From: an uncultured Candidatus Saccharibacteria bacterium
Lineage (GTDB): Bacteria > Patescibacteriota > Saccharimonadia > Saccharimonadales > Saccharimonadaceae
Direction: 5' to 3'
DNA length: 64,000 nt
NCBI GenBank assembly: GCA_947302125.1
Contig: CAMYUL010000003.1
Span: 1 to 64,000 of the forward strand
Shown here: positions 1 to 64,000 of the stretch, piece after piece
Layout of the letters: every line of letters begins with the position of its first letter
How positions within the stretch are numbered: the first letter of the stretch is position 1
Position numbers and translations under genes: made by a program
Notes under the pieces: generated by a model
Database searches by the model: none
Told to the model about the DNA's origin: nothing
The model's input: only the letters and a program-made list of their open reading frames with translations

Positions 1-49
1 AGGCACGCCGCCAGCATTCATCCTGAGCCAGGATCAAACTCTCCATTAA
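1..49 (-). rRNA. rrs: 16S rRNA, 5' end only (gene continues left of window)
   Basis: Reverse complement reads ...GAGTTTGATCCTGGCTCAGGATGAATGCTGGCGGCGTGCCT, the universal 16S 5' end. Confidence 0.97.
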
Positions 50-257
50 AGACCCCTTCACGGATTCTTAAAACAAACTAATCTCTTGAAAAGCTGTTAA
101 GCATCCAGGGTCGAAAATTTGATTGTATTAAAACTCAAATTGAACTGACGATGATTAATTTTTCGTAAAGAAAAATATAAATTGCACAACTGAATTGTTA
201 AATTCCCCTAACTTGCGCATTCTTAAAAAATTGTCTCGCAGTTGTTAGACTTCTCTT

Positions 258-286
258 ATCTTATCGCACTCCCCAGCTTTTGTCAA
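258..286 (-). promoter_or_regulatory. Probable rRNA operon promoter
   Basis: On the minus strand: TTGACA, 17-nt spacer, TAAGAT, upstream of 16S. Confidence 0.7.
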
Positions 287-324
287 CACTTTTTTCGACT
301 TTTTTTAAGATTTTTTGGACTTTT

Positions 325-807
325 TTACAAAATTGGCCAAATCTTAGCAAAATCGCCGCCAAAAATTGCAAAAATAGCGACCGCAACCGCAATTCCCAAG
401 ATCGCGCCAACGATTACTTGTGGGATCGTATGCCCCTCAACGATCTTCTGTGGCTTCGTATGCGGATTGTTGTCACTCTCCGCGATTTCATTCAGCAATT
501 TACCATGCTCGCCTACAGCATAACGCACATTTACCGCGTCATAAATAAAGATTGCCGCCGTGCAAAACGACAAAATCGTTGCCGGATTATTCAAGCCATA
601 TAGCAAGAGCATCTCTGTTGAAAGCGCTATAAACGACGCCGTGTGTCCTGACGGCATCCCGCCAGACTTAAATGTGTAGTAAGAAAAATCAGACCAGGTA
701 AATTTCTCTTTCTTGATCTTCTTTTGTACAAAACCGGTTATTAGCTTAGCCCCCTGCGCCAAAAACCAACCAATCACAAACACCAAAATCAGATATATTC
801 CGTTCAT
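325..807 (-). CDS. Divergent PAP2 family (DUF212/YuiD-like) membrane protein
   Basis: 160 aa; GGMPSGHTASFIALSTEMLL and FIYDAVNVRYAVGEHGKLLNEI motifs; TAAAAT-N6-ATG start. Confidence 0.8.
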   Translation of the reverse strand: MNGIYLILVFVIGWFLAQGAKLITGFVQKKIKKEKFTWSDFSYYTFKSGGMPSGHTASFIALSTEMLLLYGLNNPATILSFCTAAIFIYDAVNVRYAVGEHGKLLNEIAESDNNPHTKPQKIVEGHTIPQVIVGAILGIAVAVAIFAIFGGDFAKIWPIL

Positions 808-838
808 GTTTCTATTTTAGCACAAAATATCAGAAAAA

Positions 839-866
839 GCATGCGGGCTACCCATCAGCCCGCATA
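839..866 (-). terminator. Rho-independent terminator of the 985-2181 gene
   Basis: ATGCGGGCT-loop-AGCCCGCAT hairpin followed by GCTTTTTC on the minus strand. Confidence 0.7.
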
Positions 867-984
867 CCCTAGAAATTACGATTTATTTGTATGTTTTTAT
901 CTGGAAGTTATTTCTAGGCGTGTGTGTCCTATTTTGTGAAGAATAAGTCATCTAGCTATTTATAGACAGTCCAAATCAAGTTAC

Positions 985-2181
985 TTACTTTTTTCCCTCT
1001 CCTTTCTTATTATTTTTACGTTTACCAAAGAATAGGAACCACCAGCCAAAAATCGCAGCCGTCGACGCTATCACATATAATATCGGCTGCAGAATATTGG
1101 CTCTCCGCTCCGTTTCTTTGCTAAGATTTGGCACCCCCACATCGTCTCCGTCGCTCAGGCTTACATCAGAACTACTAGAAATCTGTTCAAAATTATTATT
1201 CGAGACCTCAGGCTCATCTGCATCCACCCCAGTTACGGCAACATATCCCGCATTGTTCAGCCAGCTGCCTTCCTCGTGTTCACTCGTTATCGTCAAAGCT
1301 ACGTTACGACCATCATTTTGTTCGAGAGCCACGGCGCTCTCCGCCGCATCATCATTGCCCACATCCGGTGCTAAAACGTCGCTCTCCTCCCCTTCTACAG
1401 GCCCCTCCTCATCCGGCCAACCCGTCACTGCTCGCCAGGCTTCATCCTTTGCCCGCAGCGCCGCATTCTCTTCTGGAGAAATCTCCAGCCTTTGCCCCAA
1501 AGAATCGTACGGCTGATAAACTAGCCTCCCATCATCCGTCTCCTCTAATACACACTCATAAACAAATCCTATAGCAAATAGCGACGAGCCGGTACATCTT
1601 TCGTAGCTCGCTCGCGCATGCTCCACGTCGCCGTTGTCATAAATCACTACATAATCTATTCGACTACTCTTATTTTGCATCAAGAGCCCACCATCCGTAA
1701 TTAAACTTGGCCAAATCGGCATAGAATCATGGATCATCCCGGCATACACCAAGTCGTTGATCATACTCCTATAAATCAGTTGCCGGCCAGGCACATCACC
1801 GTCTCTCAAATTATATAGTTCATAATCAGTCAGCTCCCCATACCACAAGCTCACAAATATTGGTCTCCGCCCATCATTCGGATTCTGCTTTCTATACGAC
1901 AGCTCAATATTTGACGCTCCCGGCATCAACCGCGCAACCATCACATCCATTCTTTTATTAGGCGTATATACCGGTTTCACCTCTGGAATTTCCATACCCT
2001 CGTCAGCATACGCCACCCCAGCCACAGGCCCCAAACTAGCAACCGCCATAAGGGCGACAATACTCATAAAAGTCACCAACACCCGCTTTATTCTACTTAA
2101 GCCCTTCACTCGTATCACCCTTCCTTCACCCCTGGGTCCAGCACCCCGATTATGCCCTCCTCTTACTGTTGTCTTTTGCAT
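985..2181 (-). CDS. Secreted, membrane-anchored hypothetical protein
   Basis: 398 aa with N-terminal signal-like helix, acidic Ser-rich C-terminal stalk, and C-terminal TM plus basic tail (LQPILYVIASTAAIFGWWFLFFGKRKNNKK). Confidence 0.7.
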   Translation of the reverse strand: MQKTTVRGGHNRGAGPRGEGRVIRVKGLSRIKRVLVTFMSIVALMAVASLGPVAGVAYADEGMEIPEVKPVYTPNKRMDVMVARLMPGASNIELSYRKQNPNDGRRPIFVSLWYGELTDYELYNLRDGDVPGRQLIYRSMINDLVYAGMIHDSMPIWPSLITDGGLLMQNKSSRIDYVVIYDNGDVEHARASYERCTGSSLFAIGFVYECVLEETDDGRLVYQPYDSLGQRLEISPEENAALRAKDEAWRAVTGWPDEEGPVEGEESDVLAPDVGNDDAAESAVALEQNDGRNVALTITSEHEEGSWLNNAGYVAVTGVDADEPEVSNNNFEQISSSSDVSLSDGDDVGVPNLSKETERRANILQPILYVIASTAAIFGWWFLFFGKRKNNKKGEGKK

Positions 2182-2242
2182 AAAACTCCTTTTTTATAGC
2201 CGGCCTCTTTACAAAACCGCTAATGTTTGCTATAGTTACTTA

Positions 2243-2313
2243 TAGGACGGCTACCCGAGTAGTCACCGTTCAGGTTTGGGAGAGATCTCGCTTAGCGGGA
2301 TCTCTTAGTTTTT
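2243..2313 (+). ncRNA. Candidate small RNA with own promoter and terminator
   Basis: TTTACA-17-TATAGT at 2208-2236; hairpin ACGGCTAC-CCGA-GTAGTCACCGT; AGAGATC..GATCTCT hairpin then TTAGTTTTT. Confidence 0.4.
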
Positions 2314-2384
2314 AGCTCAATCTTAATCAGACCAAGTATAGATATTGTAGCTCTACGAACTTTAATCTTATTCATAGTAGTCAT
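2292..2384 (-). CDS. Candidate 30-aa small protein MTTMNKIKVRRATISILGLIKIELKTKRSR
   Basis: ATG preceded by AGGAAGGAG; stop lies inside the hairpin of the opposite-strand RNA candidate; below the ORF-track size cutoff. Confidence 0.3.
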   Translation of the reverse strand: MTTMNKIKVRRATISILGLIKIELKTKRSR

Positions 2385-2751
2385 ACTTCTCCTTCCTAAG
2401 AGTATTAAACTAGCGACTCGGGACTTTTAGCCTTTTATTGATACTCTCCACAAACCCGCTATACAGTAGAAACCACATAGTGATACTAGTAATATCAATA
2501 AAAGCCGCGACAAACGTACTGCTCCCAACCCTACTTCCATTTTTGAGCCACAAGCACAAAAAATAAAACATTAGGGTTTCAACTTCTAGAAATCACCCTT
2601 GTTAAACTGTCGAAAAATCCTATCCACAAAGCAAAGATCATTTTATTAGGCATCCAAAATCCACATATTATGCCACCTCGTCTCAAATTTTTGTCAATTT
2701 TGCAAACATAAGCAAAAAAATACTACCCCTAGCAACCAAAAACCTCTTAAA

Positions 2752-2916
2752 CCAGCGCAAAAAAGCTAATTTGCCGGATAATTGTTTTTGAACCAAATAA
2801 AATAATTTCTGTTCCGGTTCGAGTACGCGTCCCAGCCGCGGCGCAGAACCGACGAACAGAAATTATTTTATTTGACGTGAAAAAACCTATCCGGAAAATT
2901 AGCTTTTTTGTGCTGG
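2752..2916 (-). repeat. Nested palindromic element, family 1, copy downstream of infB
   Basis: Outer arms CCAGCGCAAAAAAGCTAATTTGCCGGATA / TATCCGGAAAATTAGCTTTTTTGTGCTGG, inner arms CAAATAAAATAATTTCTGTTC / inverse, conserved core GTTCCGGTTCGAGTACGCGT..GCCGCGGCGCAGAACCGACGAAC. Confidence 0.85.
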
Positions 2917-2920
2917 CTAA

Positions 2921-4696
2921 CTACAGTTTACGTTTCTTTTCTTCTCTAGTGAAGAATTTAATCCTATCACCAATCGCAAGATTAATTTTGTGTTCAGTCT
3001 TAAGTGCCAGACCACCAATCTCACCAGCTACTAGCTCAGGAACATCCATCTTCTCTTTCTGTACCGAAGTAACTTCTACCTCGCCAATCTCTTCTTTATT
3101 ATGGAAAACTCTACCAAGCACGGAAGAAAACACCTTACCAGTCAGCATCTCGCCACCAGCAATAATCGAAGTCTTCTCTGTCCTAAACACGCCTTCAATC
3201 TTCATTTCGCCCACTTCTTCCTCAACGATTTCCGCATCAAGCAAGTTTTCCATCTCAGACTTTGCGTCATCAAGCAGTTCATAAATCACCTTATAGCAAC
3301 GAATTGGCACATTATCACGCGCCGCCATCTTTGCAATATTGGTTGGCACCGTCACATTAAAGCCATAAATCACTGTGTTCCCGCCAGTTGCCATGTATAC
3401 ATCATTCTCAGTCACATCACCCACGCCAGTAGCAACGATGTTAAGCGTAATCTCACCATGCGTGTCAATCATCTTTAAAGAATCAACCACGGAGGTTACC
3501 GAGCCAAGCACGTCACCCTTAATCAAAACATTAAATACCTTAGAATTATCCGCGGTATTCATCATACGTAGAAGATCGGAAGAAGTTACATTTGCCGAAG
3601 CCGAAGCATCTGCTGCACCCTGAGCATTCAGTAGCGCCTGGCGCCTAGCGGTCTTCTCGTCAGCCACCTCGACAAACTTATCACCAAAATCTGGCAACTC
3701 CTTAAATCCGGTTACAGTCACAGGAGTAGAAGGCAAAGCCTTACCCTTTGGGCGCCCCTTAAAATCAACCATCGTTCTAATCTTCGCATAAGTCGAGCCA
3801 GCCACGATGAATTCGCCGGTCTTAAGTTCCCCACCAGTTACTAATAGATTCACCACGGAGCCCTTACCAGTCTCCATATGGGACTCAATTACTAGACCCT
3901 CTGCCGGAATATCAACATCGGCTTTCAACTCTTCCATGTCAGCAATTAAGAGAATCATATCGAGCAGCTTATTGAGATTCTGTCCAAGCTTCGCAGAAAT
4001 CGGCACCATGGTAATATCACCACCCCACTCCTCTGGCTGTAAGCCATGCTGAGAAAGATCCGCCATTGTCCTCGGGATATCCGCACCCTCACGGTCAATC
4101 TTATTGATCGCTACAATAATCTTTGCGTTCGCACTCTGTGCGAACTTGATCGCCTCAACGGTTTGTGGCTTCACGCCATCATCCGCTGCCACCACGATCA
4201 CCACAATATCGGTTAGCATCGCACCGTGCTGACGAATCGCCGCAAAGGCCTCATGTCCAGGAGTATCCAGAAAAGTAATCTTCCTTCCCTCATGCTCAAG
4301 CTGGTATGCGGAAATATGCTGCGTAATACCGCCTGCCTCATGCTCTACAGTTTTCTTGTTCAATAATGTATCTAGCAAAGTAGTTTTACCGTGATCAACG
4401 TGGCCCATCACCGCTACTACCGGTGGGCGTTCCACTGCTTTATCCGACAGTTCACGATGATTATCAGAAATCTTCGTTGCCGAATTTTTCTTCTCGAGTT
4501 TAACATTCTCAATGCCTAACTCCTCGATGATAATTGATGCAGTGTCATAATCAAGACGCTGATTAATTGTTGCTACAATCCCCTCTTTAAACAGCTGCCC
4601 AATTAGAGTTGTGACAGAAAGGCCTAGAGCGCTTGCTAGTTCATCAACAGTAATAGACCCTGCAATCTGGATCACTTTTTCTTGGGTATCACTCAT
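2921..4696 (-). CDS. infB: Translation initiation factor IF-2
   Basis: PPVVAVMGHVDHGKTTLLDTLL, DTPGHEAF, NKID motifs; SD AAGGAGT favours start at 4696 (MSDTQEK) over 4717. Confidence 0.97.
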   Translation of the reverse strand: MSDTQEKVIQIAGSITVDELASALGLSVTTLIGQLFKEGIVATINQRLDYDTASIIIEELGIENVKLEKKNSATKISDNHRELSDKAVERPPVVAVMGHVDHGKTTLLDTLLNKKTVEHEAGGITQHISAYQLEHEGRKITFLDTPGHEAFAAIRQHGAMLTDIVVIVVAADDGVKPQTVEAIKFAQSANAKIIVAINKIDREGADIPRTMADLSQHGLQPEEWGGDITMVPISAKLGQNLNKLLDMILLIADMEELKADVDIPAEGLVIESHMETGKGSVVNLLVTGGELKTGEFIVAGSTYAKIRTMVDFKGRPKGKALPSTPVTVTGFKELPDFGDKFVEVADEKTARRQALLNAQGAADASASANVTSSDLLRMMNTADNSKVFNVLIKGDVLGSVTSVVDSLKMIDTHGEITLNIVATGVGDVTENDVYMATGGNTVIYGFNVTVPTNIAKMAARDNVPIRCYKVIYELLDDAKSEMENLLDAEIVEEEVGEMKIEGVFRTEKTSIIAGGEMLTGKVFSSVLGRVFHNKEEIGEVEVTSVQKEKMDVPELVAGEIGGLALKTEHKINLAIGDRIKFFTREEKKRKL

Positions 4697-4783
4697 ATAG
4701 ACTCCTTTCTTTTGCACACAAAAATAACTGTTTTTATTTTACCACACCTTTACAAAACATGCAAAGTGATGTATAATAGTTGC

Positions 4784-5341
4784 ATGAAAGAGCCAAAAAC
4801 AGGGACGGAACAGTTTATAATATTTGATCGTTTAGTCTTTTTCTCTGCCCTGCTCTTGACTATTGTGATAGCCACCGCTACCACTACTCACCCTTATAAA
4901 ACAGTCTCCACCATCGAGAATCCTGCTGACCTACTCAGCTTCGAAAGCCTCTTGAACGACAACCCCGAGGTTCCAATCGCCGGTAATATCGAAGAAAAAG
5001 CTCCAGAAGCCCCAGCAGAACCCGCTCAGCCAGAAGAAAAACCAGCGGCAGCACCAGAGGAAAAGCCAGCAAAACCTGCCTCTACCCAGACTTCTTCTAG
5101 CCGCCCTGCCACCCCTAAAACCACTGCCAAGAAACAGTCTCAGCAATCCTCTATCGACTGGAGCATCATCCACGTCGATGACAACGGCGAATACTTCGAC
5201 AATAACGAAGCCCCTGCTAGCAATCCAACTACCCCAGAAGCTCCAGAGACCCCAGTCGCACCAGCAGAACCGCAGACTCCAGAAGTCCCAGAAGAACCAA
5301 CCCAAGAAGAACCAGAAACAACAGAAAAAACCTCGGAATAA
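4784..5341 (+). CDS. Hypothetical protein with N-terminal TM and Pro/Glu/Ala-rich low-complexity tail
   Basis: TATAAT (4772-4777) then 6 nt then ATG (MKEPKTG); TM segment then PEKPAAAPEEKP-type repeats. Confidence 0.6.
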   Translation: MKEPKTGTEQFIIFDRLVFFSALLLTIVIATATTTHPYKTVSTIENPADLLSFESLLNDNPEVPIAGNIEEKAPEAPAEPAQPEEKPAAAPEEKPAKPASTQTSSSRPATPKTTAKKQSQQSSIDWSIIHVDDNGEYFDNNEAPASNPTTPEAPETPVAPAEPQTPEVPEEPTQEEPETTEKTSE

Positions 5342-5355
5342 CCATCCGAGGTTTT
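5329..5355 (+). terminator. Rho-independent terminator
   Basis: CCTCGG-AATAACCAT-CCGAGGTTTTT. Confidence 0.75.
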
Positions 5356-5359
5356 TAGT

Positions 5360-5989
5360 TTACAAAGGTGATAGGAAGCCCCGATCAAGGGCATCATCAC
5401 GCCATTCTTGCCAATTTTTAACGACAATATCATCATCATCGCTAAAGATAGCATCGACGATGGCTTCCACTGTTGATAATCTTGCTGCATCAACGCCACG
5501 AGCAACGTCAACTTTTAGCATCCATGCCGGCATTCTGACGTATGCCTTCAACGTGTCTATCAGATACATTGCATGTAGCAGACCATACACCATCGCAAGC
5601 GCATCTTGCATATCAGGAGTATTTGCTAAAACAATAAACACTCCTTCTTCTGCTACAATGGATACTAGTATAGTTTTTTCCCGATACGTAATTTTTGGGA
5701 ACTCCGCCTCATCTTCTTTGCCAACTTCAACAGCAGCAAACCAAGCATTAATAGCTGCTACCACTTCACGAATATTTCGACAGTCATCGGAAATAGTTCT
5801 GGCGTCAATTTGATCTAAAGAAGAACATGTTAGAACGTCTCCAAAGTCTTCTTCGTAACCAGATACGAAATAGAGACCTATTCTGCCAATAAACTGCTTC
5901 ATTATTCCTTCAACCATCTCGACAAGCAGCCCTGTTTCTTCTTTTCGGATTAGCCCTTTCGCCTTTGTGTAATCTACTGTTGTATGCAT
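5360..5989 (-). CDS. Hypothetical protein
   Basis: GGAGGTGAAGGT SD upstream of MHTTVDYTKAK; ORF-track start at 6097 is less likely. Confidence 0.6.
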   Translation of the reverse strand: MHTTVDYTKAKGLIRKEETGLLVEMVEGIMKQFIGRIGLYFVSGYEEDFGDVLTCSSLDQIDARTISDDCRNIREVVAAINAWFAAVEVGKEDEAEFPKITYREKTILVSIVAEEGVFIVLANTPDMQDALAMVYGLLHAMYLIDTLKAYVRMPAWMLKVDVARGVDAARLSTVEAIVDAIFSDDDDIVVKNWQEWRDDALDRGFLSPL

Positions 5990-6114
5990 ACCTTCACCTC
6001 CCTCATAAGTGCACACAATTATACCTTTATTATAGCATACTTTTACCAAAAAGTAAAGAGGTAGCCCTCTATCACAGATGCAAAAAGCAGCCCTCACGAC
6101 TACCTAATAGCAAA

Positions 6115-6141
6115 AAGGCCGCTATTTAGCGGCCTGATATG
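6115..6141 (-). terminator. Rho-independent terminator
   Basis: Minus strand AGGCCGCTAAATAGCGGCCTTTTT. Confidence 0.75.
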
Positions 6142-6146
6142 GCAAA

Positions 6147-6317
6147 TCATTTGCCTTCAATTTTCTTAGTATCTGTAGGTATGTATTTTAGCATAGCTAT
6201 TATGTCGCCAGAAACTTCAAAGTATCTTTCTCTCGCTTCTCTTGGGAAAGCAATACTTTTAGGGGGCAATGCGCCCCTTTCTTCTTCCGTTAAAAATGAC
6301 TTGTTTTGATTGGCCAT
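6147..6317 (-). CDS. Small hypothetical protein (MANQNKSFLTEEERGALPP...)
   Basis: GGGAGGTGATGGT SD before ATG at 6317, own terminator. Confidence 0.5.
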   Translation of the reverse strand: MANQNKSFLTEEERGALPPKSIAFPREARERYFEVSGDIIAMLKYIPTDTKKIEGK

Positions 6318-6417
6318 ACCATCACCTCCCATCGTGGCCCAACAAATACTACCTCTGCATTATATCATATACAGATAAAGAAATAAAAAATAACCCTCTG
6401 GGCTATTGTTTTATTTC

Positions 6418-6492
6418 TGGCTCCCCGGACTGGACTCGAACCAGTAACCTCGAAGTTAACAGCTTCTTGCTCCACCATTGAGCTACCGGGGA
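6418..6492 (-). tRNA. tRNA-Asn(GTT), CCA encoded
   Basis: Minus strand TCCCCGGTAGCTCAATGGTGGAGCAAGAAGCTGTTAACTTCGAGGTTACTGGTTCGAGTCCAGTCCGGGGAGCCA folds as cloverleaf. Confidence 0.93.
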
Positions 6493-6557
6493 TTACTGAG
6501 GATTGACCTCAATGTATCTAAGATTATATCAAACCTTAGAAAAAAATGCAAATAAAA

Positions 6558-6582
6558 TTGCGCCCCATCTTATGGGGCGCAG
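6558..6582 (-). terminator. Rho-independent terminator of 6599-7420 gene
   Basis: GCGCCCCAT-AAG-ATGGGGCGC then AATTTTATTT. Confidence 0.65.
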
Positions 6583-6598
6583 TGTTTTACAGATTCGA

Positions 6599-7420
6599 TT
6601 ATATGTAATTTAGATACTGCTGCCAGTTGTCGATATGGTCCACTTTCCACTTATTCTCAGGGGCGAGAAATTCCGACGTAAAAACCATTAGCCGAAGCCC
6701 AGACTGTTGGTCCTCTATCTTCATGAAGATAACGGTTCGCCCTCTGTTGTCGATGCAAATTTCAGGCAACCCCACTATTAGCCACTCTGCGTCTTTAAGC
6801 GAGAGATATCTTGCGTTAGGGTCCAGATTAATCTTCGTCGGCTTACCGTTAATTGCTAAAACATATTTGGCGTCGGAAATCAGATTAATCTCCACCGGCT
6901 TGCCATCAATTGACAGAATGTACGAGTATACTGCGCCTGAATCTGATGCGGTCCACAGAACTTTCTTCGTCGGCCCTTCTTTCCAAAATGTGTTCTTAAA
7001 AAAGTCGGGGTCAATAGTCCCAACATGCGGGATATATCCATCTTCATTCATTAAGTGCTCGTATACTTTTCTTCCGCCTTTAGCAGTAACCATCTCGACT
7101 TTTATATCCTCTCCGCCGTCTGGCCACCACTGGACCAGCTCCAGCTGCAAGTCTCTCGAAACTTTATGGAAATATCCAAACACCCAGCATTGGTGTGTTT
7201 GGCTCTGAGAGCGGCCTTCACGCTCTTCCTGCATTGGCTTATCCACCATCAGAACATGCGTTCTGCAGTTTTCTTCATCATCCCAGAGAACACTGTCTAC
7301 ATAAAACCTCGTACTTGGGGTAAACGGATCCACCGGAACAAAGTCCAATGCTATCATCGAGCGGCCAATATAAAATTTTCCTTTCTTTTCTACTATTCCT
7401 GTACTGTACTTCATACCCAC
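6599..7420 (-). CDS. Hypothetical protein
   Basis: 273 aa ORF with GGAGGTGGGT SD and downstream terminator; no family recognised. Confidence 0.6.
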   Translation of the reverse strand: MGMKYSTGIVEKKGKFYIGRSMIALDFVPVDPFTPSTRFYVDSVLWDDEENCRTHVLMVDKPMQEEREGRSQSQTHQCWVFGYFHKVSRDLQLELVQWWPDGGEDIKVEMVTAKGGRKVYEHLMNEDGYIPHVGTIDPDFFKNTFWKEGPTKKVLWTASDSGAVYSYILSIDGKPVEINLISDAKYVLAINGKPTKINLDPNARYLSLKDAEWLIVGLPEICIDNRGRTVIFMKIEDQQSGLRLMVFTSEFLAPENKWKVDHIDNWQQYLNYI

Positions 7421-7469
7421 CTCCTATTTTTCGAATCTGTTAAAGAACCATATAATTTTATTATACCAC

Positions 7470-7497
7470 AAAAAGCACCCCTTGTAAAGAGGTGCTT
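7470..7497 (-). terminator. rpsA terminator
   Basis: AAGCACC..GGTGCTT hairpin followed by T-run on minus strand. Confidence 0.6.
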
Positions 7498-7510
7498 TCT
7501 TTTTTGCTTT

Positions 7511-8575
7511 TTAGGCAATGGTTAGAGAAATCTTGCGACCTTCACGATCAATGTCTAGAACCTTGAATTCCTTGCGTTCGTTCAAAGTAAAGACCTTCTC
7601 TGGGTCAACATCGTTCCCTTCGCCAAGCTCAGAAACGTGAACCAAAGCTTCTACGGCTGGGGAGATCTGAACAAAAGCGCCAAATGGAGTGATACGAGTA
7701 ACCGTACCTTCTACCTTGGAGCCTTTCTTTAGACTCTCGACCTCAGATAGCCATGGATCTTCAGTAAGCTGCTTCATAGAGAGGCTGAGGCGTTCTTTAT
7801 CAATAGCGATAATCTTAGCTTCGATAGTCTCGCCCTGCTTTACGTAATCAGCTGGGTTATTAACACGTTCCCAAGAGATCTCAGAAATGTGGATCAAGCC
7901 CTCGATACCGTCAACATTGACGAATACACCGAAGTCAACCACACCAGTAACCAAGCCTTTGACTACGTCGCCGACTTTCATCTCGGAGAACTTCTCAGAT
8001 AGTGCATCTTTGACGGCTTCCTTCTCAGAGAAGATCAACTTGTTGTCTTTCTTGGAAGCATCAAGGATACGTACCTTAATACTCTGTCCGACTAGAGAGT
8101 TTAGTCTCTGTAAGATTTCATCTTTATCAGAGCTACCTACTCTTGGATAATGCTCAGCAGAGAGCTGAGAAACTGGTAGGAACCCACGAATACCTTCGTA
8201 TTCTACAAGGAGACCACCACGGTTTGCATCAAACGGAGTGACCTCGACAATCTCGCCAGCTTCAAGCTTAGCAGCGATCTCGTCCCAACCTTTATCCTTA
8301 ACTGCTTTACGCATAGATAGAAGTACCATACCGTCGTCCATCTCTGTATCGATGACCGAAGCGGATACTTCCTGGCCCTTTTCTAGATCTCTAGAGAAAG
8401 AAGCCTCACGACGTGGAACCATACCGACGCCATTAGCACCGAGGTCAATTAGGATCTCGTGCTTTTTGACAGAGAGAACAGTACCATTAACGGTGTCCCC
8501 TACTGTGAGTTGTTTGATAGAATCACCAGACTGAGCTAGCAATTCATCCATTGTTACTTTTTTGGCAGTTGCCAT
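7511..8575 (-). CDS. rpsA: 30S ribosomal protein S1 (four S1 domains)
   Basis: 354 aa with repeated S1 motifs (GVFVNVDGIEGLIHISEISWERV, GAFVQISPAVEALVHVSEL). Confidence 0.9.
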   Translation of the reverse strand: MATAKKVTMDELLAQSGDSIKQLTVGDTVNGTVLSVKKHEILIDLGANGVGMVPRREASFSRDLEKGQEVSASVIDTEMDDGMVLLSMRKAVKDKGWDEIAAKLEAGEIVEVTPFDANRGGLLVEYEGIRGFLPVSQLSAEHYPRVGSSDKDEILQRLNSLVGQSIKVRILDASKKDNKLIFSEKEAVKDALSEKFSEMKVGDVVKGLVTGVVDFGVFVNVDGIEGLIHISEISWERVNNPADYVKQGETIEAKIIAIDKERLSLSMKQLTEDPWLSEVESLKKGSKVEGTVTRITPFGAFVQISPAVEALVHVSELGEGNDVDPEKVFTLNERKEFKVLDIDREGRKISLTIA

Positions 8576-8686
8576 ATTTAAATTATTTCCTTTCCTTAGG
8601 CCCGTTCAACGACACTCCCTATAGAAGCACCCTTGAACGAACCCAAGTTCTTCCATTATACCATACTCTGTTATATTGGTAAAGCC

Positions 8687-10804
8687 TTACTTAATACACC
8701 TCACCGGATGGCCAACACTCATACTGCCATCATTCCCCACTTCCATAACCCCACTTCTACCAATTCTGAAATATGACGCATATGTGCCCGTAGATTGCGC
8801 TGTTGAAGTCCAGTAATTGAACATCTGATACCCCGCCGCATCCGTAATTATTCCGGTATTGATAAATACCCCGTTCTTGCGCAACCTAAACGGCCCGCTA
8901 TCACTAACAAATGCGTCAATCACCGCTGCGCCAGTACCACGAGCATTTAGTAAACTCTGATATTGGCTGCCAGTTGGCACGGACCACGAGGACGGACAAG
9001 CACTAAGCGCCGCCCCATAGGAATAATACCCCACCAACCCTTCTCCGCTAGTGTCATTCATCGTAAATTGCTTATTGCTTGACGAGTCTGTCGCACTCCA
9101 CGAAGCTGCTTCATTAGAGGCGACATACCGCATTCCACCAAAAGTATCGCCCGTACTACCAGTCTCAGAGAATGCATCCCCATAGTGAAGATCCTCGTTC
9201 ATGAAACACTTCCCAGACAAATCACCATTCCCCGTTGGGATCCTCGTAACCGTGTAAACATTGTCATCGCGCGAGTCTCGCACTTTTACCGAAGAACCGT
9301 ATGTCAACTTCGAGCATGTAAAATCTTGCATTGCGCCCGCGACTGAAGCTCCCAACTGTACGCACCGTACGGCGTAGCCGTCACCAACTCTACCATTTGT
9401 TGACACTGGAGTTACGTTTGATGTTCCGCGCACCCCAAAGTAATACGCATTACCGACATCGGTAGACGCACTACCAGACCACAGCAACCCAATATCAGTC
9501 GTATGATAAATCCCGCCGCTGTAAAGGTAGTATCCGTTGTATAAGAAATTGTACGGACTCGCCAAGTATCTGTTCATCACCGTGGCATCGTTGTACGATG
9601 CGCTACCGTTACCACCCATCATCACATCAAAGCTAGCCCAGCTCTTTGCCCCATAGGACGTATTTGATCCGCCCTTTGGCAACTCCCACCCCTTAGGGCA
9701 AATAGATCCAGCAGCGTCTACAAGACTAGTTGCGCTGCTTGATTTCATCGTACCAAGACCTGTGCCAGCCGTAGCAGTGTACCAGTTGTAATACACTCCC
9801 ATATTACTTGGGGTCTGAGCGTACGAATGTTGGACGTTGCTAGAGTTCGACGAATCGCCCCACGATGTAGACGGGCTACTCGTCTGAGTCTCCACATTTG
9901 GGGTAAACGCCGTTTGCGTATTATCAGACGTCATCTCCGTCTCTGTTGTGCCATTAATGTGTTCTACACCAATCACCCCATCACTGTTTACATCCTTAAA
10001 CTTTAGCCTTAGGTTCTGATTCATCCAGCAAGTCCCATCCGGCATCCTCACTACACCGTATTCATTGCCATCACGACTATCGACTAAGTTCACCGTCTCC
10101 CCTGGGGACATCTCTTCACATTCCTCAAGCGTAAAAGTCTGCATGTATGGAACTACTGGCACATAATTAGCCGTCGCCGTGAATACCAGCTTGTTCTTGT
10201 AGGTGCCTGATGGAATATCGTTATCTACGTTAACGTTAATACCAATAGTAGTCATAGAAGAGTCACTAGGCTCGGTAACGTCATCTCGAATAGTATCTGG
10301 AGTACCATGGGTAGGAATGATAGTAGCATTACCAGAGCCTACTTTGTAGTTCCAGAAGTTAGTGCTAGTAGATATAGAAGTAGGGATAGCAACTTCTACA
10401 GTAGGGTTAGTGTTAATAAGGCTTGTCGTATCATTATCATCGTTATCTTTATAGTCACTATCCATATACAGCGTATAGCCAGTCTCATTACTAGTAGCAA
10501 CGTCTACTATAGCATTCTTAGTAACCGTAGAACCATTAGGTGTAGGAGCAATATCAATACCAAGAGTAGAAATACTACTAGTTCCAGTATCGTCTAGGAT
10601 ACGAATAGCAATAACATCCTTTACCCTTACTGATAAGGTAGAACTACCAACACTTTCTGCGGAGGCAGAACTGCTAGCCATAGCAGAAGAGATGATCAAT
10701 GGACATAACAATGCTATAAATCCAATACTGAAAGAAAAAGGAAGCAAAGATATAAGAGATACCTTATGATGGCTCCCTCCCGGAAGCTTCCTCAAACCAA
10801 TCAT
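8687..10804 (-). CDS. Secreted surface protein with two Fibrobacter-succinogenes-major-paralogue-like (FISUMP) domains
   Basis: Signal peptide; DGTCWMNQNLRLKF, ICPKGWELPKGG, YAVRCVQ motifs; N-terminus near-identical to 31737-34223. Confidence 0.8.
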   Translation of the reverse strand: MIGLRKLPGGSHHKVSLISLLPFSFSIGFIALLCPLIISSAMASSSASAESVGSSTLSVRVKDVIAIRILDDTGTSSISTLGIDIAPTPNGSTVTKNAIVDVATSNETGYTLYMDSDYKDNDDNDTTSLINTNPTVEVAIPTSISTSTNFWNYKVGSGNATIIPTHGTPDTIRDDVTEPSDSSMTTIGINVNVDNDIPSGTYKNKLVFTATANYVPVVPYMQTFTLEECEEMSPGETVNLVDSRDGNEYGVVRMPDGTCWMNQNLRLKFKDVNSDGVIGVEHINGTTETEMTSDNTQTAFTPNVETQTSSPSTSWGDSSNSSNVQHSYAQTPSNMGVYYNWYTATAGTGLGTMKSSSATSLVDAAGSICPKGWELPKGGSNTSYGAKSWASFDVMMGGNGSASYNDATVMNRYLASPYNFLYNGYYLYSGGIYHTTDIGLLWSGSASTDVGNAYYFGVRGTSNVTPVSTNGRVGDGYAVRCVQLGASVAGAMQDFTCSKLTYGSSVKVRDSRDDNVYTVTRIPTGNGDLSGKCFMNEDLHYGDAFSETGSTGDTFGGMRYVASNEAASWSATDSSSNKQFTMNDTSGEGLVGYYSYGAALSACPSSWSVPTGSQYQSLLNARGTGAAVIDAFVSDSGPFRLRKNGVFINTGIITDAAGYQMFNYWTSTAQSTGTYASYFRIGRSGVMEVGNDGSMSVGHPVRCIK

Positions 10805-10850
10805 GGTTTAATTATAGCATAAGCAGGTCAAAAAAACACTAAACCCCGGC

Positions 10851-11016
10851 GGAAACCGTCAGAAAATAATTTCTCACGGATATTTTTCGAACCAAATCAA
10901 AATAACCTCTGTTCCGGTTCGAGTACGCGTTCGAGCCGCGGCGCAGAACCGACGAACAGGGGTTATTTTGATTTGACGTGAGAAAACCAATCCGTGAAAA
11001 TTACTTTTCTGCGGTT
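10851..11016 (-). repeat. Nested palindromic element, family 1, copy at the gyrA 3' end
   Basis: Same core as 2752-2916; inner arms AAATCAAAATAACCTCTGTTC / GAACAGGGGTTATTTTGATTT; outer arms include last gyrA codons. Confidence 0.85.
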
Positions 11017-13580
11017 TCCGCCGCCGCCTTCTCTATCGGCGTTTTCTCGTCACCTTCTTCCTCTTCAGGAAGCACGATACCGATAGAAGCTACCGTATCA
11101 CCTTCGCCCATCTTCATAATGCGAACACCTTGAGTAGCACGCCCAAGCGTTGGAATTTCCTTCATCGCTACACGGATTGCCTGCCCCTTAGTCGACATCA
11201 TGATTACTTCTTTAGCAAGTGGATCAAGGGTATGAACTGCTACGATCGGACCAGTCTTTGTGGTCACTGCTGCCACCTTGATGCCAACACCACCACGCTT
11301 GTGTACTGGGAAGTTTTCTACCGCTGTAGCCTTACCGTAGCCATTAGCAGAGATTGCTAGTAACTTCTGTGATGGATCTGTGACTACGTCCATACCGACA
11401 ATCTCATCCTTTGGACGAAGACGCATACCACGAACGCCCCTGGCCGCACGGCCCATTGCACGTACCTGATCCTCGTTAAACCTTACCGCCTGACCAGCAG
11501 AAGTAGAGATGATAATGTCGTTAGAACCAGTGGTTCCCTTCACCCATTTCAGCTCATCTCCAGCATCCAACTTAATCGTAATCAGACCGTTAGTACGGAT
11601 ATTCTCATAATCCTTAAGGGAAGTCTTCTTGATGGTGCCCTTCTTAGTTGCCATAAAGAGGTATCCATCTGGACCAGCTTCAGAACCCTGCTTGATGATT
11701 GCCGTAATCTTCTCCTCTGGGTGCATATTAAGCATGTTGACTGCAGCTGTACCCTTAGCAGCAAGTGTCGCCTGTGGTACTTCGTAAGCCTTCAAGCGGA
11801 AAATGCGTCCCTGAGAGGTGAAGAACAACAGATTGTCATGTGAATTTGCGGTTACAATCTGAGCGATCACATCCTCTTCCTTAGTTGTCATACCACGCTT
11901 ACCACGTCCACCCCTGTTCTGACGACGGAAGTCATTCTGAGATACACGCTTCATATAGTTCTCGGCGGTCAGCAAGATCACACTTTCTTCCTCTGGAATT
12001 AACTCTTCCTCAGAGAACTTACCAACCTCATGGTTAATAATCTTCGAACGACGTGGGTCGCCGTACTTCTCTTTCATAGCGATAAGCTCAGTCTTGATCA
12101 GGTTGAGGATTTCCTTCTCATCGGCAAGAATTGCTTCGAGTCTCTTGATTAGCTCATGGAGTTCCTTGAGTTCTTCTTCAATCTTGTCACGTTCTAGACC
12201 TTGCAAACGACGTAGCTGCATTGCTAGGATTGCTGCTGCCTGAATCTCAGATAAGCCAAACTTCTTCATGAGCTGCTTATCTGCATCATCGTAGGAAGCT
12301 CTAATCGTCGCAATCACCTCATCGATGTTATCGAGAGCTATCTTCAAGCCTTCCAAGATATGTGCGCGTTCCTTGGCCTTCTTAAGCTCAAATTCAGTAC
12401 GTCTACGCACGACTTTCTGACGGTGCTTAATAAACTCACCAAGAATCTCCTTAAGACCCAAGATACGTGGCTGAATACCGTCAACCAAAGCTAGCATATT
12501 ATAGTGGAATGAAGTCTGAAGACCAGTCATCTTATAGAGCTGGTTTAGAATCTTCTTCGGGAAGGCGTCCTTCTTAAGCTCAACCACCACGCGAATCTTA
12601 CCACGGGCAGACTCGTCTCTGGCGTCAGCGATATGATCAAGCTTCTTCTCCATCGCCAGTTCCCTGACCTTCTGGATAAATGCTTCCTTGCTCATACCAT
12701 AAGGCACCTCTGTAATAACGATGTTATAGCGGCCATTCTTGCGCTCTTCAATGTTTGCTACCGCCCTAATCGTCACCGAGCCTTTACCGGTGGCATAAGC
12801 TTGTTTCATCGGCGTACCGCCATAAACTTCCGCCCCTGTTGGGAAATCCGGACCCTTGACGTGCTTCATCAACTCGTCCAGGGTAATCTCTGGATTGTCA
12901 ATCTGTGCAACCGTTGCATCAACGAGCTCACCGAGGTTATGCGGTGGAATATTAGTTGCCATACCGACAGCGATACCCATCTGGCCATTCAAGAGAATGT
13001 TTGGAAGAGCTGCTGGTAAGACTACTGGCTCCTGCTCTGTACCATCGAAGTTATCGCGGAAATCAACTGTGTCTTTCTCGATATCGGTCAAGAGCTCAGC
13101 GCCCACCTTATCCATTCTTGCCTCTGTATAACGGGAAGCAGCTGGATCATCACCGTCCATCGAACCAAAGTTACCTTGGCCCTCAACTAGGGTATAGCGC
13201 ATCTTCCAAGGTTGCGCCAAGTTCACCATCGCGTCATAGATCGAAGAATCACCGTGTGGATGGTATTTACCCATGACTTCACCGACGATACGTGCGGACT
13301 TTACTGTCGCATGTGGAGCCTTCCAGCCGTTTTTATTCATCGCATAGAGAATACGGCGGTTAACCGGCTTCAAACCATCACGCACATCTGGGAGCGCACG
13401 GTCGATAATCACCGACATCGAGTACTTCAAGAAGTACTCCTCCATCGTACCTTCTACACCACGCTTCTCGATACCCTTAATTGGAGCATCATCGGTCGTC
13501 TCTGCCATCTCCACTTCCACATCTTCTGCGGCTTTGATTGCGTCTTCTTCTGGGATAAGTTTTTTCTTGTCTTCTTCCAT
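11001..13580 (-). CDS. gyrA: DNA gyrase subunit A
   Basis: [34 protein letters not shown]-terminal GyrA box region [10 protein letters not shown]. Confidence 0.98.
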
Positions 13581-13593
13581 TTTTTACTCCTTC

Positions 13594-15576
13594 CTAGAAA
13601 TCCAAGTCGTCAAGATCAACACTTGCCGCTCCAGATTGAATAAAGTTTTTCCTAAGATCGACCTGATCCCCCATCAGCTTAGTGAATACTGCGTCTGCTT
13701 TCTCAGCATCTTCGATGTGTACCTGTACCAGTACGCGATTCTCTGGATCCATTGTTGTCTCCCAGAGCTGTTTTGCGTCCATCTCACCAAGACCCTTAAA
13801 CCGTTGCTGTGCGGTATAGCCAGCCTGCTTAAATCTTTCCTGGTTCTCGTCTATCTTGGTTCCGGCTTTCTTCTTCTCTTCGATTACCTCTGTTAGCTTA
13901 TTCTCTAGTGCTGCCTCATCATACAGATAATCGATCTTACGCGACGAGCCGGTACCCTTAATCAAGCCGAATAGTGGTGGCTTTGCCAGATAGACGTGAC
14001 CTTCCTCAATCACCTGTGGCATATATCTAAAGAAGAATGTCATTAGAAGTGTTGCAATGTGAAGACCATCGACATCGGCATCTGTCATAAAGATGATCTT
14101 ATCGTAGCGCAAGCCGTTAATATCGAATTGTTCGCCAATTCCGACACCTAGACCCTTAATCAAGGAGACTAGCTCTTGGTTTGCCAACATCTTATCAAGC
14201 CTTGCGCGCTCGGTGTTAAGCACCTTACCACGTAGTGGCAAGATTGCCTGAATCTTCGGATTACGACCTTCCTTAGCCGAACCTGCAGCGGAATTACCCT
14301 CTACGATAAAGAGCTCACACTCATTTCTGTCTCTAGAGCTACAATCGGCCAACTTCGAAGGCAAGTTCAAGCCCTCAAATGCACCCTTACGGATAACATT
14401 ATCACGCGCCGCACGCGCCGCTTTTCTAGCACGAGCCGCGAGCGTAGCCTTACCGACAATCTTCTTTGCTACCTGTGGATTCTCTTCTAGGTAATAACCG
14501 AAGTATTCGCTCATTACCTTATCGACATAGCCACGCGCCTCTGGATTACCTAGTTTATTCTTAGTCTGGCCTTCAAACTCTGGATTTGGTAACTTAACAG
14601 ATACAACCGCCGTCAAGCCTTCCTTGATATCATCACCGGTCAGGTTCTCTTCCTTCTCTTTAAGGAGGCCATTTTTACGTGCGTAATCATTAAGCACGCG
14701 GTTAAGCGCTGTACGGAAACCAACTACGTGTGTACCACCATCAGGGGTAAGAACGTTATTTGCGAATGGCTTCATCGTCTCCGCGAAGCTATCATTATAC
14801 TGTACGGCGATCTCTACGCCAGCGTCCTCAATCTGTTTATCGACATAGAAGATGTCATCAGAAAGCACTTCCTTGCCGTTATTCAATCTCTTTACGTAGC
14901 TAGTAATACCACCTTCGAAGTAGAACGATTCCTTAGCGCCAGTCCTCTGGTCCTCAGCGGAGATCAAGATTCCCTTAGTAAGGTATGCCTGATGACGTGC
15001 ATAGCGTAGCACCCACTCGAAATCAATATCTACACCGTTCTTAAAGATGGTGATATCTGGATAAAATGTAATACATGTTCCCTGTTTGTCTGTTTTTCCG
15101 GTAATCTGTAAATCTGAGGTCGGTTTGCCCGTGTCAAACTCGATGTGATGAATTTTGCCATCTCTATAGACTTCGGCGATCATCTTCGTGGAAAGTGCGT
15201 TCACCACTGAAGAGCCCACGCCGTGAAGACCAGATGACACCTTGTAGCCACCGCCACCGAACTTACCACCAGCGTGGAGCACGGTCAGCACTGTCTCAAG
15301 CGTTGACTTCTTCGTCTTCGGGTGGATATCTACAGGGATACCACGTCCGTTATCTTCTACTTTTACTCCCCCGTCTGCTAGTACTGTGATCTCAATCTTC
15401 GAACAGTACCCAGCAATTGCCTCGTCAATAGAGTTGTCCGCAATCTCTTTCACCAAGTGGTGTAACCCATCATAACCGGTCGAACCGATGTACATACCTG
15501 GACGAACGCGAACTGCTTCGAGCCCCTCAAGCACCCTAATTTCCGAGCTGTCATAGTTTTCAGCTTTGTCAGCCAT
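13594..15576 (-). CDS. gyrB: DNA gyrase subunit B
   Basis: VRVRPGMYIGSTGYDGLHHLVKEIADNSIDEA; EGNSAAGSAKEGRNPKIQAILPLRGK. Confidence 0.98.
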   Translation of the reverse strand: MADKAENYDSSEIRVLEGLEAVRVRPGMYIGSTGYDGLHHLVKEIADNSIDEAIAGYCSKIEITVLADGGVKVEDNGRGIPVDIHPKTKKSTLETVLTVLHAGGKFGGGGYKVSSGLHGVGSSVVNALSTKMIAEVYRDGKIHHIEFDTGKPTSDLQITGKTDKQGTCITFYPDITIFKNGVDIDFEWVLRYARHQAYLTKGILISAEDQRTGAKESFYFEGGITSYVKRLNNGKEVLSDDIFYVDKQIEDAGVEIAVQYNDSFAETMKPFANNVLTPDGGTHVVGFRTALNRVLNDYARKNGLLKEKEENLTGDDIKEGLTAVVSVKLPNPEFEGQTKNKLGNPEARGYVDKVMSEYFGYYLEENPQVAKKIVGKATLAARARKAARAARDNVIRKGAFEGLNLPSKLADCSSRDRNECELFIVEGNSAAGSAKEGRNPKIQAILPLRGKVLNTERARLDKMLANQELVSLIKGLGVGIGEQFDINGLRYDKIIFMTDADVDGLHIATLLMTFFFRYMPQVIEEGHVYLAKPPLFGLIKGTGSSRKIDYLYDEAALENKLTEVIEEKKKAGTKIDENQERFKQAGYTAQQRFKGLGEMDAKQLWETTMDPENRVLVQVHIEDAEKADAVFTKLMGDQVDLRKNFIQSGAASVDLDDLDF

Positions 15577-15810
15577 CAGATTACCTCAACTTTAATTTAT
15601 TAACTCCCTCTATAATACACCTTGTCAGCCAAAAATTCAAGCATTTTGGCGTTTTTTATTGAAAAAGCCATAACTATCCTTTTTTCTTTTTCAAGCACTT
15701 TCTAGGCGCTCTCACGGCCTCACAGGCCTATTTATAGTTTAAGCATAAGCATTTAACGCGGGCTGGTTAGCCATCCGCTCACCATCAGCAATTCAGCTCC
15801 ACCCGCCGAC

Positions 15811-18723
15811 TTAACGTAGCTTAATAACTTGATCGTTTTGTAGCTTCTGGTCCTGTTCTGCTACATTCGTTGGTCTAACCTGCCCCTGAGAAGCATTATC
15901 TGCACCCCCGTCAGGAAGCGCCATATCTTCCGCTGACATCCCCCCAGCCTGTTCCACATCCTCATCTGGTACTACATTATCAAACACCGGTCCATCATTC
16001 ACGATCGCCTTCCCCACCCCTTGCATCTCCAACAAAGCCTGTTCCGGAGAAAGAGATGCATCAGATGTTCTCTCGGGCGAATTCGCGAGCGAAGCGAGCG
16101 AGCGAGCCCTAGAGTCTTCAGGCTGTGGGTGTGGGGTGCCCGCACCTGAAGACTCTAGGCGCGAGCCAGAGCCCGAAGAACCATCTGATGCATCTCTTTC
16201 GCCAGCACTCTTCTTCTCTTGCCAGCTCCGCAAGAAGCTCTCTGGCTGTTCAATCGCCTTCTGCGTCTCTGTACTCATCCTTGCATTGATCTCTTTCTCT
16301 ACCTCAGCCCTTGTCTTACCATACTTCGTTGCGGAATACATCTTTAGCCCCTCTAATACCTCTGGGTTCCCCTCAGAAAGTGATGGCAACAGCGACATTG
16401 TAAATGGCTTCGAAGGCATATTGAACATCATCACCGTAGAAATCGCATGATAATTTGGCTGATTATGCAAATCTTCTGCATTGAATGTTGGCATAAACAC
16501 CTTTTGCATCACCTCTGCGTCTGTCACGCCAATACGTCCACAGATCACCGTACCAACGTTACCAAGCAAACCTTCCCTAATCTTATCTGTCAGCTGCGTC
16601 ATAAACTGGTTCGCCACAATCAGGTTCAGGCGGAACTTCCTAGCCTCAGATAGAATCGATTCAAAGCTCTCCGTCGCAAAGTTCTGGAACTCATCCACAA
16701 ATAGACAGAAATCATTACGCAGCTCTTCAGGGGTATCCACCCTAGACATTGCTGCCGTCTGGAACTTCATCACGAAGATCATACCTAGAAGCTTCGAGTT
16801 AATCTCGCCCATCTTACCCTTGGATAAGTTCACTAATAGGATCTTCTTATTATCCATGATGTCACGCAGATTAAACCCAGACTTCGTCTGCCCCAAGATG
16901 TCTTTCATCATCGTATTAGAGAGGAATGGCCCCCACTTCGAAGCAAACCACGTAATCACCTCGCCAGCATCATTCGACTTCTGAGAAGCTGGGAACTCCT
17001 TCGTCCAATAATCATAGACCGTCTTATCTGTTACATATTGCAACTTCTCCTTCACGAACTCCGGATCAATGAAACATCTTGGGATATCAATAAATGTTGC
17101 CCCATTTGGATCGCTCATTAAGAGTAACGCCGCATTCCTAAACATGTGCTGACCTCTTGGACCAAAGAAGCCCTGATTCGTCGGATCGTACAGAGATTGC
17201 AGCATATTAATCCCCTCTTGGACGATAAAGTCCTTCTGGTCATCCGTCTCATATTCAAACATATTCATCCCTATTGGATGTTCAATATCACCCGGGTCAA
17301 AATAGATCACGTCGTCGATGCGATTCTCTGGCACCATCGAAAGCAGCTCCTCCGTCACGTCGCCATGCGGATCAATAAAGGCAAACCCTCTCCCAGCCAG
17401 CATATCTTGATACGCCAAGTTCTTAAGAAGTACCGATTTACCCATACCAGTGGCACCAATGATGTATGTGTGCCTTCTTCTATCGTTCTCCGATAGCCTG
17501 ATTTCCTTCTTCTGTCCCCGGAACTCATTAATGCCCAGAAGTAGCCCCTCTGTTGGAATCTTCACTGGCCCATCTACCTGCTTCGTCAGCTGTCTCTCCA
17601 CCTGTGAATTAGGGATAGAATTCTGATCCGGCAGATGGAAAATCGTCGCAAGCTCCATCGAGTTTAAGATGTTGCGGTTCTGTTTTTGTGGGAAAATCCT
17701 AAAGATATAATCTTTACCCAATTTCGCCGCATCTTTCAATCCATCATACTTAAATCCGTTATAGGTCGCTGAATTAAACTGAGAAAACGCGCTAATTAGA
17801 CCCCCTACTAGCGCCTCTGAGCGCGCCCTAGAATCAGAGCTTGCTACTACCCTAATCAGCGTCTCAAACCCTGGGAAATGCGTCTTCTGGTCAATAGCGG
17901 CCACTTCTTCCTGCTGAACATTGTTGAGCGGTTTCTCTGGCTCATTTTTCGATTTCTCACGAGCTTCCGGCGGCGTAAATGGCGCTCTAAAGAGGTCAGC
18001 CACTGTATCAGCAATTGCTATCCCTGAGAAACCACTTTTTTTCTTCCCGTCTCGTATATTTTGTATTCGGTCGAGTGATTTTTTTGTCCAACTTGGATCG
18101 GTTGGTCTAAACATCACTTGAAGTCCCATTCCCTCGCCCTTCTTTACTGCGGAGAAGGCATTAAGCAGCGCCCCCGAAGCATCCCACTTGGTCTCTTCAT
18201 AGGTAGCAATCGGATACACATACTCCTTAGCCAGTATCAGCTCGCCGCCAGCCACCCCGCTCGCCCCTGTCGTTTCCGAGAAAATATTATCCTCATAGGC
18301 TTCTTCTAGTCTCGCCGTAGGATAAGCCGACACCACCGCCTGCTTTACTGTCTCTGTTATTACCGCTGGCACCACTGCATAATACTTCACCGTACCATTT
18401 GTCGCCACAATTTCAAAAGAGATATGCCTCTGTCCGTAAATCTTTGACTTCCACCCCTTTTTCAACGTAGAAGAAATGATGGAGTACATCACCTGCGCCT
18501 GAGAGATTGCCTCATTCGTTACATCGCGCTCATCCCTGCTGCCACCCTGGATGTCATCTGTTTCTGGCGGCAAATGGATCAACATTGGCACCATCTTGAT
18601 GCCGCGCTCTAGATTCTTAATCTCGCGCTTCTTCTTGATTCTACCCATCAAAATCACCACTGCCACCCCTATTACTAGCAAGATCACAATTATTAGTACT
18701 ACCCAACCTAGTATCTCTGTCAT
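15811..18723 (-). CDS. Type IV secretion/conjugation-like ATPase (VirB4/TraG/HerA-like, DUF87)
   Basis: N-terminal TM; IGATGMGKSVLLKNLAYQDMLAGRGFAFIDPHGD Walker A/B; VDEFQNFATESFESILSEARK. Confidence 0.85.
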   Translation of the reverse strand: MTEILGWVVLIIVILLVIGVAVVILMGRIKKKREIKNLERGIKMVPMLIHLPPETDDIQGGSRDERDVTNEAISQAQVMYSIISSTLKKGWKSKIYGQRHISFEIVATNGTVKYYAVVPAVITETVKQAVVSAYPTARLEEAYEDNIFSETTGASGVAGGELILAKEYVYPIATYEETKWDASGALLNAFSAVKKGEGMGLQVMFRPTDPSWTKKSLDRIQNIRDGKKKSGFSGIAIADTVADLFRAPFTPPEAREKSKNEPEKPLNNVQQEEVAAIDQKTHFPGFETLIRVVASSDSRARSEALVGGLISAFSQFNSATYNGFKYDGLKDAAKLGKDYIFRIFPQKQNRNILNSMELATIFHLPDQNSIPNSQVERQLTKQVDGPVKIPTEGLLLGINEFRGQKKEIRLSENDRRRHTYIIGATGMGKSVLLKNLAYQDMLAGRGFAFIDPHGDVTEELLSMVPENRIDDVIYFDPGDIEHPIGMNMFEYETDDQKDFIVQEGINMLQSLYDPTNQGFFGPRGQHMFRNAALLLMSDPNGATFIDIPRCFIDPEFVKEKLQYVTDKTVYDYWTKEFPASQKSNDAGEVITWFASKWGPFLSNTMMKDILGQTKSGFNLRDIMDNKKILLVNLSKGKMGEINSKLLGMIFVMKFQTAAMSRVDTPEELRNDFCLFVDEFQNFATESFESILSEARKFRLNLIVANQFMTQLTDKIREGLLGNVGTVICGRIGVTDAEVMQKVFMPTFNAEDLHNQPNYHAISTVMMFNMPSKPFTMSLLPSLSEGNPEVLEGLKMYSATKYGKTRAEVEKEINARMSTETQKAIEQPESFLRSWQEKKSAGERDASDGSSGSGSRLESSGAGTPHPQPEDSRARSLASLANSPERTSDASLSPEQALLEMQGVGKAIVNDGPVFDNVVPDEDVEQAGGMSAEDMALPDGGADNASQGQVRPTNVAEQDQKLQNDQVIKLR
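16049..16200. repeat. 152-bp nested palindrome inside the VirB4-like CDS
   Basis: Outer 19-bp perfect arms GAAAGAGATGCATCAGATG / CATCTGATGCATCTCTTTC and inner 14-bp perfect arms CTAGAGTCTTCAGG / CCTGAAGACTCTAG. Confidence 0.9.
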
Positions 18724-19250
18724 GCCGCTTCACTCCCACCCTGATTATCTGGAATCACACCCAGTAGCTCCTGTTCCGCTGAGACCCCTGTTTCCGCTGC
18801 TCCCTCACCACCGTTATCATTCTTTGTATCACCACTGTTATCACCTTTGGCAAAATCCGCAAAATCCATTACATTTGCCGCCATCTTTGCCGCCTCCACT
18901 GCCTTACCCCCAAAATCTCTCTGGAAGCTCCCCTTTAACGACTTCGCCATCATCTCACCTTCCCAGTCGGCCATCGCATGCAGATCTACATCATCCTCTC
19001 CATTAGCACCCTTCATCTTAAAGCCGCTACCAATCTTGTTTTTTATCTCTTTGAAATCTTCTTGGCTGATCTCTTCCCCTGTCAGATCTACTGCATACCC
19101 AGTAGCTGCAGCCTGACCCATTGCTTTCTTCGTCTCATTTGAGGCCTTACTATCAGCCTCTGTTGCTTTTGCAAAGTTTTCTAGCGCACCAAAATCCTGC
19201 GTCATGCCGGCAAAATCGCCCCCGTTACCTCCGTTTGCGCTATTATCCAT
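18720..19250 (-). CDS. Hypothetical protein
   Basis: 176 aa; TAAAAT-N6-ATG start; overlaps the downstream ATPase start by 4 bp. Confidence 0.6.
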   Translation of the reverse strand: MDNSANGGNGGDFAGMTQDFGALENFAKATEADSKASNETKKAMGQAAATGYAVDLTGEEISQEDFKEIKNKIGSGFKMKGANGEDDVDLHAMADWEGEMMAKSLKGSFQRDFGGKAVEAAKMAANVMDFADFAKGDNSGDTKNDNGGEGAAETGVSAEQELLGVIPDNQGGSEAA

Positions 19251-19389
19251 ATGCTTATTTTACCACACTTTTTTAAAAATAAGCGTTTTTTTCTAAAAAA
19301 TAGGCGATTTTAGCCGCCCTTCTTACTTACCTCTGTATTTTTCAGGATTTGCCAAACACCTTACGGTCTGCTACCCCCCCCACTCGTCA

Positions 19390-19737
19390 CTACAGCCTCT
19401 TTGAGATCACAAAGCACCCCAGTACTATCACTACCACTACCCCTAAAGCGGTCAAAATGTTCAGGCTACCAAATGATTGAATCAAGAGTAGCATAATCGG
19501 GCCGAAGGAGATTGTTGCTGCATAGCATCTGTTCTTACTCTCATTCTTTCCCTTGCCAGCAGCCTTCATAAAAGCCGCCACAATCGCGTTTGTCACCCCA
19601 AATATCAGTACATAAACCATCGCCAAAAAAACAAGTACCCCTAACGGGCCAACGCCTGTCGGGGTAGTAAAATTCATCATCACAAGGATGACGATAATCG
19701 AAACCAGGCTAAGTAGTAGCATTATGCGATTAAACAT
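19390..19737 (-). CDS. Hypothetical membrane protein
   Basis: Multiple TM segments; TATAAT overlaps the 19746 ATG, so start at 19737 (MFNRIM) is more likely. Confidence 0.55.
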   Translation of the reverse strand: MFNRIMLLLSLVSIIVILVMMNFTTPTGVGPLGVLVFLAMVYVLIFGVTNAIVAAFMKAAGKGKNESKNRCYAATISFGPIMLLLIQSFGSLNILTALGVVVVIVLGCFVISKRL

Positions 19738-19759
19738 ATCTACCATTATAGCACAAGCG

Positions 19760-20220
19760 ATTTAAATTTAAAATCTACTCTTTCGAGTAGTTCTCCCTAT
19801 AAGAATTCCCTTATTTTTGCGAGACGTAACTGCGAGAAAACGTCTCTTTAGAAAAAACTTGGGCTAAAGAGTGGGAAGTTATCCGGCACAAATTAACATT
19901 ACTTTAGGCCGCAACTTTTATTCCACTCTCTAGCTTTGACCGCCTCACTGACGCGAGGCATTGTCCCTGCTAATCTGCTATTCACTCTTTTCTTTCCTAA
20001 GGTGCTAGTGTTTACCAGACTAACGCGCTCTACGCTTTTGGCGGAGCTCAAGGTAATTCCTATTGGCTTCCAAATTCGAGATTTTACCCCGACCTTTGGA
20101 CAGCCAGGTGTAATTTATGGCTAGAAATTACCTAGTCGCCCTCCAAATGCAGGATGACTATTTGTATTTCATGTCTTTCCCCTTGTTTTTAATTTGCAAT
20201 TTTTGTTTTGTCTTTCGACT
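19760..20220 (-). ncRNA. Candidate large structured noncoding RNA (unassigned family)
   Basis: TTGAAA-17-TAGACT promoter at 20256-20228; multiple hairpins (GGTAATTT..AAATTACACC, GCCTC..GAGGC, GCTAGAGAGTGG..CCACTCTTTAGC, GAGACGT..ACGTCTC); final CTACTC-GAAA-GAGTAG-ATTTT hairpin. Confidence 0.5.
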
Positions 20221-20415
20221 TATCCTCAGTCTAGCATAAACGGTTTATTTTTTCAAGACTTTTTGCGCCAAAAAGCGTTGTATTTTTTACAACAAACAAC
20301 TATTTTATTCAGCTCTACCCCTGTACTATCGCCAGTTATCAACTGTTGTATTTTTTACAACAAAACCTGTATAATTTTCTTATTTCCTGAACAATTATAT
20401 TACAAGCCTCCTCTC

Positions 20416-20445
20416 TTGACACCTCTATACCACTCGTGCTATAAT
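20416..20445 (+). promoter_or_regulatory. tmRNA promoter
   Basis: TTGACA-18-TATAAT upstream of ssrA. Confidence 0.85.
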
Positions 20446-20455
20446 GTAATAAGTT

Positions 20456-20812
20456 GGGGCTGACAAAGCTTAGACGGATTATTAACAGATATCAGGCGCG
20501 TCGTTTAGTACCGTAAGTACCGAATAAGTGAAGAAACTTCTTCCAGCAAGCATGTTGCATACATGCCTGCTTTCGCTTAATTTACAGGCGATGATCTAGA
20601 TCGCGAGGTCTCATAGCCCTCTAGATTATCAAATTTATGAGAATCGGGCCTTTACGTGACGTATAAGGGCCTTAAAACTACGTCATGGCACTTAGCAGCT
20701 TTTGTCTACTTGCTGCTGCTAGGAAACGCCAAGACGAGCAAATAGACTATGCGCGTAGAATGGTATCATGGCAATTTTTCGGACCCGGAGGCAGTATCCG
20801 GCAGCTCCACCA
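20456..20812 (+). ncRNA. ssrA: tmRNA
   Basis: 5' GGGGCTGACAAAGC...; 3' GGACCCGGAGGCAGTATCCGGCAGCTCCACCA; in-frame tag candidate ending AYMPAFA-TAA at 20580. Confidence 0.93.
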
Positions 20813-20830
20813 ACATATTTTCGTTTCACA

Positions 20831-20860
20831 AAAATCGGCCTTTCCCGGCCGCATTTTTTT
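20831..20860 (+). terminator. tmRNA terminator
   Basis: CGGCC-TTTCC-CGGCCG then ATTTTTTT. Confidence 0.75.
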
Positions 20861-20910
20861 ATGTCCATTTCAAACCCTCACGTACGTCAAAAACCAACAC
20901 CAAACATAGA

Positions 20911-20943
20911 AAAAGTCCAGCTACTGCGAGGATGCTGGACTTT
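20911..20943. terminator. Second hairpin, possible bidirectional terminator
   Basis: AAAGTCCAGC-TACTGCGAGGAT-GCTGGACTTT. Confidence 0.5.
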
Positions 20944-21189
20944 CTTGTAGAGTTGTGGAGTTTTTTTGGCTAGATTTTTGTTTTTGGCTCTTGAATAATT
21001 TTTTTATTCAAAAGCTACCTCTATAATAACGCAGCAAAAAGCTAATGTCAATACTTTTTTGCATACATTTTTTAAGAATTTTTATAAAGTTTTCCACAAG
21101 CATTTTGCATGCATTTTGACGTCCAAAGCTCACAAAAATTTTCCGCTCATGCTTGCAAAGTCTAGGCGCACTATTTAGTCTAAAAAATT

Positions 21190-22707
21190 ATGATAGCCAA
21201 AACTCTATCCGCCCTTCCATATGGCTTCGAATCTTCCCTAATCGAAGTAGAAGGCGACAAAAATCAGGGTTTACCAGCCTTTAACATCGTCGGTATGGCT
21301 AAGAAGACCATCTCTGAGGCTAGAGAACGCGTCAAATCCGCTCTCAGAGCGTCTGGTTTCTCCTTTCCTACAGAGAAGATTACCCTTAATCTAGCCCCTG
21401 CTGACCTCGAGAAAGAAGGCACTTCCCTAGACCTTCCTATTGCTATTAACCTCTTAATCCTCTCTGGTCAGCTCCGACAAGAAGACGTAGAAAATGCCGC
21501 CTTCGCCGGAGAGCTCTCTCTAGATGGCAGTCTCAAGCCTATCAGGGGTGCAGTTAATATTGCTGAAGCAGCTAAGAAGGCTGGCCTTAAATCCCTCTTC
21601 ATCCCTGTTGCAAACCTTGATCAGGCCCGACTTATCTCCGGCCTAGAAATCGTTGGGATCGACTCTCTACCCCAGTTATTTTTGCATCTCAAAGGTGAAA
21701 AAACCATCCAAAACCCCAAAAGTGTTGTAAAAAATACAGAAACAGATGTAGAGACCCTAAAATTCACAGATATTAAAGGTCAACCGCTCGCCAAACGCGC
21801 TTTAGAAATCGCCCTCGCCGGCCATCACAATATCCTCCTTTCCGGCCCTCCCGGCACTGGTAAAACCGCCCTCTCAAAAGCTGCCCTAAGCCTCCTTCCA
21901 GATCTCACGAGACAAGAGCTTATCTCGGTAACAAAGCTTTATTCCCTCACCGAGGCTACCGGCCACATCTCTAAAAAACGTCCCTTCCGTGCGCCCCACC
22001 ACACCAGCAGTCTCATCTCTCTTATCGGCGGCGGGGCCAGCGCCAAGCCTGGAGAGATTTCCCTAGCTCATCTTGGCGTCCTCTTCCTCGACGAGCTCCC
22101 AGAATTCAAGCGAGACCACTTAGAAGCTCTCCGTCAGCCTCTGGAAGACAAAACTATCTCCATCTCCCGTGCTAATTATAAGTACACCTACCCTGCTGAT
22201 TTCACCCTCATCGCCACTATGAATCCCTGCCCCTGTGGCTATCTTGGCGATCTCGCCCATCCCTGTTCTTGTACCGAGTTTCAGATCAAAAACTATCAGA
22301 GACGCATCTCTGGGCCCCTCCTGGACCGCATTGATCTCTTCGTAGAGGTTAGCCGCGTCAGAACCTCAGAGCTAATCACCGCTGTAAATCCCGTCAACTC
22401 CCCTGACCAGTCCCTAGATGTTGTAAAAAATACTATAAAAGGGGCCATCTCCTCACAACACTCTCGCTACCACAACGACACCCTATATAATGCATCCCTC
22501 TCTTCCGCGATGATTGTAAAACACATCCCACTGGCCCCACAAGTCAAGCGTTTCCTAGACCAGGCCGCAACCGCCCTTGACCTCTCTGCTAGAAGCTATT
22601 TCAAGATCATCAAAGTTGCTCGCACCATCGCCGACCTAGATAACACCTCGGAAGTCTCAAAAGATCACATCAAGGAGGCTCTCAGCTTCCGCCGTAAAAC
22701 CACATGA
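21190..22707 (+). CDS. YifB/ComM-family Mg chelatase-like AAA ATPase
   Basis: LSGPPGTGKTALSKAALSLLP; FRAPHHTSSLISLIGGG; NPCPCGYLGD. Confidence 0.92.
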   Translation: MIAKTLSALPYGFESSLIEVEGDKNQGLPAFNIVGMAKKTISEARERVKSALRASGFSFPTEKITLNLAPADLEKEGTSLDLPIAINLLILSGQLRQEDVENAAFAGELSLDGSLKPIRGAVNIAEAAKKAGLKSLFIPVANLDQARLISGLEIVGIDSLPQLFLHLKGEKTIQNPKSVVKNTETDVETLKFTDIKGQPLAKRALEIALAGHHNILLSGPPGTGKTALSKAALSLLPDLTRQELISVTKLYSLTEATGHISKKRPFRAPHHTSSLISLIGGGASAKPGEISLAHLGVLFLDELPEFKRDHLEALRQPLEDKTISISRANYKYTYPADFTLIATMNPCPCGYLGDLAHPCSCTEFQIKNYQRRISGPLLDRIDLFVEVSRVRTSELITAVNPVNSPDQSLDVVKNTIKGAISSQHSRYHNDTLYNASLSSAMIVKHIPLAPQVKRFLDQAATALDLSARSYFKIIKVARTIADLDNTSEVSKDHIKEALSFRRKTT

Positions 22708-22787
22708 AAAAAACCTCTAGAAAACCCTTGTAATTTCCCTTAAAATTTGATACAATAATCTAGATAAGGTTAAGAGAAAGGATCCCC

Positions 22788-23312
22788 ATCAAAACTTACA
22801 ACAATTCACACACTCGTATTAACGGAGAAATCCGCCATGAAAAAGTTCGTGTAATTGGAGCAAACGGGGAGCAACTCGGCATTATGTCTAGCCGAGAGGC
22901 ACAAGTCCTAGCTCGGGATCAAGGAGTCGATCTCGTTGAGATCGCACCTCAAGCTGATCCTCCTGTCGTCAAGATCATCGACTGGGGTAAGTATCAATAC
23001 CAGAAGATGAAGGAAGAAGCCAAGAATCGCAAGAAGGCTCGCGAAAAACAATCCGAGCTTAAGACTATGAAGATTGGCCTCAAAATCAGCGACAACGACC
23101 TTAACATCAAGATCCGCAAAATCAGAGGTTTCCTCGAGGATGGTGATCGCGTTAAGATTATCATTATCTTCCGCGGTCGCGAAATGGCTCACAAAGAGAT
23201 CGGCCAAGAACTCCTTGACCGCGTCACTAACGAGCTTAGCGACATCGCCGTCACCGATGGCAAACCTAACTTTGCTGGACGCAATCTATCCATCGGGGTT
23301 CGGAAGAAGTAA
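22788..23312 (+). CDS. infC: Translation initiation factor IF-3, inferred ATC start
   Basis: In-frame extension upstream of 22884 encodes (I)KTYNNSHTRINGEIRHEKVRVIGANGEQLGI, the conserved IF3 N-terminus; AAAGGA SD 5 nt before ATC. Confidence 0.9.
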   Translation: MKTYNNSHTRINGEIRHEKVRVIGANGEQLGIMSSREAQVLARDQGVDLVEIAPQADPPVVKIIDWGKYQYQKMKEEAKNRKKAREKQSELKTMKIGLKISDNDLNIKIRKIRGFLEDGDRVKIIIIFRGREMAHKEIGQELLDRVTNELSDIAVTDGKPNFAGRNLSIGVRKK

Positions 23313-23377
23313 CTTTAGACTTCCACGGCTCCGGATAGCGCACCTTCCGAATAACAATTTTAACTAAAGGAGTAATT

Positions 23378-23572
23378 ATGCCGAAATTAAAGACGCATAA
23401 AGGTACCGCCAAGCGTATCAAAATCACCGGTTCCGGCAAGCTCGTTAGAGAGCGCGCTTACAAGAACCACATCTTAGCCAAAAAGTCGAAAGCTAGGAAG
23501 CGCAACATGAAGACCGCCGCAACTATCGACGGCAAGATTGCAAAGAACATTAAGACCGCATTAGGAGTATAA
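23378..23572 (+). CDS. rpmI: 50S ribosomal protein L35
   Basis: [24 protein letters not shown]. Confidence 0.97.
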
Positions 23573-23573
23573 G

Positions 23574-23921
23574 ATGAGAGTTAAAAGAGGCGTACCTGCA
23601 CGTGCAAAGCACAAGAAAATTTTAGATCAAGCTAAAGGGATGCAGCATTACCGCACCCGTAGCTTCCGTCTAGCTAAGCAAGGTGTCATCAAGGCCCTTC
23701 GCTACAGCTACCGCGATCGCCGCAACAAGAAGCGCGATCTAAGATCACTTTGGATCACTCGTATTAATAACGCATCCCGCGAATTAGGCTTGAGCTACTC
23801 TCAGCTTATCGCTGGCATGAAAGCTAAAAATATTAACGTCGACCGCAAGATCTTGTCCGATCTCGCTGTTAACCAGCCTGAGGCCTTCAAAGCCATCGTC
23901 GACACCGTAAAGGAGAAATAG
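23574..23921 (+). CDS. rplT: 50S ribosomal protein L20
   Basis: [22 protein letters not shown]...[22 protein letters not shown]. Confidence 0.98.
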
Positions 23922-23922
23922 T

Positions 23923-24114
23923 ATGGCAGTTTGTGAAATTTCCGGCAAAGGCAAGATGTATGGTCACAACGTTTCTTTCTCCCAGAGAAAGACTCGCAAG
24001 GTATTTAAACCAAACATTCAGAAAAGAACCCTTACTGTTGACGGTCGCAAGATCAAGGTCAACATTGCAGCTAGCACCCTTCGCACCCTTAAGAAGAAGG
24101 GCCTAGTTAAGTAA
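23923..24114 (+). CDS. rpmB: 50S ribosomal protein L28
   Basis: MAVCEISGKGKMYGHNVSFSQRKTRKVFKPN. Confidence 0.95.
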   Translation: MAVCEISGKGKMYGHNVSFSQRKTRKVFKPNIQKRTLTVDGRKIKVNIAASTLRTLKKKGLVK

Positions 24115-24119
24115 ATCAC

Positions 24120-24153
24120 AAAAAAGTCAGACCCTAAGAGCCTGACTTTTTTG
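24120..24153 (+). terminator. Terminator after rpmB
   Basis: AAAAGTCAG..CTGACTTTTTT. Confidence 0.8.
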
Positions 24154-24163
24154 TTGCTACGAT

Positions 24164-24286
24164 AAATTAGCCGTGAAACATGAAAATGTCAATGCATATC
24201 AAGGCTGAATTGAAGTCAAAATGACAACTTTAGTGTCATTTTGACAATTCACCTTGCATTGACATTTTTATGTGAACGGCTAATTT
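24164..24286. repeat. Nested palindromic element, family 2 type A (copy A1)
   Basis: AAATTAGCCGTGAAACATGAAAATGTCAATGCA...core AAGGCTGAATTGAAGTCAAAATGACA/TGTCATTTTGACAATTCACCTT...TGCATTGACATTTTTATGTGAACGGCTAATTT. Confidence 0.9.
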
Positions 24287-24370
24287 TATTATGATTAGCC
24301 ACTTTTATATGAACGGCTAATTCTTATCATAACTAGCCATTTTCTATCAACCTTAAATAGCTCTAAATAA

Positions 24371-24680
24371 GCCGGGTTCTGTCCTCAAAACGAGGGGCAA
24401 CCATCTATCTAGTCTCTAAATTGCTCTAGAGCTCTAGCGGTAAACGTACATCCCCGAACAGGGGTATACAGTACTCCTTGCAGCCAGTAGGGTTTGCCTC
24501 CGTCCTATGTCACCATAAGACGCTGTGAGCTCTTACCTCACTCTTTTCACCTTTGCCTCAAAGAGGTAGTCTTGTTTCTGTGGTACTTTCCCTACACTTT
24601 CGTGCGGTCGCCGTTAGCGACTACTGTGTTCTATGCTGCCCGGACTTTCCTCTGATAAAATCAGCGGTCGCCTTTAGAGC
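24371..24680 (-). ncRNA. rnpB: RNase P RNA
   Basis: Minus strand contains GAGGAAAGTCCGGGCAGCATAGAACACAGTAG and 3' GACAGAACCCGGCTTA. Confidence 0.93.
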
Positions 24681-24694
24681 TACTTATGATTATA

Positions 24695-25639
24695 CTACAA
24701 AACCCCTTGGGAATCAATCTCACTAGCGCTCACTACTTCAGAATCCGGCCCAGCAAGCCCCATTTTTCTTCTATCAAAATGCCCCTCTAGTGCCTTATTT
24801 GCCTCAAGATCAGCCTCTCTGTTCATTTCCCTCTTCACGTGCACAAACGCCACTGCTTCAAAATTCTTTAGGTACTCTTGTACGTCATTATAGATCGGCA
24901 GTAAATCTTTATTCTTTACCTGATAGATCCCTCGCAGCTGGTTTATGATCATCAAGTTATCGCCAACAAAGCGCACTCGTTTTAGCCCCAACTCTATCGC
25001 CTGCTCGCACCCCTCTTTAATCGCATAATACTCTGCTACTCTAGAAGTCGCAAAACCGATAAACTCCCCTCCACGTTTCATCACCTTACCATCTTCTCCA
25101 ACAATCACGTACCCAACCGCAGCCGGCCCAGGGTTTCCCTTACTTCCTCCGTCCACATAAACCGTCGCGCCGTTTATTGCTTCACGCTCCGCCTTCACAT
25201 TAGCTGGCATCAGTTTGAGCCCGTTTGAGGTAGCCTCTTTTCCGTTTATCACTTCTAGCACGGAAATCGTCGCATCATCTAGCGGCACTGCCGCAAGTTC
25301 CTCTTTCTTTAGATACTTATAGGCGGTGTATCTATCCGCCGGTACGATCTTCATCCCAGCCAATTTTACATCATAAATAATATACAAATTCCCTAACTGT
25401 GATGCCCCAGAGAGTCCCACAAAGGTAATTACGTCTTCCAGCTTCACCTCTTGAACTTCCGACCCAAGATATTCAAAAATCGTCCGGCTCATTGCCTCTT
25501 CCGGCTGCTCCCCAAAACGAATTTTCCCTGTTGGTAGCTCCCAAACTGGTAGCTCTTCGGCTCTCCCCCTCAGCCGTTTCAAAAACAAAATTCCGTCCCC
25601 CGTTCTAACAATTCCGATTACTCTGATTCTCTGTTTCAT
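24695..25639 (-). CDS. NUDIX hydrolase-RNase HI fusion protein
   Basis: N-terminal NUDIX-like half (LPVWELPTGKIRFGEQPEEAMSRTIFEYLG); C-terminal RNase HI half (ATVYVDGGSKGNPGPAAVGYVI...REMNREADLEANKAL). Confidence 0.8.
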   Translation of the reverse strand: MKQRIRVIGIVRTGDGILFLKRLRGRAEELPVWELPTGKIRFGEQPEEAMSRTIFEYLGSEVQEVKLEDVITFVGLSGASQLGNLYIIYDVKLAGMKIVPADRYTAYKYLKKEELAAVPLDDATISVLEVINGKEATSNGLKLMPANVKAEREAINGATVYVDGGSKGNPGPAAVGYVIVGEDGKVMKRGGEFIGFATSRVAEYYAIKEGCEQAIELGLKRVRFVGDNLMIINQLRGIYQVKNKDLLPIYNDVQEYLKNFEAVAFVHVKREMNREADLEANKALEGHFDRRKMGLAGPDSEVVSASEIDSQGVL

Positions 25640-25649
25640 TTGCTCACCC

Positions 25650-25783
25650 TAACAGCCCTAGTCCTATGTTTTCCCTGTATTACATACAAGGTGGGTAAAA
25701 TCTTATGCCGGCTCCCACGGGAGACGCGACCACGAAATCCCTAAAACATGATTATTCAGGAAAATCATGCAGCACTAGGGCTT
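25650..25783 (-). ncRNA. Candidate structured leader RNA or small RNA upstream of NUDIX-RNase H gene
   Basis: TATAAT at 25790-25795; closing stem AGCCCTAGT/ACTAGGGCT; hairpins CATGATT..AATCATG, CTCC..GGAG, CCTTGTAT..ATACAGGG. Confidence 0.5.
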
Positions 25784-25804
25784 ACTTTTATTATAGCACA
25801 AGTT

Positions 25805-26443
25805 TTAAGCCCCAACGAGCATGAAGAAAAATCTCAAGATCCCAGTCGTCGCCCCCGCCATCAGAGTAGAAAACGCCGATCCTGCCACAAAAATCAGGAA
25901 AAATATAATCCACACCCCAAACGTTCTTTCCATCTGTTCCATCACCATTCTCGCCCCATCCGGCGCCAAAGCATATAACACCCTAGACCCATCGAGTGGC
26001 GGCAATGGCAAGATATTAAAGACGAAGAACCCTAGATTTACATAAACGCACTGCGTAAAAATCAGTCCAATTACGCCATGATCATACAGCCCCCCAGTAA
26101 AATGTCCTATCATAAAGGCAATTAGCGCCAGCAAGAAGTTCGTAAGCGGCCCAGCAATCGCCACTAATGCCATCCCCCATGGACCACCCTTCAACCTTCT
26201 CGAGTCCACCGGCACCGGTTTTGCCCCGCCAAACACCGGACCACCCATAACTACCATCGCAAGCGGCACCAGGATAGAGATCACCGGATCAATATGCCTA
26301 AACGGATTTAGCGACAATCTCCCCTCGTCCTTCGCCGTCGTGTCTCCCAAAAGGTACGCCACCACCCCATGCATCAACTCGTGCAAAATCACCGACACCA
26401 AGATAACGGCCAGTGCAATTCCAATTTTAGAAAACTCGTTCAA
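25805..26443 (-). CDS. Site-2 protease family (M50) membrane metalloprotease
   Basis: ILHELMHGVVAYLLGD (HExxH) and NILPLPPLDGSRVL. Confidence 0.9.
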   Translation of the reverse strand: MNEFSKIGIALAVILVSVILHELMHGVVAYLLGDTTAKDEGRLSLNPFRHIDPVISILVPLAMVVMGGPVFGGAKPVPVDSRRLKGGPWGMALVAIAGPLTNFLLALIAFMIGHFTGGLYDHGVIGLIFTQCVYVNLGFFVFNILPLPPLDGSRVLYALAPDGARMVMEQMERTFGVWIIFFLIFVAGSAFSTLMAGATTGILRFFFMLVGA

Positions 26444-26469
26444 AACTCCACCTCCGCAAAAGTCAAAGT

Positions 26470-26982
26470 TTAATTGAGCGCAACCACTTCAAGAGTTGCT
26501 GGCAAGGCATCGGCATTCTTAATCTTCAGTTTCTTCTCTGTTCTTGCCGTCAATTTGAGCTCTGTTACCATACCGTCGATATTACCAGTGGCAATTACCA
26601 TCTTCGGTTCAATCTCTCTAATTGCTCTTACAGAAGAAGTACAGAGAATATCAGAAATGCCAAGGTCATCTAAACCTTGTTCAATATCACCAATAATACC
26701 AATGTGCACACCACCAATTTCTGCATCATAAATTGTCTTGCCGGACAATGTTGGCTTCACCCCGTCTGCCTTACCGTCAGCCATGTCGTCAGCCGAAGAA
26801 CCAGCCACAGGGGTAGCAATCCCTCTAATCGTTAAATCACCAACCTCAAACTCGCCCGGTCCCTTAATTGGTCCAACCGCTAGTCCAGCGTCAATCGTAT
26901 AGCTATCCAGATTAAAAGTCACACTGGTTCTCTTGGTGGTAATTGTAATTTCTTCGGGTTTTTTACTTTCAATTTCAAACAT
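26470..26982 (-). CDS. MBL-fold-like hypothetical protein
   Basis: 170 aa; resembles UlaG-like fold fragments (DAGLAVGPIKGPGEFEVGDLTIRGI); weak recognition. Confidence 0.45.
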   Translation of the reverse strand: MFEIESKKPEEITITTKRTSVTFNLDSYTIDAGLAVGPIKGPGEFEVGDLTIRGIATPVAGSSADDMADGKADGVKPTLSGKTIYDAEIGGVHIGIIGDIEQGLDDLGISDILCTSSVRAIREIEPKMVIATGNIDGMVTELKLTARTEKKLKIKNADALPATLEVVALN

Positions 26983-26983
26983 T

Positions 26984-27595
26984 TTAGTCCTCCTTAATTA
27001 GTTTTTGTGGATCATAGATCTCCGTGATATCCATTTGCATTACCTCGGTCAAGAAACGGTCACGCACACTCTTCCTATAAGTATAGTCATCCGCGCTTAA
27101 AATCACGTAGTTAATTGGCTTACCAAGCTTCTTCTCTACGACCTCCGCCCAATGCGTCAGCTTCTTAGTCTTATCATCTCCCACAATCAGAAGATCGATG
27201 CCTTCCTCACCCGGAATACGATTCGTCACAATTAGTCCGACCAAGAAATTGCGTACCGGCTTAATATACTCGTCCCAGCTACTGCTCTTCACATCACGGT
27301 CTTTGCCGCCATCCGCCACGCGCGCAGAAAACATTTCCATTAACGCACGGCTGTATGCATGTTTCATATTAGCTGAGTAATAAACTTTGTTGTCGTAAGT
27401 CTCATTTTTTATAATTCCGATGCTATCTAGGTTTAGTAACTCACGACGCACAGAGTTAATTTGTTCGTCAATTACCCTAGTCATCTCTCTTACATAGTAA
27501 GATTTATCGGGGTTAGAAAAGAATAAAGCAAGGAGCTTGGTTCGAGTCTTCGAGCCAAAGAGTTTTTCTAAAGGAGTTGCGTTTTCTTTAACCAT
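26984..27595 (-). CDS. Winged-helix regulator with nucleotidyltransferase-like C-terminal domain
   Basis: N-terminal wHTH (SYYVREMTRVIDEQINSVRRELLNLDSIGII); IDLLIVGDD. Confidence 0.6.
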   Translation of the reverse strand: MVKENATPLEKLFGSKTRTKLLALFFSNPDKSYYVREMTRVIDEQINSVRRELLNLDSIGIIKNETYDNKVYYSANMKHAYSRALMEMFSARVADGGKDRDVKSSSWDEYIKPVRNFLVGLIVTNRIPGEEGIDLLIVGDDKTKKLTHWAEVVEKKLGKPINYVILSADDYTYRKSVRDRFLTEVMQMDITEIYDPQKLIKED

Positions 27596-27675
27596 CTTAC
27601 TTATTATTTTAGCACAATAAAATTAAAAATGTTAAACAAAACCCTGCAAATTACTCTCAAAGTCCTACAAATTGT

Positions 27676-28476
27676 CTACTTTTCTGTAGAATTTTTAACA
27701 AATTTAACCACCGCGTCTTCCATTTTAGAAAGCGGCAGCCATTCAATGTTCTTATTGCGCTTAAACCATGTCATTTGGCGCTTTGCCAAGTGATAATCAT
27801 CGTACAAATTCAGCTCTTTTGCTTTTTCTAGACTATATTCTCCTTGCATGTAGCCCCAAGCAAACTGATAAATATCACTTTTCATCGCCTGAGAATCCCA
27901 TCCGTATCTGGAAACCAGAAATTCTGTCTCATCAAACAGTTCCTGAACAAATAATTTATTCAATCTTTCAGCCAACCGTGCTTTTAACTCCTCGGACGAC
28001 CATTTGATCCCAAAAATCTTAAACCCGGACAACATTTCCTGACGGTCTGAACAACTTTTTTGCTCAGAAGAAGCATTCTCCCTGGCTTTCTCCCCTGTTT
28101 TCCCTATAAACTGATAGCCATATACTAGTGCATCCACGTATAAACCCGTTCCTCCAACCACCATTGGCACGTGTCCACGTGCTCGAATCTCGGAAATCTT
28201 TTGCTCAGCATACGTTTTCCAGTCAGAAACCGTAAATCTTTCGCCCGGCTCTACTAAGTCTAGCCCATAATGTGGCACTTCCGCCTGCTCTAAAGCCGTC
28301 GGCTTGGCCGTACCAATATCCATATACTTATAAATCGCTCGAGAATCGGCGGAGATAATCTCTCCGCCGATCTTCTTAGCGATCTCAATCGCTACGCCGG
28401 TCTTCCCTGATCCAGTCGGACCGACAATTACAATTACTGGACCATTATAAGCCAAGCAAATACTCCTTGAGTTCAC
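27676..28476 (-). CDS. miaA: tRNA dimethylallyltransferase
   Basis: VIVGPTGSGKTGVAIEIAKKIGGEIISADSRAIYKYMDIGTAKPT. Confidence 0.95.
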   Translation of the reverse strand: MNSRSICLAYNGPVIVIVGPTGSGKTGVAIEIAKKIGGEIISADSRAIYKYMDIGTAKPTALEQAEVPHYGLDLVEPGERFTVSDWKTYAEQKISEIRARGHVPMVVGGTGLYVDALVYGYQFIGKTGEKARENASSEQKSCSDRQEMLSGFKIFGIKWSSEELKARLAERLNKLFVQELFDETEFLVSRYGWDSQAMKSDIYQFAWGYMQGEYSLEKAKELNLYDDYHLAKRQMTWFKRNKNIEWLPLSKMEDAVVKFVKNSTEK

Positions 28477-30226
28477 TAAGCTTCACTGTCTCTTCCTTGT
28501 CACGAAGGCGTACAGACACGGTCTTAGCTTCCGCATCCTTCGGCCCGACAATCAGTACGCATGGGATCTTCATCTCTGTAGCGCGACGAATCTTCTTGCC
28601 TAGAGAATCCGCTGAATCATCCACCTCAAACCTGAGATCGTTTCTCTTAATTGGCTCATCTAGCGTGATCTCGGACAAAATCTTCTCAATCTCCGCAACG
28701 TAATCAGACACCTGATCGTTAACCGTCAAGATTCTTACCTGTTCTGGAGCACACCAGAATGGGAACCAGCCAGCAGTATGCTCAATAAATACACTCATAA
28801 AGCGCTCAATCGAGCCAATCAATGCGCAGTGAATCATCACTGGACGCTTCTTAGAGCCGTCCTCAGCGATGTATTCTAGACCGAACCGCTCTGGCATAGC
28901 ATAATCTAGCTGAACCGTCGCTAACTGCCATTCACGACCAAGCGCATCTACTGCCATAAAGTCCATCTTTGGACCATACATTGCAGCCTCACCTAGCCCT
29001 ACAAAGTAGTCCATCTTATACTTGTCAGCCATCTTCTGGATTGCAGTCTGAGCCTTCTCCCACATCTCTTTTGTGCCGATATAGCCGTCACCATCATCCC
29101 TGAATGACAGACGTAAGCGTAGCTTCATATCAACCTTCTGATAGAGGTCTTTTGCGCTCTCGATCAACTCACCAAAGATGTCGCCAATCTGATCCTCAGT
29201 ACAGAACACGTGAGAATCGTCCTGGGTAATTGCACGCACGCGTGACAAACCGCCTAACTCACCCTTACGCTCATCTCTATAGACCATCGTAGTTTCTAGA
29301 TATTTAACTGGCAATTCCTTATAAGAACGTGGCAATGAGGCAAAAATCTGTGCGTGGTGCGGACAGTTTACTGGCTTTAATGCTAGCTCATCACCAGATT
29401 CCGAGCTTACAAATTTCAAAAGCTCTGGAAACTTCTCGTAGTGGCCAGATGTCTTGTATAGATCAACTAACGCAATATGTGGAATACAGACCTTCTTATA
29501 CCCTCTATCTTCCCTGTAGCTCTGCGCAAAACGATTGAGCATATCACGGAGAATCGTACCTCTAGGGGTAAATAGCGGCAAACCCGAACCGACTAGTGGT
29601 GAAGAACAGTAGAGCTCTAGCTGCTGACCTAACTTTCTGTGGTCACGTGCCTTGGCCTCTTCTTGCCAATCCAAAAACTCTTTCAGCTCTTCCTCGGTGC
29701 TAAATGCTACGCCATAGATTCTCGTGAGCATTTCCCTCTTCTCATCGCCACGCCAATATGCACCAGCAACCTTAGTCAATTTAAATGCTCCAACCTCTTT
29801 AGAGGAGGATACATGTGGGCCCTTACATAAGTCCTCAAATACCACTTTGCCATCACCAGTAACCATTGCATAGAATGAAATCTTCTCGTCTGCCGGCAAA
29901 TCCTCAATTAACTCAACCTTGTACTTCTGGCCACCCTCAGACGCCCAAGCAAGTGCCTCTTTACGGATCCTCTCAGAAGTTTCCATCTTAAATCCACGCT
30001 GAATGATTCCGCGCATTTTTTTCTCAATCTTTGGCAAATCCGCCTCTGTTATACTAGCTTTTCCAAAATCAATATCGTAATAAAACCCATCGTCAATTGC
30101 CGGGCCAATGCCAAACTTGGCATCTGGATACAGCTCGGAAACTGCCGCAGCCAAAACATGAGATAGTGTATGCCGCATGCGCTCCACATTATCATTTTTA
30201 GCTTCGTCAATCTGTTTTTTTGCCAT
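28445..30226 (-). CDS. thrS: Threonyl-tRNA synthetase (no N-terminal TGS domain)
   Basis: MRHTLSHVLAAAVSELYP; GLPLFTPRGTILRDML; LKPVNCPHHAQIF. Confidence 0.96.
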   Translation of the reverse strand: MAKKQIDEAKNDNVERMRHTLSHVLAAAVSELYPDAKFGIGPAIDDGFYYDIDFGKASITEADLPKIEKKMRGIIQRGFKMETSERIRKEALAWASEGGQKYKVELIEDLPADEKISFYAMVTGDGKVVFEDLCKGPHVSSSKEVGAFKLTKVAGAYWRGDEKREMLTRIYGVAFSTEEELKEFLDWQEEAKARDHRKLGQQLELYCSSPLVGSGLPLFTPRGTILRDMLNRFAQSYREDRGYKKVCIPHIALVDLYKTSGHYEKFPELLKFVSSESGDELALKPVNCPHHAQIFASLPRSYKELPVKYLETTMVYRDERKGELGGLSRVRAITQDDSHVFCTEDQIGDIFGELIESAKDLYQKVDMKLRLRLSFRDDGDGYIGTKEMWEKAQTAIQKMADKYKMDYFVGLGEAAMYGPKMDFMAVDALGREWQLATVQLDYAMPERFGLEYIAEDGSKKRPVMIHCALIGSIERFMSVFIEHTAGWFPFWCAPEQVRILTVNDQVSDYVAEIEKILSEITLDEPIKRNDLRFEVDDSADSLGKKIRRATEMKIPCVLIVGPKDAEAKTVSVRLRDKEETVKLSELKEYLLGL

Positions 30227-30291
30227 AAAATTTAGCTCCGTATAACTATTTCTTCCATTTTAGCACATTTTGTGATAAAATAATACTGTTA

Positions 30292-30368
30292 GGGTCGCTA
30301 GCTCAGTTGGCTAGAGCGCCTCGTTTACACCGAGGAGGTCGGGGGTTCGACTCCCTCGCGACCCACCA
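30292..30368 (+). tRNA. tRNA-Val(TAC), CCA encoded
   Basis: GGGTCGCTAGCTCAGTTGGCTAGAGCGCCTCGTTTACACCGAGGAGGTCGGGGGTTCGACTCCCTCGCGACCCACCA. Confidence 0.95.
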
Positions 30369-30374
30369 GCATCA

Positions 30375-30402
30375 AGAAGCCTTTTAGAGGCTTCCTTTTT
30401 TG
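30375..30402 (+). terminator. tRNA-Val terminator
   Basis: GAAGCC-TTTTAGA-GGCTTCCTTTTTT. Confidence 0.75.
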
Positions 30403-30512
30403 TCATAATGCTATTGCATTTTTCTATGAACTATGCTATAATAGAACAATGCGATGGGTTTATGGCACCCTGGAGCCATAGCAATTTACAAACCTAGAGG
30501 GAGGGTTGAATT

Positions 30513-30893
30513 ATGTTTACTATAACTTCCTACAACTACACACCAACCAAAACTGAAATCGTCCAAGGTATCAAAGGCAACAAAGAGCCGAAGAATACCT
30601 TCAGAGGAGCAAGAGGTTCTTTCGTCATTGTTGAGCCCGCTACAGCGTTCCTGACTCTTCAGTACGACGACGATGTCAACCACCGACCAAGTCGCGAAAA
30701 ATATAATGCGATTCCGGTGTTAAAACCATTGGCATATTATGTCGACAAGAGATTAACCCAAAAGAAGGTAAACCAAATTTGTGAAAGTTTGCTTTGGCAG
30801 ACCTTCGAGGATAAGGATGAGCTGGCTAAAGAAATCGAGAGAAAATGGGACGAACTTGTTGCAAGTAAGATCAAGGAAGCTAAGGAAGCTTAA
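30513..30893 (+). CDS. Hypothetical protein
   Basis: GAGGGAGG SD; TATAAT promoter and small hairpin (TATGGC..GCCATA) in leader; terminator downstream. Confidence 0.55.
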   Translation: MFTITSYNYTPTKTEIVQGIKGNKEPKNTFRGARGSFVIVEPATAFLTLQYDDDVNHRPSREKYNAIPVLKPLAYYVDKRLTQKKVNQICESLLWQTFEDKDELAKEIERKWDELVASKIKEAKEA

Positions 30894-30910
30894 GTAAGCT
30901 ACTAAAACCC

Positions 30911-30942
30911 ACTACCGTCCGCAATTATGCGGGCGGTTTTTA
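30911..30942 (+). terminator. Rho-independent terminator
   Basis: CCGTCCGC-AATTAT-GCGGGCGGTTTTT. Confidence 0.75.
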
Positions 30943-30982
30943 CTTCCCGGACTTTTTTCAGCTTTTGTTGTATAATATGGTT

Positions 30983-31684
30983 ATGGTAAAGGCTCCAGTT
31001 AAAAAGGCTAAAACCTCAAAAAAGCCCACTCAAAAATTCGCCGAAGGCGTTTGTTTCAAAAAGCTTTTCTTCGTGTTTATTATTGGCTGCATTTTTGGCT
31101 GTATCTACGAAACCCTTCTCACTTTCTTCATGAATCTCTTTAGGGATGGCTCCATCGTTTGGGTCAGCCGCAGTGGCCTGCTCTATGGCCAGCTCAATCC
31201 AGTCTATGGCATTGGTGCGGTCGGCATGGTTTACTTTCTTACTCGCAGGAACTTCAAGTGGTGGCAGATCTTCCTCCTAGGCGGCCTCATCGGCGGCGTC
31301 TTTGAATACATTATGGGCATCTGCCAAGAATTCTTTACCGGCACCAGCTCTTGGGACTACAGTGACCAATGGCTCAATATCGGTGGCAAAACTTCCCCAT
31401 ACATCATGGCCGTCTGGGGCATTACCTGCCTCGTCCTCATGAAGGTTGTCTATCCTATTATCAGTAATCTTATTGAAAAAATCCCACCAAAAGTTGGCGA
31501 CGTCGTCTTCTGGGTGTCTCTAGTATTCATCCTTATAGACGTTTTTATTTCCTATTCTGCCGTCATCCGAATGAATCTCCGTCATCAAAACGTCCCAACT
31601 TTAACCCCCTATGGCCAGTTCCTAGACACTGTCTATACCGACGAACGCATCCATAGATCCTACACCAACATGGAAAGAATCTAA
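30983..31684 (+). CDS. Putative ABC-transporter-type membrane protein (PF06541-like)
   Basis: FIIGCIFGCIYETLLTFF...GLLYGQLNPVYGIGAVGMVYFL; TATAAT-N6-ATG favours start 30983. Confidence 0.75.
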   Translation: MVKAPVKKAKTSKKPTQKFAEGVCFKKLFFVFIIGCIFGCIYETLLTFFMNLFRDGSIVWVSRSGLLYGQLNPVYGIGAVGMVYFLTRRNFKWWQIFLLGGLIGGVFEYIMGICQEFFTGTSSWDYSDQWLNIGGKTSPYIMAVWGITCLVLMKVVYPIISNLIEKIPPKVGDVVFWVSLVFILIDVFISYSAVIRMNLRHQNVPTLTPYGQFLDTVYTDERIHRSYTNMERI

Positions 31685-31736
31685 AAAACGCTTCTTTTTC
31701 CCCGTTTTTTGTAAGTTCTTATGCTATAATTAAACC

Positions 31737-34223
31737 ATGATTGGTTTGAGGAAGCTTCCGGGAGGGAGCCATCATAAGGTATCTCTTATATCTTTGCTTC
31801 CTTTTTCTTTCAGTATTGGATTTATAGCATTGTTATGTCCATTGATTATCTCTTCTGCTATGGCTAGCAGCTCTGCCTCCGCAGAAAGTGTTGGTAGTTC
31901 TACTCTATCAGTAAGGGTAAAGGATGTTATCGCTATTCGTATCCTAGACGATACTGGGACTAGTAGCATTTCTACTCTTGGTATTGATATTGCTCCTACG
32001 CCTAATGGCTCTACGGTTACTAAGAATGCTATAGTAGACGTTGCTACTAGTAATGAGACTGGCTATACGCTATATATGGATAGTGACTATAAAGAAGATG
32101 GTACTTCTTCTTCTACTACTCCAGAAACTCAATTTAACTATACTACCGATCTTATCCATACTGATCCTACTGTAACTGTTACCATTCCTTCTTCTGTTCC
32201 ATCCTCTTCTTCCGATACTAACTTCTGGAACTACACTACTTCCTGGAACGATACCATTGGTACTGGATCAAACACTACTACCCTTACTGGTAGCACTCCT
32301 GCTACCGTTATCCCTACTCATGGCACTCCAGACACTATTAGAGATGACGTTACGGAGCCTAGTGACTCCTCTATGACTACTATTGGTATTAATGTTAATG
32401 TGGATAATGATATTCCATCGGGCACCTATAAAAACAAGTTAGTCTTTACAGCTGTAGCTAATGAGCTTCCACCAGCTCTTCCAGACTTCTGGACCATCGC
32501 CACTATGCAAGAAATGACTCCAGAAGTCTGTGCTTCAGTCTACACTCCAAACAATACTGTCTCCATGACTGACGAATACATCATCGACAAATCTAGAGCT
32601 CTAGCTGGAGATTACACCGTAACTAGCGACAACTCCTCCCCACTCGTTCCAGAAGTCACCTTACTAGACGACCGTGACGCTGACGGTACTGGTACCAAGA
32701 AGAGCTACAAAGTCAGAAAACTAGCAGATGGCAACTGTTGGATGGTAGATAACCTAGAATACGACCTAGTAGGTCTCTACAACAATGGTAAACGTGGCAT
32801 CGGCTCTAAGAATGACGGTTCTACCTTCGAGATGACCGACGCTAACCTCGCAACTGGTGTAGGTGGCTACTATACCACCACGACAAATCAAGCCAACTAC
32901 GTCCTTAATTCTAACACTAAGTCGCTGACTAATATCACTAAAAACAGCTACCTCGGAAATACCACTAGCCAAGCTGAGTACTACTACAACTGGACCGCAG
33001 CCACTGCTGGCCAAGGGTCCATGAGTAATACTACAGAAGGTGTTTCCATCGATGGCTCCATTTGTCCAGCTGGCTGGAGACTCCCTACTAACTATACTGA
33101 CATTACTAACCGAAACATCAGCTGGGGCGCTCTTACTGACACTTATCTAGGTATTACGGTAAGTACTGATACTGCCACCGGCTACCAAACCCTAGAGCAA
33201 TACCCAATTAACCTTTACCGCGCCGGCGCCGTATACTCTGGCAGCCAGGACTATACCACACGCGGTTACTATTGGTCTTCTACGATCAATAATGCTAACC
33301 GCGGCTATTCTATGGCCTACTTCACATCAAGTATCTGGCCTCAGAACTACAATCTTAAAAGCTTTGGTAGCCAAATACGCTGTGTAGCCCCAGCTAAGAA
33401 AACCTTCTGGACTATCAACACTATGCAAGAAATGACCCCTGATATCTGTGCCACCGCTACTCTTCCAAGCACTTCCGCCACCGTAGCCGACACCGACGGC
33501 AGCCATGATGGCGACAGCTCCTATGTCCCACAGCGCACAATCATTGATGCTCGCGATAATAACGACTACACTATCCGTAGACTCGCCGATGGCAACTGCT
33601 GGATGATCGTTAATCTCAGATTCCGCCTTACCTCCGGGCAAACCTTGACTAGCGACACGACCGACCTCAACTCTCGTAGTTCCTGGACGCCGAGCGCCAC
33701 CACTCAAAATGGCACCAACGCCGTCTGGGATTCTAATGTCACCGAACATTCATACATAGATAGTACGGTTCTAACCGACGGGGACGGCGCCTCTCAGTAT
33801 GTTGGCGCTAAGTATAACTGGTATACCGCCACAGCAATGTCCGGCAATCAATCAACTGGGAGTAGCGGCTCAGAAGTCGCTCCAGATTCTATCTGTCCTA
33901 AAGGCTGGAAACTCCCACCATCCTCATCAACTTACCCTCATTCATATTCTGGCCTCTTTAATACCTATGGCCTCAGCGGCTCAACCCTCATGACAGCCAC
34001 TGGCAAATTCCCATTCTCCTACATCTTCTCTGGCTGGTACCAGCCAGACCAAGGTAGACCAAACGGTATGACTAACAACTTTACCGAGGTTTGGTCGTCC
34101 GAGGCGCTCTCCTCTACCTACGCCTATTACTTTGGCCGCAATAACTCAGTCAACACGGCATCCCCAGCCGCCGACGATACACCTAAATCCTACGGCTTCG
34201 TAGTCCGCTGCGTCAACCGCTAG
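31737..34223 (+). CDS. Secreted surface protein with two FISUMP-like domains; paralogue of 8687-10804
   Basis: Near-identical promoter, signal peptide and first ~118 aa; DGNCWMVDNLEYDL, ICPAGWRLPTN, GSQIRCV repeats. Confidence 0.8.
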   Translation: MIGLRKLPGGSHHKVSLISLLPFSFSIGFIALLCPLIISSAMASSSASAESVGSSTLSVRVKDVIAIRILDDTGTSSISTLGIDIAPTPNGSTVTKNAIVDVATSNETGYTLYMDSDYKEDGTSSSTTPETQFNYTTDLIHTDPTVTVTIPSSVPSSSSDTNFWNYTTSWNDTIGTGSNTTTLTGSTPATVIPTHGTPDTIRDDVTEPSDSSMTTIGINVNVDNDIPSGTYKNKLVFTAVANELPPALPDFWTIATMQEMTPEVCASVYTPNNTVSMTDEYIIDKSRALAGDYTVTSDNSSPLVPEVTLLDDRDADGTGTKKSYKVRKLADGNCWMVDNLEYDLVGLYNNGKRGIGSKNDGSTFEMTDANLATGVGGYYTTTTNQANYVLNSNTKSLTNITKNSYLGNTTSQAEYYYNWTAATAGQGSMSNTTEGVSIDGSICPAGWRLPTNYTDITNRNISWGALTDTYLGITVSTDTATGYQTLEQYPINLYRAGAVYSGSQDYTTRGYYWSSTINNANRGYSMAYFTSSIWPQNYNLKSFGSQIRCVAPAKKTFWTINTMQEMTPDICATATLPSTSATVADTDGSHDGDSSYVPQRTIIDARDNNDYTIRRLADGNCWMIVNLRFRLTSGQTLTSDTTDLNSRSSWTPSATTQNGTNAVWDSNVTEHSYIDSTVLTDGDGASQYVGAKYNWYTATAMSGNQSTGSSGSEVAPDSICPKGWKLPPSSSTYPHSYSGLFNTYGLSGSTLMTATGKFPFSYIFSGWYQPDQGRPNGMTNNFTEVWSSEALSSTYAYYFGRNNSVNTASPAADDTPKSYGFVVRCVNR

Positions 34224-34239
34224 CTAAACCTAAAAATTT

Positions 34240-36753
34240 CTACAATTCGCCCCAGTTTTCACCACTGGTCACTTCTACCGCCAGCTTAATATCAAGCTCC
34301 GGCGCAATTCCCTCCATCGTCTCACGTAGGATCTTAGACACCTCACCAGCCTGCGCAGCATCACATTCTACAATCAATGAATCATGCACCTGCAAAATCA
34401 GCTCTGCCCCCTCAGGAAGTAATGCATCCACCTTAATCATCGCCCGCTTCATTAGGTCCGCTTCCGTTCCCTGAATCGGCATATTCTGCGCCGCCCGCTC
34501 TGCCGCCTGGCGCACCACAAAGTTCGCCGACTTCACATCCGGCGTTGGCCTACGACGTCCATAGTACGTCTCCACATAGCCCTCTTCACACGCCTGCTTC
34601 AAAATCTGATCTAGGTAATCACGAATCGGTTTCCTCACCGCAAAATAGTCATCAATAAATTGCTTCGCCTCATACACTGGCATGCCAGTTGCATCCGCCA
34701 AACCCTTTGCGCTCATCCCATACATCACGCCGAAATTAATCGTCTTCGCCGCACGACGCTGCTTCTTCGTCACTTGCTCAAACGGCACGTTGAACACATC
34801 CGAAGCCGTCTTTGTATGAATATCTATGCCTGAGTTAAAGTCGGCAATCAGCGCTTTGTCCCCAGATAGCACTGCCGCCAAGCGCAACTCAAACTGCGAA
34901 TAATCCGCCGACACCAGCACCTTGCCAGCATCTGCCACAAATCCCGTCCGGATTCTCCGCCCCTCTTCCGTCCGCACTGGAATATTCTGCAAATTCGGCG
35001 CCACCGACGACAATCTCCCCGTCGCCGTCACATTTTGCGTAAATGTCGTATGGATCTTATCTTCCTTATCCGTAATCTGCAAGAACGGTGCAATATAGGT
35101 CGACAGCAGCTTCGCCGCCTCGCGATATTCCATAATTTTTGCTATCACCGGATGCGCCTCGCGCAGCTTGTCTAGCTCCTTTGCACCCGTCGAGTACCCA
35201 CGCGAAGTCTTCTTGATTCCCTTCGTCGGCAGCATCAATTTCTCAAACAGCACTTCAGAAAGTTGCAATGGTGAATTTACATTAAACTGCATCCCAGCTG
35301 ATTCATAAATCTCTTGCTCAAGCCCGGACACATATTTTTCATACTCAGAAAGTAGCTCCTCAAAATACTTTCTAGAAATCTTAATGCCGTGCTTTTCCAT
35401 CTTATATAACACTGGGATTAATGGCAAATCGTAGTCAAAATAAATCTGCGACAATTTCGGAATCTTAGAAAGCTCAACTAAAGCCTCCTTCGCCTTCTGC
35501 TTATTTTCCGCTTCATCGTCAAATGCAAATTCACCTTGCCTGCTCGTCTCCTCAACGTTAGTCCTTCTCAAAGGATTGATTAAAAACTCCGCCTGATCAA
35601 TGTCAAAATATTTCGCCTCGCCACGCAAGATCTTCTTCGCCACCTCTGGATTAGCATGCATCTTCGCCTTAATATCCGGTGCAATAACATACTCATCAAG
35701 ATCAATATCTATTGCAACATTACCACCTGCACCATCATCCACACCACCATCCGCATTGTCATTCACACCACCAGCGCCACCAGTCTCACCATCTGCACCA
35801 TTCCCTTCATCCGACTCTACAATCTTAAAATCTGTCATTCTCCCGTCCGTCAGCTTCGCAATTTCCGCCTTAAATTTCCGGAGCACCGAGTTAAATTCCA
35901 AGTTAGAAAGTGCCTTCTCGATTCTTGGAACGTTTACGATCAAATCCGGCACCTCATCTAACGATACTGGCGCATCGGTCATAATTTTTCCAAGCTCATA
36001 CGACATAAATGCACTATCCTTGCCGGCAGAAAGCTTAGAAATTACACCCGGCTTTGCATCAAGCGTCCCCTTATCTAGCGCTTCATAAATCCCCTTCACG
36101 GAGCCATATTCATTTAGCAGTGCCACCGCCGTCTTCTCGCCAATACCCGGTACGCCCGGAATGTTATCCGAAGCATCGCCTTTTAGCGCCTTCAGGTCGA
36201 GGAACTGTGACTTTAATATCCCGTATTTTTCTTCCACCGCCGGCACATCCATCTCCTCAAGATCAGAAAAGCCCTTGAGCAAGCGATACATTCTCGTGTT
36301 ATCGTCCACGATTTGTAGCATATCAAGATCGGAAGACACGATCACCGTGTCCCATTCGCAAACACCATTTTCATCCAACTCTTTATCAGCCTGCAACGCC
36401 AATGTGCCGATAATATCATCCGCCTCATAGTCGTCACACTCCAAGAATCCCCAACCCAGTGCCGCAATCAGCTCGCGCAGCAGCGGAATCTGCGTAAAGA
36501 AATCCTCTGGCGGCTTCACCCGTCCAGCCTTATAGTCCGGATAAATTTCGCGACGCTTCCTAATTGAAGTCTTTGCCTTATCCCAGGCTACCACCACCTT
36601 ATCTGGCTGCAATTCCCGCACAATTTCTAACGCGATTACTGCGAAACCATACACTCCGCCCGTCGGCGTTCCATCCGACTTAGAAAGCGCTCCCATCGCA
36701 TAATAACCTCGATAGAAAACACTTTTTCCATCGATGATTACTAGCTTCTTCAT
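34240..36753 (-). CDS. polA: DNA polymerase I
   Basis: N-terminal 5' nuclease (LDLKALKGDASDNIPGVPGIGEKTA) and polymerase motifs (VSADYSQFELRLAA, AKTINFGVMYGMSAKGLA, LQVHDSLIVE). Confidence 0.96.
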   Translation of the reverse strand: MKKLVIIDGKSVFYRGYYAMGALSKSDGTPTGGVYGFAVIALEIVRELQPDKVVVAWDKAKTSIRKRREIYPDYKAGRVKPPEDFFTQIPLLRELIAALGWGFLECDDYEADDIIGTLALQADKELDENGVCEWDTVIVSSDLDMLQIVDDNTRMYRLLKGFSDLEEMDVPAVEEKYGILKSQFLDLKALKGDASDNIPGVPGIGEKTAVALLNEYGSVKGIYEALDKGTLDAKPGVISKLSAGKDSAFMSYELGKIMTDAPVSLDEVPDLIVNVPRIEKALSNLEFNSVLRKFKAEIAKLTDGRMTDFKIVESDEGNGADGETGGAGGVNDNADGGVDDGAGGNVAIDIDLDEYVIAPDIKAKMHANPEVAKKILRGEAKYFDIDQAEFLINPLRRTNVEETSRQGEFAFDDEAENKQKAKEALVELSKIPKLSQIYFDYDLPLIPVLYKMEKHGIKISRKYFEELLSEYEKYVSGLEQEIYESAGMQFNVNSPLQLSEVLFEKLMLPTKGIKKTSRGYSTGAKELDKLREAHPVIAKIMEYREAAKLLSTYIAPFLQITDKEDKIHTTFTQNVTATGRLSSVAPNLQNIPVRTEEGRRIRTGFVADAGKVLVSADYSQFELRLAAVLSGDKALIADFNSGIDIHTKTASDVFNVPFEQVTKKQRRAAKTINFGVMYGMSAKGLADATGMPVYEAKQFIDDYFAVRKPIRDYLDQILKQACEEGYVETYYGRRRPTPDVKSANFVVRQAAERAAQNMPIQGTEADLMKRAMIKVDALLPEGAELILQVHDSLIVECDAAQAGEVSKILRETMEGIAPELDIKLAVEVTSGENWGEL

Positions 36754-36762
36754 ATCAAATCC

Positions 36763-37335
36763 TTAGAATTCAATTTCCTTCAAAATGTCAGCAATCTTAT
36801 TCTGCATATCAAGCACTGTGCCGTCATTTAGTACATAATAATCTGCCGCTGCAATTGGGCCGCCCTTCTCCAGGTTCTCAATTTCCGAACGATCGCGCTC
36901 CTGAATTTCTTCGGCGTTAAATGGTCTTTCTGGACGCACCGCCACGCGCTTATAACGCAATTTCTTTGGCACTACTACAGCAAGAAAAGTTAACGCACCT
37001 GGAAACTCGTGCTTCAAAGTTTTATACTCGGTCCAAGAGTACACACCATCAAGTACGATTCTCTTCTGCCCAGCAGCGATCAAGCCCTTCACTTCCTCAA
37101 TCACCTGACGCACAACCCAATCCTTACCTTCAGTCTCACGAATCATCTCTCTAAAGTCACGCTCAGAATCTGGAGTCCGCTCTACGCCGCGCTTCTCCAT
37201 CTCCTTATAAATCATCCCCCCAAAGTAAACTTTTGGATAGCCTTTTGCCGTTAGGTAATCAACTGCCACCGACTTCCCGGAACCAGACATCCCAACAACA
37301 GCAATAATTTTCACATTTTCAATCTTTTCACTCAT
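36763..37335 (-). CDS. P-loop nucleoside/nucleotide kinase-like protein (UPF0200/CoaE-like)
   Basis: IIAVVGMSGSGKSVAVDYLTAKGYPKVYFG; Asp-Gly-Val and RPERPFNAEEIQERDRSE. Confidence 0.7.
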   Translation of the reverse strand: MSEKIENVKIIAVVGMSGSGKSVAVDYLTAKGYPKVYFGGMIYKEMEKRGVERTPDSERDFREMIRETEGKDWVVRQVIEEVKGLIAAGQKRIVLDGVYSWTEYKTLKHEFPGALTFLAVVVPKKLRYKRVAVRPERPFNAEEIQERDRSEIENLEKGGPIAAADYYVLNDGTVLDMQNKIADILKEIEF

Positions 37336-37362
37336 ACGTTTATTATAACATAGTACACCGAG

Positions 37363-37542
37363 AGTTTAATAGTTTATAAAATTCGTCAGTGCATATCAAG
37401 GCTGAATTGAAGTCAAAATGACAAAGTTTAATAGTTTATGAAATTCGTCAGTGCATATCAAGGCTGAATTGAAGTCAAAATGACAATGAAATGTCATTTT
37501 GACAATTCACCTTGCACTGACAATTTTATAAACTATTAAACT
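37363..37542. repeat. Nested palindromic element, family 2 type B (copy B1) preceded by a tandem half-copy
   Basis: Half copy 37363-37424 (AGTTTAATAGTTTATAAAATTCGTCAGTGCATATCAAGGCTGAATTGAAGTCAAAATGACA) repeated in full palindrome 37424-37542. Confidence 0.9.
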
Positions 37543-37572
37543 TATTACTTACTATTTACTACTTATCACTTA

Positions 37573-39249
37573 CTACTTCTTAACAACTTTCCGTGTAACA
37601 TCAAAATTCTCCATATAATGCGCCGTCATAAGCCTCGTCTGCGCATAAAACGCCACAAACGACTGATAGATAATTGCAACTAGTGGCGAGAAAATCCACT
37701 GCAACACCATCCCCACAGACTTCATCTTGTTATATCGCTTTGGTCTTGGCGGAAGCATCCTTAGCGACATAAAGATCGTCACCATCAAGCCGACCATCGC
37801 ACCAAGCTGAATCCACGATACAGTATTTGGCAAATTATAGGTCAGAAGATCCCTGGTCTGCAAGTTAAATAGCCTTGGAATCCAGCCACCAAATGCCACC
37901 ATCGGCGACATCGCCGCAAGCGTTACGTGTCCGTCTAACAGCCGCCAAAACTTCGGGAACAAGATCCAAAGCGACATTCTGCGTCTCTCTGGATTAATCA
38001 TCCTATCACCTACATAAGCCACATCACTCGCGCCATAGTCCCACCGCCTTAGCTGCACAAATTGCGCCTTCAAGGTCTTACAGAACGTCTCTGCAATCAC
38101 TGCATCTTGATACATTGGCACCTTAATCGACAGCACCTCGTACTTGCCCCGGAAATGAAACAGCGACCGCCAATATTGATGTCCATCTTCCACAATCGTC
38201 CTCTTACTCCAGAAATCCATTTCCGAAAGCGCATCCATCGGCTGTGAGTGCGAAGCAAAATTTCGAAGCAGATGTGGCCTCTTCACGTTAATCACGTTGA
38301 AGAACGAATTAGATACCGCAATCACACGCATTGGCGCCGAAGCATCCCAAATATTATTCATAAATAGCGACACCGGCTGAAATGCCATTCGCTTACGATC
38401 TTCATGCACAATGTATTCATATGCCACATAGTCCAAATATTTCGGGCTCATTCTATTGTCCGAATCAAGCGACGTCACCACCACATGTTCTAATGGAATA
38501 TGCTTTTTGAACAAATATTTTTCCAAAAACTTACCCGCATAAGTCAAATTCGGCCCCTTGCCCTTAATTTCCTTCGGCAATCCATCCGGATGCTTCACCG
38601 CCATAAAATCATAGAATGTCCCCTTAAATTTCTCTTGCAGCTCTAGCGCCCTCTTCTCCATATCCGGACCGCCCCGTTCCTCATATCCGAGTACAAAAAT
38701 TATTCGCTCATTCGGAAATTCCGTATCACGCACCGCCTCAACCGTTGGCAACAGTGTCTCCATTCCCTCGTCATACGCCACCATAATCACTGCATGATAG
38801 ATTTTATCCGGATCCGGAAAATCTTTTGGCGACACCGACATCTCGCGCAAATTCTCGATATGCTCGTCAATATTAAATTCTTTCTCTACCGGTTTCTTCT
38901 TTTTTACTAGGCTAGCCGCAGTTTTTACGCCAATTTCTCCTCTGAGCGTCTCAAAATTCCCGTGCGGATCCTTAAGATCGGCTAATCTCTGGTGCCAATC
39001 CACTTTCATTGCCCGCTGAATCTCGTTATACCCCTGTACTGTCCTTACTGCCACCCCCACAGCCTTCACCAAGGTAATTGTAATAATGATTAACAGATAA
39101 ATCGCCCCAAGCGTTGGCGACACAATCGACAATACTATCAACAACAAAATCATCGCATACGACAATGCTCCCGGCAAAATTTCAAAAAACCGGTACGTTG
39201 GCGTCCGTTTTCCAAGTGGTAGCTCTAAATCATCATCCTTCTTGATCAT
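37573..39249 (-). CDS. Membrane glycosyltransferase family 2-like protein
   Basis: HAVIMVAYDEGMETLLPTVEAVRDTEFP, TSLDSDNRMSPKYLDYVAYE, several C-terminal TMs. Confidence 0.8.
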   Translation of the reverse strand: MIKKDDDLELPLGKRTPTYRFFEILPGALSYAMILLLIVLSIVSPTLGAIYLLIIITITLVKAVGVAVRTVQGYNEIQRAMKVDWHQRLADLKDPHGNFETLRGEIGVKTAASLVKKKKPVEKEFNIDEHIENLREMSVSPKDFPDPDKIYHAVIMVAYDEGMETLLPTVEAVRDTEFPNERIIFVLGYEERGGPDMEKRALELQEKFKGTFYDFMAVKHPDGLPKEIKGKGPNLTYAGKFLEKYLFKKHIPLEHVVVTSLDSDNRMSPKYLDYVAYEYIVHEDRKRMAFQPVSLFMNNIWDASAPMRVIAVSNSFFNVINVKRPHLLRNFASHSQPMDALSEMDFWSKRTIVEDGHQYWRSLFHFRGKYEVLSIKVPMYQDAVIAETFCKTLKAQFVQLRRWDYGASDVAYVGDRMINPERRRMSLWILFPKFWRLLDGHVTLAAMSPMVAFGGWIPRLFNLQTRDLLTYNLPNTVSWIQLGAMVGLMVTIFMSLRMLPPRPKRYNKMKSVGMVLQWIFSPLVAIIYQSFVAFYAQTRLMTAHYMENFDVTRKVVKK

Positions 39250-39270
39250 AATAAACCACCCCTATTTTCT

Positions 39271-39684
39271 TTATCCTTCTCCGAGTAGCCTCACTAGAAT
39301 AATAAATGCCATGACTATTAGCATCACACTAATCCCGACAAACGCTTTCGCAATTCCCTCCCCGCGCCTTTCGTACAGTCTCATCGCTACTAGGCTATGC
39401 ATCACCCCTACAATTATTGCAAAAACTGGGAAAATCAGCATCGTTACCCACTTGCCGGTGCGATATCCACCACCGTTCTGCATTTCTACGAGATCTCCTC
39501 CAGCAAAACTACCGAAGTCGCCGTATCCAGTATTCACGCTAGCCGAAGTTGGCCGCAAATTTACCAAGGAGAAAACTAGAAAGACTAGCGAAATAATCAT
39601 CAAGAATATCATCCCCCCAAAAAGCCCTTTGTGCTCTTTGTAAATCTCTTTAAAAATATCAGAAAATTTCTTCTTCATTCTCAT
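39271..39684 (-). CDS. Hypothetical membrane protein
   Basis: 137 aa with three TM segments. Confidence 0.6.
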   Translation of the reverse strand: MRMKKKFSDIFKEIYKEHKGLFGGMIFLMIISLVFLVFSLVNLRPTSASVNTGYGDFGSFAGGDLVEMQNGGGYRTGKWVTMLIFPVFAIIVGVMHSLVAMRLYERRGEGIAKAFVGISVMLIVMAFIILVRLLGEG

Positions 39685-39687
39685 TAA

Positions 39688-40458
39688 TTATACCATAGAA
39701 AGTATAATTTTCCGAGGATTATCAACAAGAAGTTCTTCTGCTTTTCTTGCATCCTTTAAGATATGAACCAGCTTCTTTTCCGTCATGTCGAGCATGTATT
39801 CGTCTGTGGTTTTGTGGATATCAGACGCCAAGCAAAATATCTTGCCGTCAACCAACATCTTCCTCAAGGTCTTCTCTGCCCTCTTGCCGTATTTTCCGAT
39901 CAAAGCTAGATAGTCTCCCTGAAGCACGCAGCCCATCCTAATAAAGTCATCAAAATAACGCGGGTTATTCTGCGCGTATATATACCTTTCCGGATGCGCA
40001 ATCACTGGGATAAATCCTCTCTGCACCAGCGAAAATAGTGTAGAATACGCGCTCTTATCCTCAGTCCCCACCGGCAATTCTACTAACACATATTTTCCGC
40101 TATTCAGTGTAGACAACTCATAAATCTTCCCCGAAGCAGCGTGCGGATTCGCCGGCATCACCTGCGCGTTCTCATAAGCCGACAACATTTCCGGAAGCTC
40201 CTGGTCAATATAAATCTCGTTTCCAAGATATAGGCGTACCGCGATCCCTGCCTGTTTAGCCTTCTCGCGAAGCTCCATCAAAAGCTTCCATTTTGTAACA
40301 TTGTCAGCGTTATACTTTGTTCCAGAAATGTAGTGCGGCGTCAAAATGATATCTGTTACGCCCGCTTTTTCAGCCTTCCGTAACATGTACAGGCTGTCTT
40401 CAAAACTTTTTGACCCGTCATCAATCCCAGGTAATATATGGCAGTGTACATCGATCAT
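39688..40458 (-). CDS. PHP-type protein tyrosine phosphatase (CpsB/CapC/YwqE-like)
   Basis: MIDVHCHILPGIDDGSKSFEDSLYMLRKAEKAGVTDIILTPHY. Confidence 0.93.
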   Translation of the reverse strand: MIDVHCHILPGIDDGSKSFEDSLYMLRKAEKAGVTDIILTPHYISGTKYNADNVTKWKLLMELREKAKQAGIAVRLYLGNEIYIDQELPEMLSAYENAQVMPANPHAASGKIYELSTLNSGKYVLVELPVGTEDKSAYSTLFSLVQRGFIPVIAHPERYIYAQNNPRYFDDFIRMGCVLQGDYLALIGKYGKRAEKTLRKMLVDGKIFCLASDIHKTTDEYMLDMTEKKLVHILKDARKAEELLVDNPRKIILSMV

Positions 40459-40461
40459 TTT

Positions 40462-41244
40462 TTATTTCGAATAATATTCATCTGCGTAATAAGAAGAATA
40501 AGATCCGCCCTTCACCTTAGCCTTATTAATTACCACCCCAGATATTTTCGAATTAACCTTTTCAAAACTCTTTTTAACGCTTTCCAACTCTTCAATCTTA
40601 GTCTTCGCGTTAGAGACACAGACAACATTTATATCACTATATTTAGACATCACGAGTGCGTCGGAAAGACCAAGCGCTGGAGGACAGTCGATGATCACAA
40701 GATCATACTGATCACGCAAACTATTAATCAACCTACGGTTATTTTCAGAAGAAATTAACTCTAGTGGATTTGGAGGAGTAGGACCAGCTGGCAATAGATA
40801 CACGCTCGGCACGCGAGTCTGTCTGATATACATCTCTGGCCTGATAAATGCCATCATTCCAGCATCGTCCATATCCTTATATTTCAAAATGTAATTGGAA
40901 TAACCAGCAGTTGGGTCGTTTACTACACCAAATATCTCATGCTGGCGACCTTTACGCATATCGCCATCGATAATCAATACTTTCTTGCCGTCCTGAGAAA
41001 ACGCAGTAGCAAGGTTAGCAGCGAGGAAGCTTTTACCATCACCAGATTCCGGGGACGTAATCAAAACTACCTTAGCCTCTTTCTCCACGGAGGAGAACAT
41101 TAGGTTAGTCTTAATGGATTTCACTGCCTCAGCGAAAGAGGACTTTGGATTAGATGCAACTACTAGATCCTCAATGCCGCCACGACGAGTACCGTCTTCA
41201 CGAGTCTTCTGCATAAATGGCAGGTTTTTAAAATCAATTTTCAT
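40462..41244 (-). CDS. BY-type capsular tyrosine kinase (CpsD/CapB-like)
   Basis: ITSPESGDGKSFLAANLATAFSQDGKKVLIIDGDMRKG; Tyr cluster YSSYYADEYYSK. Confidence 0.93.
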   Translation of the reverse strand: MKIDFKNLPFMQKTREDGTRRGGIEDLVVASNPKSSFAEAVKSIKTNLMFSSVEKEAKVVLITSPESGDGKSFLAANLATAFSQDGKKVLIIDGDMRKGRQHEIFGVVNDPTAGYSNYILKYKDMDDAGMMAFIRPEMYIRQTRVPSVYLLPAGPTPPNPLELISSENNRRLINSLRDQYDLVIIDCPPALGLSDALVMSKYSDINVVCVSNAKTKIEELESVKKSFEKVNSKISGVVINKAKVKGGSYSSYYADEYYSK

Positions 41245-41245
41245 A

Positions 41246-41917
41246 TTATTTCTTCCCCATTTCTGGTACTACACCAAGCACCACTAGTCCAACCTTATCT
41301 TCAACGACCTGGCTACTCTTAATTGTGTTATCAAGATAGAACATAACTAGCACCACGCCAATACCCATTGCTAAGCCAGCGACAAAGTACTTAAATGCCG
41401 AACTTGCAACGTTGATGTTATATGCAGAGCTAGCGAGGTCCGCTTTGTCAACAATCTGCACGTTATCAATCTTATAGATGTTAATAATTTCAGATTTAAA
41501 GACTTTTGCAATCTCATTAGCGATCTTCTGAGCTCTTTCCGCATCAGAATCAGCCACAGTTATAGTAATCAACTGAGTGTTAGCGGCAGGTGATACTGTA
41601 ACCTTAGAAGAAAGTGCCTCGGCACCGCCTTCAAGCTTCAAGTTATTTGCTACTTTATCAAGTACGTTTTTGCTTTTTGCAATCTCAGCATAGGTCTTTA
41701 CGAGATTATTCGAGAGCGTCACATCATTAGTGGTAATTGTGCTCTTAGAGTCCTTTTCAAAAGTCAAAACTGCCTTAGTAGAGGACTTATACATTGGAGT
41801 CTTTAGGTAGACAGAATACAAAACCCCTACAGAGAAAACTGCAACAAGCACCAAAAGAACTATATAGCACTTCGCTAAGATGTAACGGAATAGTTCCTTT
41901 AGATTAATTTCATCCAT
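41246..41917 (-). CDS. Wzz/YveK-like chain-length determinant
   Basis: MDEINLKELFRYILAKCYIVLLVLVAVFSVGVLYSV and C-terminal TM. Confidence 0.88.
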   Translation of the reverse strand: MDEINLKELFRYILAKCYIVLLVLVAVFSVGVLYSVYLKTPMYKSSTKAVLTFEKDSKSTITTNDVTLSNNLVKTYAEIAKSKNVLDKVANNLKLEGGAEALSSKVTVSPAANTQLITITVADSDAERAQKIANEIAKVFKSEIINIYKIDNVQIVDKADLASSAYNINVASSAFKYFVAGLAMGIGVVLVMFYLDNTIKSSQVVEDKVGLVVLGVVPEMGKK

Positions 41918-42080
41918 CTTATGTTCCTTTATACGGGGCTCCCACCCCTGTTATAATTAAAATCTAACACCTATTTTTTAGGATTACAACCATTATACCA
42001 CACATAAGATAAAAAGTCAATACCCTAATGGTAAAACGCCGCCTTCCAAAGGCTAAATATGTCTAAGGTTTAATCGCAGG

Positions 42081-42203
42081 AAATTAGCCGTGAATCATAA
42101 AAATGTCAATGCATATCAAGGCTGAATTGAAGTCAAAATGACAATGAAATGTCATTTTGACAATTCACCTTGCATTGACATTTTTATGTGAACGGCTAAT
42201 TTT
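42081..42203. repeat. Nested palindromic element, family 2 type A (copy A2)
   Basis: AAATTAGCCGTGAATCATAAAAATGTCAATGCATATCAAGGCTGAATTGAAG... matching A1. Confidence 0.9.
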
Positions 42204-42215
42204 TGAACTAAAGCC

Positions 42216-43229
42216 TTACTTCAGCCATTCCGGATTCTCAGTATACCAATCAATAGTCTTGATAATCCCATCCGCAAACTTCGTCTCTGGCAACCACCCC
42301 AATTCCTTAGAAATCTTCGTCGGATCAATCGCATAACGAAGATCGTGGCCCTTTCTATCCGTCACAAACTCAATTAAATCAAGCGGCTTACCCAGATGGT
42401 TCAAGATTAACGTCACGATGTCGATATTTTTCATCTCGTTATGACCGCCGATGCAGTACCTCTCACCCGCAGTAGCCGAGTGAAATACTCTGTCAATCGC
42501 CTTACAATGATCTTCAACATACAGCCAGTCACGGATGTTGATTCCCTGGCCATAGACCGGCACTTTCTCGTCCGCCAAAGCTTTACGAATCACCGTCGGA
42601 ATCAGCTTCTCCTTATGCTGATACGGGCCGTAGTTATTCGAGCAGTTCGTAATATTCACATTCATCTTATACGTCTCAAAATATGCCCGCGCAATCATGT
42701 CTGAGCCCGCCTTTGAGGCCGAATATGGCGAATTTGGCTGAATCGACCGCTCCTCGTAGAAGTAATACTGGCGGCGCTCCTCATCAGACATCGAAGCTAG
42801 ATCCACGCCCTCCGGAATTGGCGACAATGTGCCAAACACCTCATCTGTAGAAATATGTACGAATTTATTTGGCGATCCCTCGCCCCATTTCTTGCGCGCT
42901 ACCTCTAGTAGTACATGCGTACCAAGCACATTAGTTTGCGTAAACACAAATGGCTCACGAATCGAATTATCCACGTGGCTTTCCGCCGCAAAATGAATCA
43001 CTCCATCGATATTGAACTCGTCAAAAATCCGAGAAACCGTCGCCTCATCACAAATATCTCCCTGAATAAACTCAATCTGATTGTGCACCGGATCAAGATT
43101 ATGCAAGTTCCCGGCATAGGTCAACTTGTCAAGCACTACAATTTTATCTTCCGGGTATCTCGGCACATAATACTGCACAAAATTACTACCGATAAACCCT
43201 GCCGCCCCTGTTACTAAAATGTTGGCCAT
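42216..43229 (-). CDS. rfbB: dTDP-glucose 4,6-dehydratase
   Basis: NILVTGAAGFIGSNFVQYYV; FVHISTDEVFGTL; YSASKAGSDMIARAY. Confidence 0.95.
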   Translation of the reverse strand: MANILVTGAAGFIGSNFVQYYVPRYPEDKIVVLDKLTYAGNLHNLDPVHNQIEFIQGDICDEATVSRIFDEFNIDGVIHFAAESHVDNSIREPFVFTQTNVLGTHVLLEVARKKWGEGSPNKFVHISTDEVFGTLSPIPEGVDLASMSDEERRQYYFYEERSIQPNSPYSASKAGSDMIARAYFETYKMNVNITNCSNNYGPYQHKEKLIPTVIRKALADEKVPVYGQGINIRDWLYVEDHCKAIDRVFHSATAGERYCIGGHNEMKNIDIVTLILNHLGKPLDLIEFVTDRKGHDLRYAIDPTKISKELGWLPETKFADGIIKTIDWYTENPEWLK

Positions 43230-43750
43230 TTTTGATCCTTTTCACTTAATATTAATTTTTCCTCGCCACCAATCTTATCTAGCGGCCAGTCAATTCCTAC
43301 CGAATTCCACAAAATCCCGCCCTCATCATCTGGGTGATAGAAATCATCGCACTTGTACACAAATTCCGCCTCATCAGACAGTACTAGAAATCCATGCGCA
43401 AATCCACGTGGAATAAAGAACTGTTTCTTATTCTCTGCTGACAGAATCACGCCGAAATATTTACCATAAGTCTCTGACCCCTCGCGAAGGTCCACTGCTA
43501 CGTCATAGACTTCGCCGCGTACCACGCGCACTAGCTTCGCCTGCTGATAAGTCTTCTGAAAATGCAGGCCGCGAAGCACACCCTTAGACGACTTCGACTG
43601 ATTATCCTGCACGAACTCGCAAGTCACCCCCACCTCTTCAAAATCACGCTTCGAGTACGTCTCCATGAAGTATCCGCGCGGGTCCTCAAACACCTTCGGC
43701 GTCAACACTAAGAGCCCATCAATACCAGTTTCTTCGCGGGAAATCGCCAT
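43214..43750 (-). CDS. rfbC: dTDP-4-dehydrorhamnose 3,5-epimerase
   Basis: SSKGVLRGLHFQ; PRGFAHGFLVLSD. Confidence 0.95.
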   Translation of the reverse strand: MAISREETGIDGLLVLTPKVFEDPRGYFMETYSKRDFEEVGVTCEFVQDNQSKSSKGVLRGLHFQKTYQQAKLVRVVRGEVYDVAVDLREGSETYGKYFGVILSAENKKQFFIPRGFAHGFLVLSDEAEFVYKCDDFYHPDDEGGILWNSVGIDWPLDKIGGEEKLILSEKDQKWPTF

Positions 43751-44631
43751 TATCTCTTCCTTTCCGCAAGATCATCAAGATACTTGCCATAATCAGTCTT
43801 CATAAACGGCTGCGCCAGCTCTTTTAGCTGCGCACGCGTAATCCAGCCGTTCTCATAAGCCAGCTCATCTGGCGAGCACACCTGGAGCCCCTGGCGCTTC
43901 TCAATCGTCTGCACAAATTGCGCAGTCTCGAGTAGTGCATCATGCGTACCCGTATCAAACCATGCCATGCCACGATCGAGCTTCTCGACCTTCAGGCGGC
44001 CATCATTAAGGTAAGCCTCCTGCACCGAAGTAATTTCAATCTCGCCGCGCGCACTTGGCTTTACATTCTTAGCAATCTCCGATACGCCCTTCGGGAAGAA
44101 ATATAGCCCCGGAATTGCCAGATCAGACTTTGGCTCCTCCGGCTTCTCTTCAATCGAGAGCGCGTTGCCCTCAGCGTCGCATTCCACCACGCCGTATCTG
44201 CGCGGGTCCTTTACTCTGTAACCAAACACCGTCGCATCATCCACGCGTGAGCTTGCCCGGGTCAAAATCCTCTGTAAATTCTCGCCATAGAACAAATTAT
44301 CGCCTAAGATCAGCGCCACCGGGTCATCGCCAATAAATTCCTCGCCCACGATAAACGCGTCCGCCAGCCCCCTCGGCGACTCCTGAATCTTATACTCAAT
44401 CGTCATCCCCCACTTCTTGCCGTCACCAAGCAAATTCTTAAAAATCTCATTGTCGCGCGGCGTGGTAATGATCAAAATCTCCCTGATTCCTGCCAGCATC
44501 AAGGTATACAGCGGATAATAAATCATTGGCTTGTCATAGACTGGCATAATCTGCTTAGAAATCGCCAACGTCAACGGATAAAGTCGTGTGCCGCTTCCCC
44601 CCGCCAAGATAATTCCTTTTCTATTGATCAT
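43750..44631 (-). CDS. rfbA: Glucose-1-phosphate thymidylyltransferase
   Basis: [37 protein letters not shown]. Confidence 0.96.
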
Positions 44632-44646
44632 TTTGCTCCTTCCCTT

Positions 44647-45612
44647 TTACTTAATTAGCTTGCCTTCTCTTCGTAAATACTCTGCTAACGCTGGGCTCCA
44701 ATGACGGATTGCTATGCCAGCATCAGCTAGCTTCTGCTTACTCATCTGCGAGTTCTTCGGCCGTGGCGCCACCTTATATTCTTCGCCTTTCTCTGCCGCC
44801 CGCGCCATCGCTTGCTGCTCATACTCCTCAGAAGAAACGCCTACCACCTTGCAATTTACCCCCGCCTGGCGATAAATTTCCTCTGTAAATTCAGCCCAAG
44901 TCGTAAAGCCAAGATTTGTCGCATTATAAATCCCAAACGGAATGTTCTTAGAAACTGCCTGGTAGATAATATCCGCTAGATCCTCAGCGTATGTCGGACT
45001 ACCGTGCTGGTCATTAACCACAGTTACCTCATCACGCCCCTCGGCCACAGTCAACATTGTCCGAACAAAATTTTTACCCTGCCCGTACAACCAAGCCGTC
45101 CGAAAGATATAGAATCTATCCGTATTCTCGGCAATCTTTTCCTCGCCGTGCAACTTCGTAATACCATACACCGACTGCGGTTCCTTCGGATCATCCTCAG
45201 AATATTCCTCAGTCACCGGCTTAATTCCGCCAAACACATAGTCGGTAGAAATGTGTACTAGCACCGCACCTGCCTCCTTAGCCATCTTTGCAAGATTGGC
45301 CGGGCCATCGGCATTAATCTTCTCTGCCAGCTCCGCGTTTAGCTCCGCCGCATCGACGTTAGTGTACGCTGCGCAGTTGATAATCACCTCTGGGCGAGCC
45401 TCAGAAATCACTCTAGAAACTGCCTCAAAATCTGTAATATCAAGTCCAATTGTCGCCAATTTTTCTACCGTCTCTCCATGAGTCACCTCAATTTCTCCAG
45501 GAACAACATCGGTCAAAACCAGCTCATTTTCTGCACCTTCAGCGTCGCGCAAGAACCTTTCGCGCACCGCCTGTGCTAACATCCCCTTAGCCCCCGTGAT
45601 CAAAATTTTCAT
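44647..45612 (-). CDS. rfbD: dTDP-4-dehydrorhamnose reductase
   Basis: MKILITGAKGMLAQAV; VHISTDYVFGG; SVYGITKLHGE. Confidence 0.94.
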   Translation of the reverse strand: MKILITGAKGMLAQAVRERFLRDAEGAENELVLTDVVPGEIEVTHGETVEKLATIGLDITDFEAVSRVISEARPEVIINCAAYTNVDAAELNAELAEKINADGPANLAKMAKEAGAVLVHISTDYVFGGIKPVTEEYSEDDPKEPQSVYGITKLHGEEKIAENTDRFYIFRTAWLYGQGKNFVRTMLTVAEGRDEVTVVNDQHGSPTYAEDLADIIYQAVSKNIPFGIYNATNLGFTTWAEFTEEIYRQAGVNCKVVGVSSEEYEQQAMARAAEKGEEYKVAPRPKNSQMSKQKLADAGIAIRHWSPALAEYLRREGKLIK

Positions 45613-45662
45613 AGTACTATTATACTACAAAATTACCTCAAAATAAATTGCTTCCGCTTCGT

Positions 45663-46970
45663 CTAATCCCTAGAAAACAGGTCACGCGTATAGACCTTAC
45701 CCGGCACATCAGAGAGTTCGTCTTCCATCCTGTTTGCCAGAATCACTGAGCATCTATTCTTAAACTCAGAGAGGTCTTTTATTACTTCAAGCTCCGCCAC
45801 CCCACCAGCATTATCTACCGTGCCATCGCCATCCACGTCTGCTTTTACCCCATGAATCTCAAACGTATCAGCACTAATCGTCGGCTCATAAATCACCACC
45901 TTCTTCTGCGCCGTGAGAAGCTTCGCGATAATGTCCTGAATTGCGCTCGAGCGGAAATTATCCGAACCAGCCTTCATCGTTAAACGATACACACCGATAG
46001 TCTCCGGCTGCATCTCCAAAATCTCATCCACTATAAACTGTTTACGCGTCTCATTCGCCTTCACGATTGCCTCAATCAAGTTCTGCGGCACATTGGCGTA
46101 ATTAGCCAATAGCTGCTTTGTATCTTTCGGTAGACAATACCCGCCATACCCAAACGACGGGTTATTATAATAATCGCCAATTCGCGGATCTAGACACACG
46201 CCCTTAATGATCTCGCGCGCGTTCAGCCCCTTCACATCCGCATAAGTATCTAGCTCATTAAAGTAAGAAACGCGTAGTGCCAAATAGGTATTTGCAAACA
46301 ACTTCACCGCCTCGGCTTCCGTACTTCCCATAAACATCACCGGCACGTCTTCAGAAAGCGCCGCCTCGGTGAGAAGCTCAGCGAACTTCCGCCCAGCCCG
46401 CATCATTAGCCCCTCTTCCTGTCCAACGATCATATCGGCATTCTCCCCCTCAATCTTTCCCCCTACCTCTTCTCTAGAACCGACAATAATACGCGATGGA
46501 TATAAATTATCATACAGCGCCTTCCCTTCTCTCAAAAATTCCGGCGAGAAGAAAATCGTCATTTCTGGATATTGTTCCCTCATCCTTCTTACAAACCCAA
46601 CCGGAATGGTAGACTTAATCACCACCGCCGCATTGTTTGTCTGAGCATACATCCTAGAAACCTTGCTCAAAATATCTTCCACAGAAGACGTATCAAAGAA
46701 ATTTAACTCCGAATCGTAATTTGTCGGCGTAGAAATAATTACAAATTCCGCACCAGAAAACGCTTCTTCATAGTCTAGTGTCGCCCGCAGATTTAGATCC
46801 TTCTCTGCAAAGAACTTCTCAATATATTCATCCTTAATCGGCGCCTCGCGACGATTAATCATTTCCACTTTTTCCGGAATAATATCTAGTGCCACCACCT
46901 CGTGTCGCTGTGATAACAACGTCGCAAGACTGAGACCCACATATCCCGTACCAGCAATCGCAATTTTCAT
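45663..46970 (-). CDS. UDP-glucose/nucleotide-sugar dehydrogenase
   Basis: MKIAIAGTGYVGLSLATLLSQRHEV; SPEFLREGKALYDNLYPSRIIVG; GYGGYCLPKDTKQL. Confidence 0.93.
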   Translation of the reverse strand: MKIAIAGTGYVGLSLATLLSQRHEVVALDIIPEKVEMINRREAPIKDEYIEKFFAEKDLNLRATLDYEEAFSGAEFVIISTPTNYDSELNFFDTSSVEDILSKVSRMYAQTNNAAVVIKSTIPVGFVRRMREQYPEMTIFFSPEFLREGKALYDNLYPSRIIVGSREEVGGKIEGENADMIVGQEEGLMMRAGRKFAELLTEAALSEDVPVMFMGSTEAEAVKLFANTYLALRVSYFNELDTYADVKGLNAREIIKGVCLDPRIGDYYNNPSFGYGGYCLPKDTKQLLANYANVPQNLIEAIVKANETRKQFIVDEILEMQPETIGVYRLTMKAGSDNFRSSAIQDIIAKLLTAQKKVVIYEPTISADTFEIHGVKADVDGDGTVDNAGGVAELEVIKDLSEFKNRCSVILANRMEDELSDVPGKVYTRDLFSRD

Positions 46971-47011
46971 AACCTTAATTATAGCTTACTAACTCTAAAT
47001 AATCAATTTCG

Positions 47012-47980
47012 CTACGCTTGTTGATTACTTTTACGCCACTCTACAAATTTTTCAATCCCCTCTTTGAAACTCCACTTTGGCTCGTACCCAAGCAAGCTCT
47101 TCGCCTTAGTTACATCCGCATAAGTTCTATCAACGTCTCCAGGCTGCATTGGCATCTGCTTAATCTTAGGCTCAACACCTAGAACCTCGCCAATCGTCGC
47201 GATCATTTCTTTAAGAGTGATTGGGTTATTGCTGCCAAGATTAATAACCTCGTATACATCACTATTAGCAGTTATATAATCAAACGCCCTACAAATCCCA
47301 TCCACAATATCGTCGACATATGTATAGTCACGATAAGTTGACCCATCGCCATACATTGTAATTTCCTCACCATTCAACATCATCCGAGTAAATTTGTTGA
47401 TCGCTAGATCTGGACGCTGCTTCGGACCGTACACCGTAAAGAAACGTAGCATAATAATATTCATATTGAACAACTTATGGTACACATGGGCCATCACTTC
47501 ATTTGCCTTCTTCGTAGCCGCATATGGCGAGATTGCATAATCTACAATCATATCTTCCCTAAATGGCACTTCCTTGCAATTCCCGTATACGGAGCTAGAG
47601 GAAGCCATCACAAGGTTCTTTACACCATGTGTCTTCGCCTGTTCCAAAACATTCTGCGTGCCTATGCCATTTACGTCTTGATATAGCATCGGGTCTTCTA
47701 TTGAAGGACGCACCCCAGCCATTGCCGCAAGATGCATCACTACATCGATTTGGTTCTCGTCAAAAACCCTCTTTAGTCCAGAAACGTCCCTAATATCAAC
47801 TTGGTACACGGTAAAATTTGGATTTTCCAAAAACGGCTTAATATTCGCCTTCTTCAGTTCAGGGTCATAAAAATCACAAAAATTATCTACAATTACGACC
47901 TTATTCCCCTCCTTGAGCAGCCTCTCAACTAATGTTGAACCTATAAACCCGGCTCCGCCAGTAATCAGATATGTTTTCAT
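47012..47980 (-). CDS. NAD-dependent epimerase/dehydratase (UDP-glucuronate 4-epimerase-like)
   Basis: TYLITGGAGFIGSTLVERLLKEG; MRFFTVYGPKQRPDLAINKF-type motif. Confidence 0.88.
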   Translation of the reverse strand: MKTYLITGGAGFIGSTLVERLLKEGNKVVIVDNFCDFYDPELKKANIKPFLENPNFTVYQVDIRDVSGLKRVFDENQIDVVMHLAAMAGVRPSIEDPMLYQDVNGIGTQNVLEQAKTHGVKNLVMASSSSVYGNCKEVPFREDMIVDYAISPYAATKKANEVMAHVYHKLFNMNIIMLRFFTVYGPKQRPDLAINKFTRMMLNGEEITMYGDGSTYRDYTYVDDIVDGICRAFDYITANSDVYEVINLGSNNPITLKEMIATIGEVLGVEPKIKQMPMQPGDVDRTYADVTKAKSLLGYEPKWSFKEGIEKFVEWRKSNQQA

Positions 47981-49488
47981 TTCCCTTCCCTCTTTATTAT
48001 TTTTTTCATCATCTCGCCTAATTGTTTAACGTCCTTATGATAACAAACCGCATTTATAATCGCTACCTCCGGCACAACTATAGCTACTACCATTATAGCA
48101 TTCTTGAGCCATTCCCAGTACGAAGCCATCTCCGTCTTGACGAAAAGATTACAGACCAACACACCAATAATACTCTCCACCGCAATTACCAGAATCCACG
48201 AGAACGACTTCCATACGCTTCTCTTCAAAATATACTTAGAATTGTGATACATAAATTCTACCATTCGGATAGCCATTGCCACGATGGTACCAATTGCCAC
48301 ACCTATAATTCCAAAATGGAACACCAATATTACGGACAAAATAATATTAGTAATCGCCTCAATCCACGCTCCCCTTCTAGTCTCCTTGAAATGTCCCGCC
48401 GCTAGCGTAACAGAGCTATACGGCATCTTTATTGCCCAAAGGAACTCCGAAATCGTAATCAACACGCCAAAGATTGGCCTCACATAATCCGCATCTGTTA
48501 CACCATTCATATAAACACTTACAAACGGCGTTATCAAGACAATCGTACATATAAACAATATCGTCGCCACGGTATGGTAGAATAATTCATATGCGGAAAA
48601 TCTCCGATTTAGCGTCTCATGCTCTTTCTTCGCCATCATATCACCAAACGAAGCGTCTATGCCTAGGCTAAATGCCTGTATAATATTTTTCACCCCCTTT
48701 ATGATCACCATATATATCGAATAAACCGACACTTCCTTCAGTGTACTAAAAATCGTCAACACCATGACGTCCGTATTGCCATGTATCACCGCCGCAATAT
48801 GCTGTACTAACCCGTCCCATTTTTGCTTTATGACATAACCACTCTTTGCATTACTAATTTTAATTCCATATTTTTTCTTTACGTATCCACTATATAACAA
48901 CGGCCTTGCAACAAAGATAATCGCCGTCGCAATCTTTACGATCTGAATACTAAACCCAAACTTAATCAGCAATACTACCACAATCGTATTTAGTAGAGTT
49001 GTACCGATCTGCACCGCAGATGAAATATACGTTCTTTGCCCAGCCTGTAGATACAGCTGGTACGTCATACCGAAGAAATACTCCGTAAATGTTCCCACGG
49101 CCATAATTACAAGCAACGATATTGTAAACAATGGCTCAAATTGATTCTCTACTAGCAACGGATACACTACACACAGTACAGCGATATATATCAAGAAAAA
49201 TCCAGCCACAATTCGGAAAAACTTCTCGGCTGACTTTAAAATACTTTCAATAGTAGATTTGTCGTTCTTGGCGATCGGCTTATACAGTATAGACTTCACT
49301 ACCGGCCCAAAACCAGATTCTAGAAGTGTGATATAGGCCAAAAATTGAGTAATAGAATTAACCAAGCCGTTAACTTCGGAGCCGTACGCGGAAATGATCA
49401 ACCTTGGTACTACAAACCCATAAACTATCATTACCGCCTGCAAAAGAAGCGAAGTTACGATATTCTTAGCAGCATTTTTACTACGCAT
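47977..49488 (-). CDS. Polysaccharide flippase (Wzx-like)
   Basis: 503 aa polytopic membrane protein in EPS locus; SAYGSEVNGLVNSITQFLAYITLLESGFG. Confidence 0.85.
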   Translation of the reverse strand: MRSKNAAKNIVTSLLLQAVMIVYGFVVPRLIISAYGSEVNGLVNSITQFLAYITLLESGFGPVVKSILYKPIAKNDKSTIESILKSAEKFFRIVAGFFLIYIAVLCVVYPLLVENQFEPLFTISLLVIMAVGTFTEYFFGMTYQLYLQAGQRTYISSAVQIGTTLLNTIVVVLLIKFGFSIQIVKIATAIIFVARPLLYSGYVKKKYGIKISNAKSGYVIKQKWDGLVQHIAAVIHGNTDVMVLTIFSTLKEVSVYSIYMVIIKGVKNIIQAFSLGIDASFGDMMAKKEHETLNRRFSAYELFYHTVATILFICTIVLITPFVSVYMNGVTDADYVRPIFGVLITISEFLWAIKMPYSSVTLAAGHFKETRRGAWIEAITNIILSVILVFHFGIIGVAIGTIVAMAIRMVEFMYHNSKYILKRSVWKSFSWILVIAVESIIGVLVCNLFVKTEMASYWEWLKNAIMVVAIVVPEVAIINAVCYHKDVKQLGEMMKKIIKREGK

Positions 49489-49502
49489 TAACTCTAATTA
49501 TA

Positions 49503-50399
49503 TCACTCTATCGGCAGCTTTATCAAATCGCCCAACCTGTAATCCCACTCTTTTGGGCTAAATTTTTCGAAACCAGCCCCAGGGTAGAATGTTATCTCGC
49601 CGAACTTTACAACCCCTGGTCTTGGGTTATAAAAATCTATCCTCACAAAAGACATCCCCTTAGCTAAACGTTCCGACAATTCTATCATCTTTTCCAAATC
49701 TGGAGGTTTTGGAATGCTTACAGTTGACTTTGGATACTTTCTTTCAAACGGCAATACGTTCCAGTCTCTGTCAAAGAAAGTCACCTTTAGGCCGTCCTTA
49801 GAGAATCTATCGGTACACGTAAAGATACACTTAACCTCCCCACCAAAACACATGAATTTATAGTCGGTCAATTCTTCACGATCGTCATCCGTCATGCACT
49901 CCTCGATCAAAATTCTTGGCTTTATGCTTTTATATGGCCATTCCCTCGAAACATAATAAAAATTCTTCTTTAGGCCTGTTTCTATTTTCCGCCTAGCCTT
50001 AGCCAAATCCAAATCTTTTCTATCCCTACATACAATTAGCCCGCCAGAGTCATGTGAGCACTTTATTACAAACTGTTCCGGGAGCTGCCAAAGATTAATC
50101 TCGTCAAAATGGTCACAGGTACTAATTGTTGGTATTATATACTCTTCCCCTATCTTCTCCGCCACATATTTCTTTGCTTCGATCTTATCTACCATCCGCG
50201 CATACTCCGGCTTTCTATCATGTAGCTTTAGCCACTGTATCTTTTCATTAAAAGTCTTTGGGTGTCTCAAATTGAGTTTATACCCCATCATATCTTTAAA
50301 TTTCAATTTAAGAAAAAGCCTATCACTAAGTAGTGGAACTCTTTTATCCAATGCAAGCAGCAACTTTCCCGGGTTTCGAAGATACCTTAAAGCTTTCAT
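49503..50399 (-). CDS. TupA-like ATP-grasp protein
   Basis: LNLRHPKTFNEKIQWLKLHDRKPEYARMVDKIEAKKYVAEKIGEEYIIP; KCSHDSGG. Confidence 0.85.
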   Translation of the reverse strand: MKALRYLRNPGKLLLALDKRVPLLSDRLFLKLKFKDMMGYKLNLRHPKTFNEKIQWLKLHDRKPEYARMVDKIEAKKYVAEKIGEEYIIPTISTCDHFDEINLWQLPEQFVIKCSHDSGGLIVCRDRKDLDLAKARRKIETGLKKNFYYVSREWPYKSIKPRILIEECMTDDDREELTDYKFMCFGGEVKCIFTCTDRFSKDGLKVTFFDRDWNVLPFERKYPKSTVSIPKPPDLEKMIELSERLAKGMSFVRIDFYNPRPGVVKFGEITFYPGAGFEKFSPKEWDYRLGDLIKLPIE

Positions 50400-51211
50400 C
50401 GTTTCTCCTTATGCAATGTCACTCTTACTAATGGATTCTTATATACATTGTCACCCAAACTTCCGACATCATTAAACTCGTAACCGAGCTTCCATACCAC
50501 ATACGGCAATGCTATCTGGTCTCTCATCGATTCAGATTTCAAAAACTCCTCCCACCATGCATTCAAGATCTTTTCCGCGCTCTTGCTATGTAAGTCGGTA
50601 GCAATTACGTTGCACTCGTACAGCCCAAATTCCCTAGGGAATCCTTCCTTCTTATATCTTGCGCCCTGCTCGTTCAATTTCCGTGCATTACCTTTCTTCA
50701 AAATCTTACAAGCTTTTATTTCCTTATACACAGAATCTCTTCTTTGATGTCTATGAAATGCTAACCCAGTCTTTTTATCGATGCCAGGTAGCATCTTTCT
50801 AATATCGCCTAAAACTTCTATATTCCCATCAATGTATATCGAATAGTCATACTTCCCTCCAAAAAGTTCAAACGGATGAAATTTCATATACCTGTTCCGC
50901 AATATATTATTGCCCAATGTCTCATCCTCCGGCATCTCACGAATTTTCCAACCATTACGCATCTTCTCGCCTTTAGCCCCATCTACATATGCAACAAAAT
51001 CAACATCTTCTATTTTAGGAGCCGAAAGCAGATCATCATACCCGCCAGTGATACTCGTGTAGACCACAGCCTTACCCACCTTATCCCAGTCCTCGTCTTG
51101 GTGCTGGTAGTTATTTTCCTTTTCGTCATGGCTAAGCATAGAAATTCTAACAATGTTATAGCCCGTCCTAATTTTTCTCTTTATCGCCCGGAACATTTTA
51201 TACCTTTCCAA
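50396..51211 (-). CDS. DUF616-family glycosyltransferase-like protein
   Basis: VVYTSITGGYDDLLSA; YSIYIDGNIEVLGD. Confidence 0.75.
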   Translation of the reverse strand: MERYKMFRAIKRKIRTGYNIVRISMLSHDEKENNYQHQDEDWDKVGKAVVYTSITGGYDDLLSAPKIEDVDFVAYVDGAKGEKMRNGWKIREMPEDETLGNNILRNRYMKFHPFELFGGKYDYSIYIDGNIEVLGDIRKMLPGIDKKTGLAFHRHQRRDSVYKEIKACKILKKGNARKLNEQGARYKKEGFPREFGLYECNVIATDLHSKSAEKILNAWWEEFLKSESMRDQIALPYVVWKLGYEFNDVGSLGDNVYKNPLVRVTLHKEKR

Positions 51212-52103
51212 ACCTTAGGGCTATTTTGTACGCTAAATTAGTATCTGCCTTTTCAGTCTTGTATCCTTTGTCACTGAGCACCATTTTCCTGGCCTTCTTG
51301 CTTACACGATACTCCGCCAAAGCTTTCAGCCACTCCTTATCTGACTCATACATTGAGTCAGCATATCCCTTTAGAATTTCCTTTGCAACTTTTTCTCTTG
51401 TATGATCCGGGTTGAAGAACTTCGTAAATCTCCTCCTTACCTTCGACAAAACTCCGTCATTTGCTCCAATTACGTTCCCCCCATGCTGGCGATATTTGAT
51501 ATACGCATTATTGTCATAAATCGCTTCGCCTTTTACCGCCAGACAAACTCTATAAATCCACGAATCGTGCATCTCTAAATACTTCGGCTGGTATTTCAGG
51601 ACCTCGTCACGCAGGCTAGCATTAAACACCATTGTACAACCGGTTGCTATATTTCTCACTATGCTGGATTTAAAAGATACCACCGGAACAACCAGGTCAG
51701 ACATTCTACCATTTTCCAAATGTTCATCCACAATTTCCTTGTTGCTAAAATATACTGCCGGGACACCTTTTTTAGCAGTTGCTAGCTTCTTTACTGCCAC
51801 GCTCAATTTTTCTGGCATCCAATAATCGTCTTGGTCAGAAAATGCATAATAATCATACTTACCTGCCTTATTCAGTAGATCCAAGAAACTTCTTGCTGGA
51901 CCCAAATTCCCACCATCATACCAATCTAGCAATTTCTTCTCTTTATACTCATTTAAAATCGCAATTGTACCGTCACTAGACCCGTCGTCGCGGACCAACA
52001 AATCAACCTTTACATCCTCCTGGGCCAAAATAGAGTCTATCTGCTCACGCAAATATTTTTCCCCATTGTACGTCGACATCAAAACTCTAATTTTTGCTCT
52101 CAT
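51198..52103 (-). CDS. Glycosyltransferase family 2 (rhamnosyltransferase-like)
   Basis: IRVLMSTYNGEKYLREQIDSILAQEDVKVDLLVRDDGSSDGT. Confidence 0.9.
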   Translation of the reverse strand: MRAKIRVLMSTYNGEKYLREQIDSILAQEDVKVDLLVRDDGSSDGTIAILNEYKEKKLLDWYDGGNLGPARSFLDLLNKAGKYDYYAFSDQDDYWMPEKLSVAVKKLATAKKGVPAVYFSNKEIVDEHLENGRMSDLVVPVVSFKSSIVRNIATGCTMVFNASLRDEVLKYQPKYLEMHDSWIYRVCLAVKGEAIYDNNAYIKYRQHGGNVIGANDGVLSKVRRRFTKFFNPDHTREKVAKEILKGYADSMYESDKEWLKALAEYRVSKKARKMVLSDKGYKTEKADTNLAYKIALRFGKV

Positions 52104-52106
52104 TTT

Positions 52107-53435
52107 TTATTCAATCCTCTTTTTTTCATCAGCGCCCGATATATTATAGCCAACCAATATGTAGTAGAGCATCATAATCTTTGACGCAATGAAGATATCA
52201 ATAAAGACCGCCGTCATCAGCAGCGCCATTGTACTATACACCACCATAATATATGTGGTCTTCTTCTTTTTGTCCAAGTTTTTTAGTATAGTAGCAATGA
52301 ACACTAACCATAACGTCAAGCCCAGCACGCCACTCTCGGCTAATAGTCTAACATAATTTCCATCTGCAGCTTCCGACGCAGCCGATGGGCCACAACCGAT
52401 AACTGGAGACTCCATAAAATCATTAAATAACGCAATCCACTTTCTAATCCTAATGTTATAGGAAGTGTCACCAGCCTGAGCAGATACATTAGTACTAGGC
52501 GGCTTACCACCACTTTCTGTTGTGCTTTCAACTTCTTCAATCGCACCCTTTGTACTCTCGACAATATCCGAAGTTTTTATCGAAGCAAATCGGTTCATTA
52601 ATGTGTTACCTTGAGCCAACGTGACTGTCACCACCGCCATACACAAAATCAAAATTACATTCCGTGCAAGAGCCTTTCTCTCTTTCCCATACTTTGCCAT
52701 CTTCAAAAAGTCTCTTGCAATCAACCAGCCAATCAATACTGCTAGCACTATAAGCGATGACCTAGATTGCGACAATAATACGCCTGCCAGTGCAGCCAAA
52801 ACTGCCACGCCGTAGAAGAAGACTTTCTTCCCCTCTAGGAACATATACAAACAGACTGGCGCCACCATTGTCAAGAAACCAGAGAATTCATATGGACCAT
52901 TAAATGTCGACCATACTCTGCTCCCTCGACTAGTCACCATAGCTCCATCTTTAAGCGCACCAAGCACCCCAAAATACTGCAAGAATCCTATTGCCACATG
53001 AATCAACAAACACCATACTATGAAGTGGAATAGCTTATCTTCCTTGCCATATTTTTTGCCAAACATAATGCCGACTATTATGAACAAGAAATATTCTAGG
53101 TTTCTTATGCAGAACAATAAACCATGCGCAACATTTATATATCCATTAATTGCACCAAATATCGTACTAATGACCGTCAGTATAAAGAACACGGAAAATA
53201 CCTGAGAAATTTTTCTGAGCGATGCGTTCTTAGTAGTAATTCTGTCTTTCTTTTCTTTACGCATCTCTTTTACAAAAACGACTAGCAGGAATAATGCGAT
53301 CATAAAATCTTCAGCGCGAATGCCAATATATGTCCCCGGTACATTGATAAGGTTAAACTTCGGGAACATCAGTACGAATCCCAAAATCAGAAAGTAGATT
53401 ATTTGCCCGAAGCTAAGTTTTCGAATTTTATTCAT
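52107..53435 (-). CDS. O-antigen polymerase/ligase-like (Wzy-type)
   Basis: 442 aa polytopic protein; loop then VIGCGPSAASEAADGNYVRLLAESGVLGLTLW. Confidence 0.82.
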   Translation of the reverse strand: MNKIRKLSFGQIIYFLILGFVLMFPKFNLINVPGTYIGIRAEDFMIALFLLVVFVKEMRKEKKDRITTKNASLRKISQVFSVFFILTVISTIFGAINGYINVAHGLLFCIRNLEYFLFIIVGIMFGKKYGKEDKLFHFIVWCLLIHVAIGFLQYFGVLGALKDGAMVTSRGSRVWSTFNGPYEFSGFLTMVAPVCLYMFLEGKKVFFYGVAVLAALAGVLLSQSRSSLIVLAVLIGWLIARDFLKMAKYGKERKALARNVILILCMAVVTVTLAQGNTLMNRFASIKTSDIVESTKGAIEEVESTTESGGKPPSTNVSAQAGDTSYNIRIRKWIALFNDFMESPVIGCGPSAASEAADGNYVRLLAESGVLGLTLWLVFIATILKNLDKKKKTTYIMVVYSTMALLMTAVFIDIFIASKIMMLYYILVGYNISGADEKKRIE

Positions 53436-54351
53436 TTTCCTCCTTTTTATTCCGTTTTGAATCTTTTCTCTTACTCATTTTTCCTGCCGTCATTCCACTA
53501 TATCTAGCGGCCATATTTGGAATGTACCCAGCCAACACTTTGAAATTCTTGTCCTTCGCGGCACTCTTTAGGACCGACTTTGCCATCCCACCACCAGCAG
53601 AATTTACTCCATATTTGGCAATCTCCGGATTCGCTTTCATAAATTCACCAGTTAGCTTATATCTCTCGTGTAATTCTGACAGAGAAAAATCATGAGAATG
53701 ATAGACTACGGCTTCTGCCACATATCCGATCTTATAGCCGTGCATAATTAATTTATACGCAAAGTACATATCTTCGGAGATTGGGAGGTCTTTTCCATCG
53801 TACCCACCAAGCTCCTTAAACACGGCGGTAGAAATTGCCCCAGCCGCATCAGAAAAGAAAAAGGTCTTTAGCCCAAGTTCCGGCAAATCTTCCTTAGACA
53901 CTACAAAAGACTTTTCCGGATAATTATGTTCCCTGGTATATTTTTCAATATTGTTATATTTTGTCTTCTGTCTAGCATATGTCGCCTGCACTTCACCAGC
54001 CACAATCGGAGCTATTAACCTACTCAGGAACTTATCATCCTCAATCACTACATCCTGTGACAAGAAGACGATCACTTCTCCCTTGGCTGACATAGCCGCC
54101 TTTTCTCTTACTAAACTATGAGAAAACTTCTCCTTAGGAATTTTTTCAAAAGAAAGCCCAGCCTCATTCATTATCTTCTCAGTATTGTCATCACTCTCTG
54201 TTAGAATATACTTCACTTCTACTAAGCTAACATCTTCCTGGGACTTAAGGGACTTATCAAAATCAAGAATTTCCTTCTCAGCATTAAAAACTGGGCAAAC
54301 CACAGAAACAGTATTAACACCCACATTTTCTTTACTCATTACTGCCCACAA
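53428..54351 (-). CDS. Glycosyltransferase family 2
   Basis: VSVVCPVFNAEKEILDFDKSLKSQE; FLSQDVVIEDDKFLSRLI. Confidence 0.85.
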   Translation of the reverse strand: MWAVMSKENVGVNTVSVVCPVFNAEKEILDFDKSLKSQEDVSLVEVKYILTESDDNTEKIMNEAGLSFEKIPKEKFSHSLVREKAAMSAKGEVIVFLSQDVVIEDDKFLSRLIAPIVAGEVQATYARQKTKYNNIEKYTREHNYPEKSFVVSKEDLPELGLKTFFFSDAAGAISTAVFKELGGYDGKDLPISEDMYFAYKLIMHGYKIGYVAEAVVYHSHDFSLSELHERYKLTGEFMKANPEIAKYGVNSAGGGMAKSVLKSAAKDKNFKVLAGYIPNMAARYSGMTAGKMSKRKDSKRNKKEENE

Positions 54352-54401
54352 TTATACCGCAAAAACGTCGGAAAATCAACTAGCCATAAGCATCTTCAAG
54401 C

Positions 54402-55016
54402 CTACTTTGCGCCACTTTTTCTAAAGACTGCGCCAATTGTTCTAAAGAAGATTTTTACATCTAGGGCAAAGCTCTGGTGATCTATATAATAATACTCTAG
54501 TTTTAGTCTCTTCTTATAGTCCACATCGCTTCTACCTCTAGTGGTCCAATATCCGGTCATTCCTGGCTTCACCGAATTATATTTCTTCGGATCTCCACCA
54601 TGTTCCTCCAGTTCTCCTGGTACTAACGGCCTCGGCCCAACTACCGACATCTGTCCAATCAGTACATTGAAAAATTGCGGAATCTCATCTATAGATCCTT
54701 TACGGATAATTTTTCCAATCTTCGTAGTCCTTGGGTCGTCCCCCAACTTCTGGTACTCGTCCCATTCCTCTTTATATTTCTTCTGTTTCAAAAGCTCTTT
54801 CAATTTTTTCTCAGCATCCCACACCATTGACCTAAACTTGTAAATCTTGAAAACTTTTCCATTCTTCCCCACTCTTTTTTGAGAAAAAATCACCCGATGA
54901 AAATCGCCAGTGTACATATAACAAATTTTCACAATCAACCAAACTGGCACTAGCACTATCAGCCCAACTAGCCCAATTATGATATCAAGAACTCTCTTAA
55001 AAAATTTATACACCAT
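54402..55016 (-). CDS. Initiating sugar transferase (undecaprenyl-phosphate phosphotransferase-like)
   Basis: FKRVLDIIIGLVGLIVLVPVWLIV; KIYKFRSMVWDAEKK; DEIPQFFNVLIGQMSVVGPRPL. Confidence 0.93.
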   Translation of the reverse strand: MVYKFFKRVLDIIIGLVGLIVLVPVWLIVKICYMYTGDFHRVIFSQKRVGKNGKVFKIYKFRSMVWDAEKKLKELLKQKKYKEEWDEYQKLGDDPRTTKIGKIIRKGSIDEIPQFFNVLIGQMSVVGPRPLVPGELEEHGGDPKKYNSVKPGMTGYWTTRGRSDVDYKKRLKLEYYYIDHQSFALDVKIFFRTIGAVFRKSGAK

Positions 55017-55138
55017 AACTCTTTCTTGTCACAATTATAGCATGCTTCACATTCAATGCATAATACTTATGCTAAAAATCGCAAAACTAATGCAAATCAT
55101 GCTATAATATATATCAGTTATTACTAACTGGAGTTTTT

Positions 55139-57250
55139 ATGGCAACAAAGAAGAAAACTAAGAATATTGATGGTGTGAAAAAGACTAAAAAGTCTGCTTC
55201 CAAAAAATCATCAAAATCAACCGCCAAGGTCAAAAAGGTCGAAGTCGTTGATAGTATCGTAGAAGACGCAGTCATCGATACCGCACCAAAAGAAACTCAT
55301 ATTAATATCACAGAGGCTAGCGATATTGAGCCCCTCTCCGAAGAAACTCCAGCAGAAGCAGAAGACATCGAAGCCTCCGCTTCAGAAATCAACGCCGCCA
55401 TCGTTGATGAACCAGCTATCGTTGTAGATACTCCAGAAGACGCATCCTCCGAAGAAGATGCCGCCATAGACGACGCCATAGATGACACCACTGAAGAAGA
55501 ATCCGAAGTTGTAGAAATTCCAGTCAGTACCAAGGACATCACCGCTGCCATTTCTTCTCCAGTCGATGAAGATTTTACTGACGACGATGATGATATCGAG
55601 GCTCTTATTAGAGACGTCGCCAACGAAGACGAAAAGAAAGAAAAAGAAAACCAGGAAGAATCTTCCAAGGACAAGAAAGAAGATCCTATGAAAAAATCCA
55701 AAAAAGCCCCAAGGAAGGCTAAGCCTTTCCGCATTATTAGCCGCCTTATTGCTATCTTAGCTACCGGCTCCTTGGTCGCATTACTTGTTCGTGTTGCCGT
55801 TACTGGCATCCTCCCAGACAAATATCTCTGGCCATCCGTCGGTGTAGCAGCCATCTTATCATTCTTCTTAATGTTCAAGGCCTTCCGCAAGAAAACTCAT
55901 CTCAAAATGTTAGCCTTTACCGACCTTCTGGGCATCGCCCTCATTGCCGCCGGCATTTTTGGCTTCCTCAAGATTGATGAAACTATGCGTTTCCTAGACA
56001 ACAACCTTGACACTGATAAGGAATACAGTATTTATAATGTTATCGTCTCTAAGGAATCTAATTACAATAGCCTCGACGACGTCAAGGGCAAAACTTTCCA
56101 TAGCATTTCCGATTTCGTAGACACCGCTAAACTTGAAGCTGCCGCCAAAGAGCAAGCTAACGCCACTATTTCTTATGAAGACGGCATCACTTCCCTGCTC
56201 AAAAATACCATGAACAGCACTACTTACATCTCCGTCTTGAACTCCGGTACTTATACCGCCACAATCGATAACGACGACTCCAAAGCCTACGAAAAAGGAC
56301 TCAAGGTTATCGGCGAGCTCAAAGTCGAAATTGAGAAAACCGAAAAGAGGGGTAGCGGCAACCTTACAGAAGATAGCTTTGTCGTATTTATTTCCGGTAT
56401 TGATACCCGTTCTGGAATGATGCTCGATAGAAGCCTTAGCGACGTTAATATCGTCATGGCTGTTAATCCAAAGACTAAGCATATCTTGCTCGTCGCCGTC
56501 CCTCGCGACTACTACGTCCAGCTTCACGGCACCTCCGGGCTTCCAGACAAGCTCACCCATGCTGGCTCTCTCGGTGGCCTAGATCTTTCCATGGCAACCA
56601 TCGAAGACCTCCTCGACCTCAAATTCAACCATTATATCCGCGTCAATTTTAACGCTGTAATTAAACTCGTAGATGCTATCGGCGGCATCACCGTCTACTC
56701 CGACGTTGACTATCCAATTAGCGCTTGGACCAATCGTGGATGTGTCTTCTATCCTGGCAATAATAATCTCGATGGCAAATGCGCCCTCGCCTTTGCTCGC
56801 GAACGCTACTCTTACCAGACCGGCGACCGCCACCGCGGTGAGAACCAAGAGCAGGTCATCCAAAAAGTTATCGAAAAGGTCTCAAAGAGCAGTACGCTCA
56901 TCAGTAGCTACTCCGACATTCTCGATGCCCTCTCCGGCTCCTTCGAAACCAGCATTGCCACCAAGGACATCACTAGTCTCGTCAATATGCAGCTTTCTGA
57001 CATGAGCGGCTGGACCGTCGAAACCTACAACCTCGACGGCACCACTGGCGGCGCATACACCTACAGCTACCCATCCCAGCAGCTTTCAGTCATGTACCCT
57101 GATATGAGCACTGTCGAGATCGCCAAAAAGAAAATTGACGCAGTCCTAGAAGGCGTTGACTACGTCGATCCAGCAACCGAAGCTACTGAAGCTACCGAGA
57201 CAAGTAGCACCAAGTCCAGCAGCTCAACTAATACCACCACTAAGAGGTAA
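55139..57250 (+). CDS. LytR-CpsA-Psr (LCP) family protein with long charged N-terminus
   Basis: RSLSDVNIVMAVNPKTKHILLVAVPRDYYVQLHG; INFNAVIKLVDAIGGITVYSD-type motif; CALAFARERYSYQTGDRHRGENQEQVI. Confidence 0.92.
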   Translation: MATKKKTKNIDGVKKTKKSASKKSSKSTAKVKKVEVVDSIVEDAVIDTAPKETHINITEASDIEPLSEETPAEAEDIEASASEINAAIVDEPAIVVDTPEDASSEEDAAIDDAIDDTTEEESEVVEIPVSTKDITAAISSPVDEDFTDDDDDIEALIRDVANEDEKKEKENQEESSKDKKEDPMKKSKKAPRKAKPFRIISRLIAILATGSLVALLVRVAVTGILPDKYLWPSVGVAAILSFFLMFKAFRKKTHLKMLAFTDLLGIALIAAGIFGFLKIDETMRFLDNNLDTDKEYSIYNVIVSKESNYNSLDDVKGKTFHSISDFVDTAKLEAAAKEQANATISYEDGITSLLKNTMNSTTYISVLNSGTYTATIDNDDSKAYEKGLKVIGELKVEIEKTEKRGSGNLTEDSFVVFISGIDTRSGMMLDRSLSDVNIVMAVNPKTKHILLVAVPRDYYVQLHGTSGLPDKLTHAGSLGGLDLSMATIEDLLDLKFNHYIRVNFNAVIKLVDAIGGITVYSDVDYPISAWTNRGCVFYPGNNNLDGKCALAFARERYSYQTGDRHRGENQEQVIQKVIEKVSKSSTLISSYSDILDALSGSFETSIATKDITSLVNMQLSDMSGWTVETYNLDGTTGGAYTYSYPSQQLSVMYPDMSTVEIAKKKIDAVLEGVDYVDPATEATEATETSSTKSSSSTNTTTKR

Positions 57251-57262
57251 GGAAACTTAAAT

Positions 57263-57751
57263 ATGCTCTCTATCATTTATAGTTCCCTCCTTGTCTTCCT
57301 CGTCTCCATGGTACCTATTATTGAGCTCCGTGGCGCCATTCCTATCGGCGTTGCCCTTGGTCTTCCTGAGCCCGTCGCTCTTATTATTGCCGTCATCGGC
57401 AACCTCATCCCCGTCCCTTTCGTCTACAAATTCTCTCGCAACATCCTCGAATACGGCAAGAATAGCTGCAGTATCCGCTGGTTCAAGAAATTCTGCACCT
57501 GGGTCTTAAAGAAAGGCGAAAAGGCCGGCAAAAAGCTCCAGAAAAAGACTGGCGACAGTATTTATCTTGCTCTTTTCCTCTTTGTCGGCATTCCTATTCC
57601 TGGCACCGGCGCCTGGACTGGCACCCTCGCCGCCTCTATGCTCGACCTTGATTACAAGAAGACCGTTCGCGCCATCATGTGCGGCGTCCTCCTAGCTGGC
57701 GCTATCATGCTTGCCATTTCCTTCGGCCTCTTCAAGGTCATCTTCGGCTAA
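57263..57751 (+). CDS. Small multidrug export protein family (PF06695-like) membrane protein
   Basis: VSMVPIIELRGAIPIGVALGLPEPVALIIAVIGNLIPVPFV; GIPIPGTGAWTGTLAASML. Confidence 0.85.
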   Translation: MLSIIYSSLLVFLVSMVPIIELRGAIPIGVALGLPEPVALIIAVIGNLIPVPFVYKFSRNILEYGKNSCSIRWFKKFCTWVLKKGEKAGKKLQKKTGDSIYLALFLFVGIPIPGTGAWTGTLAASMLDLDYKKTVRAIMCGVLLAGAIMLAISFGLFKVIFG

Positions 57752-57784
57752 TTCGGACCAAATCTATGCTATAATAGTGTAAGT

Positions 57785-57860
57785 GCCGCTGTAGCTCAGT
57801 TGGTAGAGCAGCTCATTCGTAACGAGCAGGTCACAGGTTCGATCCCTGCCAGCGGCTCCA
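57785..57860 (+). tRNA. tRNA-Thr(CGT), CCA encoded
   Basis: GCCGCTGTAGCTCAGTTGGTAGAGCAGCTCATTCGTAACGAGCAGGTCACAGGTTCGATCCCTGCCAGCGGCTCCA. Confidence 0.95.
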
Positions 57861-57937
57861 AACAGCCTAAAACCAGGCAAAAAGGGTTGTCAAATCTTCC
57901 CTAGTAGTGTATAATAAACCTACAATCTTTACAGGTT

Positions 57938-58014
57938 GGATTCGTAGCTCAGTTGGTTAGAGCGCCGCCCTGTCACGGCGGAGGTCGCGAGTTCGAGTCT
58001 CGTCGGATCCGCCA
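57938..58014 (+). tRNA. tRNA-Asp(GTC), CCA encoded
   Basis: GGATTCGTAGCTCAGTTGGTTAGAGCGCCGCCCTGTCACGGCGGAGGTCGCGAGTTCGAGTCTCGTCGGATCCGCCA; TTGTCA-17-TATAAT upstream. Confidence 0.95.
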
Positions 58015-58047
58015 TTTTTTATTCCCTGAAATTTCGGCATTTAAAAA

Positions 58048-58206
58048 ATGTCAGTGCATATCAAGGCTGAATTGAAGTTGTAGTGAAAGTTTAATAGTTT
58101 ATGAAATTCGTCAGTGCATATCAAGGCTGAATTGAAGTCAAAATGACAACTTTAGTGTCATTTTGACAATTCACCTTGCACTGACAATTTTATAAACTAT
58201 TAAACT
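58048..58206. repeat. Nested palindromic element, family 2 type B (copy B2) preceded by truncated half-copy
   Basis: Fragment 58048-58078 (TGTCAGTGCATATCAAGGCTGAATTGAAG) then full palindrome 58088-58206 with AGTTTAATAGTTTAT arms. Confidence 0.9.
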
Positions 58207-58220
58207 GTCAAATTTATAGA

Positions 58221-59426
58221 TTATCCAACACTATTAACCAAGCTGTAAATCGGCAATAGCACTGCAAGCACAATAAATCCAATAAGAAGCGCCATCACTA
58301 CCATCAGAATCGGCTCAATCATCGTAGAGATTGCCGCAATCTGTTCATCAAGCTCATCTTCATATACTTGCGCTGCCTTGCCTAGCATTTCGTCAATCTT
58401 ACCAGACTCCTCACCAATCGAAGACATCTGTGGCACTAGCGGCATCATATATTTCTTATCTTTAAGCGCTTCAGAAAGTGGCTTACCTGCCTGGACCTTT
58501 TCCATGGCCAAGGTAATCTGCTCTTCGTAGACCACGTTATTTGTAGCCTCTCCAGCCATTCTCATCGAATCTAGCAGCGAAACACCAGTAGATAGCAACA
58601 TCTGCATAGTACGCGCAAAACGTGCATTGTAAAGCCTTAGCATCAGCTTTTTAAATATTGGCACGTTTAATTTTAGTACTGCCATCCATCTAATGCCAGT
58701 CTCTGTTTTCTTAAACTGCAAGAATAGCCAAACGATTAAGATCAAAGACGCTACCAGCACATACCATCTTTCTAGGATAAACTTCTCTACCCCTACTAGA
58801 ATCACTGTTGCGCCAGGAAGCTCCTGACCCATATCAAGATATAGTTTCTCTACCTGTGGCACCACCATCACCAACATAAAGACTACTACGGCTATAATTA
58901 CACCAAGCACAATCCCTGGATAAATCATCGCGCCGCGAATCTTAGAAATCATATTGTCGTCTTTTTCCTGCTGATCAGCTAGACGCTTCAAAGCTAGATC
59001 GAGAGTACCGGAAGCCTCACCAGCTTGGATCAAAGATAGATAAACCTTGTTGAATACCTCTGGATGCTTAGAACAGGCTTCCATCAAGGTCTTACCTGCT
59101 TCCACCTGCGACATGATATCTTCAATCACTCTACGCATTGGCTTACTCTCAGTTTGGTCAACTAGAGTTCTCAGCGCATTAGAAAGCGGCAAGCCTGCAC
59201 CAATCAGTGTCGCAAACTGCCTAGTGAAAACAATCCTATCTTTTGCTTTTACTTTAGAAGAAAGCTTGCCAAGAAGGCCGCCAGTATCTTCCTCTTCTAC
59301 TGTATCCGGTACATAACCTTGGTCAAGCAAAAGTTTACCCGCTGCACGCTCATTCTCAGCCTGAATTACCCCCTTAATTGTCTTTCCAGTCTTACTGTCC
59401 TTTGCTTTGTAGGTAAACCTTCTCAT
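58221..59426 (-). CDS. pilC: Type IV pilus inner membrane platform protein PilC
   Basis: RFTYKAKDSKTGKTIKGVIQAENERAAGKLL; FTRQFATLIGAGLPLSNALRTL. Confidence 0.94.
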   Translation of the reverse strand: MRRFTYKAKDSKTGKTIKGVIQAENERAAGKLLLDQGYVPDTVEEEDTGGLLGKLSSKVKAKDRIVFTRQFATLIGAGLPLSNALRTLVDQTESKPMRRVIEDIMSQVEAGKTLMEACSKHPEVFNKVYLSLIQAGEASGTLDLALKRLADQQEKDDNMISKIRGAMIYPGIVLGVIIAVVVFMLVMVVPQVEKLYLDMGQELPGATVILVGVEKFILERWYVLVASLILIVWLFLQFKKTETGIRWMAVLKLNVPIFKKLMLRLYNARFARTMQMLLSTGVSLLDSMRMAGEATNNVVYEEQITLAMEKVQAGKPLSEALKDKKYMMPLVPQMSSIGEESGKIDEMLGKAAQVYEDELDEQIAAISTMIEPILMVVMALLIGFIVLAVLLPIYSLVNSVG

Positions 59427-59428
59427 AT

Positions 59429-60700
59429 TTATCCTTTAGCTAGTCTCTTGAACTCATTCGGATCAACCGCAAATTCTAGAGCGCTATCATAAGTAATTGT
59501 ACCCTGATTTACTAATTTCGCCAAGGTCCTATCCATTGTCTGCATACCTTCATTCACGCCGGTCTGAATAGCCGTATCGAGCTGATGAGTCTTACCCTCA
59601 CGGATAATAGATCTTACAGCCGTATTTGCTACTAGGACTTCGCATGCTGCAATACGTCCACCGCCAATTGCTGGCACCAGCCTCTGAGAACATACTGCCA
59701 TCAAGATCGACGCAAGCTGCGACCTAATCTGTGGCTGTTGCTCAGCTGGGAACACGTCAATCATACGGTCGATAGACTGTGCTGCTGAGTTAGTGTGAAG
59801 CGTTGCAAACACTAAGTGACCGGTCTCTGCAATCGTAATTGCACTCTGCATCGTCTCAAGGTCACGCATCTCACCCAGAAGCACTACATCTGGATCTTGG
59901 CGAAGCACCGACTTCAAAGCTCTCTGGAACGAGAATGTATCATAGTGCACTTCCCTCTGTACAATTACTGATTTCTTTGACTTGTGCGCAAACTCGATTG
60001 GATCCTCAATTGTAATAATGTGTAGAGATTTCTCCTGGTTGATCTTATCAATCAACGCTGCAAGTGTAGTAGACTTACCAGAACCAGTAGGACCAGTCAC
60101 TAGCACTAATCCTCTTGGATAATCCGCAAACGTAGAAATCACCTGAGGAAGACCAAGATCATTTAGGGTTGGCATCTTATTTGGAATCAAACGAAATGCC
60201 GCCGCCAGATTTCCTCTTTCCTGGAAAGCGTTAACACGGAACCTAGCTATTGTACCAAAGGCAAACGAGTAGTCAAACTCTTTGTCCTTTGCAAGCGTAT
60301 CTCTCTGTTCGGAATCAAGCGTAGAAAATACTAATTTTTGGACAACTTCTTCTGTCAAAGTTGACATTCCAGCAATCGGAATCAAAGCGCCATCTACGCG
60401 CAAAATCGGAGGAAGTCCTACCTGAATATGTAAATCGGATGCGTTCCTTTTTACACACTCTTCGAGGAGGGTCTCAATACGTACGTCTTTCTTCACTTCT
60501 GCAGCTGCTGTCGCAACTTCCATTTCTGACATTACCTGAGCTGACGTATCAGCTGACACAGCTGGCGCTGCTGGAGTCGTTGGAGCTGCTGGAGCCGGAG
60601 CCGGAGCGGCTGGCATCACAGGCTGAGCCCCCATTTGAGGTTGTTGTGTTGTTGGAGCAGCTGGTTGTGCTCCCATCATAGGTTGCCCACTATTATCCAT
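59429..60700 (-). CDS. pilT: Type IV pilus retraction ATPase PilT
   Basis: GLVLVTGPTGSGKSTTLAALIDKIN; VLLGEMRDLETMQSAITIAETGHLVFATLHTNSAAQSIDRMIDVFP. Confidence 0.95.
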   Translation of the reverse strand: MDNSGQPMMGAQPAAPTTQQPQMGAQPVMPAAPAPAPAAPTTPAAPAVSADTSAQVMSEMEVATAAAEVKKDVRIETLLEECVKRNASDLHIQVGLPPILRVDGALIPIAGMSTLTEEVVQKLVFSTLDSEQRDTLAKDKEFDYSFAFGTIARFRVNAFQERGNLAAAFRLIPNKMPTLNDLGLPQVISTFADYPRGLVLVTGPTGSGKSTTLAALIDKINQEKSLHIITIEDPIEFAHKSKKSVIVQREVHYDTFSFQRALKSVLRQDPDVVLLGEMRDLETMQSAITIAETGHLVFATLHTNSAAQSIDRMIDVFPAEQQPQIRSQLASILMAVCSQRLVPAIGGGRIAACEVLVANTAVRSIIREGKTHQLDTAIQTGVNEGMQTMDRTLAKLVNQGTITYDSALEFAVDPNEFKRLAKG

Positions 60701-60751
60701 ATATACATTATAGCATAAACACTATATTTTCATCAATAGAAAAGCCGCGAT

Positions 60752-62515
60752 TTATGCTAGGTCGGACGCGACCCTATTTACCTCTTCCATGGTCGTCACT
60801 CCAGACAAGGCCTTTAGCATACCATCTTGCCTCATCGTCACCGTTCCCTTCGCCTTTGCAACCTTCATAATATCATTAGCCGTTGCGTGCGACACGATCA
60901 ACTTTTGGATGTCTTCATCGACCGTAATTGTCTCATAAAGACCTGCGCGACCCTTATATCCACCAGGAGAGTCCTTATCGTCAAAACCTTTAACTAGCGT
61001 ATATCCTGTTTGAGAAATCACTGGCAGTCCAGTGTAGCCCAAGCTTTCCGATACCACCGGCACTTGGTCCTGACTCTTCGGCAAAAGATCTCCAAGCACG
61101 TCATTTAGCTCCTTCGTCTGGAGCTCCGATGAAGTGTACGAAGTTCTCTTCTCTGTCACTCGGCGCACCAACCTCTGACCAATCACCGTATTAAGTGTTG
61201 ATGCAATCAAGAATGGTTCAATTCCCATTTCAATCAAACGTGGCAAAATACCTGCCGCCGAATTCGTATGCAGTGTCGAGAATACTAAGTGACCAGTCAG
61301 TGCCGCCTGCACTGCCAGGTTCGCCGTTTCCGAGTCACGAATCTCACCGACCATCACTACGTCTGGATCCTGACGCAAAATCGAGCGAAGCCCCGAAGCA
61401 AACGTCAGTCCAGCATCTGTATTTACCTGAATCTGGTTCACACCGTCCATCTTGTATTCTACTGGGTCCTCAAGCGTCACAATGTTAATCTTTACATCTT
61501 TAATCTTCTTAATTAACGCATACAAAGTTGTAGACTTACCAGAACCCGTAGGACCAGATGTCAGAATCATCCCATTCGGCTTAGAAATACCATCCAGTAC
61601 CATTCTTAGCGCCCGGCCAGTCATACCCATTTGCTCAATATCCATCGTCGTTCCAGTTTTATCAAGCAGACGAATCACCACCTGCTCGCCCCATACTACT
61701 GGCGCAATCGCAATACGCAAATCGACTTCCTTATCGCCTACCGCCACTGTAAATTGACCGTCTTGCGGCACACGGTGCTCATCAATTTTCAGGTCGGACA
61801 AAATTTTTATACGGGACACCAATGCTGGCTCAATCGACTTAGGCAGCTCCATCACCTGGCGCAACACACCATCAATCCTACACCTAATCACTAGCGACTC
61901 TTCTAGTGGCTCGATGTGAATATCCGAAGCTTTCGACTTCACCGCAAAGTCCAAAATTGACGTCAATGCCTTAGAAATTGGTGAGTCCTGTGTAATCGTT
62001 TTTACATCTGACGAAGCTTGCCTTGCAACTTCCTCATTAGTAGATTTAACCGCCTGCTTAACGCTCGAGAAATCGCCCACATACTGCGACAATACCTGTC
62101 TGATTCCCTCTTCCGAGGACATCACAGCTTTAATTGGTCGTCCAGTCAAAGTCGCCAAATAATCCGTCGCCTGAACATTGGTAACGTCAATCATCGCGAC
62201 AACTAGCGTGCCACTCACTTCCCCAACTGGCACTACCATACTTCTTGTCGCTACATCTTGTGGAAGATTAAGCAGCACCTCACGGTCCATCGTCACATTC
62301 TTTAGGTCTACATACTGAACACCAATCACCACTGCCGTAGCGTGCGCCACCATCTCATTGTTCACGATTCCCTTAGACGTTAGATATGCAATCAGTGGCT
62401 GTTTAGTCTTTTGTACTTCATCTTGCGCGCTCTTAACTAAGGCTGGATCCGCCAGCCCTTCGTCTACCAGTAGTTTTACTACCTTATCTTGAGTTTCGCG
62501 AGTTAGAAGCGCCAT
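60752..62515 (-). CDS. pilB: Type IV pilus assembly ATPase PilB
   Basis: MILTSGPTGSGKSTTLYALIKKI; VVMVGEIRDSETANLAVQAALTGHLVFSTLHTN; N-terminal T2SSE_N. Confidence 0.95.
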   Translation of the reverse strand: MALLTRETQDKVVKLLVDEGLADPALVKSAQDEVQKTKQPLIAYLTSKGIVNNEMVAHATAVVIGVQYVDLKNVTMDREVLLNLPQDVATRSMVVPVGEVSGTLVVAMIDVTNVQATDYLATLTGRPIKAVMSSEEGIRQVLSQYVGDFSSVKQAVKSTNEEVARQASSDVKTITQDSPISKALTSILDFAVKSKASDIHIEPLEESLVIRCRIDGVLRQVMELPKSIEPALVSRIKILSDLKIDEHRVPQDGQFTVAVGDKEVDLRIAIAPVVWGEQVVIRLLDKTGTTMDIEQMGMTGRALRMVLDGISKPNGMILTSGPTGSGKSTTLYALIKKIKDVKINIVTLEDPVEYKMDGVNQIQVNTDAGLTFASGLRSILRQDPDVVMVGEIRDSETANLAVQAALTGHLVFSTLHTNSAAGILPRLIEMGIEPFLIASTLNTVIGQRLVRRVTEKRTSYTSSELQTKELNDVLGDLLPKSQDQVPVVSESLGYTGLPVISQTGYTLVKGFDDKDSPGGYKGRAGLYETITVDEDIQKLIVSHATANDIMKVAKAKGTVTMRQDGMLKALSGVTTMEEVNRVASDLA

Positions 62516-62922
62516 TACTCCCCCTCTTGAATAATGATCACTGTGTCTTGAGTATTATCTTGTGTATTCTGCTGTTCTGACTCTTGCCCCTGTGCCTGCT
62601 CTTGTTGTGAATTCTCATTGTTATTAACATCGCCACCATGAGGAATTCCACGGCCGCATACTGCAAGCTCTTCATCGGAGAGTTTACCATCCTGATCCTG
62701 GTCCACACAGTTACCTACATAGACTTCGACCGTTGGGTTGATTGCTTCCATATTAAATACCTCAGGGTCTGGTATTGCTAGTCCTGGCTCTACCACCTGA
62801 ATATTTTTGAAGCTCACCATCTTATCGTTTGGATCACCAAGCAACATATTACAAAGAATCGCTGCAACTACCGTTCCCACAGTTGCCACCATTATTACGG
62901 TTAAAATATCCGATTTCTTCAT
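62515..62922 (-). CDS. Single-TM protein with EF-hand-like loop, pilus locus
   Basis: N-terminal TM; CVDQDQDGKLSDEELAVC. Confidence 0.7.
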   Translation of the reverse strand: MKKSDILTVIMVATVGTVVAAILCNMLLGDPNDKMVSFKNIQVVEPGLAIPDPEVFNMEAINPTVEVYVGNCVDQDQDGKLSDEELAVCGRGIPHGGDVNNNENSQQEQAQGQESEQQNTQDNTQDTVIIIQEGE

Positions 62923-63809
62923 TAGCTTTTATTTCCTTTCTTCTTCGCGTGATCCGAAGCATAGACTGTCTCGCTTCTTTCTACTAGGTCAGCATTTTCC
63001 GTATAATAAGCCACGCCCTGTGAATGCAAGCTCAAATAATTCTGCCCACTCCATGACACTGTCGCCGTCTGCAAGTCAAATGTCCTAATTGATTTCTCAA
63101 TATTGTTTAATACATTCATCGTAGTTGCAGTAGATGCCTCAACCGAGAGAGATACTGGGATAGTTGACAGGCCCTCGCTACTAGAAACCGCGTTGCCTGA
63201 AGGTGAAAGTGCTTCCGGCTCCCAGTTAGAGACAATGAAAATCTGGTTAAGTGACGACATCAAAGCCTCTTCGTTTGCCTGAGCTGGCAAAGCATCTGGC
63301 ACCACACGAAGCGCTGAACACATCTTAAGCCTTGCTAAATATTCTGCCTGCTTCGTCTCATTGGTTTCGCCATCAATCAACTTCTGGAAATCAATCTTTT
63401 CGCCATCCTCATCATAACAACCGTCCTGGCTATCACGTGCCACACTTTCAAGATCCGTGTTTTTAGCCATATCGACCATCACGTTATATCTCAGTGTCCC
63501 TGGCATGTTCGCGCTATCTAGCTCGTCCGGATTACACTTCCTTAATTCCTCGTCAGAGAACTTGCCGTCACGGTTTGTGTCTCGACAAACGCCAACGTTC
63601 TTAATTGTTTTTTCGTAATTAGAAATTGCGCCATTCTTTGCATCAATTACTTTATTGTTAAATTTAATATACTTTGCAAAGAATACAATCAGCACGCCAC
63701 ATATGCCCAAAATTACAGCTGTGACAAGCGCAATCAAAAGCATCTCTTGTTGCGTTTTCGAGATCTTAATTCTCTTACTTACTGCTGGGCCATCCGGATT
63801 GTTGTCCAT
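62922..63809 (-). CDS. Single-TM pilus-locus protein with EF-hand-like loop (PilO-position)
   Basis: TM near N-terminus; CRDTNRDGKFSDEELRKC; overlaps 62515 gene start by 1 bp. Confidence 0.65.
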   Translation of the reverse strand: MDNNPDGPAVSKRIKISKTQQEMLLIALVTAVILGICGVLIVFFAKYIKFNNKVIDAKNGAISNYEKTIKNVGVCRDTNRDGKFSDEELRKCNPDELDSANMPGTLRYNVMVDMAKNTDLESVARDSQDGCYDEDGEKIDFQKLIDGETNETKQAEYLARLKMCSALRVVPDALPAQANEEALMSSLNQIFIVSNWEPEALSPSGNAVSSSEGLSTIPVSLSVEASTATTMNVLNNIEKSIRTFDLQTATVSWSGQNYLSLHSQGVAYYTENADLVERSETVYASDHAKKKGNKS

Positions 63810-64000
63810 TATTCTTCTCCTCCCGAATCAGTTGATGTTGTCGTACAAATTACGTCCGTATCAGAACAGTCCGCTGCTCTTTCCGCAAACATACCTTCAA
63901 TCTGGCGGTAAGAGTCAGTCACGTTCTGACCAGTTGGGCTAATCGCTAGAATATGCTTATTTGTAAACTTAAATACTTCGCCATTTAGCATAATTGTTGC
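63809..64000 (-). CDS. C-terminal part of a pilus-locus protein, probably continuing beyond the window
   Basis: Frame is open to near the window edge; an internal ATG at 63991 is reported by the ORF track. Confidence 0.4.
   Translation of the reverse strand, partial: ATIMLNGEVFKFTNKHILAISPTGQNVTDSYRQIEGMFAERAADCSDTDVICTTTSTDSGGEE

Follow-up and report, generated by a model that had tools for sequence, protein, structure and literature searches.

Dual-function RNAs such as RNAIII and SgrS combine a translated open reading frame (ORF) with a base-pairing region, the leader-peptide regulator TnaC stalls at a C-terminal proline before its stop codon, and OLE, GOLLD, ROOL and HEARO exemplify the large ornate noncoding RNAs of bacteria. 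The effect of small RNAs on leaderless mRNAs is given as unknown in a review (PMC9031893). Here we describe, in a 64,000-nucleotide stretch of a Saccharibacteria genome (the window), an RNA gene with a structured core conserved across the order, a short ORF and a hairpin loop complementary to the start of infA, the gene for initiation factor IF-1. We put at about two in three the probability that its product is a trans-acting antisense RNA, built on the conserved core, that damps IF-1 synthesis.

The preliminary description of this region had placed a large structured noncoding RNA in the interval that separates a membrane-protein gene from tmRNA, and the proposal holds: promoter and position are conserved, covariation is strong, the range is order-wide, and the helices are located on the minus strand where they had been placed. 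The short ORF, a helix P1 around the hairpin, the infA complementarity and a tmRNA orientation opposite to that of most relatives go beyond that description. The gene and its surroundings comprise the following elements:

19770..20222, minus strand: whole RNA gene (fold z of -5.5, blastn homologues in the genus, CM matches across the order)
about 20222, minus strand: promoter-proximal 5' end of the RNA
near 19770, minus strand: 3' end of the RNA, close to the terminator-like hairpin; the core ends at 19863
20256-20251, minus strand: promoter -35 element TTGAAA, part of the promoter at 20228..20256
20236-20228, minus strand: extended -10 element TGCTAGACT
20210..20220, minus strand: 5' hairpin AGTCGAAAGAC with unpaired, A-rich sequence after it, kept in homologues
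19770..19790, minus strand: terminator-like hairpin CTACTCGAAAGAGTAGATTTT, lineage-specific
19390..19737, minus strand: small membrane protein gene (an ORF with a homologue downstream of the RNA elsewhere)
20456..20812, plus strand: neighbouring tmRNA gene (RF00023)

The minus strand of the RNA region (471 nt) folds at -147.9 kcal/mol versus -110.9 +/- 6.7 kcal/mol for shuffled sequences (z = -5.5), and none of 100 shuffles folds as well; the plus strand of the same region reaches z = -2.9. The minus-strand promoter read earlier, TTGAAA with a -10 element, is borne out by the motif TGnTAnnnT, which is kept at the -10 place in nearly all homologues, and different terminator-like hairpins, judged by eye, occupy the corresponding 3' position in other families. 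A stand-alone, independently transcribed structured RNA is the best reading of these sequence features. The downstream membrane-protein gene probably starts at ATG 19737 rather than at ATG 19746, because the latter falls within the gene's own extended -10 (TGTGCTATAATGG, 19755-19743).

The tmRNA gene, detected by Rfam and missed by ARAGORN, lies close to the RNA in nearly all family loci tested, usually upstream and on the same strand; in the window, unlike in most relatives, it occupies the opposite strand, and one further locus (L092) is likewise inverted. Between the two genes stand two copies of a palindrome, TGTTGTA-N5-TACAACA (20277-20294 and 20344-20362), which has 11 sites in the window genome, often extended by further pairing bases, against none for the reversed pattern. 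None of the 12 genomes tested from other families contains it. Its sites lie partly ahead of genes for surface proteins and of an nrdD-like gene and partly inside ORFs, a mixture of promoters and ORF interiors that defines no clear regulon, and we rejected the palindrome as a regulon marker.

Searches with blastn recovered homologues in 51 of the 59 other genomes of the genus. Of the 393 genomes of the order, R1, a model of the 3' core, matched 124 and thereby added 10 genera of the family; R3, a model rebuilt with the R1 matches, raised the count to 267 genomes from 107 of 156 genera, almost always in single copy. As R3 was trained on R1 matches and its E-values are rough, synteny provides an independent check: a homologous membrane-protein gene lies downstream of the RNA, on the same strand, in 40 of 40 loci from other genera and families. 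Sampling 380 genomes from the phylum gave 23 matches, 22 of them inside the order and one, a weak match, outside it. Named database records with the loop all come from uncultured Saccharibacteria or from bins without classification, and ruminant gut is the source of many. Two congeners of the window genome, G035 and G230, each about 99% complete, gave no match to the RNA models.

No Rfam family reached its gathering threshold in the window RNA or in 60 homologous loci; matches near the RNA loci were limited to tmRNA, RNase P and tRNA, and a permissive scan to E = 10 returned chance-level matches only. The tmRNA model RF00023 matches the neighbouring gene and not the RNA itself. The literature searched, in which subscription journals are poorly covered, yielded neither a description of this RNA nor a small RNA for infA. 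An order-wide RNA absent from Rfam, it is previously unrecognised, and it is found in most sampled genomes of an order of the candidate phyla radiation, with a reach within that order comparable to that of tmRNA or RNase P.

The conserved structure is organised around a 3' core and two overlapping helices:

19860..19982, minus strand: 3' core, conserved order-wide (R1 match of 97 bits, covariation, order-wide matches)
19959-19942, minus strand: core hairpin GCCTC..GAGGCGGTCAA
19934-19923 / 19874-19863, minus strand: outer stem P7 of the core
19917-19907 / 19887-19876, minus strand: inner stem P8 of the core, with a G / GAU internal loop
20140..20147, minus strand: 5' strand of helix P1 (1000-shuffle test)
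20037..20046, minus strand: 3' strand of helix P1, overlapping the 5' strand of P2
20047-20044, minus strand: 5' strand of P2, GCTC
20027..20030, minus strand: 3' strand of P2, GAGC

We aligned the 51 homologues twice, over the 5' core (A1) and over the 3' core (A2); in A2, an alignment based on sequence only, double changes occur at 12 of the 17 consensus pairs. Across 50 aligned matches, 96.6% of cells are paired versus 77.9% when shuffled, with a covariation score of 0.584 versus 0.216 that is abolished by sliding the partner strand, and 20 further loci, mostly from other families, reach 98.1% versus 87.3% in the control, all in match alignments fitted to the model and thus biased towards structure. 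Helices P1, P2, P4, P5 and the outer stem P7 each score above 1000 partner shuffles (P1: 1029 observed versus 816 +/- 20, reached by 0 of 1000 shuffles; P2: 471 versus 429 +/- 6.7, reached by none), figures that are not probabilities, since the shuffles do not keep relatedness.

Compensatory changes far exceed those in shuffles and also stand above slid controls, and the helices of the preliminary description can be sorted by their conservation. The GCCTC..GAGGC helix, the long-range stem GCTAGAGAGTGG/CCACTCTTTAGC and the stem AAGTTGCGGC/GCCGGATAACTT that it encloses are conserved and covary in homologues, whereas TAGTC..GACTA, TTGG..CCAA, GAGACGT..ACGTCTC and CTACTC-GAAA-GAGTAG, although present, are peculiar to the window genome or to those closest to it. 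Pairing of GGTAATTT with GGAATTACC is likewise retained, in genus g48 through a replaced stem that still pairs, but its proposed competitor, GGTAATTT/AAATTAC, is impossible in most g48 members. A riboswitch operating by exchange of the GGUAAUUU strand between AAAUUAC and GGAAUUACC is not required, because most g48 members keep the loop and lose the first pairing.

In other families the RNA measures less than 200 nt and consists of three hairpins, one at the 5' end with an A-rich loop, one that ends in GAGCGGUCAGUC and a long one with the G / GAU internal loop; within the genus, insertions extend it to about 330-1000 nt. Binding of a protein or stabilisation of the RNA is the probable role of the 3' core. 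As for the overlap of P1 and P2, shortened forms of both might coexist as a pseudoknot, and a switch between them is possible.

The 5' half of the RNA in the window carries the coding and antisense elements:

20158..20172, minus strand: short ORF ATGAAATACAAATAG (MKYK-stop), four codons
20179..20184, minus strand: Shine-Dalgarno-like AAGGGG, with an AAAGGA-type motif at the same place in relatives
20052..20132, minus strand: hairpin H1, GGTAATTTCTA / TAGGAATTACC (R2 match at 20034-20151, 75 bits)
20063-20109, minus strand: lineage-specific helix inserted in the H1 loop of the window genome
20110..20124, minus strand: antisense element CTAGCCATAAATTAC, fully complementary to GTAATTTATGGCTAG at the infA start

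The region, which the preliminary description could not match to tmRNA, RNase P, 6S, SRP or a known riboswitch, matches no Rfam family; the accompanying statement that it holds no credible ORF overlooked the four-codon ORF ATGAAATACAAATAG and its purine-rich Shine-Dalgarno sequence. Most congeners carry at this place a basic ORF of 5-12 codons that ends in Pro-stop or Thr-stop, immediately ahead of P1. Of 113 distinct loci, 54 combine a Shine-Dalgarno-preceded AUG with a stop placed exactly 17 nt upstream of H1. The AUG shares the frame of the conserved stop in 49 of the 54, where one third would be expected; the sequences are related and non-independent, and we claim no probability for these counts. 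The last residue of the 49 in-frame ORFs is proline in 32 and threonine in 17, and two longer ORF readings start from an upstream AUG. Other loci, the window included, encode MKYK-stop a few bases further upstream, lacking the terminal Pro/Thr, and the ORF, clear in the genus, is unclear in several g48 members. C-terminal proline is associated with slow termination and trans-translation (PMC3985003), threonine is depleted at bacterial C-termini (PMC7246954), and Pro/Thr C-termini are tied to slow termination (PMC7246954, PMC3985003).

Helix P1 encloses H1. The loop of this hairpin, CUAGCCAUAAAUUAC, hardly varies and is perfectly complementary to GUAAUUUAUGGCUAG, with which the infA mRNA is predicted to begin: 15 nt that include the start codon. 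In g48 the H1 stem is swapped with its pairing kept while the loop is unchanged. The loop holds 12-15 nt, and full pairing would strain or open the hairpin. R2 matches place the P1/H1 domain in genera g1, g48 and g79 only, and an antisense domain limited to part of the family cannot explain the order-wide core.

The RNA is encoded away from this target, at 20 kb on contig C3 of the window genome, whereas infA lies on contig C9 (site at 14062-14073, locus L255). When the 12-nt complement GTAATTTATGGC was searched in 30 genomes, the window genome gave exactly two matches, the RNA gene and infA, and the recurring site outside the RNA gene in congeners was the start of one gene, again infA. It was found there in 15 of 18 congeners screened by exact sequence, a search that misses those with a changed leader; two of the three in which no infA match was read are less than 80% complete. 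The reversed pattern gave 5 matches in the same 18 genomes. The target encodes a 74-residue protein (MASQKEVI..VVEALPNTQFRVELENGH..), IF-1, from a gene between secY and rpsM, with the site identically placed 6 nt past the -10 hexamer, so that the mRNA should begin at its G. Judged by this promoter, the infA mRNA would start at the G of GUAAUUUAUGG and be almost leaderless, with a 7-nt leader and no Shine-Dalgarno sequence, and the complement covers that leader, the start codon and codons 2-3, ending at the predicted infA +1.

The target sites examined are invariant, and the loop variants preserve pairing through wobbles: an A to G change in G030, the one variant checked against its own, unchanged infA, keeps the pair as G-U, and wobbles are likewise expected from the changes in G053 (A to G) and G024 (C to U). 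For g48 we predicted beforehand that infA begins with GTAATTTATGGCTAG, and this was borne out in G225, in which all ten contigs were read and the infA start is retained despite a different protein N-terminus. In this 689-kb genome the infA site is the longest exact complement of the RNA (15 nt, versus at most 13 nt for reversed and complement controls), every other site has at least two mismatches, and 200 shuffled loops gave no match. Reading 33 contig starts of G404 (genus g79) did not turn up infA, and in six other-family genomes with a match to the 12-nt pattern no site is infA. Complementarity to the translation start, exact over 15 nt or with one G-U (G030), is thereby conserved in 15 congeners, which are related and do not count as independent events, and in one g48 genome, the single infA examined outside the genus. 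By these comparisons, pairing between the RNA and infA is well supported. The g48 infA gene (L313, about 11242-11529) also encodes, ahead of the IF-1 domain, a basic N-terminal extension of some 22 residues (MASRKKSTRGIKSKRRSDASNENKP..), and yet its coding sequence opens with the same 8 nt.

The constant position of the membrane-protein gene would also suit a cis-acting leader, a riboswitch or attenuator whose two folds control read-through into that gene, as would the overlap of two covarying helices, P1 and P2, and the terminator-like hairpins found between RNA and gene in many families. Such a leader is nevertheless improbable: the membrane-protein gene has its own extended -10 directly before its start in the window genome and relatives, terminators in other families stand apart from the core and are followed by promoter-like sequence, the RNA varies from less than 200 to about 1000 nt with the downstream gene undisturbed, and the infA complementarity would go unexplained. 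We also consider it unlikely that the match between H1 and infA reflects a common binding sequence for a protein or the ribosome, or a decoy, rather than a base-pairing site. The 5' strand of H1, GGUAAUUU, is indeed the same sequence as GUAAUUU of infA and resembles the infA leader, and a few other genes begin with GTAATTTATGGC (nusB in G007, two genes in G009), but most g48 members carry GCUUAUUU or GCUUACUA in that strand and retain the complementary loop, the complement ends at the predicted infA +1, and the loop change preserves pairing through G-U.

If the short ORF were instead central, as a leader peptide sensing termination or trans-translation with the remaining RNA as its output, its strongly conserved frame, the Pro/Thr before its stop and the position of that stop 3 nt before P1, where a terminating ribosome would cover the helix, would fall into place, as would the adjoining tmRNA, given that C-terminal proline favours trans-translation (PMC3985003). 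We assign this reading a low probability, as the ORF, confined to the genus and possibly some g48 members, is younger than both the core and the proximity to tmRNA, and its peptides shrink to 4 residues, share no conserved sequence and include MKYK-stop, devoid of Pro/Thr. A diverged housekeeping RNA, a copy of SRP RNA or 6S RNA, is highly improbable even though the gene is single-copy in an order in which SRP RNA goes undetected (no RF00169 match above cut-off in 25 genomes). The M domain of the SRP protein Ffh (PF02978) was detected in 0 of 20 genomes of the order, that of the window included, versus 14 of 14 controls, which leaves an SRP RNA no partner; no Rfam SRP or 6S match appeared even at E up to 10 and no helix 8 motif was seen; and the core ends do not pair as in 6S RNA, the 5' part forming a local hairpin and the core being closed by its own stem. 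A scan for a separate SRP RNA by the motif GGAA..AGCAG returned chance-level matches only, and these Saccharibacteria seem to be without an SRP system.

Under the preferred antisense reading, the H1 loop would pair with the 5' end of infA and block initiation or mark the mRNA for decay, so that less IF-1 is made. Ribosomes finishing slowly at the Pro/Thr-stop of the short ORF could cover the 5' strand of P1, and the folding of the RNA would thereby report translation status and close a feedback loop on IF-1. We infer from sequence the duplex in cells, its negative effect on IF-1 synthesis and the control of P1 by ribosomes. With a loop complementary to the infA start in at least two genera, the RNA probably controls the frequency with which protein synthesis is initiated. 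A fuller version, which we advance only tentatively, is that of an IF-1 homeostat: ribosomes initiating on the short ORF and leaving it slowly would set the folding of P1 and P2, and the H1 loop would silence an almost leaderless infA, making this the first small RNA known for a leaderless-type mRNA and for IF-1, on an order-wide core and in an order seemingly lacking the SRP system. For part of the order a concrete target, an initiation-factor mRNA, can be named, which would place translation initiation under RNA control in parasitic bacteria with genomes of about 700 kb, and the RNA-infA pair makes small RNA action on leaderless mRNAs directly testable.

As in trans-encoded base-pairing small RNAs, we find a putative discrete RNA with its own predicted promoter and a short unpaired element complementary to a distant gene's translation start and conserved in relatives; unlike them, it is far larger and more structured, has an order-wide core, and would pair with an apparently almost leaderless target, infA, from its predicted first base. 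It shares with RNAIII and SgrS the union of an ORF and a base-pairing region, but its ORF spans 4-12 codons, stops at a fixed distance from a helix and encodes no conserved peptide, which makes a peptide acting in trans unlikely. The short ORF, the proline before its stop and the tie between ribosome position and a downstream helix recall TnaC (PMC3985003), from which it differs in that many members end in Thr or Lys and the same message contains no clearly controlled downstream gene. Finally, like OLE, GOLLD, ROOL and HEARO, the RNA is long, highly structured and sparse in its taxonomic range; unlike these RNAs, to none of which it has an Rfam match, it offers a candidate contact with a target mRNA.
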